This document shows, one piece after another, positions 1-64,000 of a stretch of 64,000 nt of DNA. The stretch is from Streptomyces roseirectus (GTDB lineage Bacteria; Actinomycetota; Actinomycetes; Streptomycetales; Streptomycetaceae), in the NCBI RefSeq assembly GCF_014489635.1, contig NZ_CP060828.1, positions 8,606,001-8,670,000 on the forward strand, given 5' to 3'. How positions within the stretch are numbered: the first letter of the stretch is position 1; every line of letters begins with the position of its first letter. The translations under genes and the position numbers were made by a program. The notes under the pieces were generated by a model that was not told the origin of the DNA, searched no databases, and saw only the letters and a list, made by a program, of their open reading frames with translations.

Positions 1-231
1 CTCCTTGAGCCGGTAGCTCTGCCCGTACAGATCCCGCTGGGTGAGCCCGGTCAGATACAGCACCGCCTCCCGCAGCGTCTTGGACGGGATCGTGCCGGTG
101 TGCAGCGAGACCCCGCCGACCATGTCCGCACGGTCGACGACGGCGACTTCGCGGCCGAGTTTGGCCGCGGCGATGGCGGCCTTCTGGCCACCGGGACCGG
201 ATCCGAGCACGAGCATGTCGACATCGGGCAC
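1..231 (-). CDS. sthA: Si-specific NAD(P)(+) transhydrogenase (SthA-like), N-terminal part
   Basis: Only the first 77 codons are present; the gene runs off the left edge. The visible part is a flavin-disulfide-reductase FAD-binding fold. The dinucleotide loop is [15 protein letters not shown], followed by an acidic/Asp strand end (VAVVDR). The next segment reads [18 protein letters not shown], where Thr stands in place of the first redox Cys of lipoamide dehydrogenases. That pattern is typical of soluble pyridine-nucleotide transhydrogenase, which moves hydride between NADPH and NAD+ in the cytoplasm. I chose the GTG at 231 ([10 protein letters not shown]); the ATG at 216 is the alternative. 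No strong ribosome site is visible at either. The rest of the enzyme (NAD and dimerisation domains) cannot be checked here. Confidence 0.72.
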
Positions 232-583
232 GGGGGGAGTGTGACAGCGGGGCGGGCTCGGGGGAAGGGCGCGTGGGCCTCACGGCGACGGCCGCCGGGC
301 ACGGCTCTGACGGGCGGGGCCGCTCGGGTCGCGCCTGACGGGCAGGCGGCGCGGGGCCGGTCCGGGGCGCGGCGTCGGCGCGGGTTTCCCGGTGCCGGTG
401 TGCCGACGGGAGCTCGTCGGTGCCGGCGGGGTTTGTCGGGGCCGGCGTGGTGGTGCGGGCTTGTCGGCACAGGATCGACGGTGGAGGGCGCGGTGCCGTC
501 CGGCAGCGGGGCTTTGCCGACGCGGCCCGGTGGCAGGGGAGGCCGGTGCCGTCCGGCGCGGCGGGAACGTCCCCGCGTCGGCC
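232..583. other. Intergenic stretch without a supported gene
   Basis: About 350 bases of very G+C-rich sequence lie between the transhydrogenase start and the 3' end of the small gene at 584-769. Several long frames cross it on both strands, but they are rich in Arg, Pro and Gly, lack ribosome sites and resemble no family. The region should carry the transhydrogenase promoter; I cannot pick out a convincing -10/-35 pair. Confidence 0.5.
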
Positions 584-769
584 CTACGGCAGCAGTTTCT
601 CGATGGCCGCCGGGCCTTCCTCGGCCAGCTTGCGCCGTGCCCACTCCAGGGTGGCCGGCGTGATGTCGCGGCCGGCCGCGAGGACAAGGTCCTCGGGGGT
701 CACCTCGGTTCCGGTGCGCGTGTGCAGCAGGGCGTCGGGGGTGGCACGGTCCTCGGAGGGGTTCGTCAT
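584..769 (-). CDS. Small conserved hypothetical protein (61 aa)
   Basis: A soluble, acidic protein of 61 residues beginning MTNPSEDRATPDALL. The middle reads TPEDLVLAAGRDITP, and a C-terminal helix is rich in Ala, Glu and Lys (LEWARRKLAEEGPAAIEKLL). No catalytic or metal-binding pattern is seen. The start at 769 is preferred over an upstream in-frame codon at 814 because GAGGAG lies about eight bases before it. It stands alone between the transhydrogenase and a divergent acetyltransferase. Its function is unknown; the composition resembles small Streptomyces proteins of unannotated role. Confidence 0.62.
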   Translation of the reverse strand: MTNPSEDRATPDALLHTRTGTEVTPEDLVLAAGRDITPATLEWARRKLAEEGPAAIEKLLP

Positions 770-936
770 GGCCAGGACTCCTCGTTGTGCGGTCGTCGCA
801 TCCACTATCACCACTCATCGCGCGGCCCGCATGTGCGCGTGCCCGCGCCGGGCGCCGGAAAACTCTTGGACATCGACGCGGTCGCTGTCATATGGTCTGA
901 CCGCACGCCCGAGACGAACGGAAGGAGGCGAGTGCC

Positions 937-993
937 ATGCAGTCCCAGAAGACCCCGCGCTCCCTCCCCGCCGCCGTCGCGTGCCGCGTCTGA
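937..993 (+). CDS. Possible 18-codon upstream ORF (leader) before the GNAT gene
   Basis: An ATG at 937 follows an excellent ribosome site (GGAAGGAGG, seven bases upstream) and opens an 18-codon frame, MQSQKTPRSLPAAVACRV, that stops at 991-993. The GNAT start codon lies 46 bases further on and has its own GGAGG. The strong ribosome site in front of such a short frame suggests a translated leader. The peptide does not match the Cys-ending leaders I know from sulfur-metabolism genes. It could equally be a chance ATG in the 5' UTR. Confidence 0.35.
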   Translation: MQSQKTPRSLPAAVACRV

Positions 994-1039
994 CCTGCCC
1001 GGGAGCGCTGAACAAGAGTTCCGCTACCTGGAGGATTCC

Positions 1040-1945
1040 GTGACCGCCCCGGTCATCCGCGTGCTCGACGAGAGCGACGCACACCTTTTCGACACCCTGC
1101 CCGACCCCCTGCGCGCCGGCGAGATCCTGCGCGCGGCCGCCGACCGCCCCGGCTGGAAGCGCGTCGCCCTGCGCGACGGCCGCGTCGTGGCCCGCGCCTC
1201 CTGGTGGGGCGGCCCCGACGACGCCGAGCCCCTGACCGTCGAACGCTTCGACGTCGCCGACGGCGAGGAGGACGCCGGCGCGGCCCTGCTGCGCTCCGCC
1301 CCCTGGAAGGTCGGCCTGGAGCTGAACCTGCCCGGCGGCTGGCGCGACGACCCCGTCCTGAAGGACGCCGCCGAGGCCCGCTTCGAGGCGGCACGCCGTG
1401 CCGGACAGCACCTCCTCGTCGAGCGGTACGTCTACCGCTGGACCCCCGAGTGCGGGCTCCCGGACCGGCCCGGCCGGCTGGAGTTCGCGCCCGAGCCCGA
1501 CGACGCCGTCTTCTTCGACGCCCTGCGTCGCATCCACTCCGTCACCCTCGACGCGCACGCGCGCAAGGCGATCGAGGAGGGCGGCCTCGACCAGGCCGCG
1601 CAGGAGGAGATCGACTTCTTCCGCTGGTGCCCGTCCCCGCGCGCGTGGTGGCAGGTCGCCCGCACGCCCGCCGGGGAACTCGCCGGCATCCACATCCCGG
1701 CCCACAACCCGAGCGGGCCCTGCGTCGGCTTCATCGGCGTGGTGCCGGAACAGCGCGGCCACGGGTACGCGTACGACCTCCTCGCCGAGTGCACGCACTA
1801 CCTCGTCGAACAGGGTGCGGAGTTCATCGCCGCGGCGACCGACCAGGGGAACTTCCCCATGGCCGCGCACTTCGCGAAGGCCGGGTATCCCGTGGCGCGC
1901 GAGCGCGTGCACTTCGAGTACCCGGGCGTTGTCGGTGGCGGGTGA
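1040..1945 (+). CDS. GNAT family N-acetyltransferase
   Basis: A 301-residue protein with a C-terminal GNAT fold. The acetyl-CoA pyrophosphate-binding turn is the Q/R-x-x-G-x-G/A segment VVPEQRGHGYAYDLL, followed by a late strand-helix with ATDQGNFPMAAHFAKAGYP, where the N-x-x-M/A-x-x-x-x-x-K-x-G-Y/F signature is clear. The N-terminal half is a degenerate GNAT-like domain, so this may be a tandem-GNAT protein. The acceptor substrate cannot be told. The start is GTG 1040, five bases after GGAGG; frames open upstream of it lack a ribosome site. It is transcribed towards, and 41 bases from, the hypothetical gene at 1987. A short leader-like frame precedes it. Confidence 0.8.
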   Translation: MTAPVIRVLDESDAHLFDTLPDPLRAGEILRAAADRPGWKRVALRDGRVVARASWWGGPDDAEPLTVERFDVADGEEDAGAALLRSAPWKVGLELNLPGGWRDDPVLKDAAEARFEAARRAGQHLLVERYVYRWTPECGLPDRPGRLEFAPEPDDAVFFDALRRIHSVTLDAHARKAIEEGGLDQAAQEEIDFFRWCPSPRAWWQVARTPAGELAGIHIPAHNPSGPCVGFIGVVPEQRGHGYAYDLLAECTHYLVEQGAEFIAAATDQGNFPMAAHFAKAGYPVARERVHFEYPGVVGGG

Positions 1946-1986
1946 CAAGCTGGGGTGAGACCGGCTGACTGAGAGGAGCGGGGCCC

Positions 1987-2304
1987 ATGGGGTTCGACGG
2001 TGAGGTGTGGCGGGTGGCGTGCGGCGCGGAGGAGGTCGGGACGATCGCGATCGACGACGGCGACTTCCCCTGGCTCTCCGGCCGCTTCACGCCCGGCCCG
2101 GCGTACGCGGCCGTCGAGCCCCTGTTCACGCGCGAGCTGGCGCTGCTGAACGAGGGGTGGACGCAGGAGTGGGAGGCGGTCTACGACGAGATCACGCGCC
2201 GCGTCTCCCTCGCGTCCCCCGAGGGCCCCGTTCCCGAGTTCCTGCTGCACATCGAGGGGGAGCGGGCCTGGTTCCGCTGGAGCGACGAACCCTTCGAGGA
2301 GTAG
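1987..2304 (+). CDS. Conserved hypothetical protein (105 aa)
   Basis: A 105-residue acidic, Trp-rich protein beginning MGFDGEVWRVACGAEEVG. It has the look of a small soluble alpha/beta protein: IAIDDGDFPWLSGRFTPGP is followed by a helix VEPLFTRELALL and then VYDEITRRVSL, FLLHIEGERAWFRW. Proteins of this shape are common in Streptomyces but have no assigned function. The start ATG follows GAGAGGAGCGGGG. It sits downstream of the GNAT gene on the same strand and could be cotranscribed. Its last 19 bases including the stop codon are part of a perfect 20-bp tandem duplication. Confidence 0.7.
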   Translation: MGFDGEVWRVACGAEEVGTIAIDDGDFPWLSGRFTPGPAYAAVEPLFTRELALLNEGWTQEWEAVYDEITRRVSLASPEGPVPEFLLHIEGERAWFRWSDEPFEE

Positions 2305-2325
2305 GCGAACCCTTCGAGGAGTAGG
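2286..2325. repeat. Perfect 20-bp tandem duplication across a stop codon
   Basis: The unit cgaacccttcgaggagtagg occurs twice head to tail (2286-2305 and 2306-2325). It contains the last codons and TAG of the upstream hypothetical gene. The second copy therefore lies entirely in the 3' non-coding region. Confidence 0.95.
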
Positions 2326-2413
2326 TGACGCGGGTCACATCCAGGGCTGTCACACTTCCGTGCCGTGCGCTGTCTAAGGGGTGTACCCAACGGCAACGGC
2401 ACAGGAGAACGCC

Positions 2414-2887
2414 ATGGAAGCCCGCCTCAACCTCTTCGGCAGCCCCCTCTTCGGCAAGGTCCTGCGGCACGTCAACTCCGCGGGCAAGGCCGTCTCCGAC
2501 TCCCCCCTCCCCGCGGCCACCCAGGAACTCGTCAAGATCCGCGCCAGCCAGATCAACGGCTGCGGTTTCTGCACCGACATGCACACCAAGGACGCCACCG
2601 CCGCCGGTGAGGACGCCACCCGGCTCCACCTGATCGCGGCCTGGCGCGAGGCCACGGTCTTCACCGACGCCGAGCGCGCCGCCCTCGCCCTCACCGAGGA
2701 GGGCACCCGCATCGCCGACGCCCATGGCGGCGTCTCCGACGAGACCTGGGACAACGCGGCCAAGCACTACGACGAGGAGCAGCTTGCCGCCCTCGTCTCC
2801 CTGATCGCGCTGATCAACGCCTACAACCGGGCCAACGTGATCGTCCGCCAGCCGGCGGGCGACTACCGGCCGGGGATGTTCGGCTGA
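2414..2887 (+). CDS. Carboxymuconolactone decarboxylase / AhpD-like protein
   Basis: A 157-residue all-helical protein of the alkylhydroperoxidase D-like family. The redox centre is INGCGFCTDMHT, i.e. Cys-x-x-Cys-x-x-x-His, at about residues 47-54, as in AhpD-type peroxidases. Downstream helices include ERAALALTEEGTRIAD and LVSLIALINAYNRANV, the trimer-forming region of the fold. Members reduce peroxides using the CxxC pair or carry out related thiol chemistry; the physiological reductant is not visible here. The start at 2414 follows ACAGGAGAACGCC. An in-frame ATG is not available further upstream without losing the ribosome site. No partner such as AhpE/AhpC lies adjacent. Confidence 0.85.
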   Translation: MEARLNLFGSPLFGKVLRHVNSAGKAVSDSPLPAATQELVKIRASQINGCGFCTDMHTKDATAAGEDATRLHLIAAWREATVFTDAERAALALTEEGTRIADAHGGVSDETWDNAAKHYDEEQLAALVSLIALINAYNRANVIVRQPAGDYRPGMFG

Positions 2888-2980
2888 GGGCAGCGGCGCG
2901 GTTGTGAGGGGGCGGGGCTGGGCCGGGTCTCCTGTGGGAGGGCGGTGTCCTGCCACAGCGGACCCGCCCCCGCCGGGCAA

Positions 2981-3868
2981 CTAGACCCCCGCCCCCAACA
3001 CCCCCTCCGCCGCCTCCAGAACCTCGGTCACCCGCAGGGCGAACCCCGCGTCACAGGCGTGCGGCCGTCCGGAGGCCGCGGCCTCCAGCAACGCGTCGGC
3101 CGCGTTGGTCAACGCCGCCACCGCATCACCCATCCCCTTGGGAAGCACGGCGACCCCCGCCTCCCCCCGAAGCTCCACCGTGCTCCCCGACGCGGCCGGC
3201 GGAGCCGTGAGGCTCAGCGTCACCGTGCTGGACGCCCCGCTCGCATGCTCAAGGACGAGATGCACCGTGTCCCCGGGCCCGTGCCCGGCCGCCTGTACCG
3301 CGCTCACATCACCCAGCACCGGCAGCAGAACCGACAACGCGTGCGGCCCCACATCCCACAGCGCTCCCCGCTCCCGCCGCCACGGCGACTCCGCGAACGC
3401 ACTCCCGGCGGACGTGAACACCGCGCCCAGCCACTCGGCCCGAGCGGTGAACCACCCGTCCAGCGCGGCCTGTTCTTGGATCCAGCCGGACACCATGGAA
3501 TCGAACCGGGCGGTGAAGAACACCACCGACGCGACCCCGCTCTCCCGGGCCGCCTCCACCAGCCCCCGCCCCTCGGCGGAGGACAGTGCGAGCGGCTTGT
3601 CGAGCAGCAGATGCCGCCCCGCACGGGCGGCCCGCGTCGCCAACTCGGCCTGGACATCGGGCGGCAGGGCGACGGCCACGGCGTCCACGTCGGAGAGGAG
3701 CGCGTCGACGTCGTCGTACGCCCGCACCCCGTACTCCTCGGCCAGCGTCTTCGCCGCGTCGGCCCGCCGCCCCCAGACCCCGACGAAGTCGAGGGAGGGG
3801 TGCGCCGCGAGGGTGGGAGCGTGGGCGAGCCGGGCCCAGGGTCCGGTGCCGAGCAGTCCGATACGCAT
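2981..3868 (-). CDS. Gfo/Idh/MocA family oxidoreductase
   Basis: A 295-residue dehydrogenase. The N-terminal Rossmann fold begins MRIGLLGTGPWARLAHAP (GxGxxA-type NAD(P) loop at 6-11), with the second sugar/NAD motif GRHLLLDKPLALS supplying the conserved catalytic Lys of the EKP/DKP signature. The C-terminal beta-sheet domain carries RFDSMVSGW and WDVGPHALSVLLPVLG, the family's G-x-H-x-hydrophobic helix. Enzymes of this family oxidise or reduce sugars, inositols or pyrrole and biliverdin compounds; the substrate is not evident. The start at 3868 is preceded by GGAGAGG. The gene is convergent with the AhpD-like gene and divergent from the hypothetical gene at 4015. Confidence 0.83.
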   Translation of the reverse strand: MRIGLLGTGPWARLAHAPTLAAHPSLDFVGVWGRRADAAKTLAEEYGVRAYDDVDALLSDVDAVAVALPPDVQAELATRAARAGRHLLLDKPLALSSAEGRGLVEAARESGVASVVFFTARFDSMVSGWIQEQAALDGWFTARAEWLGAVFTSAGSAFAESPWRRERGALWDVGPHALSVLLPVLGDVSAVQAAGHGPGDTVHLVLEHASGASSTVTLSLTAPPAASGSTVELRGEAGVAVLPKGMGDAVAALTNAADALLEAAASGRPHACDAGFALRVTEVLEAAEGVLGAGV

Positions 3869-4014
3869 GACGTCCGCCTCTCCAGAAGGGTCCGGCCGAG
3901 CCTGACACACGCCCGGGGCATACGCGCAAGCCCCGGGTACGACGATCTCACCCGCCGGACAGCGCGTATACGGCACCGCATGCGGGGCAGGTGGCCTGAG
4001 AAGGGGGGACCCGC

Positions 4015-4485
4015 ATGGCCGTCGAGGCATGGCACGACTACCTCACCCGTCAACTCCGCCCCGTACTTGAGGTGTTGACCGCAAGACCCGTCCAGCACCG
4101 GAAGGAGGGAACCCCAGCCGCCGTCCCCGTCCCCGGCACCCTGGAGTGGACACTTCCCTGGCCCATGGACGACGGCAACGGCCTCGTCCGCGTCACCGTG
4201 TTCACCGAAATCGTCCCGCCGCCCCACGGACGCCGCGTCCGCGTCGTCGTGGCCGCCGTCGCCAGGGGCTTCCTCGAAGACGGCGGCCGCCTGACCCTGC
4301 CCCGCTACTGGCCCACCGACCCGCCGCCCACACCCACCCCCGAAGTCTCCACCCCTGACCGGGAGTTGACGTGGAGCATGGCGGCACACCTGTGCCGGAC
4401 CCTGGACGGCCTCCCCGAGACCCTGACCGAGGAACCCACCGGCGAGGCGGGCTTCTCCCTGCGGCCACCGGAGACGCCACTCTGA
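4015..4485 (+). CDS. Conserved hypothetical protein (156 aa)
   Basis: A 156-residue soluble protein beginning MAVEAWHDYLTRQLRPVL. It has a beta-rich middle (LEWTLPWPMDDGNGLVRVTVFTE, where the length of the strands suggests a compact sandwich) and a Pro-rich loop before the last helix MAAHLCRTLDGLPETL. No motif is recognised. The ribosome site GAAGGGGGGA is correctly placed. Its 3' end faces the graspetide ligase gene (15 bases apart, convergent). I cannot assign a role, and nothing marks it as part of the RiPP locus. Confidence 0.6.
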   Translation: MAVEAWHDYLTRQLRPVLEVLTARPVQHRKEGTPAAVPVPGTLEWTLPWPMDDGNGLVRVTVFTEIVPPPHGRRVRVVVAAVARGFLEDGGRLTLPRYWPTDPPPTPTPEVSTPDRELTWSMAAHLCRTLDGLPETLTEEPTGEAGFSLRPPETPL

Positions 4486-4499
4486 CCGCGCCGGTGAGG

Positions 4500-5480
4500 T
4501 CAGGGTGGGGACACCGTGGAGTCGGTTCCCTCCGTTTCCGCTGGGGCGGGGGTGGAGAGCCAGTCGGCGATGGTTCGGGCGATGGGCTGACCGGTTTCCA
4601 CTTCCACGAAGCCGAACTGGCCTGACTGGTTGCACTCCAGGAACCACCAGGTGCCGTCCGCGTCCTCCGCGAAGTCGAAGGCGCCGTAGGCGAGTTCGGC
4701 GGTGCGGAGGTAGGCGAGGACGCCTTCGGCGGTGCGGGGCGGGACGTCGACGGGGGTCCAGGGCATGGCGGGGGAGGCGAAGCGGACGTCGATGTCGGCG
4801 GGGTCGGCGTCGGGGGAGACCTCTTTGCGGGCGGCCAGGAGGCGGTCGCCCACGACGGTGAGGCGGACGTCCGCGCGTTTGGCGACCCGGCGTTGCAGGA
4901 GGGTCGGGCCGAAGGCGACCGCGGAGAAGTCGGCGTCCGGGGCGACCCGGCTGGTGGGGACCGCGCGGGGCGGTTCCTGCGGATGCGCTCCCGAGACCGG
5001 CTTGACGACCAGATCGGGGAACCGGTCCGCGAACTCCCGCGCGGCCTGCGGGAACGTGGTGATCAGCGTGGCCGGCACGGGCAGCCCGCACTGCTGGGCG
5101 ACCCGCAGCTGCCACGGCTTGTGCCGCGCCCGCACGGCCGCGTCCGGATGGTTCATCCAGCGCGCGCCCGTCGAGCGCAGCATCCCGTACAGCGCCTGCG
5201 AGGACTCCTCCGTCAGCCACTCGGACGGCTCGGCGACACGCGTCGCCGGCACACCGGGCCGGCGCACCCACACCGACCGCAGCCCGTCCATGCTGAGCAG
5301 CCGCCCGGCGGACCAGAGGTGCCCGCGGAAGCCGCCGCGCACGTACTCGCCGGAGAGCGCGACCCCGCCCGTCAGGTCGGCGGGGTCGAGCCGGACCACG
5401 GGCACCCCGGCCGCGTTGAGGTGCACGACGACCATGTCGGCCGTCACGTCCTCCTCGCAGGTGAGGATCAGGACCGTCAT
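4500..5480 (-). CDS. tgmB: ATP-grasp ribosomal peptide maturase (graspetide ligase)
   Basis: A 326-residue ATP-grasp ligase of the MvdD/TgmB type. Features in order: an N-terminal pre-ATP-grasp domain (MTVLILTCEEDVTADMVV, with VWVRRPGVP), the basic entry HKPWQLRVAQQCGLPVPATL, the phosphate-contact strand LVVKPVSGAHP, and the distal active-site strand YGAFDFAEDADGTWWFLECN, with the Glu and Asn that bind Mg-ATP. It ends in SGQFGFVEVETGQPIARTIADWL. These enzymes join Ser/Thr or Lys side chains of a precursor peptide to Asp/Glu side chains, making omega-ester or omega-amide macrocycles. The start codon lies one base after the precursor stop, so the two are translationally coupled. Flanking methyltransferase or protease genes are not present. 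Confidence 0.9.
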   Translation of the reverse strand: MTVLILTCEEDVTADMVVVHLNAAGVPVVRLDPADLTGGVALSGEYVRGGFRGHLWSAGRLLSMDGLRSVWVRRPGVPATRVAEPSEWLTEESSQALYGMLRSTGARWMNHPDAAVRARHKPWQLRVAQQCGLPVPATLITTFPQAAREFADRFPDLVVKPVSGAHPQEPPRAVPTSRVAPDADFSAVAFGPTLLQRRVAKRADVRLTVVGDRLLAARKEVSPDADPADIDVRFASPAMPWTPVDVPPRTAEGVLAYLRTAELAYGAFDFAEDADGTWWFLECNQSGQFGFVEVETGQPIARTIADWLSTPAPAETEGTDSTVSPP

Positions 5481-5481
5481 C

Positions 5482-5673
5482 TCAGTCGTCGAAGTGCGTC
5501 TTGGAGCCCGCCGTCGACGTCGTCGTGCCGAGTTCCCTGAGCAGGGTGAGGTCCGCCGCGGCGATCCTGCCGTCCGAAGTGACGTTCAACTGCAGTCCTG
5601 GGTCGTAGGCGTACGGAGTGGTGGTCACCAACTCCGCAGCCGGGCGTGCGTAGTTGAGCGCGAACGGTTGCAT
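5482..5673 (-). CDS. tgmA: ATP-grasp-modified RiPP precursor (graspetide precursor)
   Basis: A 63-residue peptide placed directly ahead of the ATP-grasp ligase. The leader opens MQPFALNYARP, matching the PF-x-L-x-Y-x-x-P signature of GRASP_targ precursors. A conserved middle, YAYDPGLQLNVTSDGRIAA, follows. The C-terminal core TTTSTAGSKTHFDD offers a run of Thr/Ser, one Lys and two terminal Asp; a Glu lies just before in LLRELG. Ser/Thr-to-Asp/Glu ester links, or a Lys amide, would be the expected modifications. The ribosome site GAAGAGGAGAGACG precedes the ATG. No leader protease is encoded beside it. The ring topology cannot be read from sequence. Confidence 0.88.
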   Translation of the reverse strand: MQPFALNYARPAAELVTTTPYAYDPGLQLNVTSDGRIAAADLTLLRELGTTTSTAGSKTHFDD

Positions 5674-5758
5674 CGTCTCTCCTCTTCCGTGCTGCGCCGA
5701 CCAAGCCGTCGTTGCCGCGTCGTCGCGTCGCCCAGTGGGTCCCTTGGGCTTTCATTGA

Positions 5759-5789
5759 CTTATACGAATCGAACGGGTGATTGGTTTCC
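5759..5789 (-). promoter_or_regulatory. Candidate promoter for the graspetide pair
   Basis: An A+T-rich island stands out from its surroundings about 85-115 bases upstream of the precursor. On the minus strand GGAAAC (5789-5784) is followed after 17 bases by CGTATAAG (5766-5759). This resembles an ECF-type GGAAC/CGT promoter; TATAAG alone could also be a housekeeping -10. No mapping is possible from sequence. Confidence 0.35.
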
Positions 5790-5879
5790 TCACGGTGCGT
5801 GATCGCAGGGCGTCCGGCGCTCAGCACGTGAGACCGCGCGAGGGGGCGAAAGGTTGATCCGGTCCAGCGGGATTCGTGG

Positions 5880-6152
5880 TCAGACAGCGTCTTTGGACGA
5901 TGTCCGCAGGGAGCGGAGCGCGAGGAGCAGCACTCCGATGTCGTCCAGGTACACCGGGTCGGGCAGCAGGTCGGTCGGCAGCACGAAGTAGAGGACCGCG
6001 CCCCAGAAGATCCAGCGCGGCCCGGTCGGCAGTCCGGCCCGCCGCAGCTCCCGCCGGGTCCGCACCAGACGGACGGCCACGGCGACGGCGGCGGCGAGCA
6101 CGGCGGTCGCGAGGAGGGCGGCGACGACGATCACCGTCGTGGTCGTGTCCAC
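5880..6152 (-). CDS. YkvA/DUF1232 small membrane protein
   Basis: A 90-residue protein. One N-terminal membrane helix (about residues 6-28, VIVVAALLATAVLAAAV) is followed by a basic stretch (RLVRTRRELRRAG) and the DUF1232 core WIFWGAVLYFVLPTDLLPDPVYLDDIGVLLLALRSL, in which the LPTDLLPD...DD pattern is diagnostic. The function of DUF1232 proteins is unknown; they are usually small helical membrane or membrane-associated proteins. The start is GTG at 6152 behind GGGAGGGGAC. It is transcribed divergently from the large membrane protein at 6412. Confidence 0.8.
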   Translation of the reverse strand: MDTTTTVIVVAALLATAVLAAAVAVAVRLVRTRRELRRAGLPTGPRWIFWGAVLYFVLPTDLLPDPVYLDDIGVLLLALRSLRTSSKDAV

Positions 6153-6411
6153 GTCCCCTCCCGGAGGTCCAGGGGCGCCGCGGGCGTGCGGCTCCCATCT
6201 TTCGGAGTACCCCGGCGGGGCCCTCGTATCGCCCCGCGCGCCTGTGAACGCCCGCCGGGGCGTGGACGACGGGGAGGTTTGGAGAGGCTTGGCTCACTCC
6301 ACCGGCTCACCCGAGTGGCGCGAAGCCGTACGGGTGTCCCTAATGAGCAGGGTAGCCGCGTGCCGCACTCGGGGGCGCAGAGGCGGCCGCACCCATTTCA
6401 TGGAGAACAGC

Positions 6412-7623
6412 ATGACCACCCGCTCTCCGTCCGTCCGTCCGAACCCGACCGCCATACCCGGGGGTGAGGTGCCCCGCACCGCCCCCGCCCTCCCCGACGG
6501 CGCCCCGCACGGCGCCGCCGTCGACGGCCTCGTCCGAGCCGCCGTCGCCGACCGGCCCCTGGAGGAGCTGGCCGAACTCATCACCCTCCTGGAGCAGTCC
6601 CCCTCGTCGGTCCACGCCGCCTCCGACGCCCTGCGCGCCGCCGGTGTCGACCGCTCCGTGGAGGACGTCACCCGCCTCGTCACCCTCCTCACCCGCCCGC
6701 CCCGCCCCGCCGAGGGCGCCGACGAGATCATCCGCGCGGCGGCCGAGGGCCGTCCCGTCGAGGACGTCAGCCGGCTGATGGCCCTCATGCACCGCACCCC
6801 CCTCGAACCCCACTGCGAGGAGGAGGCCCTGCGCACCGCCGCGACCCGCCGCCCCGTCGGGGAACTCGCCCAGCTCATCGGCAGGTTGAGCGAGGAGGAA
6901 CGGGCGGCGCGGGAGGCCCCGGACCGCACGGTCGTCACGGCACCGCCGTCGACGCCGCCGGAACCGTCCGCCCCCGGGCCCGTCCCGCAGCCCCCCGCAC
7001 ACCGGGCACCCCGCCCCGACACCCCGGCGGCCGAGGAGGCCGCCACCCACCGCCCCCGCCGCTGGAAGCGCGGGAGCACCGGACCGGCGCGCGACGAGGA
7101 CACGCGCCCCACCAAGCCCCTGCGCGCCCTGGCCGTCCGCGGCGAGGTCCCCCGGGGCACGGCCGTCGGCAGCTCCCGCGCGGGCACCGCGTACGACGAC
7201 GAGGCGAGCGACCGCCTCGCCGCCGCCCGCGCCCGCAGTGCCCCCGACCGCACCACACGCCGGGCGGGCCGCTTCACCGCGCTCCTGCTCCTCGCGACCG
7301 GCGCGGCGACCCTCCCCCTCCACCGGGCCGGCGAGGCGGCCCAGATCTACGGCCTGACGCTGGGCGCGGCCCTGCTCTGCACGGTCCTGGGCGTCCTGCT
7401 CACGATCCGCCCGGCGGTCCCGCTCCTGGCCCTCGCCCTGCTCCTGCCCGCGGCCCTGGCAGCCGGCCAGCTGCTGCGCGGACGGATGGGCCCGGCCTCC
7501 CTCACGAGAGCGCTGGACCTGACGGCGGCCCCGGGCTGGCTGGCGGGCGGCCTCGCGGCCCTGGCGGCGCTGTCCGCCCTGACCACGCTGCTGCTGGCGG
7601 CGCAGCCGACCCAGGGAAGGTGA
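6412..7623 (+). CDS. Repeat-containing membrane protein (403 aa)
   Basis: The N-terminal half holds four imperfect helical repeats of about 38 residues: LVRAAVADRPLEELAELITL, LRAAGVDRSVEDVTRLVTLL, IIRAAAEGRPVEDVSRLMAL and LRTAATRRPVGELAQLIGRL. Each has the pattern R-x-A-A-x-x-R-x-V/L-E-x-V/L-x-x-L. A Pro/Ala-rich linker and a basic segment follow. The C-terminus (from about residue 287) is hydrophobic, with four probable membrane helices. The topology suggests a cytoplasmic repeat domain anchored by the tail. The ATG at 6412 is favoured by GGAG six bases upstream; a second ATG at 6400 lacks one. No enzyme motif is seen. A strong hairpin follows the stop. Confidence 0.72.
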   Translation: MTTRSPSVRPNPTAIPGGEVPRTAPALPDGAPHGAAVDGLVRAAVADRPLEELAELITLLEQSPSSVHAASDALRAAGVDRSVEDVTRLVTLLTRPPRPAEGADEIIRAAAEGRPVEDVSRLMALMHRTPLEPHCEEEALRTAATRRPVGELAQLIGRLSEEERAAREAPDRTVVTAPPSTPPEPSAPGPVPQPPAHRAPRPDTPAAEEAATHRPRRWKRGSTGPARDEDTRPTKPLRALAVRGEVPRGTAVGSSRAGTAYDDEASDRLAAARARSAPDRTTRRAGRFTALLLLATGAATLPLHRAGEAAQIYGLTLGAALLCTVLGVLLTIRPAVPLLALALLLPAALAAGQLLRGRMGPASLTRALDLTAAPGWLAGGLAALAALSALTTLLLAAQPTQGR

Positions 7624-7641
7624 CCGCAGGCTGAGTGACAC

Positions 7642-7673
7642 GTGGCCCGCACCGGTGATCCGGTGCGGGCCAC
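7642..7673. terminator. 14-bp perfect hairpin between convergent genes
   Basis: GTGGCCCGCACCGG and its exact complement flank a TGAT loop. It lies between the 3' ends of the convergent genes at 7623 and 7690, so it probably ends transcription in both directions. No U-tract follows, as is usual in Streptomyces. Confidence 0.85.
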
Positions 7674-7689
7674 CCGCTTACTCCCGGGC

Positions 7690-8796
7690 TCAACTCCCGG
7701 GTTTCTTCGGCAGCTTGAACCGCTCGAACGTCCGCGTGAGCTGCTGGAGGGGTGAGACGGCGGGCGCGGGCCGGGCCGGCGTCGGCTCGGACACGCTGTC
7801 GACGGCCCCCGCGGACTCCCGGTACACCTCCAGCGCCTCGTGCGCCCGCTCGGCCGCCTCCCGGTACAGGTCCCGGGACCTGGTCATCGCGTCCAGCGCC
7901 TCCGCGTACATCGCGACGAGCTGCCGTTCGCGGTCCAACTCCTCCTGGAGCGTGAGGAGATGCCAGTCCTCCCGCAGCGACGTCAGCAACGCGTCGGCCC
8001 CGTCGGGGAGCGGCTGCGGCACGGTGGCGAACCGATTCACCGCCTCGACGAGTTCGGCCGGCTCGGAGCCGTCCAGGAAGACCGTGCGGACGGCGTAGTC
8101 GGCGGGGTCGATGTCGCCCCGGGGCAGGATCACCGCGCCGCCGCGCGGCAGTTCGACCCGGGCCTCCTTCAACGCCCAGTTCACCGCCCGCAGTTGCTGC
8201 GGCGCCGCCCGGTGCTCGACGACCCGGTCCCGCAGCCCGTCCGTGAGGAACCGGGTCAGGGGCTCACGCCCGCGCGCGTCCGGCGTCATGGCCTCGTGGA
8301 CGACGACGTGGACCGACCAGTCGTCGCGCGCCGCGCTCCTGAGGACGCGGCGCAGCTCCTTGTCGTCCGAGGGCAGCGCGTTGGCCGCGCGGAACCGCAG
8401 TCCGGCGAGCTGCGAGTGGTCCCACTGGCCGTCGATCTCCCAGGGCTCCTCGGGCCACAGCCGGGTCGCGGGGGAGGGCCAGCGCCGGTTCCAGGGCGCC
8501 TCGGCCTCGGCGATCAGCGCCCACGCGCGCGTCTGCTCCCGGTCCGCGTCCTCGTCGAGTTCGAGCCGGGCCCGCACGGTCACCTCGTCCGGCACGGACC
8601 AGCGCGCCTCGAACACCAGCTTGCCGGCGGGCCGCGCGTCCTCGGGCAGCTCCAGGAAGTCGGTGATCTCGCCGGTCTCCTTGAACCGCTGCAACTGGCC
8701 GCGCAGCACCTCCCCGGGCGCGGAGCCGGTGTGGCGCCCCCGGGTCAGCCACACGGTGGACGGGGTCGAAGGGTGGGCTGCGCTGGAGGTCGGCAT
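7690..8796 (-). CDS. Conserved hypothetical protein with C-terminal coiled coil (368 aa)
   Basis: A soluble 368-residue protein. It starts MPTSSAAHPSTPSTVWLTRG and has a mixed alpha/beta N-terminal two thirds (for example WSVHVVVHEAMTPDARG and GGAVILPRGDIDPADYAVRTVFLDG). A helical region at about residues 265-335 is charged and coiled-coil-like (LREDWHLLTLQEELDRERQL, YREAAERAHEALEVYRES). The tail is Pro-rich and ends in a basic segment FERFKLPKK. No catalytic motif is recognised. The ATG at 8796 has only a weak ribosome site (GGA seven bases upstream), so the start is less certain than the frame. It could be a structural or adaptor protein; I cannot name a function. Confidence 0.6.
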   Translation of the reverse strand: MPTSSAAHPSTPSTVWLTRGRHTGSAPGEVLRGQLQRFKETGEITDFLELPEDARPAGKLVFEARWSVPDEVTVRARLELDEDADREQTRAWALIAEAEAPWNRRWPSPATRLWPEEPWEIDGQWDHSQLAGLRFRAANALPSDDKELRRVLRSAARDDWSVHVVVHEAMTPDARGREPLTRFLTDGLRDRVVEHRAAPQQLRAVNWALKEARVELPRGGAVILPRGDIDPADYAVRTVFLDGSEPAELVEAVNRFATVPQPLPDGADALLTSLREDWHLLTLQEELDRERQLVAMYAEALDAMTRSRDLYREAAERAHEALEVYRESAGAVDSVSEPTPARPAPAVSPLQQLTRTFERFKLPKKPGS

Positions 8797-9132
8797 GGAT
8801 CCATCTGTGGAGCGGTGGACGATATGGGCTTCCCAGTATCGTCGCTCATCCCCGTGCGTGATCAAGAGGGGGGCGCCCGGAAGTCCTCGTCGCGCCCCCG
8901 CACACCCCCGTACGCGGCGTGCACCCAGGGTGCGCGCGCCGCACCACAGGCGGCCCCGCACACTCGTACCCCGGGCGACCTGGCCCGGCGAGAATCGTGG
9001 GGGCGGACAGGGCCGGCCCATCATCCGCGTCGGGGCGGGCCCTGTCCGGCACGGGAACGCGTCCCTCGCGAGCCCCCGTGCGCACTCGCGCCCCCGTCCA
9101 CGCGCGCCTGCCTCCCGGCCCCCGTCCGCCGT
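8797..9132. other. Intergenic stretch, probable promoter only
   Basis: 336 bases lie between two minus-strand genes. The end nearest the downstream gene is less G+C-rich and contains TTGATC and GATACT on the minus strand 19 bases apart, a poor but possible promoter. The remainder is G+C-rich and shows no supported gene. Confidence 0.4.
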
Positions 9133-9729
9133 TCAGGAACGGCCACCGCCTCCCTGCCGTCCCCGCCGCCTGCGGGGCACCTCCTCCTGGAGGTCGCCGG
9201 GCTCGCGCGGGGGCGCGCTGAAGCCGCCGGGGACGGCGCGCGCGGCCTGGGCCTGGGCCGGGGGAGCGGGGGCGGTCTGCGGGGCCGTCCGGTCGGCCGG
9301 CGGGGCGTCGCCGCCCTGGCGCGCGCGGGGCGCCGCGCGGGCGACCACGCGCGTGTGGGACATGTGCGGGGCGCAGGCCGAGCAGACCTCCATGAGGGTC
9401 CAGACCTGGCCGACGGCCGGATCGTGGCGCAGGGCCAGCACGACGCCGCCCGCGCAGGAGACCCGCGTGCCCTCGTGGGCCGCGCACTTGAGCTGGCGGC
9501 AGCCGCAGGAGGCGTCGGGCCGTACGGTCGCGGCACGCGCGTGTGCGGCGGCGTGCGCTTCGGCGAAGCGGCGCAGGGCCGCGACGTCACGGGAGCGGGC
9601 GGGCATCCGGCAGCCGGAGGAGCAGGTGACGGACGCGGTCCGGTCACGATGCCCGGTCACGCGGATCGTCCACGACCGTCCCGGGCGACGAGTTGATGGT
9701 GCGTCAGGGTACGCGAGAGCCAAGGCCAT
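9133..9729 (-). CDS. Cys-rich hypothetical protein (198 aa)
   Basis: The N-terminal 125 residues carry Cys in a zinc-binding-like arrangement: TCSSGC (CxxxC), SCGCRQLKCAAH (CxCx4C with a following His), a lone Cys in VSCAGGVV and VCSACAPHMSH (CxxC with two His). The last 70 residues are Ala/Pro/Arg-rich and look disordered. The protein therefore seems to be a compact metal-bound domain with a flexible tail; DNA, RNA or protein binding are all possible. The ATG at 9729 follows AAGGACAC. It is divergent from the PadR gene across about 190 bases. I do not recognise a named family. Confidence 0.62.
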   Translation of the reverse strand: MALALAYPDAPSTRRPGRSWTIRVTGHRDRTASVTCSSGCRMPARSRDVAALRRFAEAHAAAHARAATVRPDASCGCRQLKCAAHEGTRVSCAGGVVLALRHDPAVGQVWTLMEVCSACAPHMSHTRVVARAAPRARQGGDAPPADRTAPQTAPAPPAQAQAARAVPGGFSAPPREPGDLQEEVPRRRRGRQGGGGRS

Positions 9730-9882
9730 GTGTCCTTATGTCGTCGAGAGTGCTGCGCGGAGGTGCGCACAGGGAGATCTACCCGGGTCGAGGGCGGTTC
9801 ACAGCATGCCGAAGCGTTCTCCTTCGGCCGGTGTCCGCGGCGTCGTGGCGCGCGCGTGTCCGCACGATGGGTGTCTCCGCGT

Positions 9883-9912
9883 GCGATATATATCGGCATC
9901 CGATATATTCGG
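9883..9912. promoter_or_regulatory. Two adjacent A+T-rich palindromes ahead of the PadR gene (probable operator)
   Basis: CGATATATATCG (9884-9895) is a perfect 12-bp palindrome, and CCGATATATTCGG (9900-9912) is a near-palindrome 17 bases on. They sit immediately before the PadR start codon and stand out from the G+C-rich background. The same sequence could provide the -10 element, which would make repression by PadR direct. Confidence 0.65.
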
Positions 9913-9916
9913 TTCC

Positions 9917-10294
9917 ATGGGAACGAAGTCCATGACGCAGGCCGCGTTCTTCGTGCTGACGGCACTCGCCGACCAGCCACGGCACGGCTACGGCATCCTG
10001 CGCGAGGTCGAGGACCTGTCCGACGGCGAGGTCCAACTGCGGGTCGGCACGCTCTACGGCGTCCTCGACCGGCTCACGGCGGACGGCCTGATCGTCCTGG
10101 ACCGCGAGGAGGTCCAGCAGGGCAGGCTGCGCCGCTACTACCGCCTCACCGACGAGGGCGTCGCCGCCCTGGACGCCGAGGCGGAGCGCATGGCGGCCGG
10201 CGCGAGCGCGGCCAAACGGCGCATCGCGGAAAGCGGCCGTGCCCCCGTCGTACCGCCCGTCACGGGCCCCGGACTCGCCGGAGGACTGGCATGA
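9917..10294 (+). CDS. PadR family transcriptional regulator
   Basis: A 125-residue winged-helix protein of the PadR type. The N-terminal domain reads FFVLTALADQPRHGYGILRE, with the Tyr-Gly of the family, then VGTLYGVLDRLTADGLIVLD (recognition helix) and RRYYRLTDEGVAAL (wing). The short C-terminal helix is as in PadR-s2 members. Such regulators often repress their own promoter and an adjacent membrane gene. The start at 9917 is the outermost ATG; the ATG at 9932 is an in-frame alternative, and neither has a strong ribosome site, so the mRNA may be nearly leaderless. It overlaps the next gene by four bases (ATGA). Palindromic DNA sits directly upstream. Confidence 0.87.
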   Translation: MGTKSMTQAAFFVLTALADQPRHGYGILREVEDLSDGEVQLRVGTLYGVLDRLTADGLIVLDREEVQQGRLRRYYRLTDEGVAALDAEAERMAAGASAAKRRIAESGRAPVVPPVTGPGLAGGLA

Positions 10295-11289
10295 CGACCC
10301 TGCTCGAAGCCCGCTACCGCACGGCCCTGCGCCTGCTGCCCGCCTACTACCGGCGCGAGCGCGAGGAGGAGATGGTCGAGACGTACCTGTGGGGCGTCGA
10401 CCGCGACACCCAGGACCAGAGCCGCCCCACCGCCGGGGAGGTCGCCAGCATCGTCGCCCTCGCCGTCCGCACCCGCCTCGGCGCCGCCGGGGCACCCCGC
10501 CGCTACGCCCTCCTCGGCGCGTCCGCACGGCGGTTCGCCCTGTTCGCCGTCCTCCTCCAGGCCGCCTCCGCCGTCGTCGACCGCGTCCTGGAGCTGACCT
10601 GGGGGACGACGCACGGCCCCGCGCAGTGGGACTTGTTCCTGACGCGTTTCAACGGGCACGGGCCGGGCAACAGCGTGCCCGTGGCCGTCCTGGAGTGGAC
10701 GCTGCCGCTGCTGTGGACGGTCGCCTACGCGGCCCTCCTGCGCGACCGCAGGGGCCTCGCCGGGACGGCGGCGGCGCTGGCCGCGCTGCCCGAACTCTGG
10801 GTGTTCGCCGCGCCGTTCGTCACCGACGCCTACCCGCCCGACCTCGCCTACGCCACCGCCAACGGGCTGCTCGCCTGGCTGACCGTCCTCGCGCTGTGCG
10901 CCGCCTACCACCGTGACGCCCCGCCCGCCGCGCTCCCCGCCGGCACGCCGGGCCTCGTCTACCTCGCCGCCTGCGTCGTCATGGGCGCCTCCCAGGTGGC
11001 CCTGCCGCCGCTCAGCGACTCGGTGTGGGCGCCGGCCACCGCCGTCCTCCTGGCCGGCCTCGCCTGGCTGCTCCGGCGCCCCCGCACCCCGGACACCGCC
11101 TTCGCGCTGGCGGCCCTGGGCGCCTTGGTGCTGGCGCTGCGGGTGACGACCCTCTCCCACTGGTTCGGCGTCCTGCCGGCGGTCGTCCGCTTCGGCTCGG
11201 TGGTCCAGGCGGCGGTCCTGCTGCTGCTCACCGCCGCCCTCACCGTCGTCGCGGGGCGCTCAGTGCGGGAACGCGCGGGGCGCGCGTAG
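10291..11289 (+). CDS. Multi-pass membrane protein cotranscribed with PadR
   Basis: A 332-residue integral membrane protein. A cytoplasmic N-terminus (MTTLLEARYRTALRLLPAYY, then RREREEEMVETYLWGV) resembles the start of permease-like proteins found next to PadR regulators. About eight hydrophobic helices follow, from ALFAVLLQAASAVV to AVLLLLTAALTVVAG. There are no ATPase or channel motifs. It begins within the PadR stop codon (ATGA) and has its own GGAGGACTGGC ribosome site, so PadR very probably controls it. Its 3' end overlaps the convergent DUF1152 gene by 30 bases. Transport or envelope-stress function is possible but unproven. Confidence 0.75.
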   Translation: MTTLLEARYRTALRLLPAYYRREREEEMVETYLWGVDRDTQDQSRPTAGEVASIVALAVRTRLGAAGAPRRYALLGASARRFALFAVLLQAASAVVDRVLELTWGTTHGPAQWDLFLTRFNGHGPGNSVPVAVLEWTLPLLWTVAYAALLRDRRGLAGTAAALAALPELWVFAAPFVTDAYPPDLAYATANGLLAWLTVLALCAAYHRDAPPAALPAGTPGLVYLAACVVMGASQVALPPLSDSVWAPATAVLLAGLAWLLRRPRTPDTAFALAALGALVLALRVTTLSHWFGVLPAVVRFGSVVQAAVLLLLTAALTVVAGRSVRERAGRA

Positions 11290-12222
11290 GCGGGGCAGCT
11301 CGTCGCGGAACTCCTCGATCCGTGAGCTGATCTGACGCATCAGCACCGTCTCCGCCAGCCGGTCCAGGTAGAGGTTGCGCCGGGCCAGCGCCGGGACGTC
11401 CACGCAGAAGTACACCGCCATCAGCGGGTTCACGAACAGCTCGCCCCCCTTGGTCCGCTCCGTGAACCGCACGTCCCCGAACTGCCCGCGCACGGCGGCG
11501 GCGACCGACCCCTGCACGATGCTCGGGTGACTCGCCGTCGCCTCCTGCGCGTGCGCGACGGCGTCCAGGTACGCGGCGCCCTCCGCGCTCCGCCGGGGCA
11601 CCGAGAACGCGCCCAGATAGCCGTCCTCGCGGTCCAGCGCGGCCAGGTTCTCCAGCACCAGCGCGTGGTTGACGCCGTGGTACGCGTCCACCCCGAACCC
11701 CAGGCACACCACCAGCCGCTCGGGAACGTCCAGCGCGGCCACGGCGGCCAGGCTCGCCATGTCCTCTTCCGGCGTGCCCAGGCCGTGCTCGTCGCCGCGC
11801 ATCAGGATGTCGGTGCCCCCGTCGACCAGGACGACCGCGTCGACGCCGCCCAGGTGGCCGACGAGCGCCCGGTAAGCCTCCCGCAGCGGCGCGACGCCGG
11901 TGCGCGCGAACGCGTACACCGTCGAGGGCAGCCCCTGGCCGTCGAGCCACCGTGCGAGCGCGTGCTCCGGGAAGTAGTCCCCGCGCGCGGGCGTACCGGG
12001 GCCGATCGCCGCGACGTCCGGCGCCACCCACACCTCGGCGGGCAGCCCGTACAGGTCGGCGAACGACAGGTTCGCCAGGTGCACCTCCTTGCCGGCCGCC
12101 CGCAGCGCGAACGCCAGCGGCAGCCCGGTGTACACGTCGAAGCCGCCGCCCGCGCCGGCGATCAGGACACGCCGCGCGTCGCGCAGGCGCGTGAACAGGG
12201 GAGGTTCGGTGAGGGTGAACAT
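11260..12222 (-). CDS. DUF1152 domain-containing protein
   Basis: A 320-residue protein that is a DUF1152 member along its whole length. The opening VLIAGAGGGFDVYTGLPLAF is a Rossmann-like glycine loop. VVLVDGGTDILMRGDEHGLG is a conserved acidic strand end, and LVVCLGFGVDAYHGVN contains Asp-Ala-x-His. A deoxyhypusine-synthase-like or nucleotide-binding fold has been suspected for such proteins, but the reaction is unknown. The start at 12222 (ATG) is clear. It is convergent and overlapping with the membrane protein of the PadR operon, and 73 bases downstream of the ferredoxin reductase gene on the same strand, with a hairpin between them. Confidence 0.82.
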   Translation of the reverse strand: MFTLTEPPLFTRLRDARRVLIAGAGGGFDVYTGLPLAFALRAAGKEVHLANLSFADLYGLPAEVWVAPDVAAIGPGTPARGDYFPEHALARWLDGQGLPSTVYAFARTGVAPLREAYRALVGHLGGVDAVVLVDGGTDILMRGDEHGLGTPEEDMASLAAVAALDVPERLVVCLGFGVDAYHGVNHALVLENLAALDREDGYLGAFSVPRRSAEGAAYLDAVAHAQEATASHPSIVQGSVAAAVRGQFGDVRFTERTKGGELFVNPLMAVYFCVDVPALARRNLYLDRLAETVLMRQISSRIEEFRDELPRLRAPRAFPH

Positions 12223-12242
12223 CGCAGGACCTTAACAACGAC

Positions 12243-12284
12243 GCGGGGCGGTCCGTACCCGGATACCGGTACGGCCCACCCCGC
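12243..12284. terminator. Hairpin after the ferredoxin reductase gene
   Basis: An inner stem CCGTACC/GGTACGG (12253-12259 with 12268-12274) lies inside an outer stem GCGGGG/CCCCGC (12243-12248 with 12279-12284). It follows the stop of the minus-strand reductase gene. Confidence 0.65.
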
Positions 12285-12295
12285 GCGCGGGCGTG

Positions 12296-13660
12296 TCAGG
12301 CGCCGCTCTCGCGCAGCATGTCCTCACGCTCGACGATCTTCACGCGCTCGCGGCCCTGGGGCTCGCCCAGCGCCTTCTCGGCGGCGTCGAGCTTGTACCA
12401 GCCCTCCCACGTGGTGAAGCGGACCTCGCGCTCCGTGAGGAACGCGTCGACCGACTCCGGGGTGGGCGAGGAGGGCTCCTGCAGACGGCCGTTCGCGTGG
12501 TCGTCCAGGAGGTTGGCGACCGTCTCGTTCGCGTCGCCCTTGGTGTGGCCGATCAGACCGATCGGGCCACGCCGGATCCAGCCGGTCACGTACACGGACT
12601 GGAGGTGGCTGCCGCTCTCCTCGATGACCCGGCCGCCCTCGTCCGGGACGGTGCCCGAGGCGAGGTCCCAGGGGAGCTTGGGCAGCTTCTCGGAGAGGTA
12701 GCCGACCGCGCGGTAGACGGCGCCGAGCTCCCAGTCCGTGAACTTGCCGGTGCCCTTGACGTTGCCCGTGCCGTCCAGCTCGGTGCGCTCGGTGCGCAGG
12801 CCGGTGACCTTGCCGTCCTCGCCGAGGATCTCGGTGGGCGACTCGAAGAAGTGCAGGAACAGCTTGTGCGGGCGCTCGCCGACGTCGCGGATCGCCCAGT
12901 TCTCCAGGGTCTTGGCGACCATGTCGGCCTGCTTGTTGCCGCGCCGGGTCGCGATCGAGCCCTCGTCGTAGTCGATGTCCTCGGGGTCGACGATGACCTC
13001 GATGTTGGGGGAGTGGTCCAGCTCCCGCAGCTCCATCGGGGAGAACTTGGCCTGCGCGGGGCCCCGGCGCCCGAAGACGTGGACCTCCAGCGCCTTGTTG
13101 GCCTTCAGGCCGTCGTAGACGTTGGCCGGGATCTCCGTCGGCAGCAGCTCGTCGGCCGTCTTCGCCAGGATGCGGGCGACGTCCAGGGCGACGTTGCCGA
13201 CGCCCAGGACGGCGACCTTCTCGGCCTCCAGGGGCCAGGTGCGCGGGACGTCCGGGTGGCCGTCGTACCAGGAGACGAAGTCGGCGGCGCCGTAGGAGCC
13301 GTCCAGGTCGATGCCCGGGATCGCGAGTTCGCGGTCGGCCATCGCGCCGGTCGAGAAGATCACCGCGTCGTAGAAGGCGCGCAGGTCGTCGAGGCTGATG
13401 TCCGCCGGGTAGTCGACGTTGCCGAAGAGGCGGACCTGGGGCTTGTCGAGGACCTGGTGCAGGGCGGTGATGATGCCCTTGATGCGGGGGTGGTCGGGGG
13501 CAACGCCGTACCGGATCAGTCCGAACGGGGCCGGCATCCGCTCGAAGATGTCGACGGAGACACCGGGACCGGCGGCCACATCGGACTTGAGCAGCGCGTC
13601 GGCGGCGTAGATCCCGGCGGGGCCGGCTCCGACGATGGCTACCCGCAGAGGGCGGGGCAT
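12296..13660 (-). CDS. Ferredoxin-NADP+ reductase, adrenodoxin-reductase type (FprA-like)
   Basis: A 454-residue flavoprotein of full family length. FAD is bound by VAIVGAGPAGIYAADALL near the N-terminus, and the family signature RYGVAPDHPRIK follows. The NADP loop is VAVLGVGNVALDVARIL at about residue 165, followed by HVFGRRGPAQAKFS. The second FAD segment is VYVTGWIRRGPIGLIGHTKGDANE. It moves electrons between NADPH and ferredoxin, for example to feed cytochromes P450 or Fe-S and haem pathways. The ATG at 13660 follows GAAGGGAAC. An iron box 51 bases upstream suggests repression by an IdeR/DmdR regulator when iron is replete. It forms a single-gene transcript. Confidence 0.9.
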   Translation of the reverse strand: MPRPLRVAIVGAGPAGIYAADALLKSDVAAGPGVSVDIFERMPAPFGLIRYGVAPDHPRIKGIITALHQVLDKPQVRLFGNVDYPADISLDDLRAFYDAVIFSTGAMADRELAIPGIDLDGSYGAADFVSWYDGHPDVPRTWPLEAEKVAVLGVGNVALDVARILAKTADELLPTEIPANVYDGLKANKALEVHVFGRRGPAQAKFSPMELRELDHSPNIEVIVDPEDIDYDEGSIATRRGNKQADMVAKTLENWAIRDVGERPHKLFLHFFESPTEILGEDGKVTGLRTERTELDGTGNVKGTGKFTDWELGAVYRAVGYLSEKLPKLPWDLASGTVPDEGGRVIEESGSHLQSVYVTGWIRRGPIGLIGHTKGDANETVANLLDDHANGRLQEPSSPTPESVDAFLTEREVRFTTWEGWYKLDAAEKALGEPQGRERVKIVEREDMLRESGA

Positions 13661-13710
13661 GATCAGGTTCCCTTCGAGCGGCGGTAGATCGACTCGACGG
13701 GAAGCCTAAA

Positions 13711-13729
13711 CTAAGGCAAGCCTAACCCG
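13711..13729 (-). promoter_or_regulatory. Iron box (DtxR/IdeR/DmdR-type operator)
   Basis: On the minus strand CGGGTTAGGCTTGCCTTAG contains GGTTAGGCT plus a shifted CCTTAG arm. It closely follows the actinobacterial iron-box consensus TTAGGTTAGGCTAACCTAA. It lies 51-69 bases before the ferredoxin reductase start, where it would cover the promoter. Confidence 0.7.
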
Positions 13730-13801
13730 GTATGCGGGTCCGGTCTATGAGCCCATAAACCGGTGTTATGAGTTCTCCCGCCGACGGGTACGACCAGCAG
13801 T

Positions 13802-16531
13802 TTATCGGTCCACCGGTAGTGACCGGTCCGCCGGCAGCGGCTGCTGCGCCCAGATCACCTTGCCCGTCGACGAGTACCGCGTCCCCCAGCGCTCCGCGAT
13901 CTGCGCGACCAGGAACAGCCCCCGCCCGCCCTCGTCGGTCATCGCCGCGTACCGCAGGTGCGGCGAGGTGCTGCTCGCGTCGGACACCTCGCAGATCAGC
14001 GTCCGGTCGCGCAACAGGCGCACGCGCACCGGGGCGCCACCGTAGCGGATCGCGTTGGTGACCAGCTCGCTCAGGATCAGCTCCGTCGTGAACGACAGCT
14101 CCTCCAGGTCCCACTCCGTAAGGCGCCGGGCGACGGCGGCCCGGACCCGGCCGACCTCCGCCGGGTCCATCGGCACCTCCCACTCCGCGACCCGGTCCGC
14201 ACCCAGCGCGCGCGTGCGCGCGACGATCAGCGCGATGTCGTCGTTCTGGCGGGCCGGCAGCAGCGACTCCAGGACCGACCGGCAGGTCGGCTCAGGACCG
14301 GCGTCCGCGCGCGCCAGCGCCTCGGCCAGCAGATCGAGACCGCTGTCGATGTCCCGGTCACGGGACTCCACCAGACCGTCCGTGTAGAGCACCAGCCGGC
14401 TGCCCTCCGGCAGCTCCAGCTCCACCGTCTCGAACGGCAGCCCGCCCAGGCCCAGCGGCAGCCCCGGCGGCACCTCCGCGAACTCCACCCGCCCGTCGGG
14501 GTGCACGATCGCCGGCGGCGGATGGCCCGCGCGCGCCATCGTGCAGCGCCGCGACACCGGGTCGTAGATCGCGTACAGACACGTCGCCCCGGTCACCGGG
14601 GCCGCCGACTCGTCCTCCTGGTCGATCCGGTTCACCAACTCGTCCAGCAGCCCGAGCAGTTCCTCCGGCGCCAGATCGAGCGCCGCGAAGTTGTGGACGG
14701 CCGTGCGCAGCCGGCCCATCGTCGCCGCCGCGAGCAGCCCGTGCCCGACGACGTCACCGACCACCAGCGCGACGCGCGCGCCGGACAGCGGCAGGACGTC
14801 GAACCAGTCGCCGCCCACCCCGGCCTGCGCGGGCAGGTAGCGGTAGGCGATGTCCAGGGCGCTCTGCGCGGGCAGCGTGCGCGGCAGCAGACTGCGCTGA
14901 AGCGTTTCCGCCATGCTGTGCTCGCGCGTGAAGCGGCGCGCGTTGTCGATCGTGACCGCCGCCCGCGCCACCAGCTCCTCCGCCAGCGCCACCTCGTCCG
15001 CGTCGAACGGCTCCGGCCGCTCCGAACGCCAGAAACTCACCACGCCCAGCACCAGCGCGCCCGCGCGCACGGGGACCGTGATCAGCGAGTGGATGCCGAA
15101 CTCGACGACCTGCTCGGTCCGCTCCAGGTCCTGTGCCCGCCACCCCGGTGACTCCTTCAGCCGCGCTTCGAGGACCGCCCGCCCCTCGGCGAGGCTGCGG
15201 GCCTGCGGCGCCGAGTCCACGAACTTCAGCGGCTCGCCCACCGCGTACAGCGGGGCGCCCTTGCGCACCCCCGTCGACGCCGTGCGCCGCAGCGCCGAAC
15301 CCGGCTCCGGCTCCTCGCCCTTGACCACCGAGTCGAACAGGTCGACGGACACGAAGTCCGCGAACCGGGGCACCGCCAGCTCGGTCAGCTCCTCCGCCGT
15401 CCGCGTCACGTCCAGGCTCGTCCCGATGCCCACGCCGGCCGCGTACAGGATGTCCAGCCGCTCGCGGGCCTGCTCCGCGCGCCCGGACAGCGCCCGCAGC
15501 TCCGTCGAGTCCCGCAGCGTCGCCACGCTCCCCGAGGGGCCGCCGGCGACCTCGGTGGGCCGCTGGTTGACCGCGAGCAGCTTGTCGCCGACCAGGTGCA
15601 CCTCGTCCGTCACGACCCGGCCCGACGCCAGCAGGCCGGCCGTCGCCGCGTCCAGGCCGAGGCCCGTGACGTACCGGCCCTCCGCGTCGTCCGGGAGGTC
15701 CAGCAGGCGGTGCGCCTCGTCGTTGGCGAGCATCAGACGGCCGTCGCCGTCGACGATCAGGACGCCCTCGCGCACCGCGTGCAGGACCGCGTCGTGGTGC
15801 TCGTACATCCGCGTCATCTCGCGCGGGCCCAGACCGTGCGTCTGCCGCAGCAGCCGCCTGCTGACCAGCGCCGTGCCGCCCGTCGCCAGCAGCAGCGCCG
15901 CGCCCGCCGTCACCAGGACCAGCGGGAGCTGCCGGTCGACCGTCCCGCCGACGCTCTCCGTCGTGATCCCCGCCGACACCAGGCCGACGACCCGGCCGTC
16001 CGCGCTCTTCACCGGGACGACGGCCTGCACCAGCCGCCCGATCGTCCCGTCGATGTCCTCGACGACCCGGCCGCCTTGCTGCGCGGGCGCGATCGTCCCG
16101 ACGAACCGTTTCCCGATGCGGTCCGGCCTCGGGTGCGTGTAGCGGATGCCGTCCGGGCTCATGACGACGATGAAGTCCATGTCCGCCGCCTTGCGGGCGG
16201 CCTCCGCGCGCGGCTGGAGCACCGCCGTCGGATCCGGCGACGCGAGCGCGTCCGCCGTCCCCGGCGCGTTCGCGAACGACTCCGCGACCGCGAGCGAACG
16301 GTTGCGGGCCTCCTCCGTGCCGTCGTGCCGGACCTGGAGCACCAGCGCGACCACCGCCGCGACGACCAGCAGCAGCACGACGACGACCTGGAGCACGAAC
16401 ACCTGGGTGGCCAGACTCCGCCGGCCCAGCGCTCGGCGCGGCGCGACGCCGTACGGGATCCGCCGCTCCCGTGCGCGGCGGGCTGTGACGGACGGACGCG
16501 GTTCGTGTGGTCCACGGGGACGACGGGCCAT
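13802..16531 (-). CDS. Membrane-bound SpoIIE/PP2C-type phosphatase with cache, PAS, GAF and HATPase domains
   Basis: A 909-residue signalling protein. Domains in order: basic N-terminus; TM1 (about 41-67); an extracytoplasmic single-cache-like sensor (about 70-198, with the segment MDFIVVMSPDGIRYTHP); TM2 (about 201-223); PAS (about 240-345, GVLIVDGDGRLMLANDEAHR); GAF (about 365-535); SpoIIE phosphatase (about 560-760, with the metal ligands in GGDWFDV, VVGDVVGHG, YTDGL and NDDIAL); and an anti-sigma-type HATPase (about 780-895, N-box ELILSELVTNAIRYG, glycine box DEGGRGLFLV). It probably senses an external carboxylate-like ligand and dephosphorylates an anti-anti-sigma factor; the HATPase could bind a sigma or anti-sigma partner. 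No such partner lies nearby. Confidence 0.9.
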   Translation of the reverse strand: MARRPRGPHEPRPSVTARRARERRIPYGVAPRRALGRRSLATQVFVLQVVVVLLLVVAAVVALVLQVRHDGTEEARNRSLAVAESFANAPGTADALASPDPTAVLQPRAEAARKAADMDFIVVMSPDGIRYTHPRPDRIGKRFVGTIAPAQQGGRVVEDIDGTIGRLVQAVVPVKSADGRVVGLVSAGITTESVGGTVDRQLPLVLVTAGAALLLATGGTALVSRRLLRQTHGLGPREMTRMYEHHDAVLHAVREGVLIVDGDGRLMLANDEAHRLLDLPDDAEGRYVTGLGLDAATAGLLASGRVVTDEVHLVGDKLLAVNQRPTEVAGGPSGSVATLRDSTELRALSGRAEQARERLDILYAAGVGIGTSLDVTRTAEELTELAVPRFADFVSVDLFDSVVKGEEPEPGSALRRTASTGVRKGAPLYAVGEPLKFVDSAPQARSLAEGRAVLEARLKESPGWRAQDLERTEQVVEFGIHSLITVPVRAGALVLGVVSFWRSERPEPFDADEVALAEELVARAAVTIDNARRFTREHSMAETLQRSLLPRTLPAQSALDIAYRYLPAQAGVGGDWFDVLPLSGARVALVVGDVVGHGLLAAATMGRLRTAVHNFAALDLAPEELLGLLDELVNRIDQEDESAAPVTGATCLYAIYDPVSRRCTMARAGHPPPAIVHPDGRVEFAEVPPGLPLGLGGLPFETVELELPEGSRLVLYTDGLVESRDRDIDSGLDLLAEALARADAGPEPTCRSVLESLLPARQNDDIALIVARTRALGADRVAEWEVPMDPAEVGRVRAAVARRLTEWDLEELSFTTELILSELVTNAIRYGGAPVRVRLLRDRTLICEVSDASSTSPHLRYAAMTDEGGRGLFLVAQIAERWGTRYSSTGKVIWAQQPLPADRSLPVDR

Positions 16532-16877
16532 GGGGCATGTCTACACTGCCGCGCCCCGGGAGGCGAGAGGCGTCACAGAGGGTGAGCTGTCGCACGCGGG
16601 AGCGGGGGCGGGCCGACGGAGGGCGATCGTCCGGCGGGCGCGGGCATCCGCAGGAGGCGGGCGCGCGCGTATGCGGGACACGATCCGGCGAAACGTCGGA
16701 TTCCGTGGGGAAGTTCACACGCCGGGAAAGGGCGGACGACCGGGGGATGACGGACGTCATGGCTTGGCCAACTCACCCCTGCGCGTTGGAGTGGATTTCA
16801 CCGGCTGTCCCTGATGCCCCGATCGCCCCGCGAGGAGAGTGGGCGGCGACCTGGCCGTCACTCACCAAGGGGCATTC
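16532..16877. other. Divergent intergenic region
   Basis: 346 bases between the phosphatase (minus) and the phospholipase (plus). It must hold both promoters. A less G+C-rich patch around 16680-16720 is the likeliest site. One GTTCACA resembles half a Pho box but has no second direct repeat. No gene is supported. Confidence 0.45.
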
Positions 16878-18305
16878 ATGGCCGAGTTGACCCGTCGCAG
16901 ACTCCTGGGGACCGCCGCCGGCACGCTGGGCGGCGCCGCGGCGCTCTCCCTCCTCCCGCCGAGCGTCCAGAAGGCCGTCGCCGCCGGGCCGCCGGAGCGC
17001 GGCTCCCTGCGGGACATCGAGCACGTCGTGATGCTGATGCAGGAGAACCGGTCCTTCGACCACTACTTCGGCACCCTCAGGGGCGTCCGCGGGTTCTCCG
17101 ACCCCGACGCGCAGATCCTCGACACCGGCCGCTCCGTCTTCTACCAGCCGGACGCCGAGAACCCCAAGGGCTACCTGCTGCCCTTCCACCTCGACACCCA
17201 CGCCTCCAGCGCCCAGGCCATCCCGTCCACCAGCCACGCCTGGTCGGTGCAGCACGAAGCCTGGAACAACGGCCGCATGGACCGCTGGCTGCCCGCGCAC
17301 CGCAAGGCCGACGGCGTCAACGGGCCCTACGTCATGGGCTACTACACGCGCCGGGACATCCCGTTCCAGTTCGCGCTGGCGGAGACGTTCACCATCTGCG
17401 ACAACTACTTCTGCTCGGTCTTCGGGCCCACCTGGCCCAACCGGCTGATGTGGATGACCGGCTCGATCGACCCCGAGGGCACCCACGGCGGCCCGATCAC
17501 CAGCAACGTCGCGCCCAAGCCCTACACCTGGACGACCTACGCGGAGCGCCTTCAGACCGCCGGGGTGAGCTGGAAGGTGTACCAGGAGGACGACAACTAC
17601 GGCTGCAACATGCTGGAGCAGTTCGCCGCCTTCAAGAACGCCGCGCCCGGGTCCGACCTCTACGAGCGCGGGGTGCGCCGCCGGCCCGCGGGGACGTTCG
17701 AGGACGACGCCCGCAACGACCGGCTCCCCGCCGTCTCCTGGATCATGCCGACGAGCTACCAGTCCGAGCACCCCGACTACCTGCCCGCCGCCGGCGCGGA
17801 CTTCGTCGCCTCCAAGATCGAGGCGATCGCCGCGAACCCCAAGGTCTGGCGCAAGACCGCGTTCATCCTCAACTACGACGAGAACGACGGCCTCTTCGAC
17901 CACGTCACCCCGCCCACTCCGCCCGCCGGCACCCCCGGCGAGTTCATCAAGGGCCTCCCGATCGGCGCCGGCTTCCGCGTCCCGGCGATCGTCATCTCGC
18001 CGTGGACCGTGGGCGGTTGGGTCGCCACGGAAGCCTTCGACCACACCTCCGCGCTGCGCTTCCTGGAGCGGTTCACGGGCGTCGCGGAGCCGAACGTCAC
18101 CGACTGGCGCCGCGAGACGTTCGGGGACCTCACGTCCGCGTTCCGCTTCGCGCATTCCCGGCCCCGGGCACCTCGCCTGCCCGATGACACGGCGGAGCAG
18201 TTGGAGCGGGCGAAGGAGGAGGTGGCGACGCTGCCCAAGCCGACGTTGCCGGGGGCTGAGCAGAGGTTTCCTCGGCAGGAGCGGGGGTGGAGGCCGCAGG
18301 TTTGA
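16878..18305 (+). CDS. Tat-exported phospholipase C / phosphoesterase family protein
   Basis: A 475-residue secreted enzyme. The Tat signal MAELTRRRLLGTAAGTLGG shows the twin-arginine motif TRRRLLG and ends near AVAAG. The mature part opens IEHVVMLMQENRSFDHYFGT, the metal/nucleophile signature of the phospholipase C-acid phosphatase superfamily. FGPTWPNRLMWMTGS follows, with later metal ligands in FILNYDENDGLFDHVTPP and VPAIVISPWTVGG. It cleaves phospholipids or other phosphodiesters outside the cell. The usual pair of C-terminal DUF756 beta domains is absent, so this is a short form. The ATG at 16878 follows AAGGGG; an in-frame start at 16839 would disrupt the signal peptide. Confidence 0.9.
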   Translation: MAELTRRRLLGTAAGTLGGAAALSLLPPSVQKAVAAGPPERGSLRDIEHVVMLMQENRSFDHYFGTLRGVRGFSDPDAQILDTGRSVFYQPDAENPKGYLLPFHLDTHASSAQAIPSTSHAWSVQHEAWNNGRMDRWLPAHRKADGVNGPYVMGYYTRRDIPFQFALAETFTICDNYFCSVFGPTWPNRLMWMTGSIDPEGTHGGPITSNVAPKPYTWTTYAERLQTAGVSWKVYQEDDNYGCNMLEQFAAFKNAAPGSDLYERGVRRRPAGTFEDDARNDRLPAVSWIMPTSYQSEHPDYLPAAGADFVASKIEAIAANPKVWRKTAFILNYDENDGLFDHVTPPTPPAGTPGEFIKGLPIGAGFRVPAIVISPWTVGGWVATEAFDHTSALRFLERFTGVAEPNVTDWRRETFGDLTSAFRFAHSRPRAPRLPDDTAEQLERAKEEVATLPKPTLPGAEQRFPRQERGWRPQV

Positions 18306-18770
18306 GGGGTGGGGGGCAGGGGATTCGCCGGGTGCCGGGGGCGGAACGGGGCTGCTGGGGCGAGCCTGCCGGTGGCCCGGCCCGGCCCGGCGCCCGGTGC
18401 CCCTGCATGACCGGCGCGCAGGCGTGCCGCGTGGTCTGCCGTGACGGGTGCGTCGCCGGGCGGCTGAGTCTCGCCGGGCGACGCGTCCGTGGTCGGGGCC
18501 CGGGGGGCGTGGGGGAGGCCGGTGGTTCGGAGGCGGGGGAGCGGTCGAGCCTGCTGTCCGGCCCTGCGTGGCGGGTGGCCTGTGTGCCTGGTCGCCCAGG
18601 TGCCCCCACCGGGCCCCTCAGGGCCCCAGCCGTTCCCCGCCGGAGCCTGCGGGGCCGCCCAGTCCACCGGGCCACCGGCACGCCGCCCCCAGTGGCGCCG
18701 GCCGCCACCCCAGGACGCCCGGACCGGCGGGTGTGGGTGCGTGTCGTCGTCCGGGGTTTGCCGAGGGGGC
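18306..18770. other. Intergenic stretch without a supported gene
   Basis: 465 bases of extremely G+C-rich sequence lie between the convergent phospholipase and lipoprotein genes. It includes short GGCCC reiterations near 18378. Frames crossing it have no ribosome sites and biased, low-complexity translations. It may act as a terminator region. Confidence 0.5.
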
Positions 18771-19451
18771 TCAGGCGGTGACGCGGAGCGTTCGCTTGGC
18801 GAGGTCGAAGGCGGGGAGCATGGCGGTGTGTTCGGCGTCGTCGAGGCCGCCGAGGTGGATGACGACGGGGCCGGAGGGGGTGGAGACGGCGAGGGCGTGT
18901 TCGGTCTTGACCTCGTCGAGGAGTTCGACCTTGACGCGGTAGGAGACCTCGACGGCGGTCGCGGTGCCCGCGGTGAACGTCTGGTACTTCTCCTCGCTGA
19001 CGTTCTTCTCGGCGGCGACGAAGTCCCGGAGGACCGCGCGCGCGTCGGCGTTGCCGGGCTTGCCCTGGTAGACGCGGATGAAGCCGACGTGACCCGCGGG
19101 CTTCGCGTCGATCTCGCAGACGCCGGTGACGGGGCCCTGGGTCAGGAGCCCGGCGAGCGAGGCGTCGGCGCCCGCGGGCGTCTCGATGGACTCGGCCTTC
19201 CACTTCGCGGCCGTCTCGAAGGTCACCGGCAGCGCGCAGGCGGACCCCTTCGCCCCGAGCGCGCCGCCCGAGGCCGCCGCGGGGGCGGAGGCCGACGGCG
19301 TGGCCTTCGCGTCGCCCTTCGCCGCACTCTCCCCGGAACTCTTCCCCGTGCTCTTCCCGGTGTCCTTCCCCGCGTCGTCCCCGGACGACCCGCAGCCGGC
19401 CAGCACCCCCGCCACCAGCACCGCGGTCAGCCCCCGTCGCATGTTCCCCAC
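18771..19451 (-). CDS. Secreted lipoprotein (about 226 aa)
   Basis: A lipoprotein with an N-terminal signal RRGLTAVLVAGVLAGC, in which LAGC is the lipobox. A low-complexity linker rich in Gly, Lys, Ser, Thr and Ala follows (about 45 residues). The folded part begins CALPVTFETAAKWKAE and continues VCEIDAKPAGHVGFIRVYQG, with a second Cys that may pair with the first. It ends in VVIHLGGLDDAEHTAMLPAF. It should be anchored to the outer face of the membrane. The function is unknown. The start is either GTG 19451 (AGGGG eight bases upstream) or ATG 19442, three codons later. Confidence 0.75.
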   Translation of the reverse strand: MGNMRRGLTAVLVAGVLAGCGSSGDDAGKDTGKSTGKSSGESAAKGDAKATPSASAPAAASGGALGAKGSACALPVTFETAAKWKAESIETPAGADASLAGLLTQGPVTGVCEIDAKPAGHVGFIRVYQGKPGNADARAVLRDFVAAEKNVSEEKYQTFTAGTATAVEVSYRVKVELLDEVKTEHALAVSTPSGPVVIHLGGLDDAEHTAMLPAFDLAKRTLRVTA

Positions 19452-19711
19452 CCTGAGTTCCCCTCTCGAACGTACTGACAACGGACTGTAACCGAGCCCA
19501 CTGACAACGCCCCCGGCAGGGTGTGGTGATCGTCACTTCGGACACCCGCCGACTGAACCTCGGGCCGCGAACCTCCGTCGTTCGGAGTGAGTGGGCCGTG
19601 TTGTCGGTTACGTATGACCCGCGCATCTGTTACCGAAATCAACCTGAATGTCGATTCCGGGCGTCTCAGGGGTTAGATTCGATCTTTTCCGAATGTGTGT
19701 GCGGATGACCA

Positions 19712-20626
19712 GTGGGGACGACGGTGGGGCGAGAAGCGGACGAGAAGACGGGGGCGCGGCGGAGATCCCCGCTGTACCGGGGTGTCGCGTTCATAGGGCG
19801 CACCCTGTGGGGCGAGCTGCAGGGCATCGTCGTCGACCCGGTGCGCGAACTGTGGCGCAGGGGCCCCTCCGCGCTGTCCCTCGCCGTCATCGCCTGCGCG
19901 GGCGTGATCTTCTTCCACGCGATCGCCCAGAACCCGACCGGCGAGAAGATCGTCCGTGAGGTCGGCGGCGTCCAGGGCGACCTCCCGCTGTGGCAGGCCC
20001 TGCTGCGTACGCCGATCTCGCTGTACGTCCCGGCGCTCGACCTGCCGGTGTGGGCGGGCATCACCCAGCTGTTCCTGGCCTTCGCCCTCGCGGAGGTCGC
20101 CCTGGGCCGCGCGCGGACCCTGTTCATCGCCTACGCGTCCACCCTGTCCGGCACGCTCACCGTCCGCGTGATGCTCGCGCTGGGCCCCGACCACTGGGGC
20201 GGGCTCCCGCCCGAGACCGGGCAGGTGCTCGACACGGGCCCCTCGGCGGCCGTCGTCGGCCTGTTCACGTACATGTCGGTCATCCGGCGCGCGCCGATCG
20301 TCTTCACCCTCACCGGCGGCTCGATGGTCGTGGAGTCGATCGCCAAGCCCAACCTCGCGGGCCGCGAACACCTCATCGCCGTCGCGGCGGCCCTCGTCAT
20401 GGGCCTGTTGCACGGCCGGGGCGAACGCTGGCGCGCGCGGGCACGCGCGGCACTGCCGCAGTGGGCACGGTGGCCCAGCGCGACGCACCGCCCGATGATG
20501 ACGCGCCGGGCGGAGGAAGCGGCGGAAGTGGCGGAAGCGGAGAAGGCGGCACCCTCGGAGCCGGTCGAGAGCCCGCAGGTGCGCGTGCGGGACGAGCCGG
20601 CGCCGGAGCGCGAGCGCGTGAGATGA
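19712..20626 (+). CDS. Rhomboid-like multi-pass membrane protein
   Basis: A 304-residue protein with about six membrane helices: ALSLAVIACAGVIFFHAIA, a long periplasmic loop, VWAGITQLFLAFALAEVALG, LFIAYASTLSGTLTVRVML, AAVVGLFTYMSVI, IVFTLTGGSMVVES and LIAVAAALVMGLLHGRGE. The motif GPSAAVVG resembles the rhomboid Gly-x-Ser active site, and the His in GLLHG of the last helix sits where the catalytic His would be. It may therefore be an active or derived intramembrane protease. The C-terminal 70 residues are charged and cytoplasmic. The start (GTG 19712 or GTG 19724) is uncertain because no clear ribosome site exists. Confidence 0.68.
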   Translation: MGTTVGREADEKTGARRRSPLYRGVAFIGRTLWGELQGIVVDPVRELWRRGPSALSLAVIACAGVIFFHAIAQNPTGEKIVREVGGVQGDLPLWQALLRTPISLYVPALDLPVWAGITQLFLAFALAEVALGRARTLFIAYASTLSGTLTVRVMLALGPDHWGGLPPETGQVLDTGPSAAVVGLFTYMSVIRRAPIVFTLTGGSMVVESIAKPNLAGREHLIAVAAALVMGLLHGRGERWRARARAALPQWARWPSATHRPMMTRRAEEAAEVAEAEKAAPSEPVESPQVRVRDEPAPERERVR

Positions 20627-20810
20627 CGCGCGGCGGCCTGTAGGGGCGCCGGTTCCGGGGCGCGTTCCGGCCGCGTGGGGCGGCGATCCGACCGGATCAG
20701 GCTCGTTCGGGTGCTCCCCCGCGCGAGCGGCCCCCAGAGCGCCCGGCCGAGCGGTATACGTCGCTCACGGGCCGCCGTCCAGGGCCGGCCGCGCGAGCAG
20801 GGGAGCGCTC

Positions 20811-22484
20811 ATGGAGTACTACGACCTCGGAAGCCACGGCCGGATCGTCACCACCACGTCCGCCGAGGCGCAGACGTGGTTCGACCGGGGCCTGGTGTGG
20901 ACGTACGCGTTCCACCACGAGGAGGCCGTCGCCTGCTTCGAGGAGGCCGCCCGCGCCGACCCGGAGTGCGCGATGGCCCACTGGGGCGTCGCCTACGCGC
21001 TCGGCCCGAACTACAACAAGCCGTGGGAGTTCTTCGACGACAAGGACCTCGCGCGGACCGTGGAGCGCACCCACGAGGCCGTCGAACGCGCCCAGGAGCG
21101 CGCCGCGCGGGCCAGGCCCGTCGAGCGGGCCCTGATCGCCGCCCTGCGGACCCGCTACCCGCGCGCGCAGGCCGCCGAGGACTGCTCGGTGTGGAACCAC
21201 GCGTACGCGGACGCCATGGCCGCCGTGTACGACCTCGCGCCGGACGACCTGGACGTCGCGGCCCTGTACGCCGAAGCCCTCATGAACCTCACCCCCTGGC
21301 AGCTGTGGGACCTGGGCACGGGCGAGCCCGCCGCCGGAGCCCGCACCCTGGAGGCCAAGGAGGTCCTGGAACGGGCCCTGGCCGCCGACACCGGGGGCAC
21401 CCACCCCGGCCTGCCCCACCTGTACGTCCACCTGATGGAGATGTCGCCCACCCCGGAGGCCGCCCTCACGGTCGCCGACCGGCTGCGCGGCCTCGTCCCC
21501 GACGCCGGGCACCTGCTGCACATGCCCTCGCACCTGGAGGTCCTGTGCGGCGACTACCGCAGGGTCGTCGCCGACAACACCGCCGCGATCGCCGCCGACG
21601 AGAAGGCACGCGCGCGCGGGGGAGCGATGAACTTCTACACGCTCTACCGCGCGCACAACCACCACTTCAGGATCTACGGCGCGATGTTCCTGGGTGCCTG
21701 TGAGGTCGCCCTGGAGGCCGCCCGGCGCCTGGAGGAGACGATCCCCGAGGAACTGCTGAGGGTCGAGAGCCCGCCCATGGCCGACTGGCTCGAAGGGTTC
21801 CTCGCGATGCGCGTCCACGTCCTGATCCGGTTCGGGCGCTGGGCCGACGTCCTCGCCCTGCCCCGCCCGGCCGACCCGGACCTGTACTGCGTGACGACCG
21901 CGATGCATCACTACGCGCGCGGGGTCGCGTACTCCGCCACCGGCCGGGTGCCCGAGGCGGAGGCCGAGCGCGTCCTGTTCCGGGCCGCCGTCGCGCGCGT
22001 GCCCGAGTCCCGGACGCTGTTCAACAACACCTGCCAGGACGTCCTGGCGATCGCCGCCGCGATGCTCGACGGCGAACTGGAGTACCGCAAGGGCCGCTTC
22101 GACCTCGCCTTCGCCGCCCTGGAGCGCTCCGTCGAGCTGAGCGACAGCCTGCCGTACGACGAACCGTGGGGCTGGATGCAGCCCACCCGGCACGCGTACG
22201 GGGCGCTCCTGCTCGAACAGGGCCGTGTCGCCGAGGCCGAGGCCGTCTACCGTGCCGACCTCGGCCTTGACCCCACGCTGCCCCGCGCGGTCCAGCACCC
22301 CGACAACGTGTGGGCCCTGCACGGTCTGCACGAGTGCCTGGTCCGGCTCGGCAAGGACGCGGAGGCCGCGCTGATCGCCCAACGGCTCACGCTGGCGCGC
22401 GCGTTGGCCGACGTGCCGGTCACCTCGTCGTGCTTCTGTCGGAGAGGGAGCGCAGGTCAGGGCTGCTGTGACGAAGCAGTCTGA
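20811..22484 (+). CDS. TPR-repeat protein with a Cys-rich tail
   Basis: A 557-residue soluble protein built of helical repeats. The first TPR reads AQTWFDRGLVWTYAFHHEEA, then VACFEEAARADPECAMAHWG, and later ones include YALGPNYNKPW, LPHLYVHLMEMSPTPEAALT and HMPSHLEVLCGDYRRVVADN. Conserved His pairs in the middle (HLYVHLMEM, HMPSH) are unusual for a pure scaffold and hint at a metal site. The C-terminus ends SSCFCRRGSAGQGCCDEAV, with four Cys in fifteen residues. It may be an enzyme of a poorly studied TPR family. The ATG at 20811 is preceded by GCAGGGGAGCG. It is a single transcription unit. I see no partner genes. Confidence 0.75.
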   Translation: MEYYDLGSHGRIVTTTSAEAQTWFDRGLVWTYAFHHEEAVACFEEAARADPECAMAHWGVAYALGPNYNKPWEFFDDKDLARTVERTHEAVERAQERAARARPVERALIAALRTRYPRAQAAEDCSVWNHAYADAMAAVYDLAPDDLDVAALYAEALMNLTPWQLWDLGTGEPAAGARTLEAKEVLERALAADTGGTHPGLPHLYVHLMEMSPTPEAALTVADRLRGLVPDAGHLLHMPSHLEVLCGDYRRVVADNTAAIAADEKARARGGAMNFYTLYRAHNHHFRIYGAMFLGACEVALEAARRLEETIPEELLRVESPPMADWLEGFLAMRVHVLIRFGRWADVLALPRPADPDLYCVTTAMHHYARGVAYSATGRVPEAEAERVLFRAAVARVPESRTLFNNTCQDVLAIAAAMLDGELEYRKGRFDLAFAALERSVELSDSLPYDEPWGWMQPTRHAYGALLLEQGRVAEAEAVYRADLGLDPTLPRAVQHPDNVWALHGLHECLVRLGKDAEAALIAQRLTLARALADVPVTSSCFCRRGSAGQGCCDEAV

Positions 22485-22518
22485 AAACCTGACTTTCCGC
22501 TACCGGAAGTAACATGAT

Positions 22519-22770
<252 letters not shown>

Positions 22771-22889
22771 GCCCGTTACGGGCCCCGGGTACCGTTGCTG
22801 ACCACCGTGGTACGCCACGATGTGGTAATCACGATCATGGCAACGAGACCCGGGACCCGAGGGGGACCACACACCATGGCGGGCAGACG

Positions 22890-24263
22890 GTGAACGACAC
22901 GCGCGCGCGAGGCGCCCTGGCACAGGACTACGACGCCCGGCGGGCCCGCGACTGGGCCCGGCTCGCCCTGGTGCTGGCCGCCTGCTCCGTCTTCACGGTC
23001 GTCGCGGGCGCCGGATCGGACGGCTGGCTCGTCCTGCTGACCGGCGTGGGAGGGCTCTCGCTGGCCGGAGCGGGCCTGTGGTGGGCGCTGGCACACCGAG
23101 GCTGGCCCCGGCTCCTCGGAGCCCTCCTGGCCCTCCTCGTGCCCCTCGGCGTCCTCGGCCTCTACGCCTCCTCCGGCCTGTGGGTCGTTGCCGTCTGCGC
23201 GATCGGCCTGTGGACCGCCGCCCTCGCCAGCGCCAGGGCCGCCCTGCGCAGCGTCCGCCGGCCGCACGGCAAACGCCGCAGACGGGGCCGCAAGACGCCG
23301 CCGCCCAGCAAGCCGGTGTTCATCATGAACCCCCGCTCCGGCGGCGGGAAGGTCGAGCGCTTCGACCTCGCCCGCCGCGCCGAAGCCCTCGGCGCCCGCG
23401 TGATCCTCATCGCCCCCGACGGCACCACCGACCCCGAGGCCGAGGCCCGCCGCGCGCTCGCCGAGGGCGCCGACCTCCTCGGCGTCGCGGGCGGCGACGG
23501 CACCCAGGCGCTGGTCGCCGCCGTCGCCGCCGAACACGACGTGCCCTTCGTCGTCATCACCGCCGGCACCCGCAACCACTTCGCCATGGACCTCGGGCTC
23601 GACCGCACCGACCCCGTCACCTCCCTCGAAGCCCTCACCGACGGCGTCGAGTTCCGCATCGACCTCGGGGACGTCGACGGGCGCGCCTTCGTCAACACCG
23701 TCTCCTTCGGCGCGTACGCGGAGATAGTCCAGAGCCCCGAGTACCGCGACGCCAAGGCGTTCACCGCGCTCGACCTCCTCCCCGACCTCCTCATGGGCGA
23801 CGCCGGCGCCACCCTCGGCGTCCGCGCCGACGCCACGCACCTGCACGCCCCGCAGGCCGTCCTCGTCAGCAACAACCCCTACGCGCGCGCCGACCCCTTC
23901 GGCGGCGGCCGGCGCCCCCGACTCGACTCGGGGAAGCTCGGGGTCATCGGCATCAAGGTCGAAGGCGCCGCCCAGGCCGCCGAGGTCGTCCTGCGCGGCG
24001 AACGCGCCGGGGGCATCACCTCCGTGAAGTCCACCCGCGTCGAGGTCACGGCCGACCGCCCGCACATCCCCGTCGCCGTCGACGGCGAAGCCCTCGTCCT
24101 GCCCGTCCCGGTCGTCTGCACCCTCCGTCCGGGCGCCCTGCGCGTACGCGTGCCGCGCCGCCGCCCCGGAGCGACATACTCGCCGCCGAACGTCGACTGG
24201 CGGCGGATCGTACGGCTCGCCCTGGACCGGCCGGTGGGGGACCTGGGGGAGGCGGACGAGTGA
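22890..24263 (+). CDS. Diacylglycerol kinase-like lipid kinase with N-terminal membrane segment
   Basis: A 457-residue protein. The first 135 residues contain four hydrophobic helices (such as LALVLAACSVFTVVAGAG and LLGALLALLVPLGVLGLY). A DAGK/sphingosine-kinase catalytic domain follows. FIMNPRSGGGKVERFDLA is the opening strand-loop, ADLLGVAGGDGTQALVAAVA carries the GGDGT nucleotide motif, and TAGTRNHFAMDLGL is the third conserved block. The acidic VAVDGEAL near the C-terminus is also present. It should phosphorylate a membrane lipid alcohol with ATP. The start is a GTG that overlaps a short upstream frame by four bases; no strong ribosome site is present. A PAP2 phosphatase gene follows, which would act in the opposite direction. 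Confidence 0.85.
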   Translation: MNDTRARGALAQDYDARRARDWARLALVLAACSVFTVVAGAGSDGWLVLLTGVGGLSLAGAGLWWALAHRGWPRLLGALLALLVPLGVLGLYASSGLWVVAVCAIGLWTAALASARAALRSVRRPHGKRRRRGRKTPPPSKPVFIMNPRSGGGKVERFDLARRAEALGARVILIAPDGTTDPEAEARRALAEGADLLGVAGGDGTQALVAAVAAEHDVPFVVITAGTRNHFAMDLGLDRTDPVTSLEALTDGVEFRIDLGDVDGRAFVNTVSFGAYAEIVQSPEYRDAKAFTALDLLPDLLMGDAGATLGVRADATHLHAPQAVLVSNNPYARADPFGGGRRPRLDSGKLGVIGIKVEGAAQAAEVVLRGERAGGITSVKSTRVEVTADRPHIPVAVDGEALVLPVPVVCTLRPGALRVRVPRRRPGATYSPPNVDWRRIVRLALDRPVGDLGEADE

Positions 24264-24387
24264 GACGGCGCGCGCGTGCGCGTGTACGCGCGGGGCGGTC
24301 CGGCCGGTGTCGTGGCGTCACGCGTGCGTGCGGGCCGCGGCTCGCGGCTCACGCGCGCGTACCCGTCGTCGCTTCCCCGGAGTCCTT

Positions 24388-24433
24388 CGGGAACCCGGGA
24401 GTTCGACAGTCCAGGAATCCGGGAACCCAGGAG
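24388..24433. repeat. Direct repeats between the lipid kinase and PAP2 genes
   Basis: CGGGAACCCGGGAG (24388-24401) and CGGGAACCCAGGAG (24420-24433) differ by one base and are 32 bases apart. They lie 90-135 bases upstream of the PAP2 gene. A regulator site is possible, or ordinary G+C-rich redundancy. Confidence 0.45.
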
Positions 24434-24522
24434 GCCGCCCCACTTCCACCCTCGTCCGCGCCCCGGCGCTCGCCCGCGCGTGTGCCGTCGGCCTCAGAAC
24501 CCGCCGTCCGGAGAAAACGACC

Positions 24523-25095
24523 ATGCCCCACCCCCGCAGCAGCCTCAACAGCCTCAGCCTGGTGCGCGATCTCGCGGCCCTCGACCAGGCCCTGTACGAG
24601 GCCGTGACCGTCACCAAGACGCCCACCCTGGACACGGCGCTGCGCCGGCTGTCCACGGCCGCCAACCACTCGAAGATCTCCTTCGCGGCGGCGGCCCTGC
24701 TCGCCCTGCGCCCCGGCAAGACGCGCCGCGCGGCCCTGCTGGGCGTCGCGGCGGTGGGTGTCGCCTCGGCCACCGCCAACCTCGCGGGCAAGAAGCTCGT
24801 GCGCCGCCCCCGTCCGCACCGCGCGGAGGACTCGCCGTTCCCCGGCCGCCACGTCCCCATGCCCGACTCGGCGTCCTTCCCCTCCGGGCACACCGCGTCC
24901 GCCGTCGCCTTCGCCGCCGCGGTCAGCACGGCGCTGCCCGTGACGACCGTCCCGCTCGGCCTGCTGGCCTGCGCCGTCGGCTACTCGCGCGTGCACACGG
25001 GCGTCCACTACCCGGGCGACGTCATCGCCGGAGCCGTCCTGGGGACCAGCGCGGCGGCGACGGTGCTCGCCGTCGCGGGGGCGCGGCAGAAGTGA
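24523..25095 (+). CDS. PAP2-family membrane phosphatase
   Basis: A 190-residue integral membrane protein. It has the three PAP2 signatures in order: KKLVRRPRP (KxxxxxxRP), SASFPSGHTASAVAF (PSGH) and GYSRVHTGVHYPGDVIAGA (SRxxxxxHxxxD). Between them are membrane helices such as ISFAAAALLALRPG and LGVAAVGVASATANLAG. The catalytic His of PSGH and of SRVHTGVH would face the outside or the membrane interface. It dephosphorylates lipid phosphates such as phosphatidate or prenyl diphosphate. The ATG at 24523 follows GGAGAAAACGACC. The preceding lipid kinase gene makes a kinase-phosphatase pair. Confidence 0.88.
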   Translation: MPHPRSSLNSLSLVRDLAALDQALYEAVTVTKTPTLDTALRRLSTAANHSKISFAAAALLALRPGKTRRAALLGVAAVGVASATANLAGKKLVRRPRPHRAEDSPFPGRHVPMPDSASFPSGHTASAVAFAAAVSTALPVTTVPLGLLACAVGYSRVHTGVHYPGDVIAGAVLGTSAAATVLAVAGARQK

Positions 25096-25102
25096 ACGGG
25101 GC

Positions 25103-25135
25103 GGGGCCGGGGGACGGTTGACGTCTCCCGGCCCC
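25103..25135. terminator. Strong hairpin between convergent genes
   Basis: GGGGCCGGG (25103-25111) pairs with CCCGGCCCC (25127-25135). A G-U, GAC/GTC extension leaves a short loop. It lies between the convergent PAP2 and NlpC/P60-domain genes. Confidence 0.8.
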
Positions 25136-25198
25136 ACCACTCGCTGCTTGCCCGGGAGCCCGGCAGGGCTCCTGCTCAGCCCGTGACGCGTGTCAGTG

Positions 25199-27706
25199 TC
25201 ACGCGGGGCGGATCGCGCCGCGCAGGGCCGTCTCGCCCGCGTGGAAGATCGACTCCTCGCGGACGAACGCGCCGGGGCCCGGGGCGTGGATCATCATGCC
25301 GTTACCCGTGTAGACACCCGTGTGGTTCAGGCCGTCGAAGAAGAAGACCAGGTCACCGGGTTGGAGCGCGGTGACGTCGACGGCCGTGCCGATCTGGGCC
25401 TGTTCGGCGGCCGTGCGGGGCAGCGGGACGCCGGCCGCTGTCCACGACGCCTGCGTGAGCCCCGCGTTGTCGTACGAGCCCGGCCCCTTCGCGCCCCACA
25501 CACAGGGCTTGCCGATCTGCGCGCGCGCGAAGGCGACCGCCTTCTCGGCCTTCGCCGTGGGGGTGCCGGCGAGGGCCTGCGGGGGGAGCGGGGCGCCGGC
25601 CGAGGCGGTGGGCGCCGCCGGGGCGGCGGGTGTGGCGGGGGCCGGGGCGGCGTACGCGGACGTGTCCACGGCGGGGGGCGCCTGCATCGCCGTCGCGGGG
25701 GGCATTGGGGCGGCGACGGGCTGTGCGGGCGTCTGCGGGGCCATCTGAGGCTGCGGGGTCATCGGCATCGCGGGGGCCGCTGCGGTGGGCTGTGGCGGCG
25801 TGTACACGGGCGCCTGGGGCGCCATGACGGCTGCCGCCGGGGGTGCCATGAGCGTGGCGGTGAAGCCGGGGTCGACCGGTGCCGCCGGGGCGGGCGTCTG
25901 CTGGGCCGCAGGGGGCGCCATCAGGGTGGCGGTCAGGCCGGGTTCGGGGGCGGGAGCCGGGGTCGGCGCGGGCGCAGGCGCGGCGTACGCGGGGGCCGGG
26001 GCCGCCGTGGGGGCGGGCGGGGCCATGACCGTCGACGTGTACGCCGGCTGGGTCGGGACGGCCGGTGCGGAAGGGGACATGACCGCCGATGTGAAGCCCT
26101 GGTCGGCGGGGGCCGGGGGCGTCATCACGGCCGTGGCGTAGGCCGGTTGGGGTGCCGTGGGGCTCATGACCGTGGCCGTCAGGGCAGGTTCGGGGGCCGA
26201 CGGGGTCATCACCGTGGCTGTCAGGGCCGGTTCGGGCGCCGGCGACACGGGCGCGGACGGTGCCATGACGGTCGACGTGTACGCGGGCGCGGGGGCCGGT
26301 GCGGCGGAGGGGGGCGCCATCACGGTGGACGTGTAGGCCGGTTCGGCGGGCGCGGAGGGGGACATGACGGCCGAGGTGAAGCCCTGCTCGGACGCCGCTC
26401 CGGGCGTCATGACCGCGGAGGTGAAGCCCTGTTCGGCGGGGGTCGCGGGACTCATCACCGGTGAAGCCATGGGCGGTTCGGGCGCCGGGGGTGTCATCAC
26501 CGTTGCGGCGAGGGCCGGTTCCGGCGCCGACGGGGTCATGACCGTCGAGGTGAACTCCGGCTCCAGGGGCGCCTGTTGGGCCTGTTGTGCTTGCCAGGTC
26601 GACGTCCCCGAGGGGTCGTAGGCGGCGAAGGCGCCCGTCTCCCACGTCGGAACCGACGGGAACGGGCCCGTGTCCTGAGCGGAGTCGGTGGGGTTGTACA
26701 TCGGCAGGGAGCCGGTGTTCCAGGCCGCTGACGCGGGTGCGGGCGGCGTGGCGGCACCGGTCGCCGGGAACGCGCCGCCGGGCTGTGCGGCGGGGGACGC
26801 GTACGCGGGGAACGTGCCGGTTTCCCAGGACGGGACGGAAGGGAGGGCACCGGTGTCACGTGTCGGGTCGTACATCGGCAGCGAGCCGGAGTCCCAACTC
26901 TGCGGCGCGGGACGGGAGTCGGGTGCCTGGACGACGGGGATCCGCCCCGTGCCCGCCGGATCGGCGGGCATCTGCGCGACCGGTATCGGCCCGGTCGACG
27001 TCGGGGACGCGGGCATCTGCACGACCGGGATCTGGCCGGTGGCCGTCGGGTCGGGCGACATCTGGGCGGCGACGGTCGGCAGGACGGCCGTCTGCGGGAG
27101 GGCGGACGGGACGACGGGGATCGGCCCCGTCGAGGTGGCCGTCGCGGGCATCTGGACGGACCCGGGGGGCAGTGCGGCGGGCGCGGACGGCGGGAGGGCC
27201 GCAGCGGGGGCCGGAGGGAGCGCGAGGGCGCCCTGGTCGGACTGGCCCGGGGGCAGCGCGGGGGCCGAGCGGCCCGCTTCGCGTTCCTGCTTGCGCTCCA
27301 GGGCCGCTTCGAGTTCCTTGAGCGTCGGCATGCCGTCCGGCTTGCCCCCGCGCGCGGGGCGGGCGCCGGACGCGCGGTCGCGCGGGAGGACGGCGGGGCT
27401 GGTCGGGCCGAGGGAGTTGCGGGCGACGTCGAAGAGCTGGCGCGCGGCCGAGTCCGCGTCGGCGGCGGAGGGGCGGCGCGCGCCGCCGCCGCGCGGCGCG
27501 CTGGAGGGGCCGCGGCCGGTGCGCAGCGACATCGCGCGGGTCGCGTTGAAGGTGCCGCTGTCGGTCTCGGCGCGGTTGTACAGCGAGGTGACGGCCTGTT
27601 GGATCTCCGACCTGCTGGGCTCGGGGCCGTCTCCGAGGCGGGGGGAGTCCGTGCGTTGTCCCGGAAGACCTGCTCCTGCGGGGCCCTTGCCTCGGTCCGT
27701 CGCCAT
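25199..27706 (-). CDS. Repeat-rich protein with a degenerate NlpC/P60 C-terminal domain (835 aa)
   Basis: A helical N-terminal region (SRSEIQQAVTSLYNRAE, TLKELEAALERKQERE) leads into a long Ala/Pro-rich middle with three repeat families: TGPIPVVxMP units, SGSLPMYDPT/SWETGTFPAY units, and about 17 units of the type YTSTVMAPSAPxP. The last 120 residues are an NlpC/P60 fold (VAFARAQIGKPCVWGAKGPG, LQPGDLVFFF, NHTGVYTGNGMMIHAPGPG). The motif that is normally D-C-S-G-L is SYDNAGLTQ, so the catalytic Cys is Asn747; the His of NHTGVY (795) is kept. No signal peptide is seen. The ATG at 27706 follows GGAAGGAG. It may be a non-catalytic wall-binding or protein-interaction module. Export cannot be deduced. 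Confidence 0.8.
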   Translation of the reverse strand: MATDRGKGPAGAGLPGQRTDSPRLGDGPEPSRSEIQQAVTSLYNRAETDSGTFNATRAMSLRTGRGPSSAPRGGGARRPSAADADSAARQLFDVARNSLGPTSPAVLPRDRASGARPARGGKPDGMPTLKELEAALERKQEREAGRSAPALPPGQSDQGALALPPAPAAALPPSAPAALPPGSVQMPATATSTGPIPVVPSALPQTAVLPTVAAQMSPDPTATGQIPVVQMPASPTSTGPIPVAQMPADPAGTGRIPVVQAPDSRPAPQSWDSGSLPMYDPTRDTGALPSVPSWETGTFPAYASPAAQPGGAFPATGAATPPAPASAAWNTGSLPMYNPTDSAQDTGPFPSVPTWETGAFAAYDPSGTSTWQAQQAQQAPLEPEFTSTVMTPSAPEPALAATVMTPPAPEPPMASPVMSPATPAEQGFTSAVMTPGAASEQGFTSAVMSPSAPAEPAYTSTVMAPPSAAPAPAPAYTSTVMAPSAPVSPAPEPALTATVMTPSAPEPALTATVMSPTAPQPAYATAVMTPPAPADQGFTSAVMSPSAPAVPTQPAYTSTVMAPPAPTAAPAPAYAAPAPAPTPAPAPEPGLTATLMAPPAAQQTPAPAAPVDPGFTATLMAPPAAAVMAPQAPVYTPPQPTAAAPAMPMTPQPQMAPQTPAQPVAAPMPPATAMQAPPAVDTSAYAAPAPATPAAPAAPTASAGAPLPPQALAGTPTAKAEKAVAFARAQIGKPCVWGAKGPGSYDNAGLTQASWTAAGVPLPRTAAEQAQIGTAVDVTALQPGDLVFFFDGLNHTGVYTGNGMMIHAPGPGAFVREESIFHAGETALRGAIRPA
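25820..26570. repeat. Coding tandem array of 'VMxPxAPxP' units
   Basis: Inside the NlpC/P60-domain gene, a unit of about 13-20 codons recurs roughly 17 times, each with the core [FY]-T-[SA]-T/A-[VL]-M-[TSA]-P. The units are similar at DNA level (gtcatgacc and catgaccgtc recur), so copy-number change by recombination is likely. Confidence 0.8.
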
Positions 27707-28044
27707 GGAGGACGCACTCCTTCCGCGCACCGCCTGCCGCGTCGGCGGCCGGGTCCTGTCCGCCTCGACGGCGATCGGGCCCCACCCTGCGAGGTCGCCA
27801 CGGGCTCGGCGGAGGCCGCGCGGCCCGGCGGTTCGCCGGAGTCGGTCGTGCGGCCCGGCGTCAACTTAGCCAACTTGTGTGGCTGGCGTGAAGATTGAAG
27901 CGTTAAATGTCCGATACGTAGTCGTGACCTTCGTCTCTTTCGAGGCTGTGACCGGCGGTAACACCCCCGTGTGGGGAATGAGGTGCCGACTCTTGGGGAA
28001 CAGGATGCGCGCTTCCCGATGCTTGCGGGATACAACTTGCTGTC
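27707..28044. other. Divergent intergenic region
   Basis: 338 bases between the repeat-rich protein (minus) and the flavin reductase (plus). A less G+C-rich stretch near 27880-27960 probably contains the minus-strand promoter. On the plus side GATACAACT ends about 11 bases before the reductase ATG, which has no ribosome site; a leaderless transcript is likely. No gene is supported. Confidence 0.45.
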
Positions 28045-28653
28045 ATGCGTGTCGACTACTCGCCCGACTCCCTGGGCACCGCGGCCTTCTACCGGCTGCT
28101 CACCGCCGTCGTCGTCCCCCGGCCGATCGCCTGGGTCTCCACCCTGACGGCGGACGGGACGACGGCCAACCTGGCCCCGCACTCGTTCTTCAGTGTCGCC
28201 TCCACCGACCCGCCGGTCGTCCAGTTCACCTCCGTGGGCCGCAAGGACACCCTGCGCAACGTCGAGGCGACCCGCGAGTTCGTCGTCAACCTCGCGCCCG
28301 AACCGCTCTTCGAGCAGATCAACCTGACCGCGACCGACTTCCCCTCAGGCGAGGGCGAGTTCGACGCGGTCGGCATCGCCCGCGAGCCCTCCCTGAAGGT
28401 CAAGGCGCCCCGCGTCGCCGCCTCCCCCGTCGCCCTGGAGTGCCGTCTGCACTCCACCCTCGGCATCGGCAACTCCACGCTCGTCCTCGGCGAGGTGATC
28501 CACGCGGTCGTCGACGAGGAGGCGCTGGTCGACGGCCACCCCGACATCCACCGACTCCGCCCCCTGGCCCGTCTCGGCCGCAACGAATGGGGCCTCCTGG
28601 GCGAGATCCGGGACCTGCCCCGCGTCCCGTACCGGGACTGGCCCAGGAGCTGA
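28045..28653 (+). CDS. Flavin reductase family / FMN-binding split-barrel protein
   Basis: A 202-residue protein of the flavoredoxin/flavin-reductase-like type. It begins MRVDYSPDSLGTAAFYRLL, then VVVPRPIAWVSTLTADGTT and NLAPHSFFSVASTDPPVVQF, the conserved FMN-binding start of the family. REFVVNLAPEPLFEQIN and a mid-section ALECRLHSTLGIGNSTLVLG follow. It binds FMN and may reduce flavin or act as an electron carrier. The ATG has no visible ribosome site and lies close behind a -10-like GATACA, so it may be leaderless. It is followed closely (46 bases) by the Ser-repeat protein gene. Confidence 0.82.
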   Translation: MRVDYSPDSLGTAAFYRLLTAVVVPRPIAWVSTLTADGTTANLAPHSFFSVASTDPPVVQFTSVGRKDTLRNVEATREFVVNLAPEPLFEQINLTATDFPSGEGEFDAVGIAREPSLKVKAPRVAASPVALECRLHSTLGIGNSTLVLGEVIHAVVDEEALVDGHPDIHRLRPLARLGRNEWGLLGEIRDLPRVPYRDWPRS

Positions 28654-28699
28654 GCGCGAAGCACCGTCCCGGGGCCGGTTCCTTTGACAGGATCGCCTC

Positions 28700-29044
28700 A
28701 TGACGACCCATGACCAGCAAGGCGGCTCCTGGTACTCGCTGCGCTCGAAGAACTCGGTCCTGTCGATCGGCTCGGCGAACTCGTTCCTGTCCGTCGGGTC
28801 CGTGGGCAGCGCGCTGTCCATCGGGTCCGTCGGGAGTTTCCTGTCGATCGGCTCCATCGGCTCCGCCGCGTCCGTGCTGTCCTCCGGCTCCTGGATGAGC
28901 GTCGGATCGGCGCTGTCCGCGAACTCCACGGGCGAGGTGCTGGCGTGGCGTTCGCAGCGGTGCACGGCCGTCGGCGCGGCCGTGGCCGTTCTCGCTCTGG
29001 CGGGGCTCTGGGCGGCCCGCGCGAAACCCTCGACGCGCGGCTGA
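28700..29044 (+). CDS. Ser-xx-Ser triplet-repeat protein with C-terminal membrane helix (114 aa)
   Basis: From residue 10 to 76 a Ser occurs at every third position without a break, 23 in all. The intervening residues favour the blocks S-F-L, S-I-G and S-V-G, which gives a nonapeptide such as SFLSVGSVG repeated. After this come GEVLAWRSQRC, one membrane helix (about 90-107, TAVGAAVAVLALAGLWAA) and a basic end, ARAKPSTRG. The Ser face would be regular, as in a three-residue helix or a solenoid. The ATG at 28700 has an AGGA ribosome site. A good hairpin follows the stop. No family is recognised. Its location with the N-terminus on either side of the membrane is undecided. Confidence 0.75.
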   Translation: MTTHDQQGGSWYSLRSKNSVLSIGSANSFLSVGSVGSALSIGSVGSFLSIGSIGSAASVLSSGSWMSVGSALSANSTGEVLAWRSQRCTAVGAAVAVLALAGLWAARAKPSTRG

Positions 29045-29074
29045 CGGCCGACCCGCGCAAGCTCCTGACCTGCG

Positions 29075-29097
29075 ACGCCCCCTGTTTCAGGGGGCGT
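29075..29097. terminator. 10-bp hairpin terminator
   Basis: ACGCCCCCTG and CAGGGGGCGT flank TTT, 31 bases after the stop of the Ser-repeat gene. It separates that gene from the five-gene cassette. Confidence 0.85.
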
Positions 29098-29176
29098 TGT
29101 CAGTGGTGGGCGATAGCTTGATCGATGTCGCGCCGATCTGGCGGAAGACATCCCTTTGAGCTGTGAAGGAGCGGGT

Positions 29177-29695
29177 GTGTCGGCTGATGTGGAGAAGATC
29201 CCGGAATGGGAGAGGTCGAGTGTCGCCCGGGTGCTCGCGCCCGCCCGGCCCCGCAAGCTCGCCAAGGTCCCGTTCGTCGAACTCGCCGACGGACGCCTGC
29301 AGGGCGTCGTCTCCAGCGGATCGGACATCGGGCGGGTGTACGTCTCGTCGATCGCGGCGGGGACGTACGCGTACGCGTGCAGCACCAACAACAACCGCCC
29401 CTGCGGCGGCGCCCGGGGCTCGTTCTGCAACCACCTCCGCGCGCTGGTGACCGAGGCGGTGCTCCAGTACGGCGCCGAACGCGTCGCCCGCTACCTGCGC
29501 GTGGACGCCGAGCCGGACGCGGGCGCCCTGACGGCCACGATGACCGGCACCAACCCCGCGCCGGACCCGGGCAAGGCGTCCGCGGCCGTCTTCAGCCGCT
29601 TCCTGCGCCACCTCGCCTACCTCGAACTCGCCCCGACGACAGCCCCGTTGCCGGAGATGCAGTGGTTCCCGCCGACCAGGGCGGAGGCCGCCTGA
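29177..29695 (+). CDS. Small zinc-finger-like protein (SWIM-like), first gene of the MoxR-VWA cassette
   Basis: A 172-residue protein. The segment YACSTNNNRPCGGARG continues SFCNHL, giving C-x7-C-x7-C-x-H, close to a SWIM-type metal site but without the CxC pair. The N-terminus (SSVARVLAPARPRKLAKVPF) is basic, then VVSSGSDIGRVYVSSIAAGT. The C-terminal half is helical (RALVTEAVLQYGAERVARYL, VFSRFLRHLAYLEL). It could bind nucleic acid or act as a recognition module. The GTG at 29177 follows GAAGGAGCGG, which decides against the longer frame from 29156. Its stop overlaps the next gene's ATG by one base. Confidence 0.72.
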   Translation: MSADVEKIPEWERSSVARVLAPARPRKLAKVPFVELADGRLQGVVSSGSDIGRVYVSSIAAGTYAYACSTNNNRPCGGARGSFCNHLRALVTEAVLQYGAERVARYLRVDAEPDAGALTATMTGTNPAPDPGKASAAVFSRFLRHLAYLELAPTTAPLPEMQWFPPTRAEAA

Positions 29696-31098
29696 TGCGC
29701 ACCGACACCCTGACGGAACCGGTCGAGGGCCTGGACGACGCGCTCGCCGCCGTCGACGCCCTGGACCGCGCCCTCACCGCCGGCCTCCTGCGCCCCCGCC
29801 CCGACCGGGCCGCCGACCTGACCGCCCTCGCGGACGCGCTCGCCGCGAGCCCGCTGGCCGCGCGCGTCACCGAGGCCGCCGAGAAGGCCGCCGCAGGCAC
29901 GGCCGCCGAGGACCACTTCGTCTCCCTCGCGGCAGCCCGAACGGCCCTGCTGGGCGCGGCACACGACGCGCTGGCCCAGCGGATCGCCGACGCGGTGGGA
30001 CGGCCCACCGGCGCGAGCGCCGACGCCGACGCGGCGCAACCGGCCCACACCCCGGACGACACCGCCAACCTCCGCGCCGCCGCCCGCACCTGGCTCACCG
30101 ACCTCGCCCGCGCCGGCTGGCAGGGCATCGACCACGACCTGATCGCGGGCGCCGCACCGGTCGTCACCGCGCTCCTCGCCGAACCCTCCGCACGGCGGCC
30201 GGCCGCCCTCCTGGACGGCTTCGCCGCCGAACTCGCCGCCTCCTGCCCCGGAACGGCCCTGGAACGGGTCCCGGCGCGCCGCTGGGGCGACCTGTGGGCG
30301 CGCGGCATGCTCCTCACCGTGCCGGGCGCGGACGCCGCACCCGCGCCCGGCACGGCCACCGGCCGCCTGCTGCCCCTCGGCGTCGACCTCCACGAACACG
30401 CCACCGCCGCACAGGCACAGGTCCACGCGGTGCTCGAACCGGCCGACGGCACGACACCCCGGCTGGTGCGGGCGAGCGTGTCGGCGCCGAAACCGGACAC
30501 GGTCGTCGGCGCCGGCGTATGGCAGTTGCTCCGGCCGCACATGGCGCTGCTGGCCGCACTCGGCGAGGGCCGGGCGATGGAACTGGACGGGATGCCGGTC
30601 ACCGCCGGGGGCGACCTCCTCTGGGACGACGCCCACGCGCGCACGGGCGAACCGGCCGACGCGTTCACCACCGCGCGCGTAGCCCTGCCCACCGCCGTCA
30701 CCGCCCCGACGGCACCCCTGGACCGCCACCCCGCCCGTATCGCCGTCCCCGTGCTCCTGGAGGGCTACACGGCCCACCAGGGCGACGACGGCCTGACGTT
30801 CACCGTCGCCGGGCAGCCGCTGGCCGTCGACACCGACCGCGTCCCCGTCGCGGGACCGCTCACGCCGGACGCCGTCGCCGCGTCGGGCGCGTGCATAGGG
30901 CTGCTGCGCTGGGACGGCGGACGGTTCGCCGTGCAGCCGCTGGCCGTCGAGACCGTCGTGCGCAAGAAGCCGGTCGCGCTGCACGCGGGCGCGTGGGCCG
31001 GGGGGACCACCGACAAGGCGGGCGTGAAGGCGGAGAAGGCGGCGACCGACGCCGTGGCCGCCCTGCGCGAGCGCGCGGGAAGGCTGCTGCGGAAATGA
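29695..31098 (+). CDS. Unknown protein, second gene of the MoxR-VWA cassette (467 aa)
   Basis: A 467-residue, Ala-rich acidic protein. The N-terminal 200 residues are helical (VEGLDDALAAVDALDRALTA, AARVTEAAEKAAAG). After RWGDLWARGMLLTVPGAD a beta-rich part follows (RLLPLGVDLHEHATAAQAQV, VLEPADGTTPRLVRASVSAP, IAVPVLLEGYTAH, GLTFTVAGQPLAVDTDR) and the end is helical and basic. No catalytic motif is visible. It starts in the stop of the zinc-finger-like gene (TGATG) and its own stop overlaps the VWA start (ATGA). Position suggests an adaptor or substrate-recognition subunit. I cannot assign it to a named family. Confidence 0.7.
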   Translation: MRTDTLTEPVEGLDDALAAVDALDRALTAGLLRPRPDRAADLTALADALAASPLAARVTEAAEKAAAGTAAEDHFVSLAAARTALLGAAHDALAQRIADAVGRPTGASADADAAQPAHTPDDTANLRAAARTWLTDLARAGWQGIDHDLIAGAAPVVTALLAEPSARRPAALLDGFAAELAASCPGTALERVPARRWGDLWARGMLLTVPGADAAPAPGTATGRLLPLGVDLHEHATAAQAQVHAVLEPADGTTPRLVRASVSAPKPDTVVGAGVWQLLRPHMALLAALGEGRAMELDGMPVTAGGDLLWDDAHARTGEPADAFTTARVALPTAVTAPTAPLDRHPARIAVPVLLEGYTAHQGDDGLTFTVAGQPLAVDTDRVPVAGPLTPDAVAASGACIGLLRWDGGRFAVQPLAVETVVRKKPVALHAGAWAGGTTDKAGVKAEKAATDAVAALRERAGRLLRK

Positions 31099-32471
31099 CC
31101 GGAGAACTCACCGACGACGCGTACGACAACCGCAGGCAGGTCCTGTACTGGCGGCTCCTCGCCCGCCTCTTCGACCCCGAGGAGCGGCCCGCGCTGGAGT
31201 CCGCGAGCCTCGCCGTCGTCGAGGACATCGGGCTGCCGCCCGCGCTGCTCGACCCGCAGGCGTCCGTCGACTCGGTCGTCCAGCGCCACCCCGCGCTCGC
31301 GGAGGAGTTCGACGGGCTGATGGTCGCCGAGGAGACCGGTGGCGAACGCGACCGGGCCGCCGAGGTGCGGCGCGCGGCGCTGGTGTCGAAGGTGCTGCTG
31401 AACGTGTTCGCGACCGGCTCCGGAGCCGTCGGCGCCGGACAGCTCGCACGCTGGCAGGCGGACGCCGGATGGCTGGAACGGGCGCTGGGCCGCGCCCCCG
31501 GGCACCTGCGCGGCGGCCGGGCAGCCGCCCCGACCGGGACCGGCGTCGGCGGCCCCACGCCCGACCTGAGCCGGCTGATCCCGCCCATCGGGCCCGAACT
31601 CGGCGCCATCGAGGCCGACCTGGTCAGCCGCATGCACCTGCGGGAAGTCCTCGCCGACCCCCAGCTCGCCGCCCGGCTCACCCCCAGCATGTCCCTGATC
31701 GAACAGCTCCTGCGCGACAAGAACAACCTCGACGGCGTCGCCCTCGCCAACGCGAAGGCGCTCATCCGCAGGTTCGTCGACGAGGTCGCCGAGGTGCTGC
31801 GCACGCAGGTCGAGAAGGCGACCGTCGGCGCGATCGACCGCTCGGTCCCGCCCAAACGGGTCTTCCGCAACCTCGACCTCGACCGCACGATCTGGAAGAA
31901 CCTCACCAACTACAGCCCCGAGGAGGAACGGCTCTACGTCGACCGCCTCTACTACCGGCACACCGCCCGCAAGACCACGCCGCAGCGCCTGATCGTCGTC
32001 GTGGACCAGTCGGGCTCCATGGTCGACTCGATGGTCAACTGCACCATCCTCGCCTCGATCTTCGCCGGGCTGCCCAAGGTGGACGTCCACCTCATCGCCT
32101 ACGACACACAGGCCCTCGACCTGACCCCGTGGGTGCACGACCCGTTCGAGACGCTGCTGCGCACCAAACTCGGCGGCGGCACTGACGGCACCGTCGCCAT
32201 GGCGCTCGCGCAGCCGAAGGTCGCCGAGCCCCGCAACACGGTCGTCGTGTGGATCTCCGACTTCTACGAATGGCACGAGGCGCCCCTGTTCGACAGCATG
32301 GCCGCCCTCCACCGCTCGGGCGTCAAGTTCATCCCCGTCGGCTCGGTGACCAGCTCCGGGCGCGGCAGCGTCAACCCCTGGTTCCGCGAGCGGTTCAAGG
32401 ACCAGGGCACGCCGGTGATCTCCGGGCACATACGCAAGCTCGTCCACGAGCTGAAGAACTTCCTCACCTGA
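31095..32471 (+). CDS. VWA domain protein (CoxE-like partner of MoxR)
   Basis: A 458-residue protein. The helical N-terminal 270 residues (LYWRLLARLFDPEERPALES, then IEQLLRDKNNLDGVALANAK, ALIRRFVDEVAEVLRTQVE) are followed by a von Willebrand A domain. Its metal-ion adhesion site is IVVVDQSGSMVDSM (DxSxS), with Thr in LGGGTDGTVAMAL and Asp in VVWISDFYEWHE completing the MIDAS. VWA proteins of this type couple a MoxR ATPase to a client protein. The ATG at 31095 overlaps the upstream stop (ATGA). Twenty bases separate its stop from the MoxR start. Confidence 0.86.
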   Translation: MTGELTDDAYDNRRQVLYWRLLARLFDPEERPALESASLAVVEDIGLPPALLDPQASVDSVVQRHPALAEEFDGLMVAEETGGERDRAAEVRRAALVSKVLLNVFATGSGAVGAGQLARWQADAGWLERALGRAPGHLRGGRAAAPTGTGVGGPTPDLSRLIPPIGPELGAIEADLVSRMHLREVLADPQLAARLTPSMSLIEQLLRDKNNLDGVALANAKALIRRFVDEVAEVLRTQVEKATVGAIDRSVPPKRVFRNLDLDRTIWKNLTNYSPEEERLYVDRLYYRHTARKTTPQRLIVVVDQSGSMVDSMVNCTILASIFAGLPKVDVHLIAYDTQALDLTPWVHDPFETLLRTKLGGGTDGTVAMALAQPKVAEPRNTVVVWISDFYEWHEAPLFDSMAALHRSGVKFIPVGSVTSSGRGSVNPWFRERFKDQGTPVISGHIRKLVHELKNFLT

Positions 32472-32491
32472 CCAGCCAGAAAGGCCCTCAC

Positions 32492-33604
32492 ATGTCCGAC
32501 CTGCTGCGCGCCCCCGCCGAACTCAAGTACGCCGAAGAGCTGGACTGGCTGGAGTCCGTCGACGACAGCCCCAAGCCGTTCACCTGGCGCCTGTCGCCCA
32601 AGATGATCCGCCTGTTCGTCCTCGGCTCCGAGCGGGCCGACGGCCTGGAGCGGGAGATCTCCCAGAAGTGGTTCGGCGACCGCGCCATCGTCGAGCGGGC
32701 GATCGTCACCCTCGCCTCCGACCGCGGGCTCCTGCTCATCGGCGACCCCGGCACCGGCAAGAGCTGGCTCGCCGAACTCCTGGCCGCCGCGATCTGCCGT
32801 ACCTCCACCCTCGTCGTCCAGGGCACCGCCGGAACGACCGAGGACCACATCAAGTACTCCTGGAACGTCTCCCAGGTCATCGCCAAGGGCCAGTCCCGCG
32901 AGTCGATGATCCCCTCGCCGATCATGACCGCGATGGAGAGCGGCGCGATCGGGCGCGTGGAGGAACTGACCCGCTCCACCAGCGACGTCCAGGACGCGCT
33001 GATCTCGATCCTCTCCGAGAAGTACATCTCCGTCCCCGAACTCGACAGCGACAACATCGTGTTCGCCAAGCCCGGCTTCTCCGTCATCGCCACCGCCAAC
33101 AGCCGCGACCGGGGCGTCAACGACCTCTCCTCCGCGCTCAAGCGGCGCTTCAACTTCGTCCGCATCCCCGTCGTCACGAACAAGAAGAGCGAGGCCGAGA
33201 TCGTCCGCTTCCGCACGGAAGAACTCCTGCGGCGCCACCAGATCGAACTCGACGTCCCGCCGACCCTGCTGGACGTCCTGCTGCAGAGCTTCGCCGACCT
33301 GCGCGCGTCCTCGGCCGCCGCCGGCAGCGACGACGAGAAGCTGGAGTCCGCGCTGTCCACCGCCGAGCAGATCGGCGTCCTGGAGGACGCGATCCTGCAC
33401 AGCAACTTCTTCGGCGAGCGCGCCCTCACCGCGCGCACGCTGGCGTCCTCCCTCGTCGGCTCCCTCGCCCGGCGCGCGCCCGAGGACCTGGCCATCCTCA
33501 ACAAGTACCTGCACGGCGTCGTCGAGCCGCGCGGCAAGGACGAGGGCGGCTCCTGGCCCGAATTCCTCGAAGGCGGGCGCGACGCGATCGCGACCCTGTC
33601 GTGA
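32492..33604 (+). CDS. MoxR-type AAA+ ATPase
   Basis: A 370-residue single AAA+ module. Walker A is LLIGDPGTGKSWLAELL; the Walker B region is altered (GAIGRVEELTRSTSDVQDAL, where the usual D-E is V-E-E). Sensor 1 is VIATANSRDRG, followed by the arginine-finger region LSSALKRRFNFVRIP. A C-terminal lid follows (RTEELLRRHQIELDVPPTLL). It would form a hexamer that remodels a client with the VWA partner. The ATG at 32492 is preceded by AGAAAGG. The stop overlaps the next start by four bases (GTGA), so it is coupled to the DUF5682-like gene. Confidence 0.88.
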   Translation: MSDLLRAPAELKYAEELDWLESVDDSPKPFTWRLSPKMIRLFVLGSERADGLEREISQKWFGDRAIVERAIVTLASDRGLLLIGDPGTGKSWLAELLAAAICRTSTLVVQGTAGTTEDHIKYSWNVSQVIAKGQSRESMIPSPIMTAMESGAIGRVEELTRSTSDVQDALISILSEKYISVPELDSDNIVFAKPGFSVIATANSRDRGVNDLSSALKRRFNFVRIPVVTNKKSEAEIVRFRTEELLRRHQIELDVPPTLLDVLLQSFADLRASSAAAGSDDEKLESALSTAEQIGVLEDAILHSNFFGERALTARTLASSLVGSLARRAPEDLAILNKYLHGVVEPRGKDEGGSWPEFLEGGRDAIATLS

Positions 33605-36600
33605 ACGGCACCTTCGGCGCGCTGCGCGCCCAGCTCGACGAGGCCGCCCACACGTTCGCCGACGGGCCGGACGCCCTGGAGGGCATCCTGCGGGGCATCG
33701 TCGACGACGTCGACCGCGCGCTGCGCGAACCCCTGGAGATCTTCCCCGTCTGCCACCACTCACCGGCCTCCGCGCTCGCCATGGCCCGCCGCCTGCGCGA
33801 GAAGCGGCCCCGGGTGATCTACCTGGAGCTGTGCGAGGACATGGCGCCGCTCCTCACCGAGCTGCGCAACTGCCGCCTCCCGGTCGCCGTCCAGGCGTTC
33901 GCCGGCGAGGTCGAGGGCTTCCCCGCCGACTGGGCGCCCCTGTCGGTCGTCGCCCCGATCACCGAGGCGTCCGCCGAGTACCAGGCCATCGCCTACGCCC
34001 TCGACACACCCGGCGTCGAACTCGTCCTCGTCGACCGCTCCGCCGACCACGTCTTCCAGTGGGAGACCCCACGCGAGGCTTCGGCCGAGACCGAGGGCGA
34101 CGAGGACAGCGCCCTGCACGGCGACGCCGTGGGCGTCGAGATCGGTGATCTGCGGCCCCGGTTCGCCGAGCTGGAGGAACACCTTCTGCGGCACGGGCGC
34201 GTGCGGCACTGGTCCGAGTGGTGGCACCAGTACGTCGAGGTGCCCCTCGGGGACGGCGACCACGACACCTACCGCCAGGTCATGCTCCTCATCGGCAGCC
34301 TCTTCCGCCGCCTCGCCCCCGGCGACACGCGGCGCGTGCGGATCGACGAGGACCGCGAGCGGTACATGTGGACGCGGATGCGTCAACACCTCGCCGCGAG
34401 CGGCGCCGACCCCGCCGACTGCCTGTACGTGTGCGGCGCGTTCCACGCGGCCAGCCGCGTCGCCGAGTTCGGCGTCGCCGGCACCGACACGTTCACCATC
34501 ACCCCGGCCGGCGGCACGAAATGGCGGCACGGCCTGATCCCGTCCAGCAACACGGCCATCGAGGCACAGTTCGGCCTCGCCTCCGGGTCGGTGTCCATCG
34601 CGGCCACCGAGTGGGCCAAGAACCTCAAACGCAGCCGCGTGAAGCCGTTCCGCCTGGAGGGACAGGCGGGGACGAAGCGGGGGCGGGGGAAGCAGACGGG
34701 GGCTTCGGGGACGGCGGACAGCTTGGGCGCGCCCGCGAGTGCTTCGGGACCGGCGTCCGGGGCGACGGGCGCGCCGGCCGGTGGGCCGGGAGCGGCGTCG
34801 GTGCCCGGGGTGGTCGTGCGGGGCGTGCCGGTGGGGGCGGCGGGGACTGCGGCAGCCGCGTCGGTGCCGGGCGCGCGGTCGGAGGACTTGGCGCCTGCGG
34901 CGGGGGTGACGGCTCTGCCGGGCGGGGTGTTGCCGGAGGGTGAGGGCGTGGCGCCGGAAGGCTCGGCCCTGGCCCCGGGCGCCACGGGGGCAGCCGGAGG
35001 TGCCGGGGCCGCACAGGGGGCGGATGTTGCGCCGAGTGCGCCGGGGAGCGCGGCGGTCGTTCCCGCGCCCGCGTCCGCCCCCGTCACGCGGCCCGCCGCC
35101 GGCGTACCTGCCGGCCTGCCCGCCCCTCCCACTTCTCCCACCTCTCCCGTCCCTCCCGCCCCCGACCGGCTCACCGGCTTTCTCCAGCGGCCCCCGGTGC
35201 TCGACTCGCTCGATGAGGCCGAGTTGCTGGGCTGGTCCGTGGAGATCGTGCGGGCGGCTCGGCGGAACGGGTATCTCGCGTCGACCGCGGACGCGATCGC
35301 CGTGTTCGAGACGTCGATCCTGCTCGCGGGGGCGCGGGACCGGACGAAGCCGACGCCGTACGACTTCCAGGACGCGGCGGTGACGTGCATCGAGAAGGAC
35401 GCGGTGCCGGGGCGGCGGGACATCGGCAGACTCGTCGAGATCATGATGGGCGGGGACCGGATCGGGCGGGTCGGGTACGAGGCGCTGCCGCCGCTCGCGC
35501 GGGACGTGCACGACCGGCTGGCGCCGCTGAACCTGAAGCTCCAGCAACGCGGCGTGCAGCGCGCCCTGCTGGACATCGCGGGCCGGCCGGAACTGGCCGC
35601 CTGTTCGGACGTCCTGTGGATCCTGCGCAGGCTGCTGCCGCGGGGCGCCGCGCGGCCGATCATGGGGGAGCGCACGCTCGGGGAGCGGTCGATCCAGGAG
35701 TCGTGGGACCTCGCACTCGGCACGCACCAGCGCGAGCTGATCGAGCTGGGCTACGAGGGCGTCAGCGTCGAACAGGTCCTGGAACAGCGCCTGCGCCGGG
35801 CCGCGTACGGGCCGAAGGCGACCGCCGCGACCGTCCTGGAGGCCGTCGAGGACGCCACGCTGTACCTGCGCAGCCCCCGTCTCGCCGACGAACTCGGCAC
35901 CCACGCCCTGGACGTCCTCGCCCGGGAGCGGGGCGTCGACGGCGCGCCGGAGGTGCTGCGCAGGGTGCGCCGCCTGCTCGCGTACTACCGGACCAGCGCG
36001 CCGCGACTGCCGCAGTGGATCGAGTCGTTCGCGAAGACCGGCTACGCCCACTACTGCACGCTGCTGCCGACCGCGTTCGCCGACGAGGACGCGACCGTGC
36101 GGCAGGTCGCCGCGATGCTGGGCTTCCTGTTCAGCATGGAGAGCCTGGCCCTCTCCCTCGGCTGCGACCGCGCGCAGCTCGAACTCGCCGTCGCCCAGTC
36201 GCACCCCGAGGACACCGCGAAGACGGCCCTGCTGTGGGCGGCGCAGACCCACCTCGGCACCCTGCCGCGCGCCGAACTCAGCGCCCGCTGCGACGCGTTG
36301 CTGGCCAGCCCGCTGGTGGTGCCGGCCTACCCGCGCTACCTCAGCGGCTTCCTGCACGCCCTCGAACCGGTGCCGCAGCTCGCGGACTTCGTCGTCGAGG
36401 CCGTGTCCAACGCGTTCGGCACGCTCCCCGACTCGGTGCTCCTGCCGTGGCTGCCGACGCTGGTGACGACCCTGCGCGCGAGCGGCGCCGAACTGGCCCC
36501 GCTGCTCATCCGCGAGGCCGACCGGCTCTTCCCGGCGCGGCTGCCGGCGCTGGACGCGTGGACGCCGCCGTGGCGCGAGGAGGTCCCGGAGCCGGGCGTG

Positions 36601-36783
36601 CCGGTGACGCGGGCGGCGACCTCCACGCTCCTCGCCGCGCACCCGCAGACGTGCGACGCGCTGGCCGCGCTGCTGGGCTGCGACGACGTCGGCTGGGGTG
36701 CCGTGGCGGACGTGCCGGGGGTCGCTCTGCTGGAGCAACACCCGGAGACAGCAAGGGAGTTGGCGGTGCTGCTCAGCCGGTGA
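33601..36783 (+). CDS. Large DUF5682-like protein, last gene of the MoxR-VWA cassette
   Basis: A 1060-residue protein in three parts. The N-terminal domain (about 1-350) has LEIFPVCHHSPASALAMARR and VIYLELCEDMAPLLTELR, then YVCGAFHAASRVAEFGV and a paired ITPAGGTKWRHGL; the His-His and Glu resemble the TraB/EreA-like hydrolase fold of DUF5682. A low-complexity Ala/Pro/Gly linker runs about 355-520. The C-terminal part is helical (LTGFLQRPPVLDSLDEAELL onward, with RRLLPRGAARPIMGERTLGE). The GTG at 33601 sits in the MoxR stop. It is likely the effector or client of the ATPase; the enzymatic reaction is unknown. The convergent hydrolase starts only 12 bases after its stop. Confidence 0.78.
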   Translation: MNGTFGALRAQLDEAAHTFADGPDALEGILRGIVDDVDRALREPLEIFPVCHHSPASALAMARRLREKRPRVIYLELCEDMAPLLTELRNCRLPVAVQAFAGEVEGFPADWAPLSVVAPITEASAEYQAIAYALDTPGVELVLVDRSADHVFQWETPREASAETEGDEDSALHGDAVGVEIGDLRPRFAELEEHLLRHGRVRHWSEWWHQYVEVPLGDGDHDTYRQVMLLIGSLFRRLAPGDTRRVRIDEDRERYMWTRMRQHLAASGADPADCLYVCGAFHAASRVAEFGVAGTDTFTITPAGGTKWRHGLIPSSNTAIEAQFGLASGSVSIAATEWAKNLKRSRVKPFRLEGQAGTKRGRGKQTGASGTADSLGAPASASGPASGATGAPAGGPGAASVPGVVVRGVPVGAAGTAAAASVPGARSEDLAPAAGVTALPGGVLPEGEGVAPEGSALAPGATGAAGGAGAAQGADVAPSAPGSAAVVPAPASAPVTRPAAGVPAGLPAPPTSPTSPVPPAPDRLTGFLQRPPVLDSLDEAELLGWSVEIVRAARRNGYLASTADAIAVFETSILLAGARDRTKPTPYDFQDAAVTCIEKDAVPGRRDIGRLVEIMMGGDRIGRVGYEALPPLARDVHDRLAPLNLKLQQRGVQRALLDIAGRPELAACSDVLWILRRLLPRGAARPIMGERTLGERSIQESWDLALGTHQRELIELGYEGVSVEQVLEQRLRRAAYGPKATAATVLEAVEDATLYLRSPRLADELGTHALDVLARERGVDGAPEVLRRVRRLLAYYRTSAPRLPQWIESFAKTGYAHYCTLLPTAFADEDATVRQVAAMLGFLFSMESLALSLGCDRAQLELAVAQSHPEDTAKTALLWAAQTHLGTLPRAELSARCDALLASPLVVPAYPRYLSGFLHALEPVPQLADFVVEAVSNAFGTLPDSVLLPWLPTLVTTLRASGAELAPLLIREADRLFPARLPALDAWTPPWREEVPEPGVPVTRAATSTLLAAHPQTCDALAALLGCDDVGWGAVADVPGVALLEQHPETARELAVLLSR

Positions 36784-36795
36784 GGTGCGCGGGCC

Positions 36796-37602
36796 TCAGC
36801 CGGCCGGCTCCGCGAAGACCGACCGCAGCCGGTCCGCGAACTCCCGTGGATACCTTGCGTATCCGGCGTGGCCGCCCGGGAACTCGACCAGTTTCAGGCC
36901 GAGTCGGGCGGCGAGTTCCAGGGCCGGGCGGTGGATGGTCTGGTCGCGGGAACCCTCGCCGCCCGCGACGGCCAGGCGGCCGGTGAGCGGGGCGGCGGCG
37001 GTGAGGTCGGGGAGATGGGTGGCGGAGGGGCGGAGCATGTGGGCGAGGAAGAAACGCGTGTTGTCGTGGGCCTCCGGGAGGTCGGGGGCCGGGCGTCCGC
37101 CGAACAGCGCCGACAGCGCGTCCATCGCGGCGGCTTCGCCCTCCCGCTCCAGCGTCACGCCCACCCTCTCCACGAGCGCCAGATGCTCGTCCGCGTCGGG
37201 TAACAGGCCGAACGAGGGCGGCTCGTGGACGATCAGGGCGGCGACGCGCTCCGGGTGCGCGGACGCGAAGTGCAGGGCGGCCAGGGAGCCCGAGCAACTG
37301 CCGAAGATCCGCACCGGTTCGCCGTCCGGGACGAGGTGGTCGAGGAGACGGCCGATGTCGTCGCCGTGCTCCTCGATCCGCTGGTCGGCCGGGGGGCCGG
37401 TGAGGGCGCTGCGTGAATTGCCGCGCGGGTCGCAGGAGATGACCCGGTGGTCGGTCGCCAGCGCGTTTGCGAGGGCGGTGAAGACCGCCGCGTCCGAGTT
37501 GCCGCCCGCGAGCAGGAGGGCGGGCGGGCCGGCGCCGCGTACCTCGTAGTGGAGGGTCGCGCCCGGGACCGGGAGCGTGCCCTCGCGCGCGGGTGAATTC
37601 AT
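36796..37602 (-). CDS. Alpha/beta hydrolase with Cys at the nucleophile position
   Basis: A 268-residue alpha/beta hydrolase. The oxyanion strand is ALLLAGGNSDAAVFTALANA, then RVISCDPRGNSRSAL. The nucleophile elbow reads RIFGSCSGSLAALHFAS: aligned with G-x-S-x-G the central residue is Cys103. A catalytic His is probably in EFPGGHAGYARYP near the C-terminus. Enzymes with Cys there include dienelactone-hydrolase-like proteins. The substrate is unknown. The ATG at 37602 follows GGGAGACGAG. It is convergent with the DUF5682-like gene and divergent from the GT-B-like gene at 37696. Confidence 0.85.
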   Translation of the reverse strand: MNSPAREGTLPVPGATLHYEVRGAGPPALLLAGGNSDAAVFTALANALATDHRVISCDPRGNSRSALTGPPADQRIEEHGDDIGRLLDHLVPDGEPVRIFGSCSGSLAALHFASAHPERVAALIVHEPPSFGLLPDADEHLALVERVGVTLEREGEAAAMDALSALFGGRPAPDLPEAHDNTRFFLAHMLRPSATHLPDLTAAAPLTGRLAVAGGEGSRDQTIHRPALELAARLGLKLVEFPGGHAGYARYPREFADRLRSVFAEPAG

Positions 37603-37695
37603 CTCGTCTCCCGGTGAAGTGCGGGGTTCCCACGTACAGTTACTATGCGCGCACTCAGCGTACGGGTGGCGTGTGAGGTGAGGGAAGGGGGCCTG

Positions 37696-38802
37696 ATGGG
37701 GCCGCGCATTCTGCTCAACGCCGAGGCGTTCGGGTTCGGGCCGGCCGCCGCCGCGGCGGTGCTCGCCGACGAACTCGCCGCGTCCGGGGCCGAGGTGGGG
37801 TACCTCGGCGGCGGGCACACGCTCGACCTGCAACACCGGCCGCCGTACGCGGCCGTCCATGACGTCACGGGGCTCTCCGAGGCCGCCTGCCTCGACCGGC
37901 TGCGCGTCCTCGCCGGGGAGTACGACGCGTTCCTCACGTCCATGGACTTCGCGCTCGGACTGGCGGCCCGTCAGGCCGGGTTCCGGGTGGCCGTGTACGA
38001 CGCGCTCGCCTGGTTCTGGCCGGGGGCCTGGCCTGTCGTCCGGGACGAGAGCGTGCTGTATGTCGCGCAGGAGTTCTTCGGCGTGCGTGAACGGGTCGCC
38101 TCGGACGCGGAGTTGGCCGGGCGGACGGTGCTGGTGCCGCCGCTCGTCTCGCCGGGGGGCGGGTGGCGCGGGGGCGGGCGTCAAGTCGTTGTCAATCTCG
38201 GGGGGTTGTGCAATCCGTTCTGGGCACCCGGCGAGGTCGAGACGTACGCGCGGATCGTCGTCTCCGGGGTGCGCGCGGGGGTGCCCTCCTCGTGTTCCGT
38301 GCTGGTCGCCACCAGCGAGGCCATCGCGCGGGCGCTGGGGGACTCGGTGCGCGGGGTGACCGTCGGCACGTACCGGCGGGACCAGGTGCTCGACCTCCTG
38401 CGCGCCGCGCCGTACGCCTTCATGACCCCCGGGCTCGGCAACCTCTACGACGCGGCCGCCGTCGGCGTCCCTACGGTTCTGCTGCCCGCGACCAACACAA
38501 CCCAGGCCCGGCAAGCCGACGTTGTCGCCGCGCAGGGCTACTGCGACGCCCGCGTCGACTGGGCCGACTTCGGCCTCGCCGTCGACTTCGGGGACGGTGA
38601 CCCGGAGATGACGGGCGTACTCACCGCCGCGCTGCGGGAGTTGGGGGCGGAGGGGGACGGGCGGTTCGGTGAACGGGTTGCGGCGTCGGTGCGCGAGATG
38701 GGGCACGGACGGGCTTCGGGGCTGCTGGAGCGGTTCGGGGTCGGTGGGGGTCGGGTCGCTGCGGGGGCTGTGCTCAAGTGGGTACAGTCCGGGGGTGGTT
38801 GA
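37696..38802 (+). CDS. GT-B-like glycosyltransferase-family protein
   Basis: A 368-residue protein with the two-Rossmann-domain look of GT-B transferases. It begins GPRILLNAEAFGFGPAAAAA, and the mid-part has VVVNLGGLCNPFWAPGE, VLVATSEAIARAL and a donor-like segment APYAFMTPGLGNLYDAAAVG followed by VPTVLLPATNTTQARQADVV. The G-N and P-T-V-L-L-P arrangement is like the nucleotide-sugar site of UDP-sugar transferases. Neither acceptor nor donor can be named. The ATG at 37696 follows GGGAAGGGGGCC. It overlaps the GNAT gene by eight bases, so the two are a pair. Confidence 0.65.
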   Translation: MGPRILLNAEAFGFGPAAAAAVLADELAASGAEVGYLGGGHTLDLQHRPPYAAVHDVTGLSEAACLDRLRVLAGEYDAFLTSMDFALGLAARQAGFRVAVYDALAWFWPGAWPVVRDESVLYVAQEFFGVRERVASDAELAGRTVLVPPLVSPGGGWRGGGRQVVVNLGGLCNPFWAPGEVETYARIVVSGVRAGVPSSCSVLVATSEAIARALGDSVRGVTVGTYRRDQVLDLLRAAPYAFMTPGLGNLYDAAAVGVPTVLLPATNTTQARQADVVAAQGYCDARVDWADFGLAVDFGDGDPEMTGVLTAALRELGAEGDGRFGERVAASVREMGHGRASGLLERFGVGGGRVAAGAVLKWVQSGGG

Positions 38803-39448
38803 GGGCGAGGTGCCGGCGCGGGTTCGGGGTGTGTGGGAGCGGCTTGCGGGCGCGGAGTTCCCCGATGCCGGTGAGACGCGCGTCGTCGTGTCGCCCGGCT
38901 CGCGGCTCTGTCCGCCGTCCTGGACGGGGGCCGTCCGCATCGGCGACGCGGTTCTGATCATCGTCCCTTCCGCGCGCGTGGCGCGGCGTCTGCCCCTGGA
39001 CTTCGACACGCTCCGGTCGGCCCCCGAGGTGCTGGGCCCGGCGATCCTCAGCTACCTCCCCCACGCCACCACCCCTCCCACGACAGCCACCCCCCACGGC
39101 GACCTCCGCACCCTCCTGTCCGCCGCAAGCCCCCGAGACATCGCCGAGAGCTGCATCACCGACGTCGACTCACCCCTCTTCGCCGTCCACGACGGCCCCC
39201 GCGTCCTCGCCGCCGCCGGTTACGCGACCTGGCCCGCCTCCACGGCCCACCTCTGCGTCCTGACGGCCCCGGCCGCCCGAGGCCGGGGCCTGGCCGGTGA
39301 AGTCGCCTTGGTCGCCGTCGAACACGCCCTGCGGGCAGGGTTGTTGCCGCAGTGGCGGGCGCGGCTCCAGGCGTCCCGGAGGGTGGCGGTGAAGCTGGGG
39401 TTCAGGGAGGTGGGGGAGCAGGTGAGTGCGCGGCTGGGGGAGGGGTGA
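38795..39448 (+). CDS. GNAT-like acetyltransferase
   Basis: A 217-residue protein. The C-terminal half has GNAT features: VLAAAGYATWPASTAHLCVL (strand beta-4/5), then TAPAARGRGLAGEVALVAVE as the acetyl-CoA loop (R-G-R-G-L-A-G), and a last RLQASRRVAVKLGFREVGEQ with the L-G-F ending. The N-terminal 110 residues are less typical. The GTG at 38795 begins eight bases inside the GT-B-like gene, so translation is coupled and the two products may modify the same molecule. The substrate is unknown. Confidence 0.72.
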   Translation: MVEGEVPARVRGVWERLAGAEFPDAGETRVVVSPGSRLCPPSWTGAVRIGDAVLIIVPSARVARRLPLDFDTLRSAPEVLGPAILSYLPHATTPPTTATPHGDLRTLLSAASPRDIAESCITDVDSPLFAVHDGPRVLAAAGYATWPASTAHLCVLTAPAARGRGLAGEVALVAVEHALRAGLLPQWRARLQASRRVAVKLGFREVGEQVSARLGEG

Positions 39449-39513
39449 GGTGAATGCGGGGACGCGCCGGCTTCGGGGTCGGTAGGGTGCTGACGTCGAT
39501 CGAGGGGGACAGG

Positions 39514-39852
39514 ATGGCTGACGAGGTCACAAGTGCGGTGACAGAGGCTCGCGTTCGGCTGAAGGACGGCGGCCATGGTGTGCTTACGCTGGCGGATGTC
39601 GCGCTGGCCGCCCTTTCGACCCCCGAAGACGTGATGACGCACGACGTGTTCGCCGTCGTCGCCGGGCGGAACCTCCCCGCGGTCACCCTCGTGCGCAACG
39701 CCCTCGACGGGCGCGACCCGTGGAACACCCACGCCGCCGAAATCGCCCTGCATGAACTGGGGTTCAGCATCATGGTGCGCCGCCGGTACGACAAGTCGTC
39801 CGGGAAGCCCGTGGTGTTGAAGAACGAGCAGCGCAACGGCTCCGCGGTCTGA
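39514..39852 (+). CDS. Conserved hypothetical protein (112 aa)
   Basis: A 112-residue soluble protein: MADEVTSAVTEARVRLKDGG, HGVLTLADVALAALSTPEDV, FAVVAGRNLPAVTLVRNALD, then a basic end with IMVRRRYDKSSGKPVVLKNE. It looks helical first, then beta. No motif is recognised. The ATG at 39514 is preceded by GAGGGGGACAGG, which excludes the longer frames from 39454 and 39490. It is an isolated unit, convergent with the M20 peptidase gene. Confidence 0.62.
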   Translation: MADEVTSAVTEARVRLKDGGHGVLTLADVALAALSTPEDVMTHDVFAVVAGRNLPAVTLVRNALDGRDPWNTHAAEIALHELGFSIMVRRRYDKSSGKPVVLKNEQRNGSAV

Positions 39853-39925
39853 CGCGAGGGTCTGCTGACTTCCTCGGGGTGTTGTCGAGGGTTGCCGTGT
39901 GGTCGGAACCGTCGCCAGGGGGCTG

Positions 39926-41200
39926 CTACTTGGTGCCGACCGTGCGCAGGGTGGCGAGCACCAGTGTTCGGGTGACGGTGGCGATGTCGCTCACGCGGAC
40001 CTGTTCCTGGGGGCCGTGGGCGAGGCGTACGTCGCCGGGGCCGTATTGCAGTGTGGGGATGCCCGCTCCGGAGTACAGGCGTAGGTCGCTGCCGTAGGGG
40101 GCGCCGCGTTCGGGAGGGCGGGGGCCGCCGGTGACGTCGGTGTGGGCGTCGGTGATCTGGGCCGCGAGGGGGTGTCCGGCCGGGAGTCGGCCGCTGGCGA
40201 ACTGGCCGCCGGGCCATGTCACGGTGGCGGGGTGGGAGCGCAGCCAGGGGTCGGCCGCGCAGGCTTCGGCCACGCACGTCTCCAGTTCGGTGCGTGCGTG
40301 GGCGGGGTCCTCGCCGAGGCGGACGCCGAGTCTTCCCTCGGCCACCAGGAGGTCGGGCACGCTGCTGGCCCAGTCGCCGGAGTGGACGGTGCCGACGGAC
40401 AGCGGGTAGGGGATGGGGTATTCGGACATGAGCGGGTCGGCGCCGACGTTGCGGCGGGCTTCCAGACGGGCGAGCGCGCGGTGGATGGGCAGGTAGGCGT
40501 CGATGGCGCTCACGCCCGCGTATCGGGTGCTGCCGTGGGTGGCTTGGCCGGGTACGTCGATGCGGAAGGTCAGGGCGCCGGCGTTCGCGGTCATGACCGC
40601 GCCGCTGGTCGGTTCGGTGATGACGCAGGCGTCGCCGGTGTGACCGCGCTGGAGGGTGCCGAACGCCCCGAGTCCGCCGTCCTCCTCGCTGACCACGAAA
40701 TGCGCGGACACCCGGCCGCGCAACCTCGCGCCCGCCTCCCGTATCGCGGCCAGGGCGGCGAGGATCGCCACCACCCCCGCCTTCATGTCGCACGCCCCTC
40801 GCGCGTGCACCACGTCCCCGGTGACCCGGGGGCGGAAGGGGTCGCCCTCCCAGCGCGCCAGGTCTCCGGGAGGGACGACGTCGACGTGCCCCTGGAGGAT
40901 CAGGGTCGGCCCGTCGTCCTGGGGCACCGTGCCGCCCACCAGGCCCCACGCCTCGGTGCGCGGGGCCTCGCTGCCGGGAAAACGGGGATGATCACGCAGC
41001 TCGGGCAGGTTCATGGACCACAGGTCGACATCGAGGTCCATCCGCTTCAGATGCCGGGCCAGGATGTGCTGGACCTCGGACTCCGCGGCGCTCCCCGTCA
41101 CGCTCGGCACAGCGAGGAGTTCCAGCAGCAGCCGGGCGATGGCCGCCTCGTCCACCGCGGCCAGGGCCGAGGCTTCCACACCGCTCAGGCTTGCTGTCAT
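39926..41200 (-). CDS. M20-family zinc peptidase/deacylase (ArgE/DapE type)
   Basis: A 424-residue enzyme. The metal ligands of the family are present: TLILQGHVDVVP (His, Asp), ARGACDMKAGVVAIL (bridging Asp), HFVVSEEDGGLGAFG (catalytic Glu plus ligand Glu), a later VITEPTSGAV, and the C-terminal His in RLAHGPQEQV. It hydrolyses an amide bond in a small peptide or N-acyl amino acid. The ATG at 41200 is favoured (GGGGAG upstream, spacing slightly long); 41227 is an alternative. It is divergent from an Lrp/AsnC regulator, whose sites lie in the gap, so control by an amino-acid signal is likely. Confidence 0.86.
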   Translation of the reverse strand: MTASLSGVEASALAAVDEAAIARLLLELLAVPSVTGSAAESEVQHILARHLKRMDLDVDLWSMNLPELRDHPRFPGSEAPRTEAWGLVGGTVPQDDGPTLILQGHVDVVPPGDLARWEGDPFRPRVTGDVVHARGACDMKAGVVAILAALAAIREAGARLRGRVSAHFVVSEEDGGLGAFGTLQRGHTGDACVITEPTSGAVMTANAGALTFRIDVPGQATHGSTRYAGVSAIDAYLPIHRALARLEARRNVGADPLMSEYPIPYPLSVGTVHSGDWASSVPDLLVAEGRLGVRLGEDPAHARTELETCVAEACAADPWLRSHPATVTWPGGQFASGRLPAGHPLAAQITDAHTDVTGGPRPPERGAPYGSDLRLYSGAGIPTLQYGPGDVRLAHGPQEQVRVSDIATVTRTLVLATLRTVGTK

Positions 41201-41261
41201 CTCGACACCGCTCCCCGCACGTGACATCAGGACAAGCCGGAGACTATGTTCGGCCGACAGC

Positions 41262-41328
41262 GCAAACAATCGCCATTTGCTGCTGCCTGCCATCGCTTTC
41301 TTGCAATGTCAGCGGGACCATGGCGATT
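41262..41328. promoter_or_regulatory. Lrp-type operator region between divergent genes
   Basis: AATCGCCAT (41268-41276) and its exact inverse ATGGCGATT (41320-41328) are 52 bases apart. The first also sits inside GCAAA-N9-TTTGC (41262-41280). The patch is A+T-richer than its surroundings and lies between the M20 peptidase and Lrp genes. Confidence 0.6.
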
Positions 41329-41369
41329 TCTTGCGCCGGGCCGCAGGCACTGACGTCTGGAATGAGGGC

Positions 41370-41807
41370 ATGGACGCCATCGATCAAGCGATCATCCGGC
41401 ACGTACTGCACGACGCGCGGGCCACGTACGCCCAGATCGGCAAGGCGTCCGGGCTGTCCGCGCCCGCCGCCAAACGGCGTCTCGACCGCCTCGTGGCCAC
41501 CGGAGCGATCCGCGGTTTCACCGCTCTCGTCGATCCTCAGGCGCTGGCCTGGCACACCGAGGCTTTCGTCGAGGTCTACTGCGCCGGCAACCCCACCCCC
41601 GCCGAACTGCGCCAAGCCCTGGAGGGCATCCCCGAGGTCGTCGAAGCCTGCACCGTCTCGGGGGCCGCCGACGCGGTCGTCCACCTGCTCGCCCAAGACA
41701 TCCCCCATCTGGAACAGGCCATCCAACGCGTGCGCGCGACCGCTCCTGTGCAACGGACCGAGAGCGCCATCGTGCTCTCCCGGCTGGTGAACCGGCCTCG
41801 CGTGTGA
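41370..41807 (+). CDS. Lrp/AsnC family transcriptional regulator
   Basis: A 145-residue regulator. The N-terminal winged helix reads MDAIDQAIIRHVLHDARATY, with recognition helix SGLSAPAAKRRLDRLVATGA. The C-terminal RAM domain follows (AFVEVYCAGNPTPAELRQAL, EVVEACTVSGAADAVVHLLA). It probably senses an amino acid and controls the divergent M20 peptidase and itself through the inverted repeats in the 169-base gap. The ATG at 41370 has GGAATGAGGGC upstream. No other target lies next to it, but the cobalamin-transport genes begin only 300 bases downstream on the same strand. Confidence 0.88.
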   Translation: MDAIDQAIIRHVLHDARATYAQIGKASGLSAPAAKRRLDRLVATGAIRGFTALVDPQALAWHTEAFVEVYCAGNPTPAELRQALEGIPEVVEACTVSGAADAVVHLLAQDIPHLEQAIQRVRATAPVQRTESAIVLSRLVNRPRV

Positions 41808-41904
41808 TCGACACCGTGGGACCACCGCGAGTTCCCTGGACACCGCCCTTGCGGACGGCTCCGGCACCTCGGTGCGGAGATCGGCAGCCCCTTACGAACC
41901 CGGC

Positions 41905-42122
41905 GAAACGGTTTGTTAGGCTCCGTTCGCCTCCCGCGGGGGAAGACCGGTGAGACTCCGGCGCTGACCCGCAACGGTGTGCGCGGAAACGCTTCCGCGC
42001 GAGCCCGATCGCCCACGGCCGGCACGCGACCCGTACGACCGCTCGCCGTGGACTGCGAGAGGGGACCGCAAGGTGCCTTCCGTGCTCCGTCCTTCCGGCG
42101 GCCTCAACCGAAGGACCGCCGG
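41905..42122 (+). ncRNA. Cobalamin (AdoCbl) riboswitch
   Basis: The conserved core GGTGAGACTCCGGCGCTGACCCGCAACGGTG (41949-41979, in segments GGTGAGACTCCGG and CTGACCCGCAACGGTG) is that of the B12 riboswitch. It is followed by further stems up to about 42080. At the end CCGGCGG (42095-42101) can pair with CCGCCGG (42116-42122), a stem that encloses the GAAGG ribosome site of the permease gene. Ligand binding would therefore block translation, so the transporter is made only when cobalamin is scarce. Confidence 0.87.
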
Positions 42123-43162
42123 TGCGCCGAACTCCCCTCGCCCTGCTGACCGTTGCCCTCGCCCTCCTGCTGGCGCTGTCCCTGCTCGCCGGGGTCGTGC
42201 TCGGCGCCGCAGGCATCGGCGTCGGTGACTCGCTGCGCCTGCTGTGGGCCGGCCTGACCGGCGGAACCGTTTCCGCGCGGGACGCCGCCGACTACACCAT
42301 CGTCTGGGAGATACGCCTGCCGAGGGTCGTCCTCGGCGCGGTCGCCGGCGCCGGGCTCGCCTCCGTCGGCGTCGCCGTCCAGGCCATGGTCCGCAACGCC
42401 CTCGCCGACCCTTTCGTCCTCGGGATCTCCTCCGGCGCGGCCGTCGGCGCGAACGCGGTCATCCTGATGGGCGCCTTCGCCTCGCTCGGCGTGTGGGCGC
42501 TGTCCGTCTCCGCGTTCGGCTCGGCGCTCGCGGCGACGGCCCTCGTCTACGCCGTCGCCCGCACCCCGCGCGGCCTCACCCCGCTGCGCCTGATCCTGAC
42601 GGGGACGGCGCTGGCGTACGGGTTCGAGGCGATCACGACCGTGATGGTGTTCAGCGCGGCCCGGGGCGAGGCGGCGCGCTCGGCGATGATGTGGCTGCTC
42701 GGCAGCCTCGGCGGGGCGACCTGGGCGCAGGTGCCGATCGCCGCCGTCACCGTCGCCGCCGGGTGGGCGTGGCTGCGCAGGCGCGCCGGGGCGCTGAACG
42801 CGATCGCGATGGGCGACGAGACGGCGGCCGCGCTCGGGGTGCGGCCGGAGCGGCTGCGGCGGGAGCTGTTCGTGGTGACGGCCGCCGTGACCGGGACCCT
42901 CGTCGCCGTCAGCGGCGCGATCGGGTTCGTCGGGCTGATGGTGCCGCACCTCGTGCGGATGGCCGTCGGCGCCGACCACCGCCGCGTCCTGGTCCTCGCG
43001 CCGCTCGCCGGGGCGGTCCTCCTGGTCTGGGCGGACGTCCTGTCCCGGCTCCTGCTCGCCCCCGCCGAACTCCCGGTCGGCGTGATCACGGCCGTCGTCG
43101 GGGTGCCCGCGTTCCTGCTGCTGATGCGGCGCGGCGGCCACGCGTTCGGCGGAAGGTGGTGA
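42122..43162 (+). CDS. Cobalamin/iron-type ABC transporter permease (BtuC-like)
   Basis: A 346-residue FecCD-type permease with about ten membrane helices. Diagnostic segments are IRLPRVVLGAVAGAGLASVG, VQAMVRNALADPFVLGISSG (the family's long conserved loop), AARSAMMWLLGSLGGATWAQ and GAIGFVGLMVPHLVRMAVGA. The last contains the coupling region that meets the ATPase. It forms the membrane channel for a corrinoid bound by the lipoprotein downstream. The GTG at 42122 is at the end of the riboswitch anti-ribosome hairpin. The ATPase gene follows immediately. Confidence 0.9.
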   Translation: MRRTPLALLTVALALLLALSLLAGVVLGAAGIGVGDSLRLLWAGLTGGTVSARDAADYTIVWEIRLPRVVLGAVAGAGLASVGVAVQAMVRNALADPFVLGISSGAAVGANAVILMGAFASLGVWALSVSAFGSALAATALVYAVARTPRGLTPLRLILTGTALAYGFEAITTVMVFSAARGEAARSAMMWLLGSLGGATWAQVPIAAVTVAAGWAWLRRRAGALNAIAMGDETAAALGVRPERLRRELFVVTAAVTGTLVAVSGAIGFVGLMVPHLVRMAVGADHRRVLVLAPLAGAVLLVWADVLSRLLLAPAELPVGVITAVVGVPAFLLLMRRGGHAFGGRW

Positions 43163-43167
43163 CCGGC

Positions 43168-43923
43168 ATGCGGCTCGGCCTGGACGGCGTGACCGTCACG
43201 GCGGCGGGCGCACGGCTCGTCGACGACATCCGGCTCGACGTGGCACCCGGCACCGTCGTCGGCCTCGTCGGCCCCAACGGCAGTGGGAAGTCAACCCTGT
43301 TGAGGTGCGTCTACCAGGCCCTGCGCCCCGCCGCGGGCACGGTCCGCCTCGACGGCGAGGACGTCCGGACGATGGCCCCGCGCGCCGCTGCCCGGGTGCT
43401 GGCCGCGCTGCCGCAGGAGTCCGGCGCCGAGTTCGACTTCACCGTCACCGAGGTCGTCGCCATGGGCCGCCTGCCGCACGAACGGCTCGGCCGCGCCGAG
43501 GAGTCGAGGATCCGCGCCGAGGCCATGGCGGCGACCGGCGTCGGCCACCTCGCCGACCGGGGCTTCCTCGCCCTGTCCGGCGGTGAACGCCAACGCGTCC
43601 TGATCGCACGGGCGTTGGCCCAGCAGCCCCGGGTCCTGGTCCTCGACGAACCCACCAACCACCTCGACATCACCCACCAGTTGGAGGTCCTGTCCCTCGT
43701 CCGGGACGCCGGCCTCACCGTCCTCGCGGCCCTGCACGACCTCAACCTGGCCGCCGCGTACTGCGACCGGCTGTACGTGCTCGCGGACGGTCGTGTCGTC
43801 GCCTCCGGCACACCCGAGGACGTCCTTCAACCTGCCCTGCTCGCCGAGGTGTTCGGCGTCCGTGCCCATCCCGTGCGCCACCCCGTCACCGGCGCCGTGC
43901 AACTCCTCTTCGACCGCCTCTAA
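43168..43923 (+). CDS. Cobalamin/iron-type ABC transporter ATPase (BtuD-like)
   Basis: A 251-residue ABC ATPase. Walker A is GLVGPNGSGKSTLLRCVY, the Q-loop is LPQESGAEFDFTV, the signature is LSGGERQRVLIARAL, Walker B is PRVLVLDEPTNHLDI (Asp-Glu), and the switch His is in LAALHDLNLAA. It powers uptake of the corrinoid. I chose the ATG at 43168; a GTG at 43159, which overlaps the upstream stop as GTGA, is also possible. It is the second gene of the riboswitch-controlled operon. Confidence 0.9.
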   Translation: MRLGLDGVTVTAAGARLVDDIRLDVAPGTVVGLVGPNGSGKSTLLRCVYQALRPAAGTVRLDGEDVRTMAPRAAARVLAALPQESGAEFDFTVTEVVAMGRLPHERLGRAEESRIRAEAMAATGVGHLADRGFLALSGGERQRVLIARALAQQPRVLVLDEPTNHLDITHQLEVLSLVRDAGLTVLAALHDLNLAAAYCDRLYVLADGRVVASGTPEDVLQPALLAEVFGVRAHPVRHPVTGAVQLLFDRL

Positions 43924-43935
43924 GGAACCCTCCTC

Positions 43936-44916
43936 ATGCCCTCCCTGCGTCAACTCGCCGCCGTCGCCCTGTGCTTGACCGTCACCGGGTGCGGGGCCTC
44001 CGTGGAGAAGACCTCGTCCCCCGCGTCCGGGGCCGTCACGATCACCAACTGCGGCAAGAAGGTCACCTACGACCACGTCCCCGAACGCGTCGTCACCAAC
44101 GACGTCGGCATCACCGAGCTGATGTTCGCGCTCGGCCTGGAGGACCGCATGGCCGGGTTCGCGATGCCGGACGACAAGGGGGACCTGACGAACGTGCCCT
44201 GGAAGGACGGCTATCGGAAGGTCAAGTGGCTCTCCAAGGACCAGTTGACGAAGGAGAACGTCCTCGACGCACGCGCCGACCTCGTCTTCGCCGGCTGGAA
44301 CTACGGCTTCCGCGAGGACAGCGGCTTCACGCCCGACGCCCTCGCGAAAATCGGGGTGCCGTCGTACATCCTCACCGAGTCGTGTCGCAACGGCCGCACC
44401 GACACCTCGCGCGGCATCATGCCGCCCCTCGACGCGCTCTACACCGACCTCACCAACCTGGGGAAGCTCTTCGGCGTCGAGCAGCGCGCGGCCACCCTGA
44501 TCGCCTCCTTCAAGAAGGAGATCGCCCAGGTCAAGGCGCCTGCGAAGCGGCCCAGGGTGTTCCTCTACGACAGCGGCCAGGATGCGCCGTTCACCTCCGG
44601 ACGGTACGCCGCGCCCGACCAGATCATCAGCGCGGCCGGCGGCGAGAACGTCACGCACGACGTCGACGACTCCTGGACGACGGTCGGCTGGGAGACCGTC
44701 GTCGCCCGCGACCCCGACGTCATCGTCATCTGCGACTACGGGAACGTCAGCGCCGAGCAGAAGCGTCAGTTCCTGCTGTCCTACGCGCCGTTGAGGAACG
44801 TGTCCGCCGTCAGGAACAAGCGGATCTTCGTCCTCGACTACGTCGACCTCGTCGAGAGCCCCCGCAACCCGTCCGCGATCGCGCGGCTGGCGGCCTACCT
44901 CAACACCGTCTCCTAG
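43936..44916 (+). CDS. Cobalamin/iron-type ABC transporter binding lipoprotein (BtuF-like)
   Basis: A 326-residue lipoprotein: signal MPSLRQLAAVALCLTVTGCG with lipobox VTGC. The periplasmic-binding-protein fold has VTYDHVPERVVTNDVGITEL and LIASFKKEIAQVKAPAKRPR, and RPRVFLYDSGQDAPFTSGRY and AGGENVTHDVDDSWTTVGWE, a typical cleft segment of metal-chelate binders. The ATG at 43936 is preceded by AAGGAACCC. The B12 riboswitch at the head of the operon points to corrinoid as ligand rather than a siderophore. Its stop meets the convergent wall-binding gene 10 bases later. Confidence 0.88.
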   Translation: MPSLRQLAAVALCLTVTGCGASVEKTSSPASGAVTITNCGKKVTYDHVPERVVTNDVGITELMFALGLEDRMAGFAMPDDKGDLTNVPWKDGYRKVKWLSKDQLTKENVLDARADLVFAGWNYGFREDSGFTPDALAKIGVPSYILTESCRNGRTDTSRGIMPPLDALYTDLTNLGKLFGVEQRAATLIASFKKEIAQVKAPAKRPRVFLYDSGQDAPFTSGRYAAPDQIISAAGGENVTHDVDDSWTTVGWETVVARDPDVIVICDYGNVSAEQKRQFLLSYAPLRNVSAVRNKRIFVLDYVDLVESPRNPSAIARLAAYLNTVS

Positions 44917-44926
44917 CTGCCGTCCG

Positions 44927-45802
44927 TCAGGGGTTCCGCGTCTCCGACTCCAGGGACTCGCGGGTCGCCGCGCCGTACACGCCGGACTCGTCCGAGAGGA
45001 TCAGCCGGGTGAACTGGTAGGTGCGGACGGCGCTTTGGACGCTCTCGTCGTACACGCCGGTCGCCTCGCCGTCGTAGCGGCCGATCTCCTTGAGGCGGAG
45101 CTGAAGCTCCCTGACCTGGGGGCCGGTGTCGCCGAGGCGCAGGACACGCGGGGCCTCGGCGCCGCCCCCCGAGGGCGGGGTGGGGTCCGGGGCGCTCGTG
45201 GGGGAGGCGGTCGGGGTCGCTGTAGGGGACACGGACGGGGACGCCGTCGGCGAGGTGCTGGTGGACTCCGACGCCGACGCGGAGGCCGACGAGGACGGGC
45301 TCGCGGACGTGCCGGAGGCGCTGGGCGAGGCCGATCCCGTCGCCTCCGCGCTCGTCGAGACCTGGTCGGGGACGCCCGCGCGCAGGTCGTCCTGGACGCT
45401 GTCGCTACGGGACGGCGTCTGGTACAGCGAGACGCCGAGGAGGACGCCCGCCGTGACGGCGAAGGTGGCGGCGCCGACGGTGATCAGGGCGATGCGGCTG
45501 CGCTTGGCGGGCGGCTTCCCGTCGAGATCGAGGCCGGGGTCGAGACCAGGGCCGGCGTCCGGGTCGGACTCAGGGTCGGCCCGGGGGTCGGGCTCCGGGA
45601 AGAATCCGGGGCCGGATCCGGGGCCGGGCTCGGGGAGGAAGCTGTACCCCGGGTTCGGGTCGGGTCGCGGGACGGCGGCGGCCGGGTCCGGGACGAGACC
45701 CGAGGGGTACTCCAGGGTGGTCTCCTCGGCGGACTCCGGGACAGGTCCCCGGGCCGCCTCGTGCTCGCCCCCGAACGCCGGCTTGCCGCTGTGTTCACTC
45801 AC
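44927..45802 (-). CDS. Membrane-anchored peptidoglycan-binding-domain protein
   Basis: A 291-residue protein. A cytoplasmic Pro/Asp/Gly-rich N-terminus (about 1-100) precedes one membrane helix (about 104-126, IALITVGAATFAVTAGVLLG). A Ser/Ala/Thr/Pro-rich extracellular linker follows (for example SASPSASGTSASPSSSASAS). The C-terminal 75 residues are a PG_binding_1 domain: LRLGDTGPQVRELQLRLKEI, then YDGEATGVYDESVQSAVRTY. It is thus a type II membrane protein that reaches the wall. No enzymatic domain is present. The start is GTG 45802 behind GGAGAGGGA. Confidence 0.82.
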   Translation of the reverse strand: MSEHSGKPAFGGEHEAARGPVPESAEETTLEYPSGLVPDPAAAVPRPDPNPGYSFLPEPGPGSGPGFFPEPDPRADPESDPDAGPGLDPGLDLDGKPPAKRSRIALITVGAATFAVTAGVLLGVSLYQTPSRSDSVQDDLRAGVPDQVSTSAEATGSASPSASGTSASPSSSASASASESTSTSPTASPSVSPTATPTASPTSAPDPTPPSGGGAEAPRVLRLGDTGPQVRELQLRLKEIGRYDGEATGVYDESVQSAVRTYQFTRLILSDESGVYGAATRESLESETRNP

Positions 45803-45944
45803 GCCTGATCCCTCTCCATGAGATCTCCGATCCTATGCGGAAGTCCCACTTTCAATCTTCACGGATCTCCACAAGTGGAGGGCCATGGAGGGGAGTTGGG
45901 ATTGGCGGCACCCGCCATACCCGGTCGGCGCGGGCCGCGCCCTG

Positions 45945-46778
45945 CTAGCTCCAGGCGCCCGACGCCGCCGCCTTCGCGGCGTACTCGGCGAACGGGACCG
46001 GCTCCCGCCCCAGGATCCGCGCCACCGTGTCGACCGGCGCGGCCGAACCACCGTCCCGCATCACCGCGAACAACGCGTCCAGGTCATGCACGGCCTCCTC
46101 GGGATAACCCTCGTCCAGCAACTCGGCACGGTACTCCTCCGGCGTCAACTCCTCGTAAACAATGGGCCGTTCGGCAGCGCGAGCGATCACCTCGACCGCC
46201 TCCGCGTAGGTCGGCGCGGTCGCCCCCGACAGGTCGTACACCTCGCCCTGGAGAGCGTCGGACGTCAGCAGCGCGGCGGTCACCTCGGCGATGTCCCGTA
46301 CGTCCACGAAGGGTTCGGGGACGTCCCCGACGGGCAGGGCGAGGCGCCCGGCGCGCAGCGGGGCCCGCCACTCGGCCTCGTCGAAGTTCTGGTTGAAGCT
46401 GTTGGGGCGCAGCACCGTCCACTCGACCCCGGAACCCTGAACTGCCTTCTCCGCGGCGGCCATTCCCCGGAACGCGTCGGACGGAACCCGGTCCATGCCC
46501 CGCCCGGACAGCGCCACGAACCGTCGCACACCGGCGTCGACGGCCTGCCGCACGAACGGCTCGGCGAGGGCGGGATCCTGCGGTGCGAGCAACTGGACGG
46601 CGCTCACGCCCTCCAACGCCCCGGCCCACGTGTCCTGTTCGGTCCAGTCGAACCGCACCGCGCCCGAGCGCGACGCCGCCTTCACCCGCCGCCCGGCCGC
46701 CTGAAGCACCGGCACGAGTCTGCGGCCCACCTTGCCGGTCGCGCCCAGTACGAGAATCGCGTCTGTGTATGTCGTCAT
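45945..46778 (-). CDS. NmrA-like NAD(P)H-binding protein (atypical SDR)
   Basis: A 277-residue Rossmann protein. The NAD(P) loop is ILVLGATGKVGRRLVPVL (GxxGxxG), followed by RRVKAASRSGAVRFDW. A conserved mid-segment reads VRRFVALSGRGMDRVPSDAF and VEWTVLRPNSFNQNFDEAEW, then PVGDVPEPFVDVRDIAEVTA, which is typical of NmrA/QorB-like proteins. It may reduce a quinone or sense the redox state. It is transcribed divergently from an AraC-type regulator across 89 bases, so control by that regulator is likely. Confidence 0.84.
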   Translation of the reverse strand: MTTYTDAILVLGATGKVGRRLVPVLQAAGRRVKAASRSGAVRFDWTEQDTWAGALEGVSAVQLLAPQDPALAEPFVRQAVDAGVRRFVALSGRGMDRVPSDAFRGMAAAEKAVQGSGVEWTVLRPNSFNQNFDEAEWRAPLRAGRLALPVGDVPEPFVDVRDIAEVTAALLTSDALQGEVYDLSGATAPTYAEAVEVIARAAERPIVYEELTPEEYRAELLDEGYPEEAVHDLDALFAVMRDGGSAAPVDTVARILGREPVPFAEYAAKAAASGAWS

Positions 46779-46867
46779 GACCGTCAGTCAACTGGGCTGC
46801 CGGAGCGGGGGACATGGCCGATCGTCCGGCGCGGCTGCGTGATCGTCCGGGCCACTAGGGTGTGCCC

Positions 46868-47743
46868 ATGGATCCGTTCGACGATCTGTTGCAGGGCGTG
46901 CGCGCGGACGGGGCCGGGCTGCGGCGCACCGACCTCGCGCCGCCCTGGTCCGTGCCGCTCGGCGGCACCAACTCCCTTACGCTGTGCACGGTGCTGACGG
47001 GCGAGGGGCGCCTCGACCGGGGGGACGCCGTGCGGGCCGGTGACTCCGTCGTCGTGAAGGGACCCGAGGCCGTGGAGCTGTCCGGCACGGAGCCGGCGGG
47101 GCTGCTCAGCGGGGCGTACGAGACGCGGGGCACCGTCGCACGGCGGCTGGTCGGGGTGCTGCCCGAGGTGATGGTGGTGCCCGGGCACGCGGGGTGCGCG
47201 CCCCTGCTGGACTTCCTCGCCGGGTCCGGGGACGGGGGCCGGCCCGTCGTGCGGGACCGGCTGCTGGACTGGCTGCTGGTGTGCGCGCTGCGGGGCTGGT
47301 TCGACCGGCCCGGCGCCGTGCCGCCGGGGTGGTTCGGGGCGCTCGGGGACGAGGTCGTCGGGCCGGTGCTGCGGGTCATGCACGCGGCGCCGGAACGCCC
47401 CTGGACGCTGGTCGGGCTCGCCGCCGAGGCGGGTGTCTCCCGGACGACCCTCGCGGACCGGTTCGTCCGGCTCGTCGGGACGCCGCCGCTGACCTATCTG
47501 ACGTCCTGGCGGATGAGCCTCGCGGCCGACCGGCTGACCGGGACGCGGGAGACCGTGGGCGCGGTGGCGCGGCGGGTGGGGTACGCGGACGCGTTCGGGT
47601 TCAGTGCGGCGTTCAAGCGGGTGTACGGGGTGAGTCCGAGCGTGTACCGGAGGTCGGGGGGTGCGGGGTCGTCGGCGGGTGAGGGCCCGACGGGTGCGGG
47701 TGCGGGTGCGGGTGCGGGGCCGGGGCCGGCAGGGGCGGGCTGA
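46868..47743 (+). CDS. AraC family regulator with N-terminal cupin-like domain
   Basis: A 291-residue regulator. The N-terminal part (about 1-165) is an AraC_binding/cupin_6 sensor with LCTVLTGEGRLDRGDAVRAG and ALRGWFDRPGAVPPGWFG. The HTH_18 pair follows: TLVGLAAEAGVSRTTLADRF and YLTSWRMSLAADRLTGT with VGAVARRVGYADAFGFSAAF. The tail, GAGAGAGAGPGPAGAG, is encoded by a GGTGCG hexamer run. The ATG at 46868 has AGGG seven bases upstream. It is divergent from the NmrA-like gene, its probable target. Confidence 0.87.
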   Translation: MDPFDDLLQGVRADGAGLRRTDLAPPWSVPLGGTNSLTLCTVLTGEGRLDRGDAVRAGDSVVVKGPEAVELSGTEPAGLLSGAYETRGTVARRLVGVLPEVMVVPGHAGCAPLLDFLAGSGDGGRPVVRDRLLDWLLVCALRGWFDRPGAVPPGWFGALGDEVVGPVLRVMHAAPERPWTLVGLAAEAGVSRTTLADRFVRLVGTPPLTYLTSWRMSLAADRLTGTRETVGAVARRVGYADAFGFSAAFKRVYGVSPSVYRRSGGAGSSAGEGPTGAGAGAGAGPGPAGAG

Positions 47744-47904
47744 TAATCTCATCGCGTATACGCATCGGCCGCCGTCGCGGCCCTCGACCGAGGAGGTGGG
47801 ACCCATCACCGCAGGAGCAGGACGGGCACTCACCGCCAGGCGCCGCTGACCTTGAGGTCGTCGCCGGAGTGCCCCGAAACGGCACCCCGAAAGGCTTGAA
47901 CCTC

Positions 47905-48744
47905 ATGACGTACGACCACTTCACCGCCCCCGACGGCACCCGCCTCGCCCACCACACCTCCGGCGCCGGCACCCCCCTCGTCTGCCTCCCCGGCGGCCCC
48001 ACCGACTCCGCGTACCTCGGCGACCTCGGCGGACTCACCGCCCGTCACCGACTGATCCGGCTCGACCTCCGGGGCACCGGCCGCTCGGCCGTCCCGGCGG
48101 ACGCGGCCTCCTATCGCTGCGACCGCATGGTCGACGACGTCGAGGCACTGCGCGTCCACCTGGGTCTCGAAAGGGTGAATCTCCTCGCGCACTGCGCGGG
48201 CGCGAACCTCGCCGCCCTGTACGCCGCCCGCCATCCGGAACGCGTCGCCCGCCTCGCCCTCGTCACCCCGAGCACCCGGGCCGTCGGGCTGACGATCCCC
48301 GGGGAACTGCGGCTCACGACGGCCCGGAAGCGGCGCGGCGAGCCCTGGTTCCCGGACGCGTACGCCGCCCTGGAGGCGATCAGCGCGGGGCGCGCCGACG
48401 CCGGCGCCTGGGAGGCCGTCGCACCGTTCTCGTACGGGCGCTGGGACGCCGTCGCGCGGGCGCATCACGCCGGGGAGGCACTGGATCCGGTGATCCTCGC
48501 GGCGTACGGGGCCGACGGGGCGTACGAACCGGCGCGCACACGCGCGGGGCTCGCGCGGCTCGCGGCGCCGGTACTGGTGGTCGCCGGGTCGGTCGACGTG
48601 GTGGCTCCGCCGGGGGTGGTGGGGGAGTTCGCGGGGGTGTTCCCCGACGCGGAGGTGGTGGTGCAGGAGGGCGGCGGGCACTTCCCGTGGCTGGACCGGC
48701 CTGAGGAGTTCGCGCAGGTCGTGGGCGGGTTCTTCGGGGAGTAG
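47905..48744 (+). CDS. Alpha/beta hydrolase with Cys at the nucleophile position
   Basis: A 279-residue alpha/beta hydrolase. The start region is PLVCLPGGPTDSAYLGDLGG, then RLIRLDLRGTGRSAVP. The nucleophile elbow reads RVNLLAHCAGANLAALYAAR: where relatives have H-S-A-G, this one has Cys97. A catalytic Asp is in APVLVVAGSVDVVAPP, and the His is in EGGGHFPWLDRPEEF. It is probably a proline-iminopeptidase-like or esterase-type protein, activity uncertain because of the Cys. The ATG at 47905 has AAAGG ten bases upstream; an in-frame GTG at 47869 is the alternative. A short leader-like frame precedes it. Confidence 0.85.
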   Translation: MTYDHFTAPDGTRLAHHTSGAGTPLVCLPGGPTDSAYLGDLGGLTARHRLIRLDLRGTGRSAVPADAASYRCDRMVDDVEALRVHLGLERVNLLAHCAGANLAALYAARHPERVARLALVTPSTRAVGLTIPGELRLTTARKRRGEPWFPDAYAALEAISAGRADAGAWEAVAPFSYGRWDAVARAHHAGEALDPVILAAYGADGAYEPARTRAGLARLAAPVLVVAGSVDVVAPPGVVGEFAGVFPDAEVVVQEGGGHFPWLDRPEEFAQVVGGFFGE

Positions 48745-48809
48745 GGGGCGTTGTCAGTGGCGTCTGCGAGGGTGGGGGCAGTGGGTGATCGGCGAGGGAG
48801 GGACGCGGG

Positions 48810-49763
48810 ATGGGCGCGGGTGACTGGGTGGGCATGGGGGACTGGAAGGACCACGCGCAGGTGCGCGCACGGCTCGACGCGGGCGCCGATCCCGAGTCCT
48901 GGAGCGGCGGACGGCCCCTGCACCGCGCGGCCGCCTTCGGCTCGCCCGAGGTCGTCGCGGAACTCGCCGCGCGCGTCGCCGACGTGGACGCCCTGGAGCG
49001 CGGGGTGAGCGCCCTGTGGGAGGCGGTCGAGTACGGGCGCGTCGAGCACGCCCGCGTACTCGTCGCCGCCGGGGCCGATCCCTGGCTGCCCCAGCTCGCC
49101 GGCTGGTCGCCGGGCCGCCTCGCCCTCGCGGGACCGACGCCGGACCTCTTCGAACTCCCCGCTGGGCAGGCCGGGTTGACCGACGCGGAACGGCTCCTCG
49201 CCGAGGAAGCGGCACGGCTCCGGGCAGCGCTCGGGAAGTTCTGCTCCGACGGGATGAGCGTCGCCTGCGTGACGGGCGTCGACGCCGACGAGGCCGTCCG
49301 GCGTCTGGACGCGTCCGACGCCGACGCCGAGGTGCTCGAAGACGTGCGGGAAGCGCCGGACGACTTCGAACTGGACGAGGTCCTGCCCTTCGTCGGCGTG
49401 ACCTCGGTGCCCGGCGGCTGCGTGCTGGTCCAGCCGTGGGGGTACGCGGCCTCCACCCCGGTCGTCCTGAAGCTCCTCACCCCCGGCACGCGCGCCTACG
49501 GCGTCTACGCCAACCCCAAGAGCGGCAACCAGGGCAGCACCGCGCGCGACGGCGTCATCGAGGGGTGGGACCTTCACCCCGGCGGCGGCCCGGACACCGG
49601 CCAGACCCCCGAGGACGTGCTCAGGGGGTACCTCTACTCCTGCCGCCCGATGGCGTACGCGTGCGCGTGGGCGGGGCTGGCACCGGCCGACGCGCGGGCG
49701 TTCGTGGGGGAGCCGGACAGGTGGGTGAGGCTGCCGGAGCGGGATTACTGGGGGGAGGGGTGA
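48810..49763 (+). CDS. Ankyrin-repeat protein
   Basis: A 317-residue protein. The N-terminal 100 residues are ankyrin-like repeats: QVRARLDAGADPESWSGGRP followed by LHRAAAFGSPEVVAELAARV, and ALERGVSALWEAVEYGRVEH then ARVLVAAGADPWLP. The C-terminal 150 residues form a compact, Gly- and aromatic-rich domain (LPFVGVTSVPGGCVLVQPWG, YAASTPVVLKLLTPGTRAYG, VYANPKSGNQGS) of unknown function. The ATG at 48810 is behind GGAGGGACGCGGG. It probably binds a protein partner. It is a single unit. Confidence 0.75.
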   Translation: MGAGDWVGMGDWKDHAQVRARLDAGADPESWSGGRPLHRAAAFGSPEVVAELAARVADVDALERGVSALWEAVEYGRVEHARVLVAAGADPWLPQLAGWSPGRLALAGPTPDLFELPAGQAGLTDAERLLAEEAARLRAALGKFCSDGMSVACVTGVDADEAVRRLDASDADAEVLEDVREAPDDFELDEVLPFVGVTSVPGGCVLVQPWGYAASTPVVLKLLTPGTRAYGVYANPKSGNQGSTARDGVIEGWDLHPGGGPDTGQTPEDVLRGYLYSCRPMAYACAWAGLAPADARAFVGEPDRWVRLPERDYWGEG

Positions 49764-49884
49764 GGGGGCTGGGCGGAGGCGTTGGGGCGAACCGGCGGGA
49801 CGGGGCCGGTTGGCTCGGGGTGCCCCATCGGGGCAGGCGTGGGCGTCGAACGCCGGGCCGGGCCGACGAGGGAGAGGGCTACCG

Positions 49885-50070
49885 GTGAAAATCCAGTGCC
49901 TGCTCGCGTACGCGCGTGTCCCCGAGGTGCCCGAGACCATGCCGCGCCGGATGTTCCTCGGCACGCGGGACACCGGCCCCGACCCGATCCTCGACTTCTC
50001 CGAGGCCGTCACCGGCACGCTGTTCTGCGTCCCGCCCGTGGACTTCCTGAAGGGCCTGGCGGCTCGCTGA
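49885..50070 (+). CDS. Small hypothetical protein (61 aa)
   Basis: A 61-residue protein: MKIQCLLAYARVPEVPETMP, RRMFLGTRDTGPDPILDFSE, AVTGTLFCVPPVDFLKGLA. The second half has the look of the C-terminal tail of a larger enzyme (DyP-type peroxidases end in a similar D-x-S-x-A-x-T-G-x-L-F-F-x-P stretch, as far as I recall), but no upstream coding part exists here. The GTG at 49885 has GAGAGGG upstream, so it may be a true small gene; a decayed remnant is possible. Confidence 0.5.
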   Translation: MKIQCLLAYARVPEVPETMPRRMFLGTRDTGPDPILDFSEAVTGTLFCVPPVDFLKGLAAR

Positions 50071-50143
50071 CCCCAGCCTCTCCCCAGCTTCTCTACTGTC
50101 CTGTAGAAGCCGCCGTCCTGTAGAAGTATCCCGGGTGATCACT

Positions 50144-50170
50144 CAACCCGCCCTCCACCGGGGCGGGTTG
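50144..50170. terminator. 10-bp hairpin ahead of the ion channel gene
   Basis: CAACCCGCCC (50144-50153) pairs with GGGCGGGTTG (50161-50170) across a seven-base loop. It lies between the small hypothetical gene and the channel gene, both on the plus strand, so it should end the first transcript. Confidence 0.75.
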
Positions 50171-50218
50171 ACCGGGTACGCCCTCTCGCACGCGTGACGA
50201 AGGAGCAAGGGCAGCAGG

Positions 50219-51133
50219 ATGCCGCACATGCACGACCGGGCGATCGAAGCGGGCGCCGCCGAGATCGCACCACCGAACACCGCCCGCCGGGAACTGGCCG
50301 ACCGCTGCCGCACGGTCGCCGAGTCCCGCTGGTTCGCCCTCACCGTCTTCGCGGTGATCCTCCTCAACGCGGCGCTCCTCGGCGTCGAGACGTACACCGG
50401 GCTCGTCGCGCGCTGGCACACGGGGTTGCGGCTGGCCGAGCACGTCTGCCTCGCCGTGTTCACCGTCGAACTGCTGATCCGGCTCGCCGCGCACGCCGAC
50501 CGGCCCCGGGAGTTCTTCAAGGACCCCTGGAACCTCTTCGACCTCGCCGTCATCCTCACGACGTTCCTGCCGGTCGTCCGTGAGAACACGACGATCCTGC
50601 GGCTGCTGCGCCTCGCCCGCGTCCTGCGCAGCGCGAGGTTCCTGCCGCAGTTGCGGGTGATGCTGGTCGCGGTGCTGCGCAGCCTCCCCGGCACGCTGAG
50701 CTTCCTGCTGGTCGGCGCGCTGCTGCTGTACGTGTACGCCATGGTCGGCTGGGTGTTCTTCAGCCGCGAGGACCCCCAGCACTACGGCTCCATCGGGCGG
50801 GCCGTGCTGACCCTGTTCCTCCTGATGACCCTGGACGGCATCGGGGACGCGGTCCACAGCGGACTGGAGATCTCCCGCTGGAGCCTCGTCTACTACGCCT
50901 CTTACGTGCTGCTCGCCTCGTTCGTGCTCGTCAACGTCCTCATCGGCGTGGTGATCACCTCACTGGACGAGGCGCGGGACATGGAACGGGAGGCCGAACG
51001 GGAGGCACGCGGCCCGGAGCCGCACGCCCTGTCCGGCGACGACGCACTCCTCCTGGCCCGCATCAGCGCCGCCCGCCAGGCCCTCGACGACCTCGAACGC
51101 GACCTCGCGAGCAGCACCCGGGAGAGACCTTGA
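50219..51133 (+). CDS. Voltage-gated ion channel family protein (single-domain, NaChBac-like)
   Basis: A 304-residue protein with six membrane helices. S1 is WFALTVFAVILLNAALLGVE, S4 is TTILRLLRLARVLRSARF with four Arg spaced by three, the pore region is VLTLFLLMTLDGIGDAVHSG, and S6 is YVLLASFVLVNVLIGVVITS. The selectivity filter TLDGIGD differs from the TLESW of bacterial sodium channels. The C-terminal cytoplasmic helix is coiled-coil-like (LDEARDMEREAEREARG), fitting tetramer assembly. Gating and ion are unproven. The ATG at 50219 is preceded by CAAGG. Its stop codon lies within a direct repeat that also precedes the MarR gene. Confidence 0.85.
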   Translation: MPHMHDRAIEAGAAEIAPPNTARRELADRCRTVAESRWFALTVFAVILLNAALLGVETYTGLVARWHTGLRLAEHVCLAVFTVELLIRLAAHADRPREFFKDPWNLFDLAVILTTFLPVVRENTTILRLLRLARVLRSARFLPQLRVMLVAVLRSLPGTLSFLLVGALLLYVYAMVGWVFFSREDPQHYGSIGRAVLTLFLLMTLDGIGDAVHSGLEISRWSLVYYASYVLLASFVLVNVLIGVVITSLDEARDMEREAEREARGPEPHALSGDDALLLARISAARQALDDLERDLASSTRERP

Positions 51134-51157
51134 CCTGAACACAAGCCTTGACCTGAA
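51128..51157. repeat. Direct repeats of CCTTGACCTGAA ahead of the MarR gene
   Basis: CCTTGACCTGAA occurs at 51128-51139 and 51146-51157, period 18; the first overlaps the stop codon of the channel gene. Downstream GAATATAACTTGAGGTC adds an inverted AGGTC arm. It is a locally A+T-rich patch 63-92 bases before the MarR start, so an operator/promoter is likely. Confidence 0.6.
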
Positions 51158-51219
51158 TATAACTTGAGGTCCTACGGTCGAAGACGTCACCGACCGCACC
51201 GCACCCAGGGGGAACCGCC

Positions 51220-51696
51220 ATGACGGCCCAGCACCTCACCGACGCCGAACTCGCCGCGCAGCCCGTCGCCCACTGGACGGGCCTCGCCTACGAGGCGACC
51301 CTCGCCCACATCCGCGCCCACATGGCCGAACTCGGCACTTCCCAGCCGCAGTTCTGGATCCTGCGCAACCTCTCCCGCCACGACCTCTCGCCCGACGGCC
51401 ACGGCAGGACCATCCCGCAGCTCCGCGAGGCCATGGCCACCTACCTCCGCCCCGAGGACGACCTGGCCGCCGAGGCTGACCTCATGCTGGCCAAGGGCTG
51501 GCTCACTCGCGACGGCGAGGCGCGCCTGTGGATCACCGGGGCGGGCGAGGAGGCCCGCACGGAGATCCGGCGGCACGCCCCCGCCGTCCGCGCGCGGATG
51601 CACGAGGGCGTCGACGACGCCGACTACGTCACCACCGTCAAGGTGCTGCGGCGGATGATCCGCAACGCCGGCGACCCGGCCGGGGTCCTCGGCTGA
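51220..51696 (+). CDS. MarR-like winged-helix protein
   Basis: A 158-residue protein. A helical first part (WTGLAYEATLAHIRAHMAEL) precedes FWILRNLSRHDLSPDGHG and TIPQLREAMATYLRPEDDLA, then the wing LTRDGEARLWITGAGEEART, and a final dimerisation helix. It is MarR-like in order of elements but with a weak recognition helix, so the assignment is moderate. The ATG at 51220 is behind AGGGGGAACCGCC. Repeats upstream suggest autoregulation. It is convergent with the ABC ATPase gene of the metallophore-like operon, 9 bases apart. Confidence 0.72.
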   Translation: MTAQHLTDAELAAQPVAHWTGLAYEATLAHIRAHMAELGTSQPQFWILRNLSRHDLSPDGHGRTIPQLREAMATYLRPEDDLAAEADLMLAKGWLTRDGEARLWITGAGEEARTEIRRHAPAVRARMHEGVDDADYVTTVKVLRRMIRNAGDPAGVLG

Positions 51697-51705
51697 GAGC
51701 CCGTG

Positions 51706-53208
51706 TCACGCGCCCTGCAGACGCGCCGTCGTCCGGGTCAGCGCGGCCGTGAAGGGATGCGCCGGGGCGGTCAGGATCTGCCGCGCCGGGCCCGTCTCGA
51801 CGAGTTCCCCCGCGTCGAGGACCGCGATGCGGTGCGCGAGGGCGGCGGTGTCGAGGTCGTGGGTGATGAGGACGAGGGTGAGGTCGGGGCGGGTGCGCAG
51901 GAGGCCGGTGAGGGTGTCGAGGATGGTGCGGCGGGTCACCGGGTCGAGGGCCGAGGTGATCTCGTCGCACAGCAGGACACGCGGGTGGGCCAGCAACGCG
52001 CGGGCCAGCGCGGCGCGTTGGAGCTCACCGCCGGACAGGCCCGTCGGCTGACGGTCCCACAGGGACTCGGTGAGACCGAGGCCCGCCAGCGTCTCCCGCG
52101 CCTCCTCCCGCGCCGCCTCCGCGCCCGCGCCGCGCAGCCGGACCGCCGTGCGGGACACCTGGTCCAGGACCGTGCGGTGCTCGTCGAACGCGGCCCGCGC
52201 GTCCTGGAACACGTACTGCACGGCCGCGAGTTGGGCGCGCGAACGGTCACGGAGACTGCGGGGCAACCGGGCGCCGTCGAGCGTGACCTCACCGTCGTAC
52301 GCGCGGTGCAGGCCCGCCAGCGCGCGGGCCAGCGTCGTCTTCCCGCTGCCCGAACGGCCCACGACGGCAAGGCACTCGCCCTGGTGGAGGGTGAGCCGGG
52401 GGACACGCACGACGTCCGCCCGGCGGTGACGTGCCGTCAAGTCCCGGATCTCCACGACGGGTTCGCCCGGTGCCGTCTCCGGAGAGGTGAACGGCCGTGC
52501 CGCGTCGAAGAGTTCACGCGTCCAGGCGTGCCCCGGGGTCAGCCGCAGGCGGTCTGCGGGCCCCGACTCGACGACCCGCCCGGCGCGCATGACGTGCACC
52601 TCGTCCGCGAGGGCGCCGACGACGTCGAGGTCATGACTGAGGAGGACGACCGCGATGCCGCGCGCGGCGAGCGCGGCCAGCTCCTCCACCACCCGGCTCT
52701 TGGTCAACGCGTCCTGACCGGTGGTGGGTTCGTCGGCCACGACCACCCGCGCCCCGAGGAGCAGGGCCTGCGCGAGGGTGACGCGCTGCTGCTGGCCCCC
52801 CGACAACTGGTGCGGGAAACGCCGCAACAGAGGCTCGGCGTCCGGGAGTTGCGCGTCCCGCAGCGCGTCCAGGACCCGTCCCCGGCGCTCCTCGCGCGGC
52901 CGGGTGCGCGCGATGTCCCGCAGCAGCGCCGAGACCCGGCGGGCCGGGTTCAGGGCGGCCGCCGGATGCTGGGGAACGTACCCGGCGCGGTCGGCGGCCC
53001 GCACCTCGCCGGTCACCGCGGCGCCGGGCGGGAACTCGCCCAGCAGCGCCAGTCCCGTCGTCGTCTTGCCGCTGCCCGACGCCCCGACCAGCGCGGTCAC
53101 CCTGCCCGCGACGACCCGCAGGGACACGCCGTCGACGATCGCCCGGCCGCCGATCTCCACGCGCAGATCACGGAGTTCGGCCACGACTTCTTCGGCCCCG
53201 AGGCTCAT
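51706..53208 (-). CDS. Double ABC ATPase of an Opp/nickel-type importer
   Basis: A 500-residue protein with two complete ABC ATPases fused: domain 1 with Walker A LVGASGSGKTTTGLALLG, signature LSGGQQQRVTLAQAL and Walker B VVVADEPTTGQD; domain 2 with Walker A VVGRSGSGKTTLARALAG, signature LSGGELQRAALARAL and Walker B VLLCDEITSALDP. In Opp/Dpp/Nik importers these are usually two proteins (DppD, DppF), so this is a fusion. It would power the permeases encoded just upstream. The ATG overlaps the permease stop (ATGA). It is the last gene of the ten-gene operon. Confidence 0.9.
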   Translation of the reverse strand: MSLGAEEVVAELRDLRVEIGGRAIVDGVSLRVVAGRVTALVGASGSGKTTTGLALLGEFPPGAAVTGEVRAADRAGYVPQHPAAALNPARRVSALLRDIARTRPREERRGRVLDALRDAQLPDAEPLLRRFPHQLSGGQQQRVTLAQALLLGARVVVADEPTTGQDALTKSRVVEELAALAARGIAVVLLSHDLDVVGALADEVHVMRAGRVVESGPADRLRLTPGHAWTRELFDAARPFTSPETAPGEPVVEIRDLTARHRRADVVRVPRLTLHQGECLAVVGRSGSGKTTLARALAGLHRAYDGEVTLDGARLPRSLRDRSRAQLAAVQYVFQDARAAFDEHRTVLDQVSRTAVRLRGAGAEAAREEARETLAGLGLTESLWDRQPTGLSGGELQRAALARALLAHPRVLLCDEITSALDPVTRRTILDTLTGLLRTRPDLTLVLITHDLDTAALAHRIAVLDAGELVETGPARQILTAPAHPFTAALTRTTARLQGA

Positions 53209-54020
53209 GTACGCGCCTTCCCCTTCTCGCGGCCCGGCGCCGCCTTGCCGCGGTCGAGCGCCGCGTCGAACAGCAGATTCGTCCCCGTCGTCAGCGCGAC
53301 GATCAGCAGCGCGGGCACCACCACCGCCCAGGGCTGCACGAACAGCCCCGTCCGGTTGCGGTCCACCATCACCGCCCAGTCCGCCGCGTCCGGCGCGACC
53401 CCGACGCCCAGGAAGGCGGCCGTCGCCACCAGATAGAGGACGCCGGTGAGGCGCGTCCCCGCGTCGGCGGCCAGCGTCCGTACGCCCGAGCGGGCGACAT
53501 GGCCGACGGCGATCCGCCACCAGCTCTCGCCCTGCATGCGCAGCGCCTCGACGGCCGGCCGCGACGCGGTCTCCCCGGCCGCCGCCCGCACGATCCGCGC
53601 CGCGTCCGGCACGTTCACCGCCGCCACCAGCAGCGCCAGCCCCACCGCGCCCGGCGAGAACACGGCCGCCACCAGCAGGATCAGCAACAGCGACGGCACC
53701 GCGAGCAGGACGTCCAGCGGACGCATCAACGCCTCCTCCAGCCACCGCCGGTGCGTCAGCGCGCAGAACAACCCCACCGGCAGCGCCACCAGATACGCCA
53801 GCGCGGTCGCCGCGAGCGCCGTCACCACCACCGGCCGCCCGCCGTACAGGATCTGCCGGACGACGTCCCGGCCGACGAAGTCGGTCCCGAGCCAGTGCCC
53901 GCCGCCGAGCGTGAACGACGTGCCCCGGGGCCCCGGTTCACCCGCGAACAGCGGCCCGAACAGGGCCAGGACCAGCGGCACGGCGACGATGACCGCCCCG
54001 TACACGAAACGACGTCTCAC
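53205..54020 (-). CDS. ABC importer permease (DppC/NikC-like)
   Basis: A 271-residue permease with six membrane helices. The N-terminus RRRFVYGAVIVAVPLVLALF leads to the conserved start of the Opp-type inner domain, HWLGTDFVGRDVVRQILYGG. The coupling motif region is VRAAAGETASRPAVEALRMQ with a following GESWWRIAVGHV. It pairs with the second permease to form the channel. GTG is the start at 54020, overlapping the neighbour's stop (GTGA). Confidence 0.9.
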   Translation of the reverse strand: MRRRFVYGAVIVAVPLVLALFGPLFAGEPGPRGTSFTLGGGHWLGTDFVGRDVVRQILYGGRPVVVTALAATALAYLVALPVGLFCALTHRRWLEEALMRPLDVLLAVPSLLLILLVAAVFSPGAVGLALLVAAVNVPDAARIVRAAAGETASRPAVEALRMQGESWWRIAVGHVARSGVRTLAADAGTRLTGVLYLVATAAFLGVGVAPDAADWAVMVDRNRTGLFVQPWAVVVPALLIVALTTGTNLLFDAALDRGKAAPGREKGKART

Positions 54021-54979
54021 GCCGCCACCTCCGCCCGCGGCGCGAACCGGTGCGCCACCAGATCCGCCCCCAGATTCAGTACGACCGTCAGCACCCCGAA
54101 CACCACGGCGAGGCCCTGCACCACCGGCACGTCCCGCTCGGACACCGCGTTGAGCAGCACCGTGCCGAGGCCGGGCACCACGAACAGGGCCTCGACGACG
54201 ATCACCCCGCACAGCAACCAGTCGACCGTGCGCGCCAGTTGCTGCACGGCCGGCGCGAGCGCGTTGGGCAGCGCGTGCAGATACCGCACCCGCGCCTCCG
54301 GCACCCCGTACCGCCGGGCCTGCGCCACGTACGGCGAGGCCAGCGCCTCGACCATGCCGGCCCGCACCAGCCGCGACAGCGAGCACACCGGCCGCGCCAG
54401 CAGCACGAGCACCGGCAGCACCAGCACCGCCGGATGCGCGAGGAGATCCGTGCCGTAGCCGACGGCCGTCGGCGGCAGCCAGTCCAGGCGCAGCGCGAAC
54501 ACCGTCACGAGCAGCACCCCGAGCGCGAACTCCGGTACCGCGTACACCCCGAGGGTCACCGAACTCGCCAACCGGTCGAGGAGGCCGCCCTCGTGACGGG
54601 CCATCAGCACCCCGAGCCCGAACCCGGCCGGGATCAGCAGCGCCAGTGTCAGCGCCGCGAGCAGCAGCGTCGGTCCGAACCCCTCGGAGAGGTACGTGGC
54701 GACCGGCCGCCCGGAGACCAGGGACGTGCCCAGGTCCCCGTGCAGCAGCCCGCCCGCCCAGGTCAGCAGCCGCTCCCCGGCCGGCTGGTCGAGGTGCATC
54801 GCCTCCCGGATCGCCGCGATCCGCGCCGGATCGGGCTGATCGCCCGCGAGGGCGACCGCCGCGTCACCCGGCAGCGCCTCGGTGAGCGCGAAGACCAGCA
54901 GCACCACGGCCACGGTCTGCGCGACGCCGAGCAGCAGCCGCCGGACGACGAAGGAACCCAGAAAGGTCACGCGAGCCAC
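54017..54979 (-). CDS. ABC importer permease (DppB/NikB-like)
   Basis: A 320-residue permease: the N-terminal helix VRRLLLGVAQTVAVVLLVFA is followed by the extracellular loop with DQPDPARIAAIREAMHLDQP, as in the DppB family, and the coupling region RAGMVEALASPYVAQARRYG (E-A-x-x-x-x-Y-V-x-x-A-R), which is diagnostic. It forms the heterodimer with the DppC-like permease. GTG is the start at 54979; it lies 13 bases inside the 3' end of the binding protein gene. The gene is part of the metallophore-like operon. Confidence 0.9.
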   Translation of the reverse strand: MARVTFLGSFVVRRLLLGVAQTVAVVLLVFALTEALPGDAAVALAGDQPDPARIAAIREAMHLDQPAGERLLTWAGGLLHGDLGTSLVSGRPVATYLSEGFGPTLLLAALTLALLIPAGFGLGVLMARHEGGLLDRLASSVTLGVYAVPEFALGVLLVTVFALRLDWLPPTAVGYGTDLLAHPAVLVLPVLVLLARPVCSLSRLVRAGMVEALASPYVAQARRYGVPEARVRYLHALPNALAPAVQQLARTVDWLLCGVIVVEALFVVPGLGTVLLNAVSERDVPVVQGLAVVFGVLTVVLNLGADLVAHRFAPRAEVAA

Positions 54980-56526
54980 ACCTTGTCGAACCGCGCCCAG
55001 CCCAGCGTGTTGGCGGGCGCCTTGGTGTCAACACCCTTGACCTGGCGGCCCGTTCCGATGATCCAGTCCGCGAACCCCCACACCAGGAATCCGCCCTCGG
55101 TGTAGAGGCGGCGCTGCATCCGCGCGTACACGGCGGCGCGTTGCGCCGGGTCGGCCGTCGACTGGGCCTGCTGGTACTGGGCGTCGAAGTCCTTGTGCCG
55201 CCAGTGCGTCGCGTTGGTCGTCGAGTCGGTCAGCAGCCGCTGCGAGATGTGCGCCTCGATGGGCATCGCGCCGGAGCGGTAGCAGGCGAGGACACCGGAG
55301 TCGAGGATGTCGCTCCAGTACGAGTCCTTGCTGCCGACGCGCACCTCGACCGTGACCCCGGCCTGCTTCGCCTGGTCGCGGAAGATCCCGGCGGCCTCCG
55401 TGAACCCGGCCGCGACCTCCGACGTGTCCAGCGTGACCTTCAGGTCCGAAGCTCCGGCTGCCTTCAGCAGGGCTCGTGCCTTCGCCAAGTCCTGGGCGCG
55501 CTGCGGGAGATCGGCCGCGTAGTACTCGTACCCCTTGCCGAACAGGTCGTTGCCGACGACGCCCGCGCCCGACAGCGCCCCGTTCACGAGTTCCTGCCGG
55601 TCGGCGATGAGGAAGAACGCCTGCCGCACCCGGGGGTCGTCGAACGGCGGCCGGTCGGTCTTCATCGCGAACGCCTGCATCGCGCTGCCGCGCAGCCGCA
55701 CGATCTCGATCTGCCCGTGCCCCTCGTGCGCGCGGGCCGTCGTCGGGTTCAGCTCGTGCGCGTACTCGATCTGCCCGCCCAGCAGGGCGTTCACGCGCGC
55801 CGACTCCTCGTTCGCGACGACGAACTCCAGCTCGTCCAGGTGCGGGGCGCCCTCCCAGTAGGCGTCGTTGCGCCGGAAGACCGCCGAGCGGCCCGGCGCG
55901 AACGACACGAACCTGAACGGCCCCGACCCGACGGGCCGCTTGTCGAAGTCGGCCGCCTTGTCGGGCACGATGTACGCGCCGAACGCGGCGAGCACGTTGG
56001 GGAATTCGGCGGTCGGCCGCTTCAGCACGAACTCGATCGTCCGGGCGCCCGTCGCGCGGCTCGCGGTGAGGTCGATGGGCTCCAGGGACGCCTTCGCGCG
56101 GAACGCCTTCGCCGGGTCGGCGATGCGGCGGTAGCTGTAGAGGACGTCCTGCGCGGTGACCGGGCGTCCGTCGTGGAACTCGGCCTCGCGCAGCGTGACC
56201 TGCCAGCGGTCGAGGGTCTTGTTCGGTTCCCACTTCGCCGCGAGCCGGGGCTGGGCGGACAGGTCGGCGCCGTAGTCGGCGAGCTTGTCGTACTGCGCCT
56301 TGGCGCGGGCCGCGTCACCGAAGAGGTTCGCGAGGTGCGGGTCGAGGTTCTCGCTCGCCCCGCCGCCCGCGAACGCGGCCCGCAGCCGGCCCCCGCGCTT
56401 GGGTGAACCGCCGCCGCTGCCGGCGGACTTGCCGCCGTCGTCACCGCCGCACCCGGTGAGCGCCAGCGCGCCCAGCGAGGCCGCCCCCGCCGCGAGGAAG
56501 CCTCTGCGGCCCCAGGAGTCACGCAT
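54967..56526 (-). CDS. Opp/nickel-type extracellular substrate-binding lipoprotein
   Basis: A 519-residue family 5 binding protein. The signal SWGRRGFLAAGAASLGALAL ends in lipobox LTGC; the RRGFLA also fits a Tat signal. The mature protein shows LAAKWEPNKTLDRWQVTLRE and FHDGRPVTAQDVLYSYRRIA, the diagnostic part of SBP_bac_5, then FRFVSFAPGRSAVFRRNDAY and DPRVRQAFFLIADRQELVNG. It would capture a peptide-like or metal-chelate ligand. The ATG at 56526 is preferred to a TTG at 56541 because of GGGGA eight bases upstream. It precedes the permeases. Confidence 0.88.
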   Translation of the reverse strand: MRDSWGRRGFLAAGAASLGALALTGCGGDDGGKSAGSGGGSPKRGGRLRAAFAGGGASENLDPHLANLFGDAARAKAQYDKLADYGADLSAQPRLAAKWEPNKTLDRWQVTLREAEFHDGRPVTAQDVLYSYRRIADPAKAFRAKASLEPIDLTASRATGARTIEFVLKRPTAEFPNVLAAFGAYIVPDKAADFDKRPVGSGPFRFVSFAPGRSAVFRRNDAYWEGAPHLDELEFVVANEESARVNALLGGQIEYAHELNPTTARAHEGHGQIEIVRLRGSAMQAFAMKTDRPPFDDPRVRQAFFLIADRQELVNGALSGAGVVGNDLFGKGYEYYAADLPQRAQDLAKARALLKAAGASDLKVTLDTSEVAAGFTEAAGIFRDQAKQAGVTVEVRVGSKDSYWSDILDSGVLACYRSGAMPIEAHISQRLLTDSTTNATHWRHKDFDAQYQQAQSTADPAQRAAVYARMQRRLYTEGGFLVWGFADWIIGTGRQVKGVDTKAPANTLGWARFDKVWLA

Positions 56527-56554
56527 CTGTTCAGTCCCCAACTGTGTTCAGTCC

Positions 56555-57331
56555 TCAGGAAGTAGTGAGTCGAGCGATCACGTGCAGCCGGTCGGCGTCC
56601 GCCGAGGAACCCGGCAACAGGCCCTCCCGCCAAGGAGGTTCGGTCCGGGGGCCGGGCCCGTCGTGCAGTTCGAGCACGTCGAAGCCGTACGCGGCCAGCC
56701 GGTGGCGCAGCTCCAGCGGGAACAGCAGCCGCCACGCGGACCGCTGCTCGACCGGCCCGTCGTCGGTTTCCCAGACCCTGCTGCGGCGCAGGAGCTGAGC
56801 CGTGCGGTCGACGGTGAGCGTGGTCGTCGACCGGTACGAAACGCCCTGCCAGACGAAGGAGTTGACGCCCGGCGTGTCCAACAGGTCGGTCCGGCCCAGG
56901 AAGTACGCGCCGTTGCGCATCTCCGCGACGAACAGCCCGCCGGGGGCGAGCGCCCGCCGCACCGCGCGCAGGCAGCCGTCGAGCTGGTCGTCGGTGTGGC
57001 AGTACAGCAGCGCGCTGTCCAGGCACAGCACGGCGTCGAACTCGCCCGCCCCCAGGTCGAATCCGTGCAGGTCGGCCTCGACGTACGCGGGCCCGGGGTG
57101 GACGGTCCTGGCGTGCGCCAGCATCGCCTCGGACAGGTCGGCGCCCGTGACCGTGCGGCCCGCGCCGTGCAGGTACGCCGCGTCGCGCCCGGTGCCGCAG
57201 CCGAGGTCCAGGACGCACGGGCCGGCGCCGTGCCGGCGCAGGCAGTCCTCGGCCCAGCGCCCGGCCAGCCGCTCGGCGTCGGGGAAGCGGGCCTCGTACA
57301 GCGCGGGGTTGTCCGTGAGGAAGTTGCTCAC
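56555..57331 (-). CDS. SAM-dependent class I methyltransferase
   Basis: A 258-residue enzyme. Motif I is PCVLDLGCGTGRDAAYLHGA; the acidic TVTGADLSEAMLAHARTVHP follows, then FDAVLCLDSALLYCHTDDQL and LAPGGLFVAEMRNGAYFLG. The C-terminal part is typical of small-molecule methyltransferases. It may methylate a nitrogen, oxygen or carboxylate of the operon product. The start is GTG 57331, four bases after the MFS stop. No methyl acceptor can be deduced. Confidence 0.86.
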   Translation of the reverse strand: MSNFLTDNPALYEARFPDAERLAGRWAEDCLRRHGAGPCVLDLGCGTGRDAAYLHGAGRTVTGADLSEAMLAHARTVHPGPAYVEADLHGFDLGAGEFDAVLCLDSALLYCHTDDQLDGCLRAVRRALAPGGLFVAEMRNGAYFLGRTDLLDTPGVNSFVWQGVSYRSTTTLTVDRTAQLLRRSRVWETDDGPVEQRSAWRLLFPLELRHRLAAYGFDVLELHDGPGPRTEPPWREGLLPGSSADADRLHVIARLTTS

Positions 57332-57335
57332 CGGA

Positions 57336-58565
57336 TCACACCCCCGCCGGGGCGGCGGCCCGCGACTCGGACGGCAGCGAGCCCAGCCGGTACATCCACG
57401 CCACCCCCGCCGCCGACAGCAGTCCGAACACCGCGCAGCACACCCACGGCAGCCAGGCGGCGTCGCCCCGCTCCCCGGTGTCCATCGCCCACCCGACGAC
57501 CGCGTTGCCCACGGCCGCCGCGATGCCCGACACGACGTAGAAGATCCCGAAGTACGTGCCGGTCAGCTCGGGCCTGCCGAACCGGGGGATCAGCTCCATC
57601 ACGAACGGCTGCGCGACCATCACACCGAGGTACAGCAGCAGCGTCCCGACGAGCACCGGCAGCACCCGCAGGGCCACCGGACCGTCGGAGACCCCCGCGA
57701 CGACGGCCGGCGGCAGGAACCCGACGGCCATCACCCCGAGCCCCACCGCGATCCAACGCGCCCTGTTCCCGCGCTCCTTGAGCATGGCGGTGATCCGCAG
57801 TTGCAGCGCGAGGTTGGCGAGGGTGCCGACGAGGAACACGATGCCCGCGGCCCCGTCCCAGCCGGTCGCCCGGCGTGCCCCGTCCGGCAGCAGCAGGTAG
57901 AGCTGGTTCTCCAGGGTGAACATGCCGACCATCGCCAACGCGAAGGCCAGGAAGGCCCGTTGGCCCAGCACCTCGCGCCAGTCCCCGAGGACCGTGCCCT
58001 TGCTCGGCGCGACCTCGCGGGCGGGCAGCACCAGCGCCTGCGCGACGGTGAGGGCCGCGAAGATCCCGGCGGCGGTCAGCGCCGACGTCCGGAAGTCCAC
58101 CAGCAGCAGCGCGCTCCCCAGCAGCGGGCCGACCAGCGCGCCGGCCGTCGCGAACACGTTGAACAGCGCGAACGCCTCCGCCTTGCGCTCACCGGACTCC
58201 TGCGAGACGTACGCCCGCACGGCCGGGTTGAACAGCGCGCCCGCGAACCCGCTCAGCACGGACGCGGCCAGCAGCACCGGCAGGCTGTCTCCGAGCGCGA
58301 ACAGCGCGAACCCGACGGTCCGCAGCGCGCACCCGGCGATGATCACCCCGCGCGCCCCGAGCCGGTCGGACGCGGAGCCGCCGATGATGAACAGGCCCTG
58401 CTGGCTGAGGTTGCGCACCCCGAGGACCACCCCGACCACGGCGGCCGACAGCCCCAGGTTCTCCCCGAGGTGCGTCGCGAGATACGGGATCAGCAGGTAG
58501 AAACCGGTGTTGACGCCGAACTGGTTGACCAGCAACAACTGGACGGCGAGCGGGAATCGCCGCAT
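57336..58565 (-). CDS. MFS transporter, probable exporter
   Basis: A 409-residue protein with about 12 membrane helices. The loop 2-3 motif is GGSASDRLGARGVIIAGCAL, an MFS signature (G-x-x-x-D-R-x-G-x-R). The N-terminus begins MRRFPLAVQLLLVNQFGVNT. In metallophore loci, the MFS exports the finished compound (CntE in staphylopine systems); this is the likely role here. The ATG at 58565 begins one base after the stop of the epimerase-like gene (TGAGATG), so it is coupled. The substrate is inferred only from context. Confidence 0.85.
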   Translation of the reverse strand: MRRFPLAVQLLLVNQFGVNTGFYLLIPYLATHLGENLGLSAAVVGVVLGVRNLSQQGLFIIGGSASDRLGARGVIIAGCALRTVGFALFALGDSLPVLLAASVLSGFAGALFNPAVRAYVSQESGERKAEAFALFNVFATAGALVGPLLGSALLLVDFRTSALTAAGIFAALTVAQALVLPAREVAPSKGTVLGDWREVLGQRAFLAFALAMVGMFTLENQLYLLLPDGARRATGWDGAAGIVFLVGTLANLALQLRITAMLKERGNRARWIAVGLGVMAVGFLPPAVVAGVSDGPVALRVLPVLVGTLLLYLGVMVAQPFVMELIPRFGRPELTGTYFGIFYVVSGIAAAVGNAVVGWAMDTGERGDAAWLPWVCCAVFGLLSAAGVAWMYRLGSLPSESRAAAPAGV

Positions 58566-58566
58566 C

Positions 58567-59640
58567 TCACGCCACGTGCGCACGCGCGGCCTCCTCACCG
58601 GAACCGGACGCCGCACCGGAGTCGGCGGGGACAACTCCCAGACCCGGCAGCCCACTTGCCCGCACGACCCCGTCCTCGCCCCCGATACCCCGCCAGGGAT
58701 CGCGAGCCAGCAGCAGATGCCCGTCGAGGTCCACCCACCGCGCCCGGTCCGCGAGATGCACCGCGGGCGCGATCCCGAGCGTGCTCGCCGTGAGGCAGCC
58801 CAGCATCAGCGACGTCCCGCTGCCCTCGATCGACTCCGCGATCCGCAGGGCCGCCCGGACGCCCCCGCACTTGGCGAGCTTGACGTTCACCCCCTGCACC
58901 CGCCCGGCCAGCCGCCGCACGTCCTCGATCCGCACGGCGTCCTCGTCGGCGATCACCGGCACCGGCGAGGCGGCCGCGAGAGCGCCCAGCCCCTCCGGGT
59001 CACCGGGCGCCACCGGCTGCTCGACCGCCTCGACGCCGAGCGCCGCGAACCGGGGCAGCAGCTCCCGGGCCTCCGCGAGGCTCCACGCCCCGTTCGGGTC
59101 CAGCAGCACCCGCACCCCGGGCGCCGCGTCACGGATCACCCGGACGCGCTCCAGGGCCTCGTCACCGGCCCCGGCCTTCACCTTGAGGACGCCGAACCCG
59201 CGCGCGGCCAGCGTCCGGGCGTCGGCGGCGGCCTTCTCGGGCGGGACGATGCCGATCGTGCGCGCGGTCGAGGCGACCGGCCGCTCGGGCGTGCCGAGCA
59301 GTGCGTGCACGGGCCGGCCGGCCCGTTTGCCGACAAGGTCGAGGAGCGCCGACTCGACGGCCGCGGTGACCGCCGGGGGAGTGTCGTCGCCGGTCAACCC
59401 GGCGTCGTCCAGGGCGGTTTCGGGGTCGGGGTAGCGGGTGAGGTCCACGGCCGACAGGTGCCGGGTCAGGGTCTCGGCGTCGAGGCCGTAGTAGACGCTG
59501 CTGACGGCCTCGCCGTGGCCGCGGACGCCGTCGGCGTCCGCGACGGTCAGCCAGACCGCGTCGCGGGCGGACATGGTGGAGCGGGAGATGCGCAGCGGCT
59601 CGGCGAGGTCGAGGCGTACGGTGCGCAGGGTGGCCTTCAC
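58567..59640 (-). CDS. Dipeptide epimerase-like enolase-superfamily enzyme
   Basis: A 357-residue member of the enolase superfamily. The catalytic Lys pair is in FGVLKVKAGAGDEALERVRV (K-x-K); the metal ligands are in VRVLLDPNGAWSLAEA (Asp), GVEAVEQPVAPGDPEGL (Glu) and VPVIADEDAVRIEDV (Asp), with the second base Lys in VNVKLAKCGGVRAALRIAES. VDLDGHLLL near the end is the D-x-D of dipeptide epimerases. It inverts an alpha carbon of a dipeptide such as L-Ala-Glu. Context suggests a dipeptide of the operon. GTG start (59640) overlaps the PLP enzyme's stop. Confidence 0.88.
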   Translation of the reverse strand: MKATLRTVRLDLAEPLRISRSTMSARDAVWLTVADADGVRGHGEAVSSVYYGLDAETLTRHLSAVDLTRYPDPETALDDAGLTGDDTPPAVTAAVESALLDLVGKRAGRPVHALLGTPERPVASTARTIGIVPPEKAAADARTLAARGFGVLKVKAGAGDEALERVRVIRDAAPGVRVLLDPNGAWSLAEARELLPRFAALGVEAVEQPVAPGDPEGLGALAAASPVPVIADEDAVRIEDVRRLAGRVQGVNVKLAKCGGVRAALRIAESIEGSGTSLMLGCLTASTLGIAPAVHLADRARWVDLDGHLLLARDPWRGIGGEDGVVRASGLPGLGVVPADSGAASGSGEEAARAHVA

Positions 59641-60716
59641 GGCGTCCTTTCAAGAGACTTGAGGGGGTCGGTGACGCGGGTGCAGCGCGCCCAGCCGACG
59701 GCTTCGGCGGCCGACGGATGCGGGATCTCCACCGGGCGGGTCGCGGCCGTGGCGGGCGTGATGCCGTGCGCGGCGGCGAAGTCGTCGTCGAAGACGGTGC
59801 CCAGGTAGCGGTGCGGGCCGTCCGGGAAGACCGTCGCGACGACCGCGCCCGGGTGGACGCGGGCCGCCCAGGCGGCGACCCGCGCGACGGCGCCCGTGCT
59901 CCAGCCGCCGCTGACGAAGCTCTCCCGGGCCAGCCTGCGGCAGCCGTCGACGGCCTCGGCGGGGCCGACCCAGTGGACCTCGTCGAACGCGTCGTAGGCG
60001 ACGTTGCGCGGGTGGATGCTGCTGCCGAGGCCGCGCATGAGCCGGGGCCGCGCGGGCTGGCCGAAGATCGTGGAGCCGGTGGCGTCCACCCCGATCAGCC
60101 GCAGCGCGGGCCAGTGCCGGCGCAGCGGACCGATCACCCCGGCGCTGTGCCCGCCGGTGCCGACGCTGCACACCAGGATGTCGACGTGGTCGAGCTGGAC
60201 GGCGAGTTCGGCGGCGAGCGAGGCGTAACCGGCCGTGTTGTCGGGGTTGTTGTACTGGTCGGGCCAGTAGGCGTCCGGCAGCACCGCCAGCAGCTCGCGC
60301 AGCCGGGCCAGCCGTGCCGCCTGCCAGCCGCCGACGGGCGCCGGACGGTCCACGAGTTCGAGCCGGACCCCGTGCGCGCGCAGCAACTGCCGCATGGACG
60401 GCTCCAGTTCGCTGTCGCCGACGAGCACCACCGGATGCCCGAGCGCCTGCCCGGCGAACGCGAGTCCGACGCCGAGCGTGCCCGACGTGGACTCCACCAC
60501 CGGTGCGCCCGGCCGCAGTTCACCCCGCTCCCGGGCGCCGAGGAGCATCGACACGGCGGCCCGCGCCTTCATCCCGCCCGCCGCGAGCCCTTCCAGCTTC
60601 GCCCAGAAACCGGGGTGCGGTCCGGGCAGCCCCGCCGTGATCCGCACGACGGGCGTACGGCCGAGCAGTTCCAGCAACTCCGGGCGGGCCAGGGCCCGTC
60701 GGGCGGCGGTGGTCAT
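59637..60716 (-). CDS. PLP-dependent cysteine-synthase-like enzyme (SbnA type)
   Basis: A 359-residue fold-type II PLP enzyme. The Schiff-base Lys is in FWAKLEGLAAGGMKARAAVS; the substrate loop is PVVESTSGTLGVGLAFAG; the phosphate-binding loop is VDILVCSVGTGGHSAGVIGP. Its closest known relatives in length and motif order are SbnA-type enzymes, which make N-(1-amino-1-carboxyl-2-ethyl)-glutamate from O-phosphoserine and glutamate. No SbnB dehydrogenase is nearby. The ATG at 60716 overlaps the DUF364 stop (ATGA). It should supply the diaminopropionate-like part of the product; the substrate is inferred. Confidence 0.84.
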   Translation of the reverse strand: MTTAARRALARPELLELLGRTPVVRITAGLPGPHPGFWAKLEGLAAGGMKARAAVSMLLGARERGELRPGAPVVESTSGTLGVGLAFAGQALGHPVVLVGDSELEPSMRQLLRAHGVRLELVDRPAPVGGWQAARLARLRELLAVLPDAYWPDQYNNPDNTAGYASLAAELAVQLDHVDILVCSVGTGGHSAGVIGPLRRHWPALRLIGVDATGSTIFGQPARPRLMRGLGSSIHPRNVAYDAFDEVHWVGPAEAVDGCRRLARESFVSGGWSTGAVARVAAWAARVHPGAVVATVFPDGPHRYLGTVFDDDFAAAHGITPATAATRPVEIPHPSAAEAVGWARCTRVTDPLKSLERTP

Positions 60717-61519
60717 CGCTCGCCCCCCGCCCGGTAGCGGTGCAGCAGGCCCGGTCCGCCGTCCAGCCAGAAGAACGGGTACGGCTCCGCGCACACCGCG
60801 CTCACCCCGTGCCCGAGGAAGTGCGGCAGGATCGCGCTCCCGGTCTGCGCGAACATCACCAGGGGCCGCCCGGCGGCGCGTTCGCGCAGCGCGTCGAACG
60901 TGCCGTTGCCCAGCGTCATCCCGGACACCAGCAGCGCGTCGCAGCCCTCCAGCGCCGCGAGCGCGTCGGTCGCGACCGGCTCGCCCCACTCCGTCGTCCC
61001 GCCCTTGAGATCGCACGCCACATACCGCAGCCCGCGCGAACGCAAGTCCTCCAGCAGGGAGTTGACGACCCCGACGACCAGGACGACGGACCCCTCGGGG
61101 ACGTCGAGCAGGTCGACGACGGCCCGTGCGCGCGCCCGTGACTTCTCCAGCGAGGTCCCGGCGGGCAGGGCGACGGTGTCGCCGCCGTGCGGGACGGTGT
61201 GCATGAGGTACGCGTCCAGGGCCGCGACCCGCACCGGCAGCAGCGGGTGCGTGAGGAGGTGGGCGACGTCGGCGCCGACACAGTCGTCCAGCGCCTCCTC
61301 GGGCAGCGCGCCCGGCTCGACCGCGCAGGAGCCGGTGGCCTCGCCGATGCGCAGGCTCAGCACCTCGTTGCGGTAGCCGGTGCCGCGCCCGTCGTGCCGG
61401 ACGGCCTGCTGGGTGCGGAAGGCGACGGCGACACGGACGTCCGCCGGGTCGGGGCCGATTCCGCCGCGCAGCGCCCGGTCCAGGAGCGCGTCGAACGAGG
61501 TCCGGGTGAGCGCGGTCAC
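60713..61519 (-). CDS. DUF364-like Rossmann-type protein
   Basis: A 268-residue protein. The first half begins FDALLDRALRGGIGPDPADV and has VAVAFRTQQAVRHDGRGTGY. The second half has a Rossmann-like fold: SVVLVVGVVNSLLEDLRSRG, DALLVSGMTLGNGTFDAL (the S-G/T-x-L-x-N-x-T motif typical of DUF364, a family described as putative heavy-metal chelation) and LVMFAQTGSAILPHFLGHGV. It may bind the metal or a metal-bound intermediate, or be an enzyme of the pathway. GTG 61519 overlaps the ATP-grasp stop (GTGA). Confidence 0.8.
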   Translation of the reverse strand: MTALTRTSFDALLDRALRGGIGPDPADVRVAVAFRTQQAVRHDGRGTGYRNEVLSLRIGEATGSCAVEPGALPEEALDDCVGADVAHLLTHPLLPVRVAALDAYLMHTVPHGGDTVALPAGTSLEKSRARARAVVDLLDVPEGSVVLVVGVVNSLLEDLRSRGLRYVACDLKGGTTEWGEPVATDALAALEGCDALLVSGMTLGNGTFDALRERAAGRPLVMFAQTGSAILPHFLGHGVSAVCAEPYPFFWLDGGPGLLHRYRAGGER

Positions 61520-62766
61520 CGGATCACCAGACCGGAGCGCAGCGCGGCCAGGGCCGATTCGACGCGGTCGCGGGCGCCGAGGCCGTCCGCGTCGCCCGCC
61601 ATGACGTGGCCCAGGTACTCGTTGTTGCTGCCCGCCGCCTTCACCTGCCGTCCGGGCTCGGCGAGTTGGACCTCCAGGAGGTCACCGGGGAGCGATGCGC
61701 CGTCCAGCGCTTCGAGGGTGCCCGAGACCTCCGGGACGACGAAGCCGATCGCGGCGCTGGTGAGGCCGGTGTCCTTGCGGGCGAGGTCGGGGGCGGTGCC
61801 GAGGGCGACGTCGACGAACGCGGCGGCGAGGTCGATCCCGGTGACGTGGCGGACCAGTTCGGTGATGCGGTTGCCCGCCGGACGCGGGTTGACCTCGACG
61901 ATGCGCGGGCCGGACGAGGTGAGCTTGACCTCGGTGTGCGCGACGACGCCGGCCACCAGGCCCAGTGCCTTCAGCGCGGCCAGCGCGGTCTGTTCGGCGG
62001 CCTCGGTGTCGGCGGCGCTCAGCGCGGCGGGGAACATGTGGCCCGTCTCGATGAACGCGGGCGCCCCGCCGACGCTCTTGTCGGTCACGCCGATCACCTG
62101 GACCGAGCCCGCGTGCGACACCGTCTCGACGCTCACCTCGGGGCCGTCGAGCAGTTCTTCGAGGAGGACGGCCGGATCGCGGCGCTGGCCACGGGCGTTG
62201 ACCGGGAAGGCGGCCAACGCGCGGAAGGCGTCCGCGAGTTGGGACTCGTCGTCGACGCGGCGGACGAACATGCCGGCGCACAGGTCGACCGGCTTCACGA
62301 CCAGCGGGTAGCCGATCTCCCGGGCGGCGCGGGCGAGTTCGGCCCACTCGGCGTGGACGGCGAAACGCGGTCCTGGGACCCCGGCGTCGGTGAGGACCCG
62401 GCGGGTGGCGTCCTTGCGGCACGCGTTCTCCACGGCTTCGGCGCCGGGCCCCGGCAGACCCAGGTGGGCGGCGATCCGGGCGACCGCCGGGAGGTAGTAG
62501 TCGCAGGACGTGATGACGCCGTCGAAGCCGAACACGCCGTGCAGGCGGGCGACTTCGGGCAGCAGGGCGTCCGTGTCGTTGGTGTCGGCGGTGATGACGT
62601 GGCGGGCGCCGAGCAGCGGGTGTGCCGTGCCCTCGGGCGCCGAGCGCAGGTAGTGGTGCAGATCGCGGGTCAGGAACGTGAACGTGTGCCCGCTCTCCCG
62701 GATCGCCCGCGGCAGCAGTCTGCTCATCGAGCCGACCCAGCTCTCTACCACCAACAGATGAGCCAC
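61516..62766 (-). CDS. ATP-grasp ligase (BacD/L-amino-acid ligase type)
   Basis: A 416-residue ATP-grasp enzyme. N-terminal pre-ATP-grasp part: LLVVESWVGSMSRLLPRAIR and FGFDGVITSCDYYLPAVARI. Core: YPLVVKPVDLCAGMFVRRV (ATP lid), VLLEELLDGPEVSVETVSHA, VVAHTEVKLTSSGPRIVEVN, then PRPAGNRITELVRHVTGIDL. The R-I-V-E-V-N-P-R-P-A-G end is diagnostic for dipeptide/amino-acid ligases. It forms an amide with ATP; here presumably between the SbnA-type product and another amino acid. GTG 62766 follows AAGGGGAGTC. It is the first gene of the operon, about 95 bases from the Zur-like box. Confidence 0.88.
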   Translation of the reverse strand: MAHLLVVESWVGSMSRLLPRAIRESGHTFTFLTRDLHHYLRSAPEGTAHPLLGARHVITADTNDTDALLPEVARLHGVFGFDGVITSCDYYLPAVARIAAHLGLPGPGAEAVENACRKDATRRVLTDAGVPGPRFAVHAEWAELARAAREIGYPLVVKPVDLCAGMFVRRVDDESQLADAFRALAAFPVNARGQRRDPAVLLEELLDGPEVSVETVSHAGSVQVIGVTDKSVGGAPAFIETGHMFPAALSAADTEAAEQTALAALKALGLVAGVVAHTEVKLTSSGPRIVEVNPRPAGNRITELVRHVTGIDLAAAFVDVALGTAPDLARKDTGLTSAAIGFVVPEVSGTLEALDGASLPGDLLEVQLAEPGRQVKAAGSNNEYLGHVMAGDADGLGARDRVESALAALRSGLVIR

Positions 62767-62859
62767 GACTCCCCTTTCCAGGACTGGAGTTGAGTTCTTG
62801 GCGCAGGACGGAGCGCGCCTTCGCGGAAGGCGGCTCCGGTTGTGACCCGGACACGTTAT

Positions 62860-62874
62860 CGATAATCATTTTCA
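62860..62874 (-). promoter_or_regulatory. Zur-like box at the head of the ten-gene operon
   Basis: On the minus strand TGAAAATGATTATCG matches the actinobacterial Zur consensus TGAAAATGATTTTCA at 13 of 15 positions. It is in an A+T-rich patch, 94 bases before the ATP-grasp start and 19 bases before the divergent hydrolase remnant. Confidence 0.78.
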
Positions 62875-62892
62875 TTGTCACCCAGTTCTCCG

Positions 62893-63474
62893 ATGACCGT
62901 CCGATGGCCGTCCGAAGAGACTCCCTTGACCTTCCTGCCGCGCCGCGTGACCGTCCCCGACGGCATCCGTGCCCACCCCCACGACGGCGCCATCGACGGA
63001 CTGCGCCTGCCCGCGCCCTTCGACGGGTCCGCCTCGCGGAACTACGAGGCCGCCAACCGGATCGTGAAGTGCGCCGACGGACCCGGCCCGGCCCCCGCCC
63101 GGATCCTCGCCGACCGGTGCCGCCTGCACCGCCTCGCCCCCGCGCCGGTGCTCACCGGCATGGAGGCCGCCGCCTGCGCGTACTGGACCTACCGCCCCGC
63201 CCACCGGACCGCACTCGGCAACCCCGGCGCCCCGCCCCTGATCCTCGTCTCCTCCGTGCACGACCCCGTCACCCCGGCCGAGGGCGCCCGCGCGCTGCGC
63301 CGGCTGCTGCCCGGGTCCCGGATCGTCACCCTCGACGACGACTACTCCCACGGCGTGTTCGCGAGCCGGGGCAACGGATGCGTCGACACGACGGCCGCCG
63401 CCTACCTCGTGGACGGCACCGTGCCGACGGCCGACGTCCGGTGCGCGGGCCCCGGACTGCCCGCCGTGAACTGA
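62893..63474 (+). pseudogene. 5'-truncated TAP/SlpE-type alpha/beta hydrolase
   Basis: The frame encodes only the C-terminal part of a secreted tripeptidyl-aminopeptidase-like hydrolase: a Cys-containing NRIVKCADGPG, PPLILVSSVHDPVTPAEGAR (the catalytic Asp), and SHGVFASRGNGCVDTTAAAYLVDGTVPT in which the His and the last Cys are typical of the TAP C-terminal domain. The nucleophile Ser elbow and the signal peptide, expected some 250-300 codons earlier, are missing. The cut lies at the Zur-like box of the divergent operon. The ATG at 62893 may be fortuitous. It is unlikely to be active. Confidence 0.75.
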
Positions 63475-63637
63475 CGGTGACGCGGTCGTACGACCGGCCG
63501 CACAGGGGAGCCGATGACCAGCGGTTGGCACCCCCTTTACGGGCCGGGGCATCGAATTGACGTTCGTCGTGGACGTCGAAGATGATCGCGGCGAGATCCA
63601 CCTCCCACACGATCCACTCACTGCACAGAGGCTCAAC

Positions 63638-64000
63638 TTGTCCCGTACGCAGTACTCCACGTCGCGGCGCGCCAGAAGCCTGGCGCTGCTCGCGGCGACG
63701 GCCTTCGCCACCTCCGCCGCGCCCCTCCTCTTCGCGGCCCCGGCGAACGCCACGACCGGTGCCGACTGCTCCGCCGCCACCATCCAGTACCGCCTGGCGG
63801 GCGGCGACTGGACCTCCACCGGCGGCTTCCGCACCTGGAGCTCCGGCCTCGACAAGGTCGAGGTCCGCCTGGCGGCCGGCCAGCAGATCGGCGCCGACTG
63901 CAAGTACCCCGTCTCGCTCGCCGAGTACACGACCGAGGGCCCGAGCTGGGCCACCTCCGGCACGCAGACCCTCGTCGACAAGGCCACCGTCTACCTCGGC
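63638..64000 (+). CDS. Secreted protein, N-terminal part
   Basis: 121 codons, running off the right edge. A TTG at 63638 follows AGAGGCTCAAC and begins a Sec signal: SRTQYSTSRRARSLALLAAT, then hydrophobic AFATSAAPLLFAAPANA with a likely cut after ANA. The mature part (TGADCSAATIQYRLAGGDWT, RTWSSGLDKVEVRLAAGQQI, GADCKYPVSLAEYTTEG) has two Cys and is beta-rich. It could be a surface protein or a sortase substrate, but the C-terminus is not in the window. No family is recognised. Confidence 0.7.
   Translation, partial: MSRTQYSTSRRARSLALLAATAFATSAAPLLFAAPANATTGADCSAATIQYRLAGGDWTSTGGFRTWSSGLDKVEVRLAAGQQIGADCKYPVSLAEYTTEGPSWATSGTQTLVDKATVYLG

Follow-up and report, generated by a model that had tools for sequence, protein, structure and literature searches.

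To our knowledge, few zincophores have been described. The cnt systems combine biosynthetic genes, an MFS transporter and a Nik/Opp-type importer in one unit, and staphylopine-type chelators carry several metals. The pathway to [S,S]-EDDS includes an SbnA-type step. This pathway is Zur-controlled and is described as unlike NRPS and NIS pathways (PMC4993170), and coelibactin of Streptomyces coelicolor is described as the product of a Zur-controlled metallophore cluster (PMC6103462). DUF364 proteins are represented by solved structures, and the 2010 structure paper was unable to assign the family a function (PMC2954201).

A predicted ten-gene operon in Streptomyces roseirectus

We analysed a 64,000-nt stretch of contig NZ_CP060828.1 from S. 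roseirectus (the window), in which ten genes occupy positions 51706–62766 of the minus strand. The initial annotation had placed ten genes running in a single direction within exactly these bounds, naming no strand, and had described overlaps or gaps of at most 28 bases between them. The junctions from gene 1 to gene 10 are −4, −4, −4, +1, +4, +28, −4, −4 and −4 bases, that is, 4-base overlaps and gaps of 1, 4 and 28 bases. Pfam and NCBIfam profile searches of the ten proteins returned the gene families that it had named, and the observation is confirmed as first described. The features are as follows, the higher coordinate of each gene being the start position picked:

62860–62874, minus strand: Zur-type box, TGAAAATGATTATCG (pattern search, conservation footprint)
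61516–62766, minus strand: gene 1, ATP-grasp ligase of the L-amino-acid-ligase type, 416 aa (Pfam ATP-grasp_4 and LAL_C2)
60713–61519, minus strand: gene 2, DUF364 protein, 268 aa (PF04016, 36.5 bits, cut-off 23)
59637–60716, minus strand: gene 3, SbnA-like PLP enzyme, 359 aa (Pfam PALP; NCBIfam SbnA TIGR03945 ranks first)
58567–59640, minus strand: gene 4, dipeptide-epimerase-like enolase, 357 aa (Pfam MR_MLE N and C)
57336–58565, minus strand: gene 5, MFS transporter, proposed exporter, 409 aa (Pfam MFS_1)
56555–57331, minus strand: gene 6, class I SAM methyltransferase, 258 aa (Pfam Methyltransf_25)
54967–56526, minus strand: gene 7, SBP_bac_5 binding protein, 519 aa (Pfam SBP_bac_5)
54017–54970, minus strand: gene 8, Nik/Opp-type permease, 317 aa (Pfam BPD_transp_1)
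53205–54020, minus strand: gene 9, Nik/Opp-type permease, 271 aa (Pfam BPD_transp_1)
51706–53208, minus strand: gene 10, double ABC ATPase, 500 aa (Pfam ABC_tran, two stretches)

The best solved relative of the gene 1 protein is the L-amino acid ligase BL00235 (3vot, 115 bits), and that of the gene 3 protein is SbnA (5d87, 148 bits). Against the SbnA equivalog model TIGR03945, the gene 3 protein scores 245 bits, under the cut-off of 349.95, and the lysine in its GGMKARAA motif aligns with the K of the SbnA motif MKDRPA. The motifs of both proteins are conserved in alignments of 85 sequences each. For the gene 4 protein, whose best solved relative is 3iji, the NCBIfam front-runners are the DgcA racemase and the L-Ala-D/L-Glu epimerase, both under cut-off (224.5 of 400 bits and 133.3 of 343 bits, respectively). 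It has a KxK motif, three acidic metal ligands, a second lysine and a DxD motif, which are conserved in at least 97% of 80 sequences (three with stops were omitted) and which we take to have the roles assigned to them in dipeptide epimerases of the enolase superfamily.

The gene 2 protein scores above the DUF364 gathering threshold and has a two-domain fold. In fold searches, DUF364 structures rank first, followed by enolase-superfamily proteins and then by PLP-fold or Rossmann-like proteins. We also asked whether this protein might be an unrecognized nicotianamine synthase or opine dehydrogenase; neither was noticed among the fold-search matches listed, which excludes nothing. By Pfam, the ten proteins include no member of the nicotianamine synthase or opine dehydrogenase families, no NRPS or IucA/IucC domain and no Lyase_1-type enzyme, in keeping with the earlier statement that the first two enzymes and an NRPS are absent. 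SbnB is absent from the operon as well. A full SbnB is encoded elsewhere in the genome, at 9430424 (386.5 bits, above cut-off), and this distant protein could act in trans with the operon.

The putative importer resembles nickel and peptide systems. The top NCBIfam models are Opp5A/NikA for gene 7, the nickel permeases Opp2B and Opp2C for genes 8 and 9, and NikD for gene 10; the gene 7 protein begins with what, by eye, is a twin-arginine and lipobox-like N-terminus. In the gene 10 protein, the best stretches for NikD and CntD fall in the first half and those for CntF and NikE in the second, and the whole protein scores 268 of 385 bits for CntF and 263 of 380 bits for CntD. CntA (57 of 800 bits) and CntC (93 of 440 bits) also fall short. 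Because none of the proteins of genes 7–10 reaches a Nik or Cnt cut-off in NCBIfam, the profiles do not fix the substrate.

A Zur-type box precedes the operon

The Zur-type box lies 93 bases from gene 1, within a longer conserved block, tGacAATGAAAAtGATTAtCGaTA, and is the sole site in the window with at most three mismatches to TGAAAATCATTTTCA. A Zur-regulon-type box is found in the promoter region, where the initial annotation had placed it. In the S. roseirectus genome, two Fur-type genes encode proteins that match 3mwm, which we take to be S. coelicolor Zur, best, and then Zur/FurB (2o03). The box differs by one mismatch from tGaNNatSatNNtCa, the motif reported from ChIP in S. coelicolor (PMC5472717), exact matches to which occur at two other places in the genome.

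At two mismatches or fewer, the entire 9.95-Mb genome contains seven distinct sites, which are found at ZnuA, at four genes for family-5 (SBP_bac_5) binding proteins, at a separate AMP-binding/NRPS region (8958694; NRPS judged by eye) and at the ten-gene operon. One of the four SBP_bac_5 sites is separated from its gene by another ORF. At three mismatches or fewer there are 22 distinct sites; among the inspected part of the 15 with exactly three are sites at the L33/L28 ribosomal genes and a second ZnuA. As judged from neighbouring genes, this set appears to sit mostly at metal-uptake-type genes. Judged by eye, loci L107, L111 and L005 have no evident zinc gene at box-type sites.

Iron control by DmdR1 and nickel control by Nur were considered and rejected after motif searches. 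DmdR1 sites were absent from the window at up to five mismatches, from the 300 bases upstream at up to six, and from 16 loci of a second clade (below) at up to five; no Nur site with at most two mismatches was found in the 300 bases upstream.

Conservation of the operon and its box

The search for the same gene order proposed in the initial annotation covered 81 loci, 75 of which keep all ten genes in the same order and on the same strand. The six exceptions are five short or contig-end loci and L057, which is without genes 5–10 in the stretch examined. Across the 81 regions upstream of gene 1, the window's own included, identity to the window is 96% of positions in the box versus 45% in the remaining upstream sequence. 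The best box match is 11–14 of 15 bases in every one of 78 upstreams (window's included); the matches at L033 and L050 are somewhat different in sequence and are placed at −255 and −165, respectively.

Found in many Streptomyces, the gene set extends to some more distant organisms. The ten genes stand in order, at 49–71% identity, in loci L185 and L186, which belong to two further families, and plasmid pRZP2 of Rhodococcus sp. ZPP carries a ten-gene counterpart at 46–60% identity. The plasmid record gives nine of the ten genes matching names; its 'hypothetical' second gene product is 57% identical to that of gene 2 and scores 1 bit below the DUF364 cut-off. No good box was found at the ten-gene loci L185 and L242 of other families, L185 having none with up to four mismatches and only a five-mismatch site 65 bases before gene 1, and none with up to four mismatches was found upstream of gene 1 on pRZP2. 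Orthologues also occur in S. curacoi and S. spinoverrucosus. Of the 295 Streptomyces genomes sampled, 122 encode a DUF364 relative.

The SbnA-like/DUF364 pair recurs with other importers

In a second set of actinobacterial clusters, an SbnA-like PLP gene lies no more than two genes from a DUF364 gene in all 26 loci. The importer is of the FecCD type in 21 of these, of the Nik/Opp type in three and not seen in two. A Zur-type box with at most three mismatches is present in 22 of the 26. No box was found at that threshold at the second-clade locus L229 or at S. clavifer L240. In a control on 16 of the loci, 14 box sites were found, as against 0 for the reversed pattern and 0.1 for a Markov model.

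Elsewhere, relatives of gene 3 adjoin a gene for a gene 5-like MFS transporter, a proposed exporter, in every one of the 19 loci inspected. A Kitasatospora protein (L247) is a PALP–ATP-grasp fusion, joining relatives of genes 3 and 1, and adjoins NRPS genes. The distant SbnA-like/ATP-grasp clusters L243 and L247 carry a lyase.

A proposed zincophore pathway and its alternatives

Nearly all the genomic predictions tested favour the zincophore reading of the initial annotation: the gene order kept in 75 of 81 loci, the conserved box, the genome-wide box set, and the recurrence of the SbnA-like/DUF364 pair, under such a box, alongside importers of other types. From sequence evidence, an NRPS-free zincophore pathway is the best reading of the operon: the ten genes probably form one unit, repressed by zinc-loaded Zur, that makes, exports and re-imports a small zinc chelator. 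Under zinc shortage, the enzymes of genes 1–4 and 6 would build this amino-acid-derived compound. The gene 3 enzyme may couple a carbon unit derived from serine, with O-phosphoserine as one candidate donor, to an amino-acid amine, giving a diamino-polycarboxylate, and the gene 1 ligase would amide-link this product or another amino acid. The gene 4 enzyme would invert one centre of the dipeptide-like compound and the gene 6 enzyme would methylate it, with the DUF364 protein performing a further step, perhaps in an adenosyl-type pocket. The product would leave through the gene 5 transporter, and its metal complex would return through the importer of genes 7–10.

The metallophore might instead serve nickel, cobalt or a range of metals, Zur then acting only as a broad metal-starvation switch. 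The leading Opp5A/NikA, Opp2B, Opp2C and NikD models and the several metals carried by staphylopine-type chelators favour this, but every importer protein is under its Nik cut-offs, the 300 bases upstream contain no Nur-type site with at most two mismatches, and elsewhere the SbnA-like/DUF364 pair, under a box of this kind, is accompanied by FecCD importers; we regard it as unlikely. Less probable again is a secreted bioactive dipeptide, an antimetabolite tied to zinc starvation, with the ABC system importing peptides. ATP-grasp ligases and SbnA-like enzymes also make dipeptide antibiotics such as dapdiamide, and the L247 fusion has NRPS neighbours. However, a dedicated importer accompanies the enzymes in 75 of 81 loci, and one importer type can replace another with the pairing and the box retained, which argues for a scavenging logic.

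The resemblance of gene 4 to DgcA and L-Ala-D/L-Glu epimerases, and of the importer to peptide and glutathione systems, could also mean that peptides, such as cell-wall dipeptides, are taken up and then either broken down or remodelled, the epimerase and the ATP-grasp enzyme serving in salvage. We consider this very improbable: Pfam assigns none of the ten proteins to a peptidase family, and a ligase, an SbnA-like synthase, an MFS transporter and a Zur-type box are all present.

Beyond the zincophore reading of this operon, we tentatively propose, at somewhat short of an even chance, that an SbnA-like enzyme and DUF364 form the core of an unrecognized NRPS-free, Zur-controlled class of actinobacterial zincophores. 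DUF364 would be a chelator-building enzyme, and both the tailoring enzymes (ATP-grasp, epimerase, GHMP kinase, methyltransferase, PhyH) and the importers (Nik/Opp or FecCD) would be exchangeable. A pared-down form, consisting of an SbnA-like enzyme and an MFS exporter, is often found on plasmids and several times near metal-resistance genes; its role would be detoxification, through production and export of a chelator. If true, this would add a widespread class of zincophores, give the DUF364 family a directly testable role and point towards small chelators of biological origin. With importers of two unrelated types as its partners, the core pair also offers a good system in which to watch recombination between metallophore pathways and uptake systems. 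No description of the operon was found among the titles and abstract starts listed in searches of the openly licensed PMC literature, which is weak evidence of absence.

Comparison with known systems

Among the closest known systems are the aminopolycarboxylic acid pathways to [S,S]-EDDS (aes genes, Amycolatopsis japonicum) and EDHA, the comparison drawing on a published description of EDDS. In line with that description, a Zur-type box precedes the operon, and its proteins contain neither NRPS nor IucA/IucC domains. With coelibactin it shares a metallophore-type cluster under Zur-type control, which is predicted for the operon; unlike that NRPS product, its compound would be made without an NRPS. 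As in the staphylopine and pseudopaline (cnt) systems, biosynthesis, an MFS transporter and a Nik/Opp-type importer stand in one unit, but the operon is without the nicotianamine synthase and opine dehydrogenase of those opine metallophores and misses the Cnt cut-offs. The gene 3 protein resembles SbnA of staphyloferrin B biosynthesis in its lysine motif and in having 5d87 as its closest structure, and differs from it in carrying GGMKARAA and ESTSGTLG in place of GGSMKDRPA and ESTSGNLG and in the absence of SbnB from the operon. Finally, whereas the DUF364 structures Dhaf4260 (3l5o) and PH1506 (3npg) were left without an assigned function, the family is here associated with a Zur-type box and with an SbnA-like partner.

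Operon layout and the Zur-type box

A ten-gene operon preceded by a Zur-type box is confirmed on the minus strand of the source genome (9.95 Mb, one contig). As the initial annotation had described, all ten genes run in the same direction with gaps of at most 28 bases: neighbouring genes overlap by 4 bases at six of the nine junctions and stand 1, 4 and 28 bases apart at the other three.

62766 to 51706 (G000:C1:8657706-8668766), minus strand: ten-gene operon, from start choice and junction analysis
62860-62874, minus strand: Zur-type box TGAAAATGATTATCG, one mismatch to the S. coelicolor Zur ChIP motif
51220-51696: convergent ORF, 9 bases beyond the operon end

Pfam and NCBIfam profiles, together with searches against solved structures, gave the families of the operon proteins. 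S. niveiscabiei and S. acidiscabies supply some of the nearest database relatives of the DUF364 protein (g2). An upstream ORF on the plus strand (62875-63474) looks by eye like a C-terminal portion of an alpha/beta hydrolase and is possibly a remnant.

The ChIP motif reads tGaNNatSatNNtCa in the available text of PMC5472717. In an alignment of 81 regions upstream of the ATP-grasp ligase gene (g1), the window's own counted in, box positions match the window in, on average, 96% of cells, versus 45% at other positions. This agreement and the single mismatch bear out the Zur-like box claimed in front of the operon. Exact ChIP-motif matches occur at two other places in the source genome and not at the operon box, which counts against Zur control.

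Conservation of the ten-gene set

A scan for DUF364 relatives of g2 across 84,980 species, one genome per species, returned 289 relatives, and the best 80 were kept. All ten genes lie on one strand in identical order in 75 of 81 loci (these 80 plus plasmid locus L001), as well as in loci of two further families (L185, L186) and on one Rhodococcus plasmid; the proposed check on gene order in other genomes came out in favour of the initial annotation. The incomplete loci are L049, L060, L078, L083 and L099, which are short or at contig ends, and L057 (Streptomyces sp. NRRL WC-3605), which keeps g1–g4, with g5–g10 not found in 10 kb downstream. Stops fall within the aligned stretch of g4 (L057, L070, L082), g5 and g8 (L071) and g9 (L061). 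L186 has a 3-mismatch Zur-type box 53 bases before g1; before g1 of L185 and the Rhodococcus plasmid locus, no box was found within 4 mismatches.

A DUF364 relative is present in 122 of 295 sampled Streptomyces genomes and, class-wide, in 30 of 394 genomes (8 of 137 genera). By hand count, the Streptomyces proteins split into about 68 close orthologues (at least 69% identity) and about 55 of a second clade (40–45%), and two Streptomyces genomes hold both.

Zur-type sites elsewhere in the source genome

Seven distinct sites with at most 2 mismatches to TGAAAATCATTTTCA were found genome-wide; at up to 3 mismatches there were 15 forward matches, versus 4 with a reversed control pattern. Adjoining ORFs were checked with Pfam, and the NRPS neighbour was judged by eye.

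Zur-type sites in the source genome and their neighbours
6460154, at most 2 mismatches: ZnuA
9185386, 2806281, 8926847, at most 2 mismatches: SBP_bac_5 binding proteins
1693398, at most 2 mismatches: SBP_bac_5 binding protein, one ORF intervening
8958694, at most 2 mismatches: AMP-binding enzyme adjoining an ORF taken by eye as NRPS
Ten-gene operon, at most 2 mismatches: the operon's own box, one of the 7 sites
4212633, 3 mismatches: L33/L28 ribosomal genes
8894170, 8894721, 3 mismatches: second ZnuA adjoining a Fur-type gene

Among the examined part of the 15 sites with exactly 3 mismatches, no zinc gene was evident by eye at three (L005, L107, L111). The Fur-type gene at the second ZnuA and one at 8926847 both match 3mwm (S. 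coelicolor Zur) best, and then 2o03, a structure labelled a probable regulator of zinc uptake. The latter gene is the second 3mwm-matching Fur-family gene and, in the region G000:C1:8926311-8928470 (L008, L250), is divergent from the closest paralogue (34% identity) of the operon's binding protein g7, with a Zur-type box between them; this paralogue probably belongs to another metal-linked importer.

About 0.76 Mb from the operon, at G000:C1:9430424-9431386 (L248), lies a complete SbnB equivalog that scores 386.5 bits, above the cut-off, so diaminopropionate may be available to the operon in trans.

Relatives of the biosynthetic genes

Second-clade DUF364 clusters were sampled non-randomly at 26 loci from two surveys (16, L148-L163; 10, L229-L238). 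All 26 carry an SbnA-like PLP gene on the DUF364 strand, at a distance of two genes or fewer, its protein 26–32% identical to the operon's g3 in the 16 loci measured. The importer is of FecCD type in 21 of 26 and of Nik/Opp type in 3, the latter 47–53% identical to g7–g10; none was seen in two (L236, L238). GHMP kinase (often present), methyltransferase, PhyH and MFS genes vary. A Zur-type box with at most 3 mismatches occurs in 22 of 26; L148, L154 and L156 have a 4-mismatch site immediately before the first importer gene, and L229 has no site at up to 3 mismatches. The first 16 loci gave 14 distinct sites; the reversed pattern gave 0 and Markov sequence 0.1. These clusters occur in Streptomyces and other actinobacterial families, with second-clade DUF364 relatives named in Amycolatopsis, Lentzea and Saccharopolyspora.

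Outside DUF364 clusters, g3 relatives (55–63% identity) directly adjoin a g5-like MFS gene (41–48%) in all 19 loci that were inspected (16 genome matches, one from the source genome at G000:C1:869742-870758, L184, and 3 plasmids). The gene table of a further locus, L244, is incomplete; in it, the PLP gene is not followed by an MFS gene. The other eight operon genes are absent from the cassette loci (L184, L187-L201, L101, L102, L104, L245, L246), some of which are on actinobacterial plasmids. Several cassettes lie near copper, cobalt or cation-efflux genes; metal-resistance-type neighbours of these or similar cassettes comprise CDF transporters, ArsR, CopC, CbtA/CbtB and four-helix copper-binding proteins. 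Others, such as L246, have no such neighbours.

In Kitasatospora sp. NBC_00039, one 748-residue plasmid-encoded protein (L247:6858-9104) joins a PALP domain with 43% identity to g3 to an ATP-grasp/LAL_C2 domain with 38% identity to g1, beside GHMP kinase, Lyase_1 and NRPS genes. In Azospirillum ramasamyi, consecutive genes encode a kinase, an SbnA-like protein, an ATP-grasp protein, an EamA transporter and an argininosuccinate lyase, and an S. clavifer cluster, with no Zur-type box at up to 3 mismatches, contains GHMP-kinase-like, SbnA-like, ATP-grasp, MFS and methyltransferase genes. The fusion and the recurrent adjacency argue that g1 and g3 act on one pathway.

Comparison with known metallophores

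Among the readings weighed, that of the initial annotation, in which the putative product is a zincophore, is best supported. The operon is best classed as a putative Zur-controlled, NRPS-free metallophore system, a kind already known because the Amycolatopsis zincophore [S,S]-EDDS exemplifies it.
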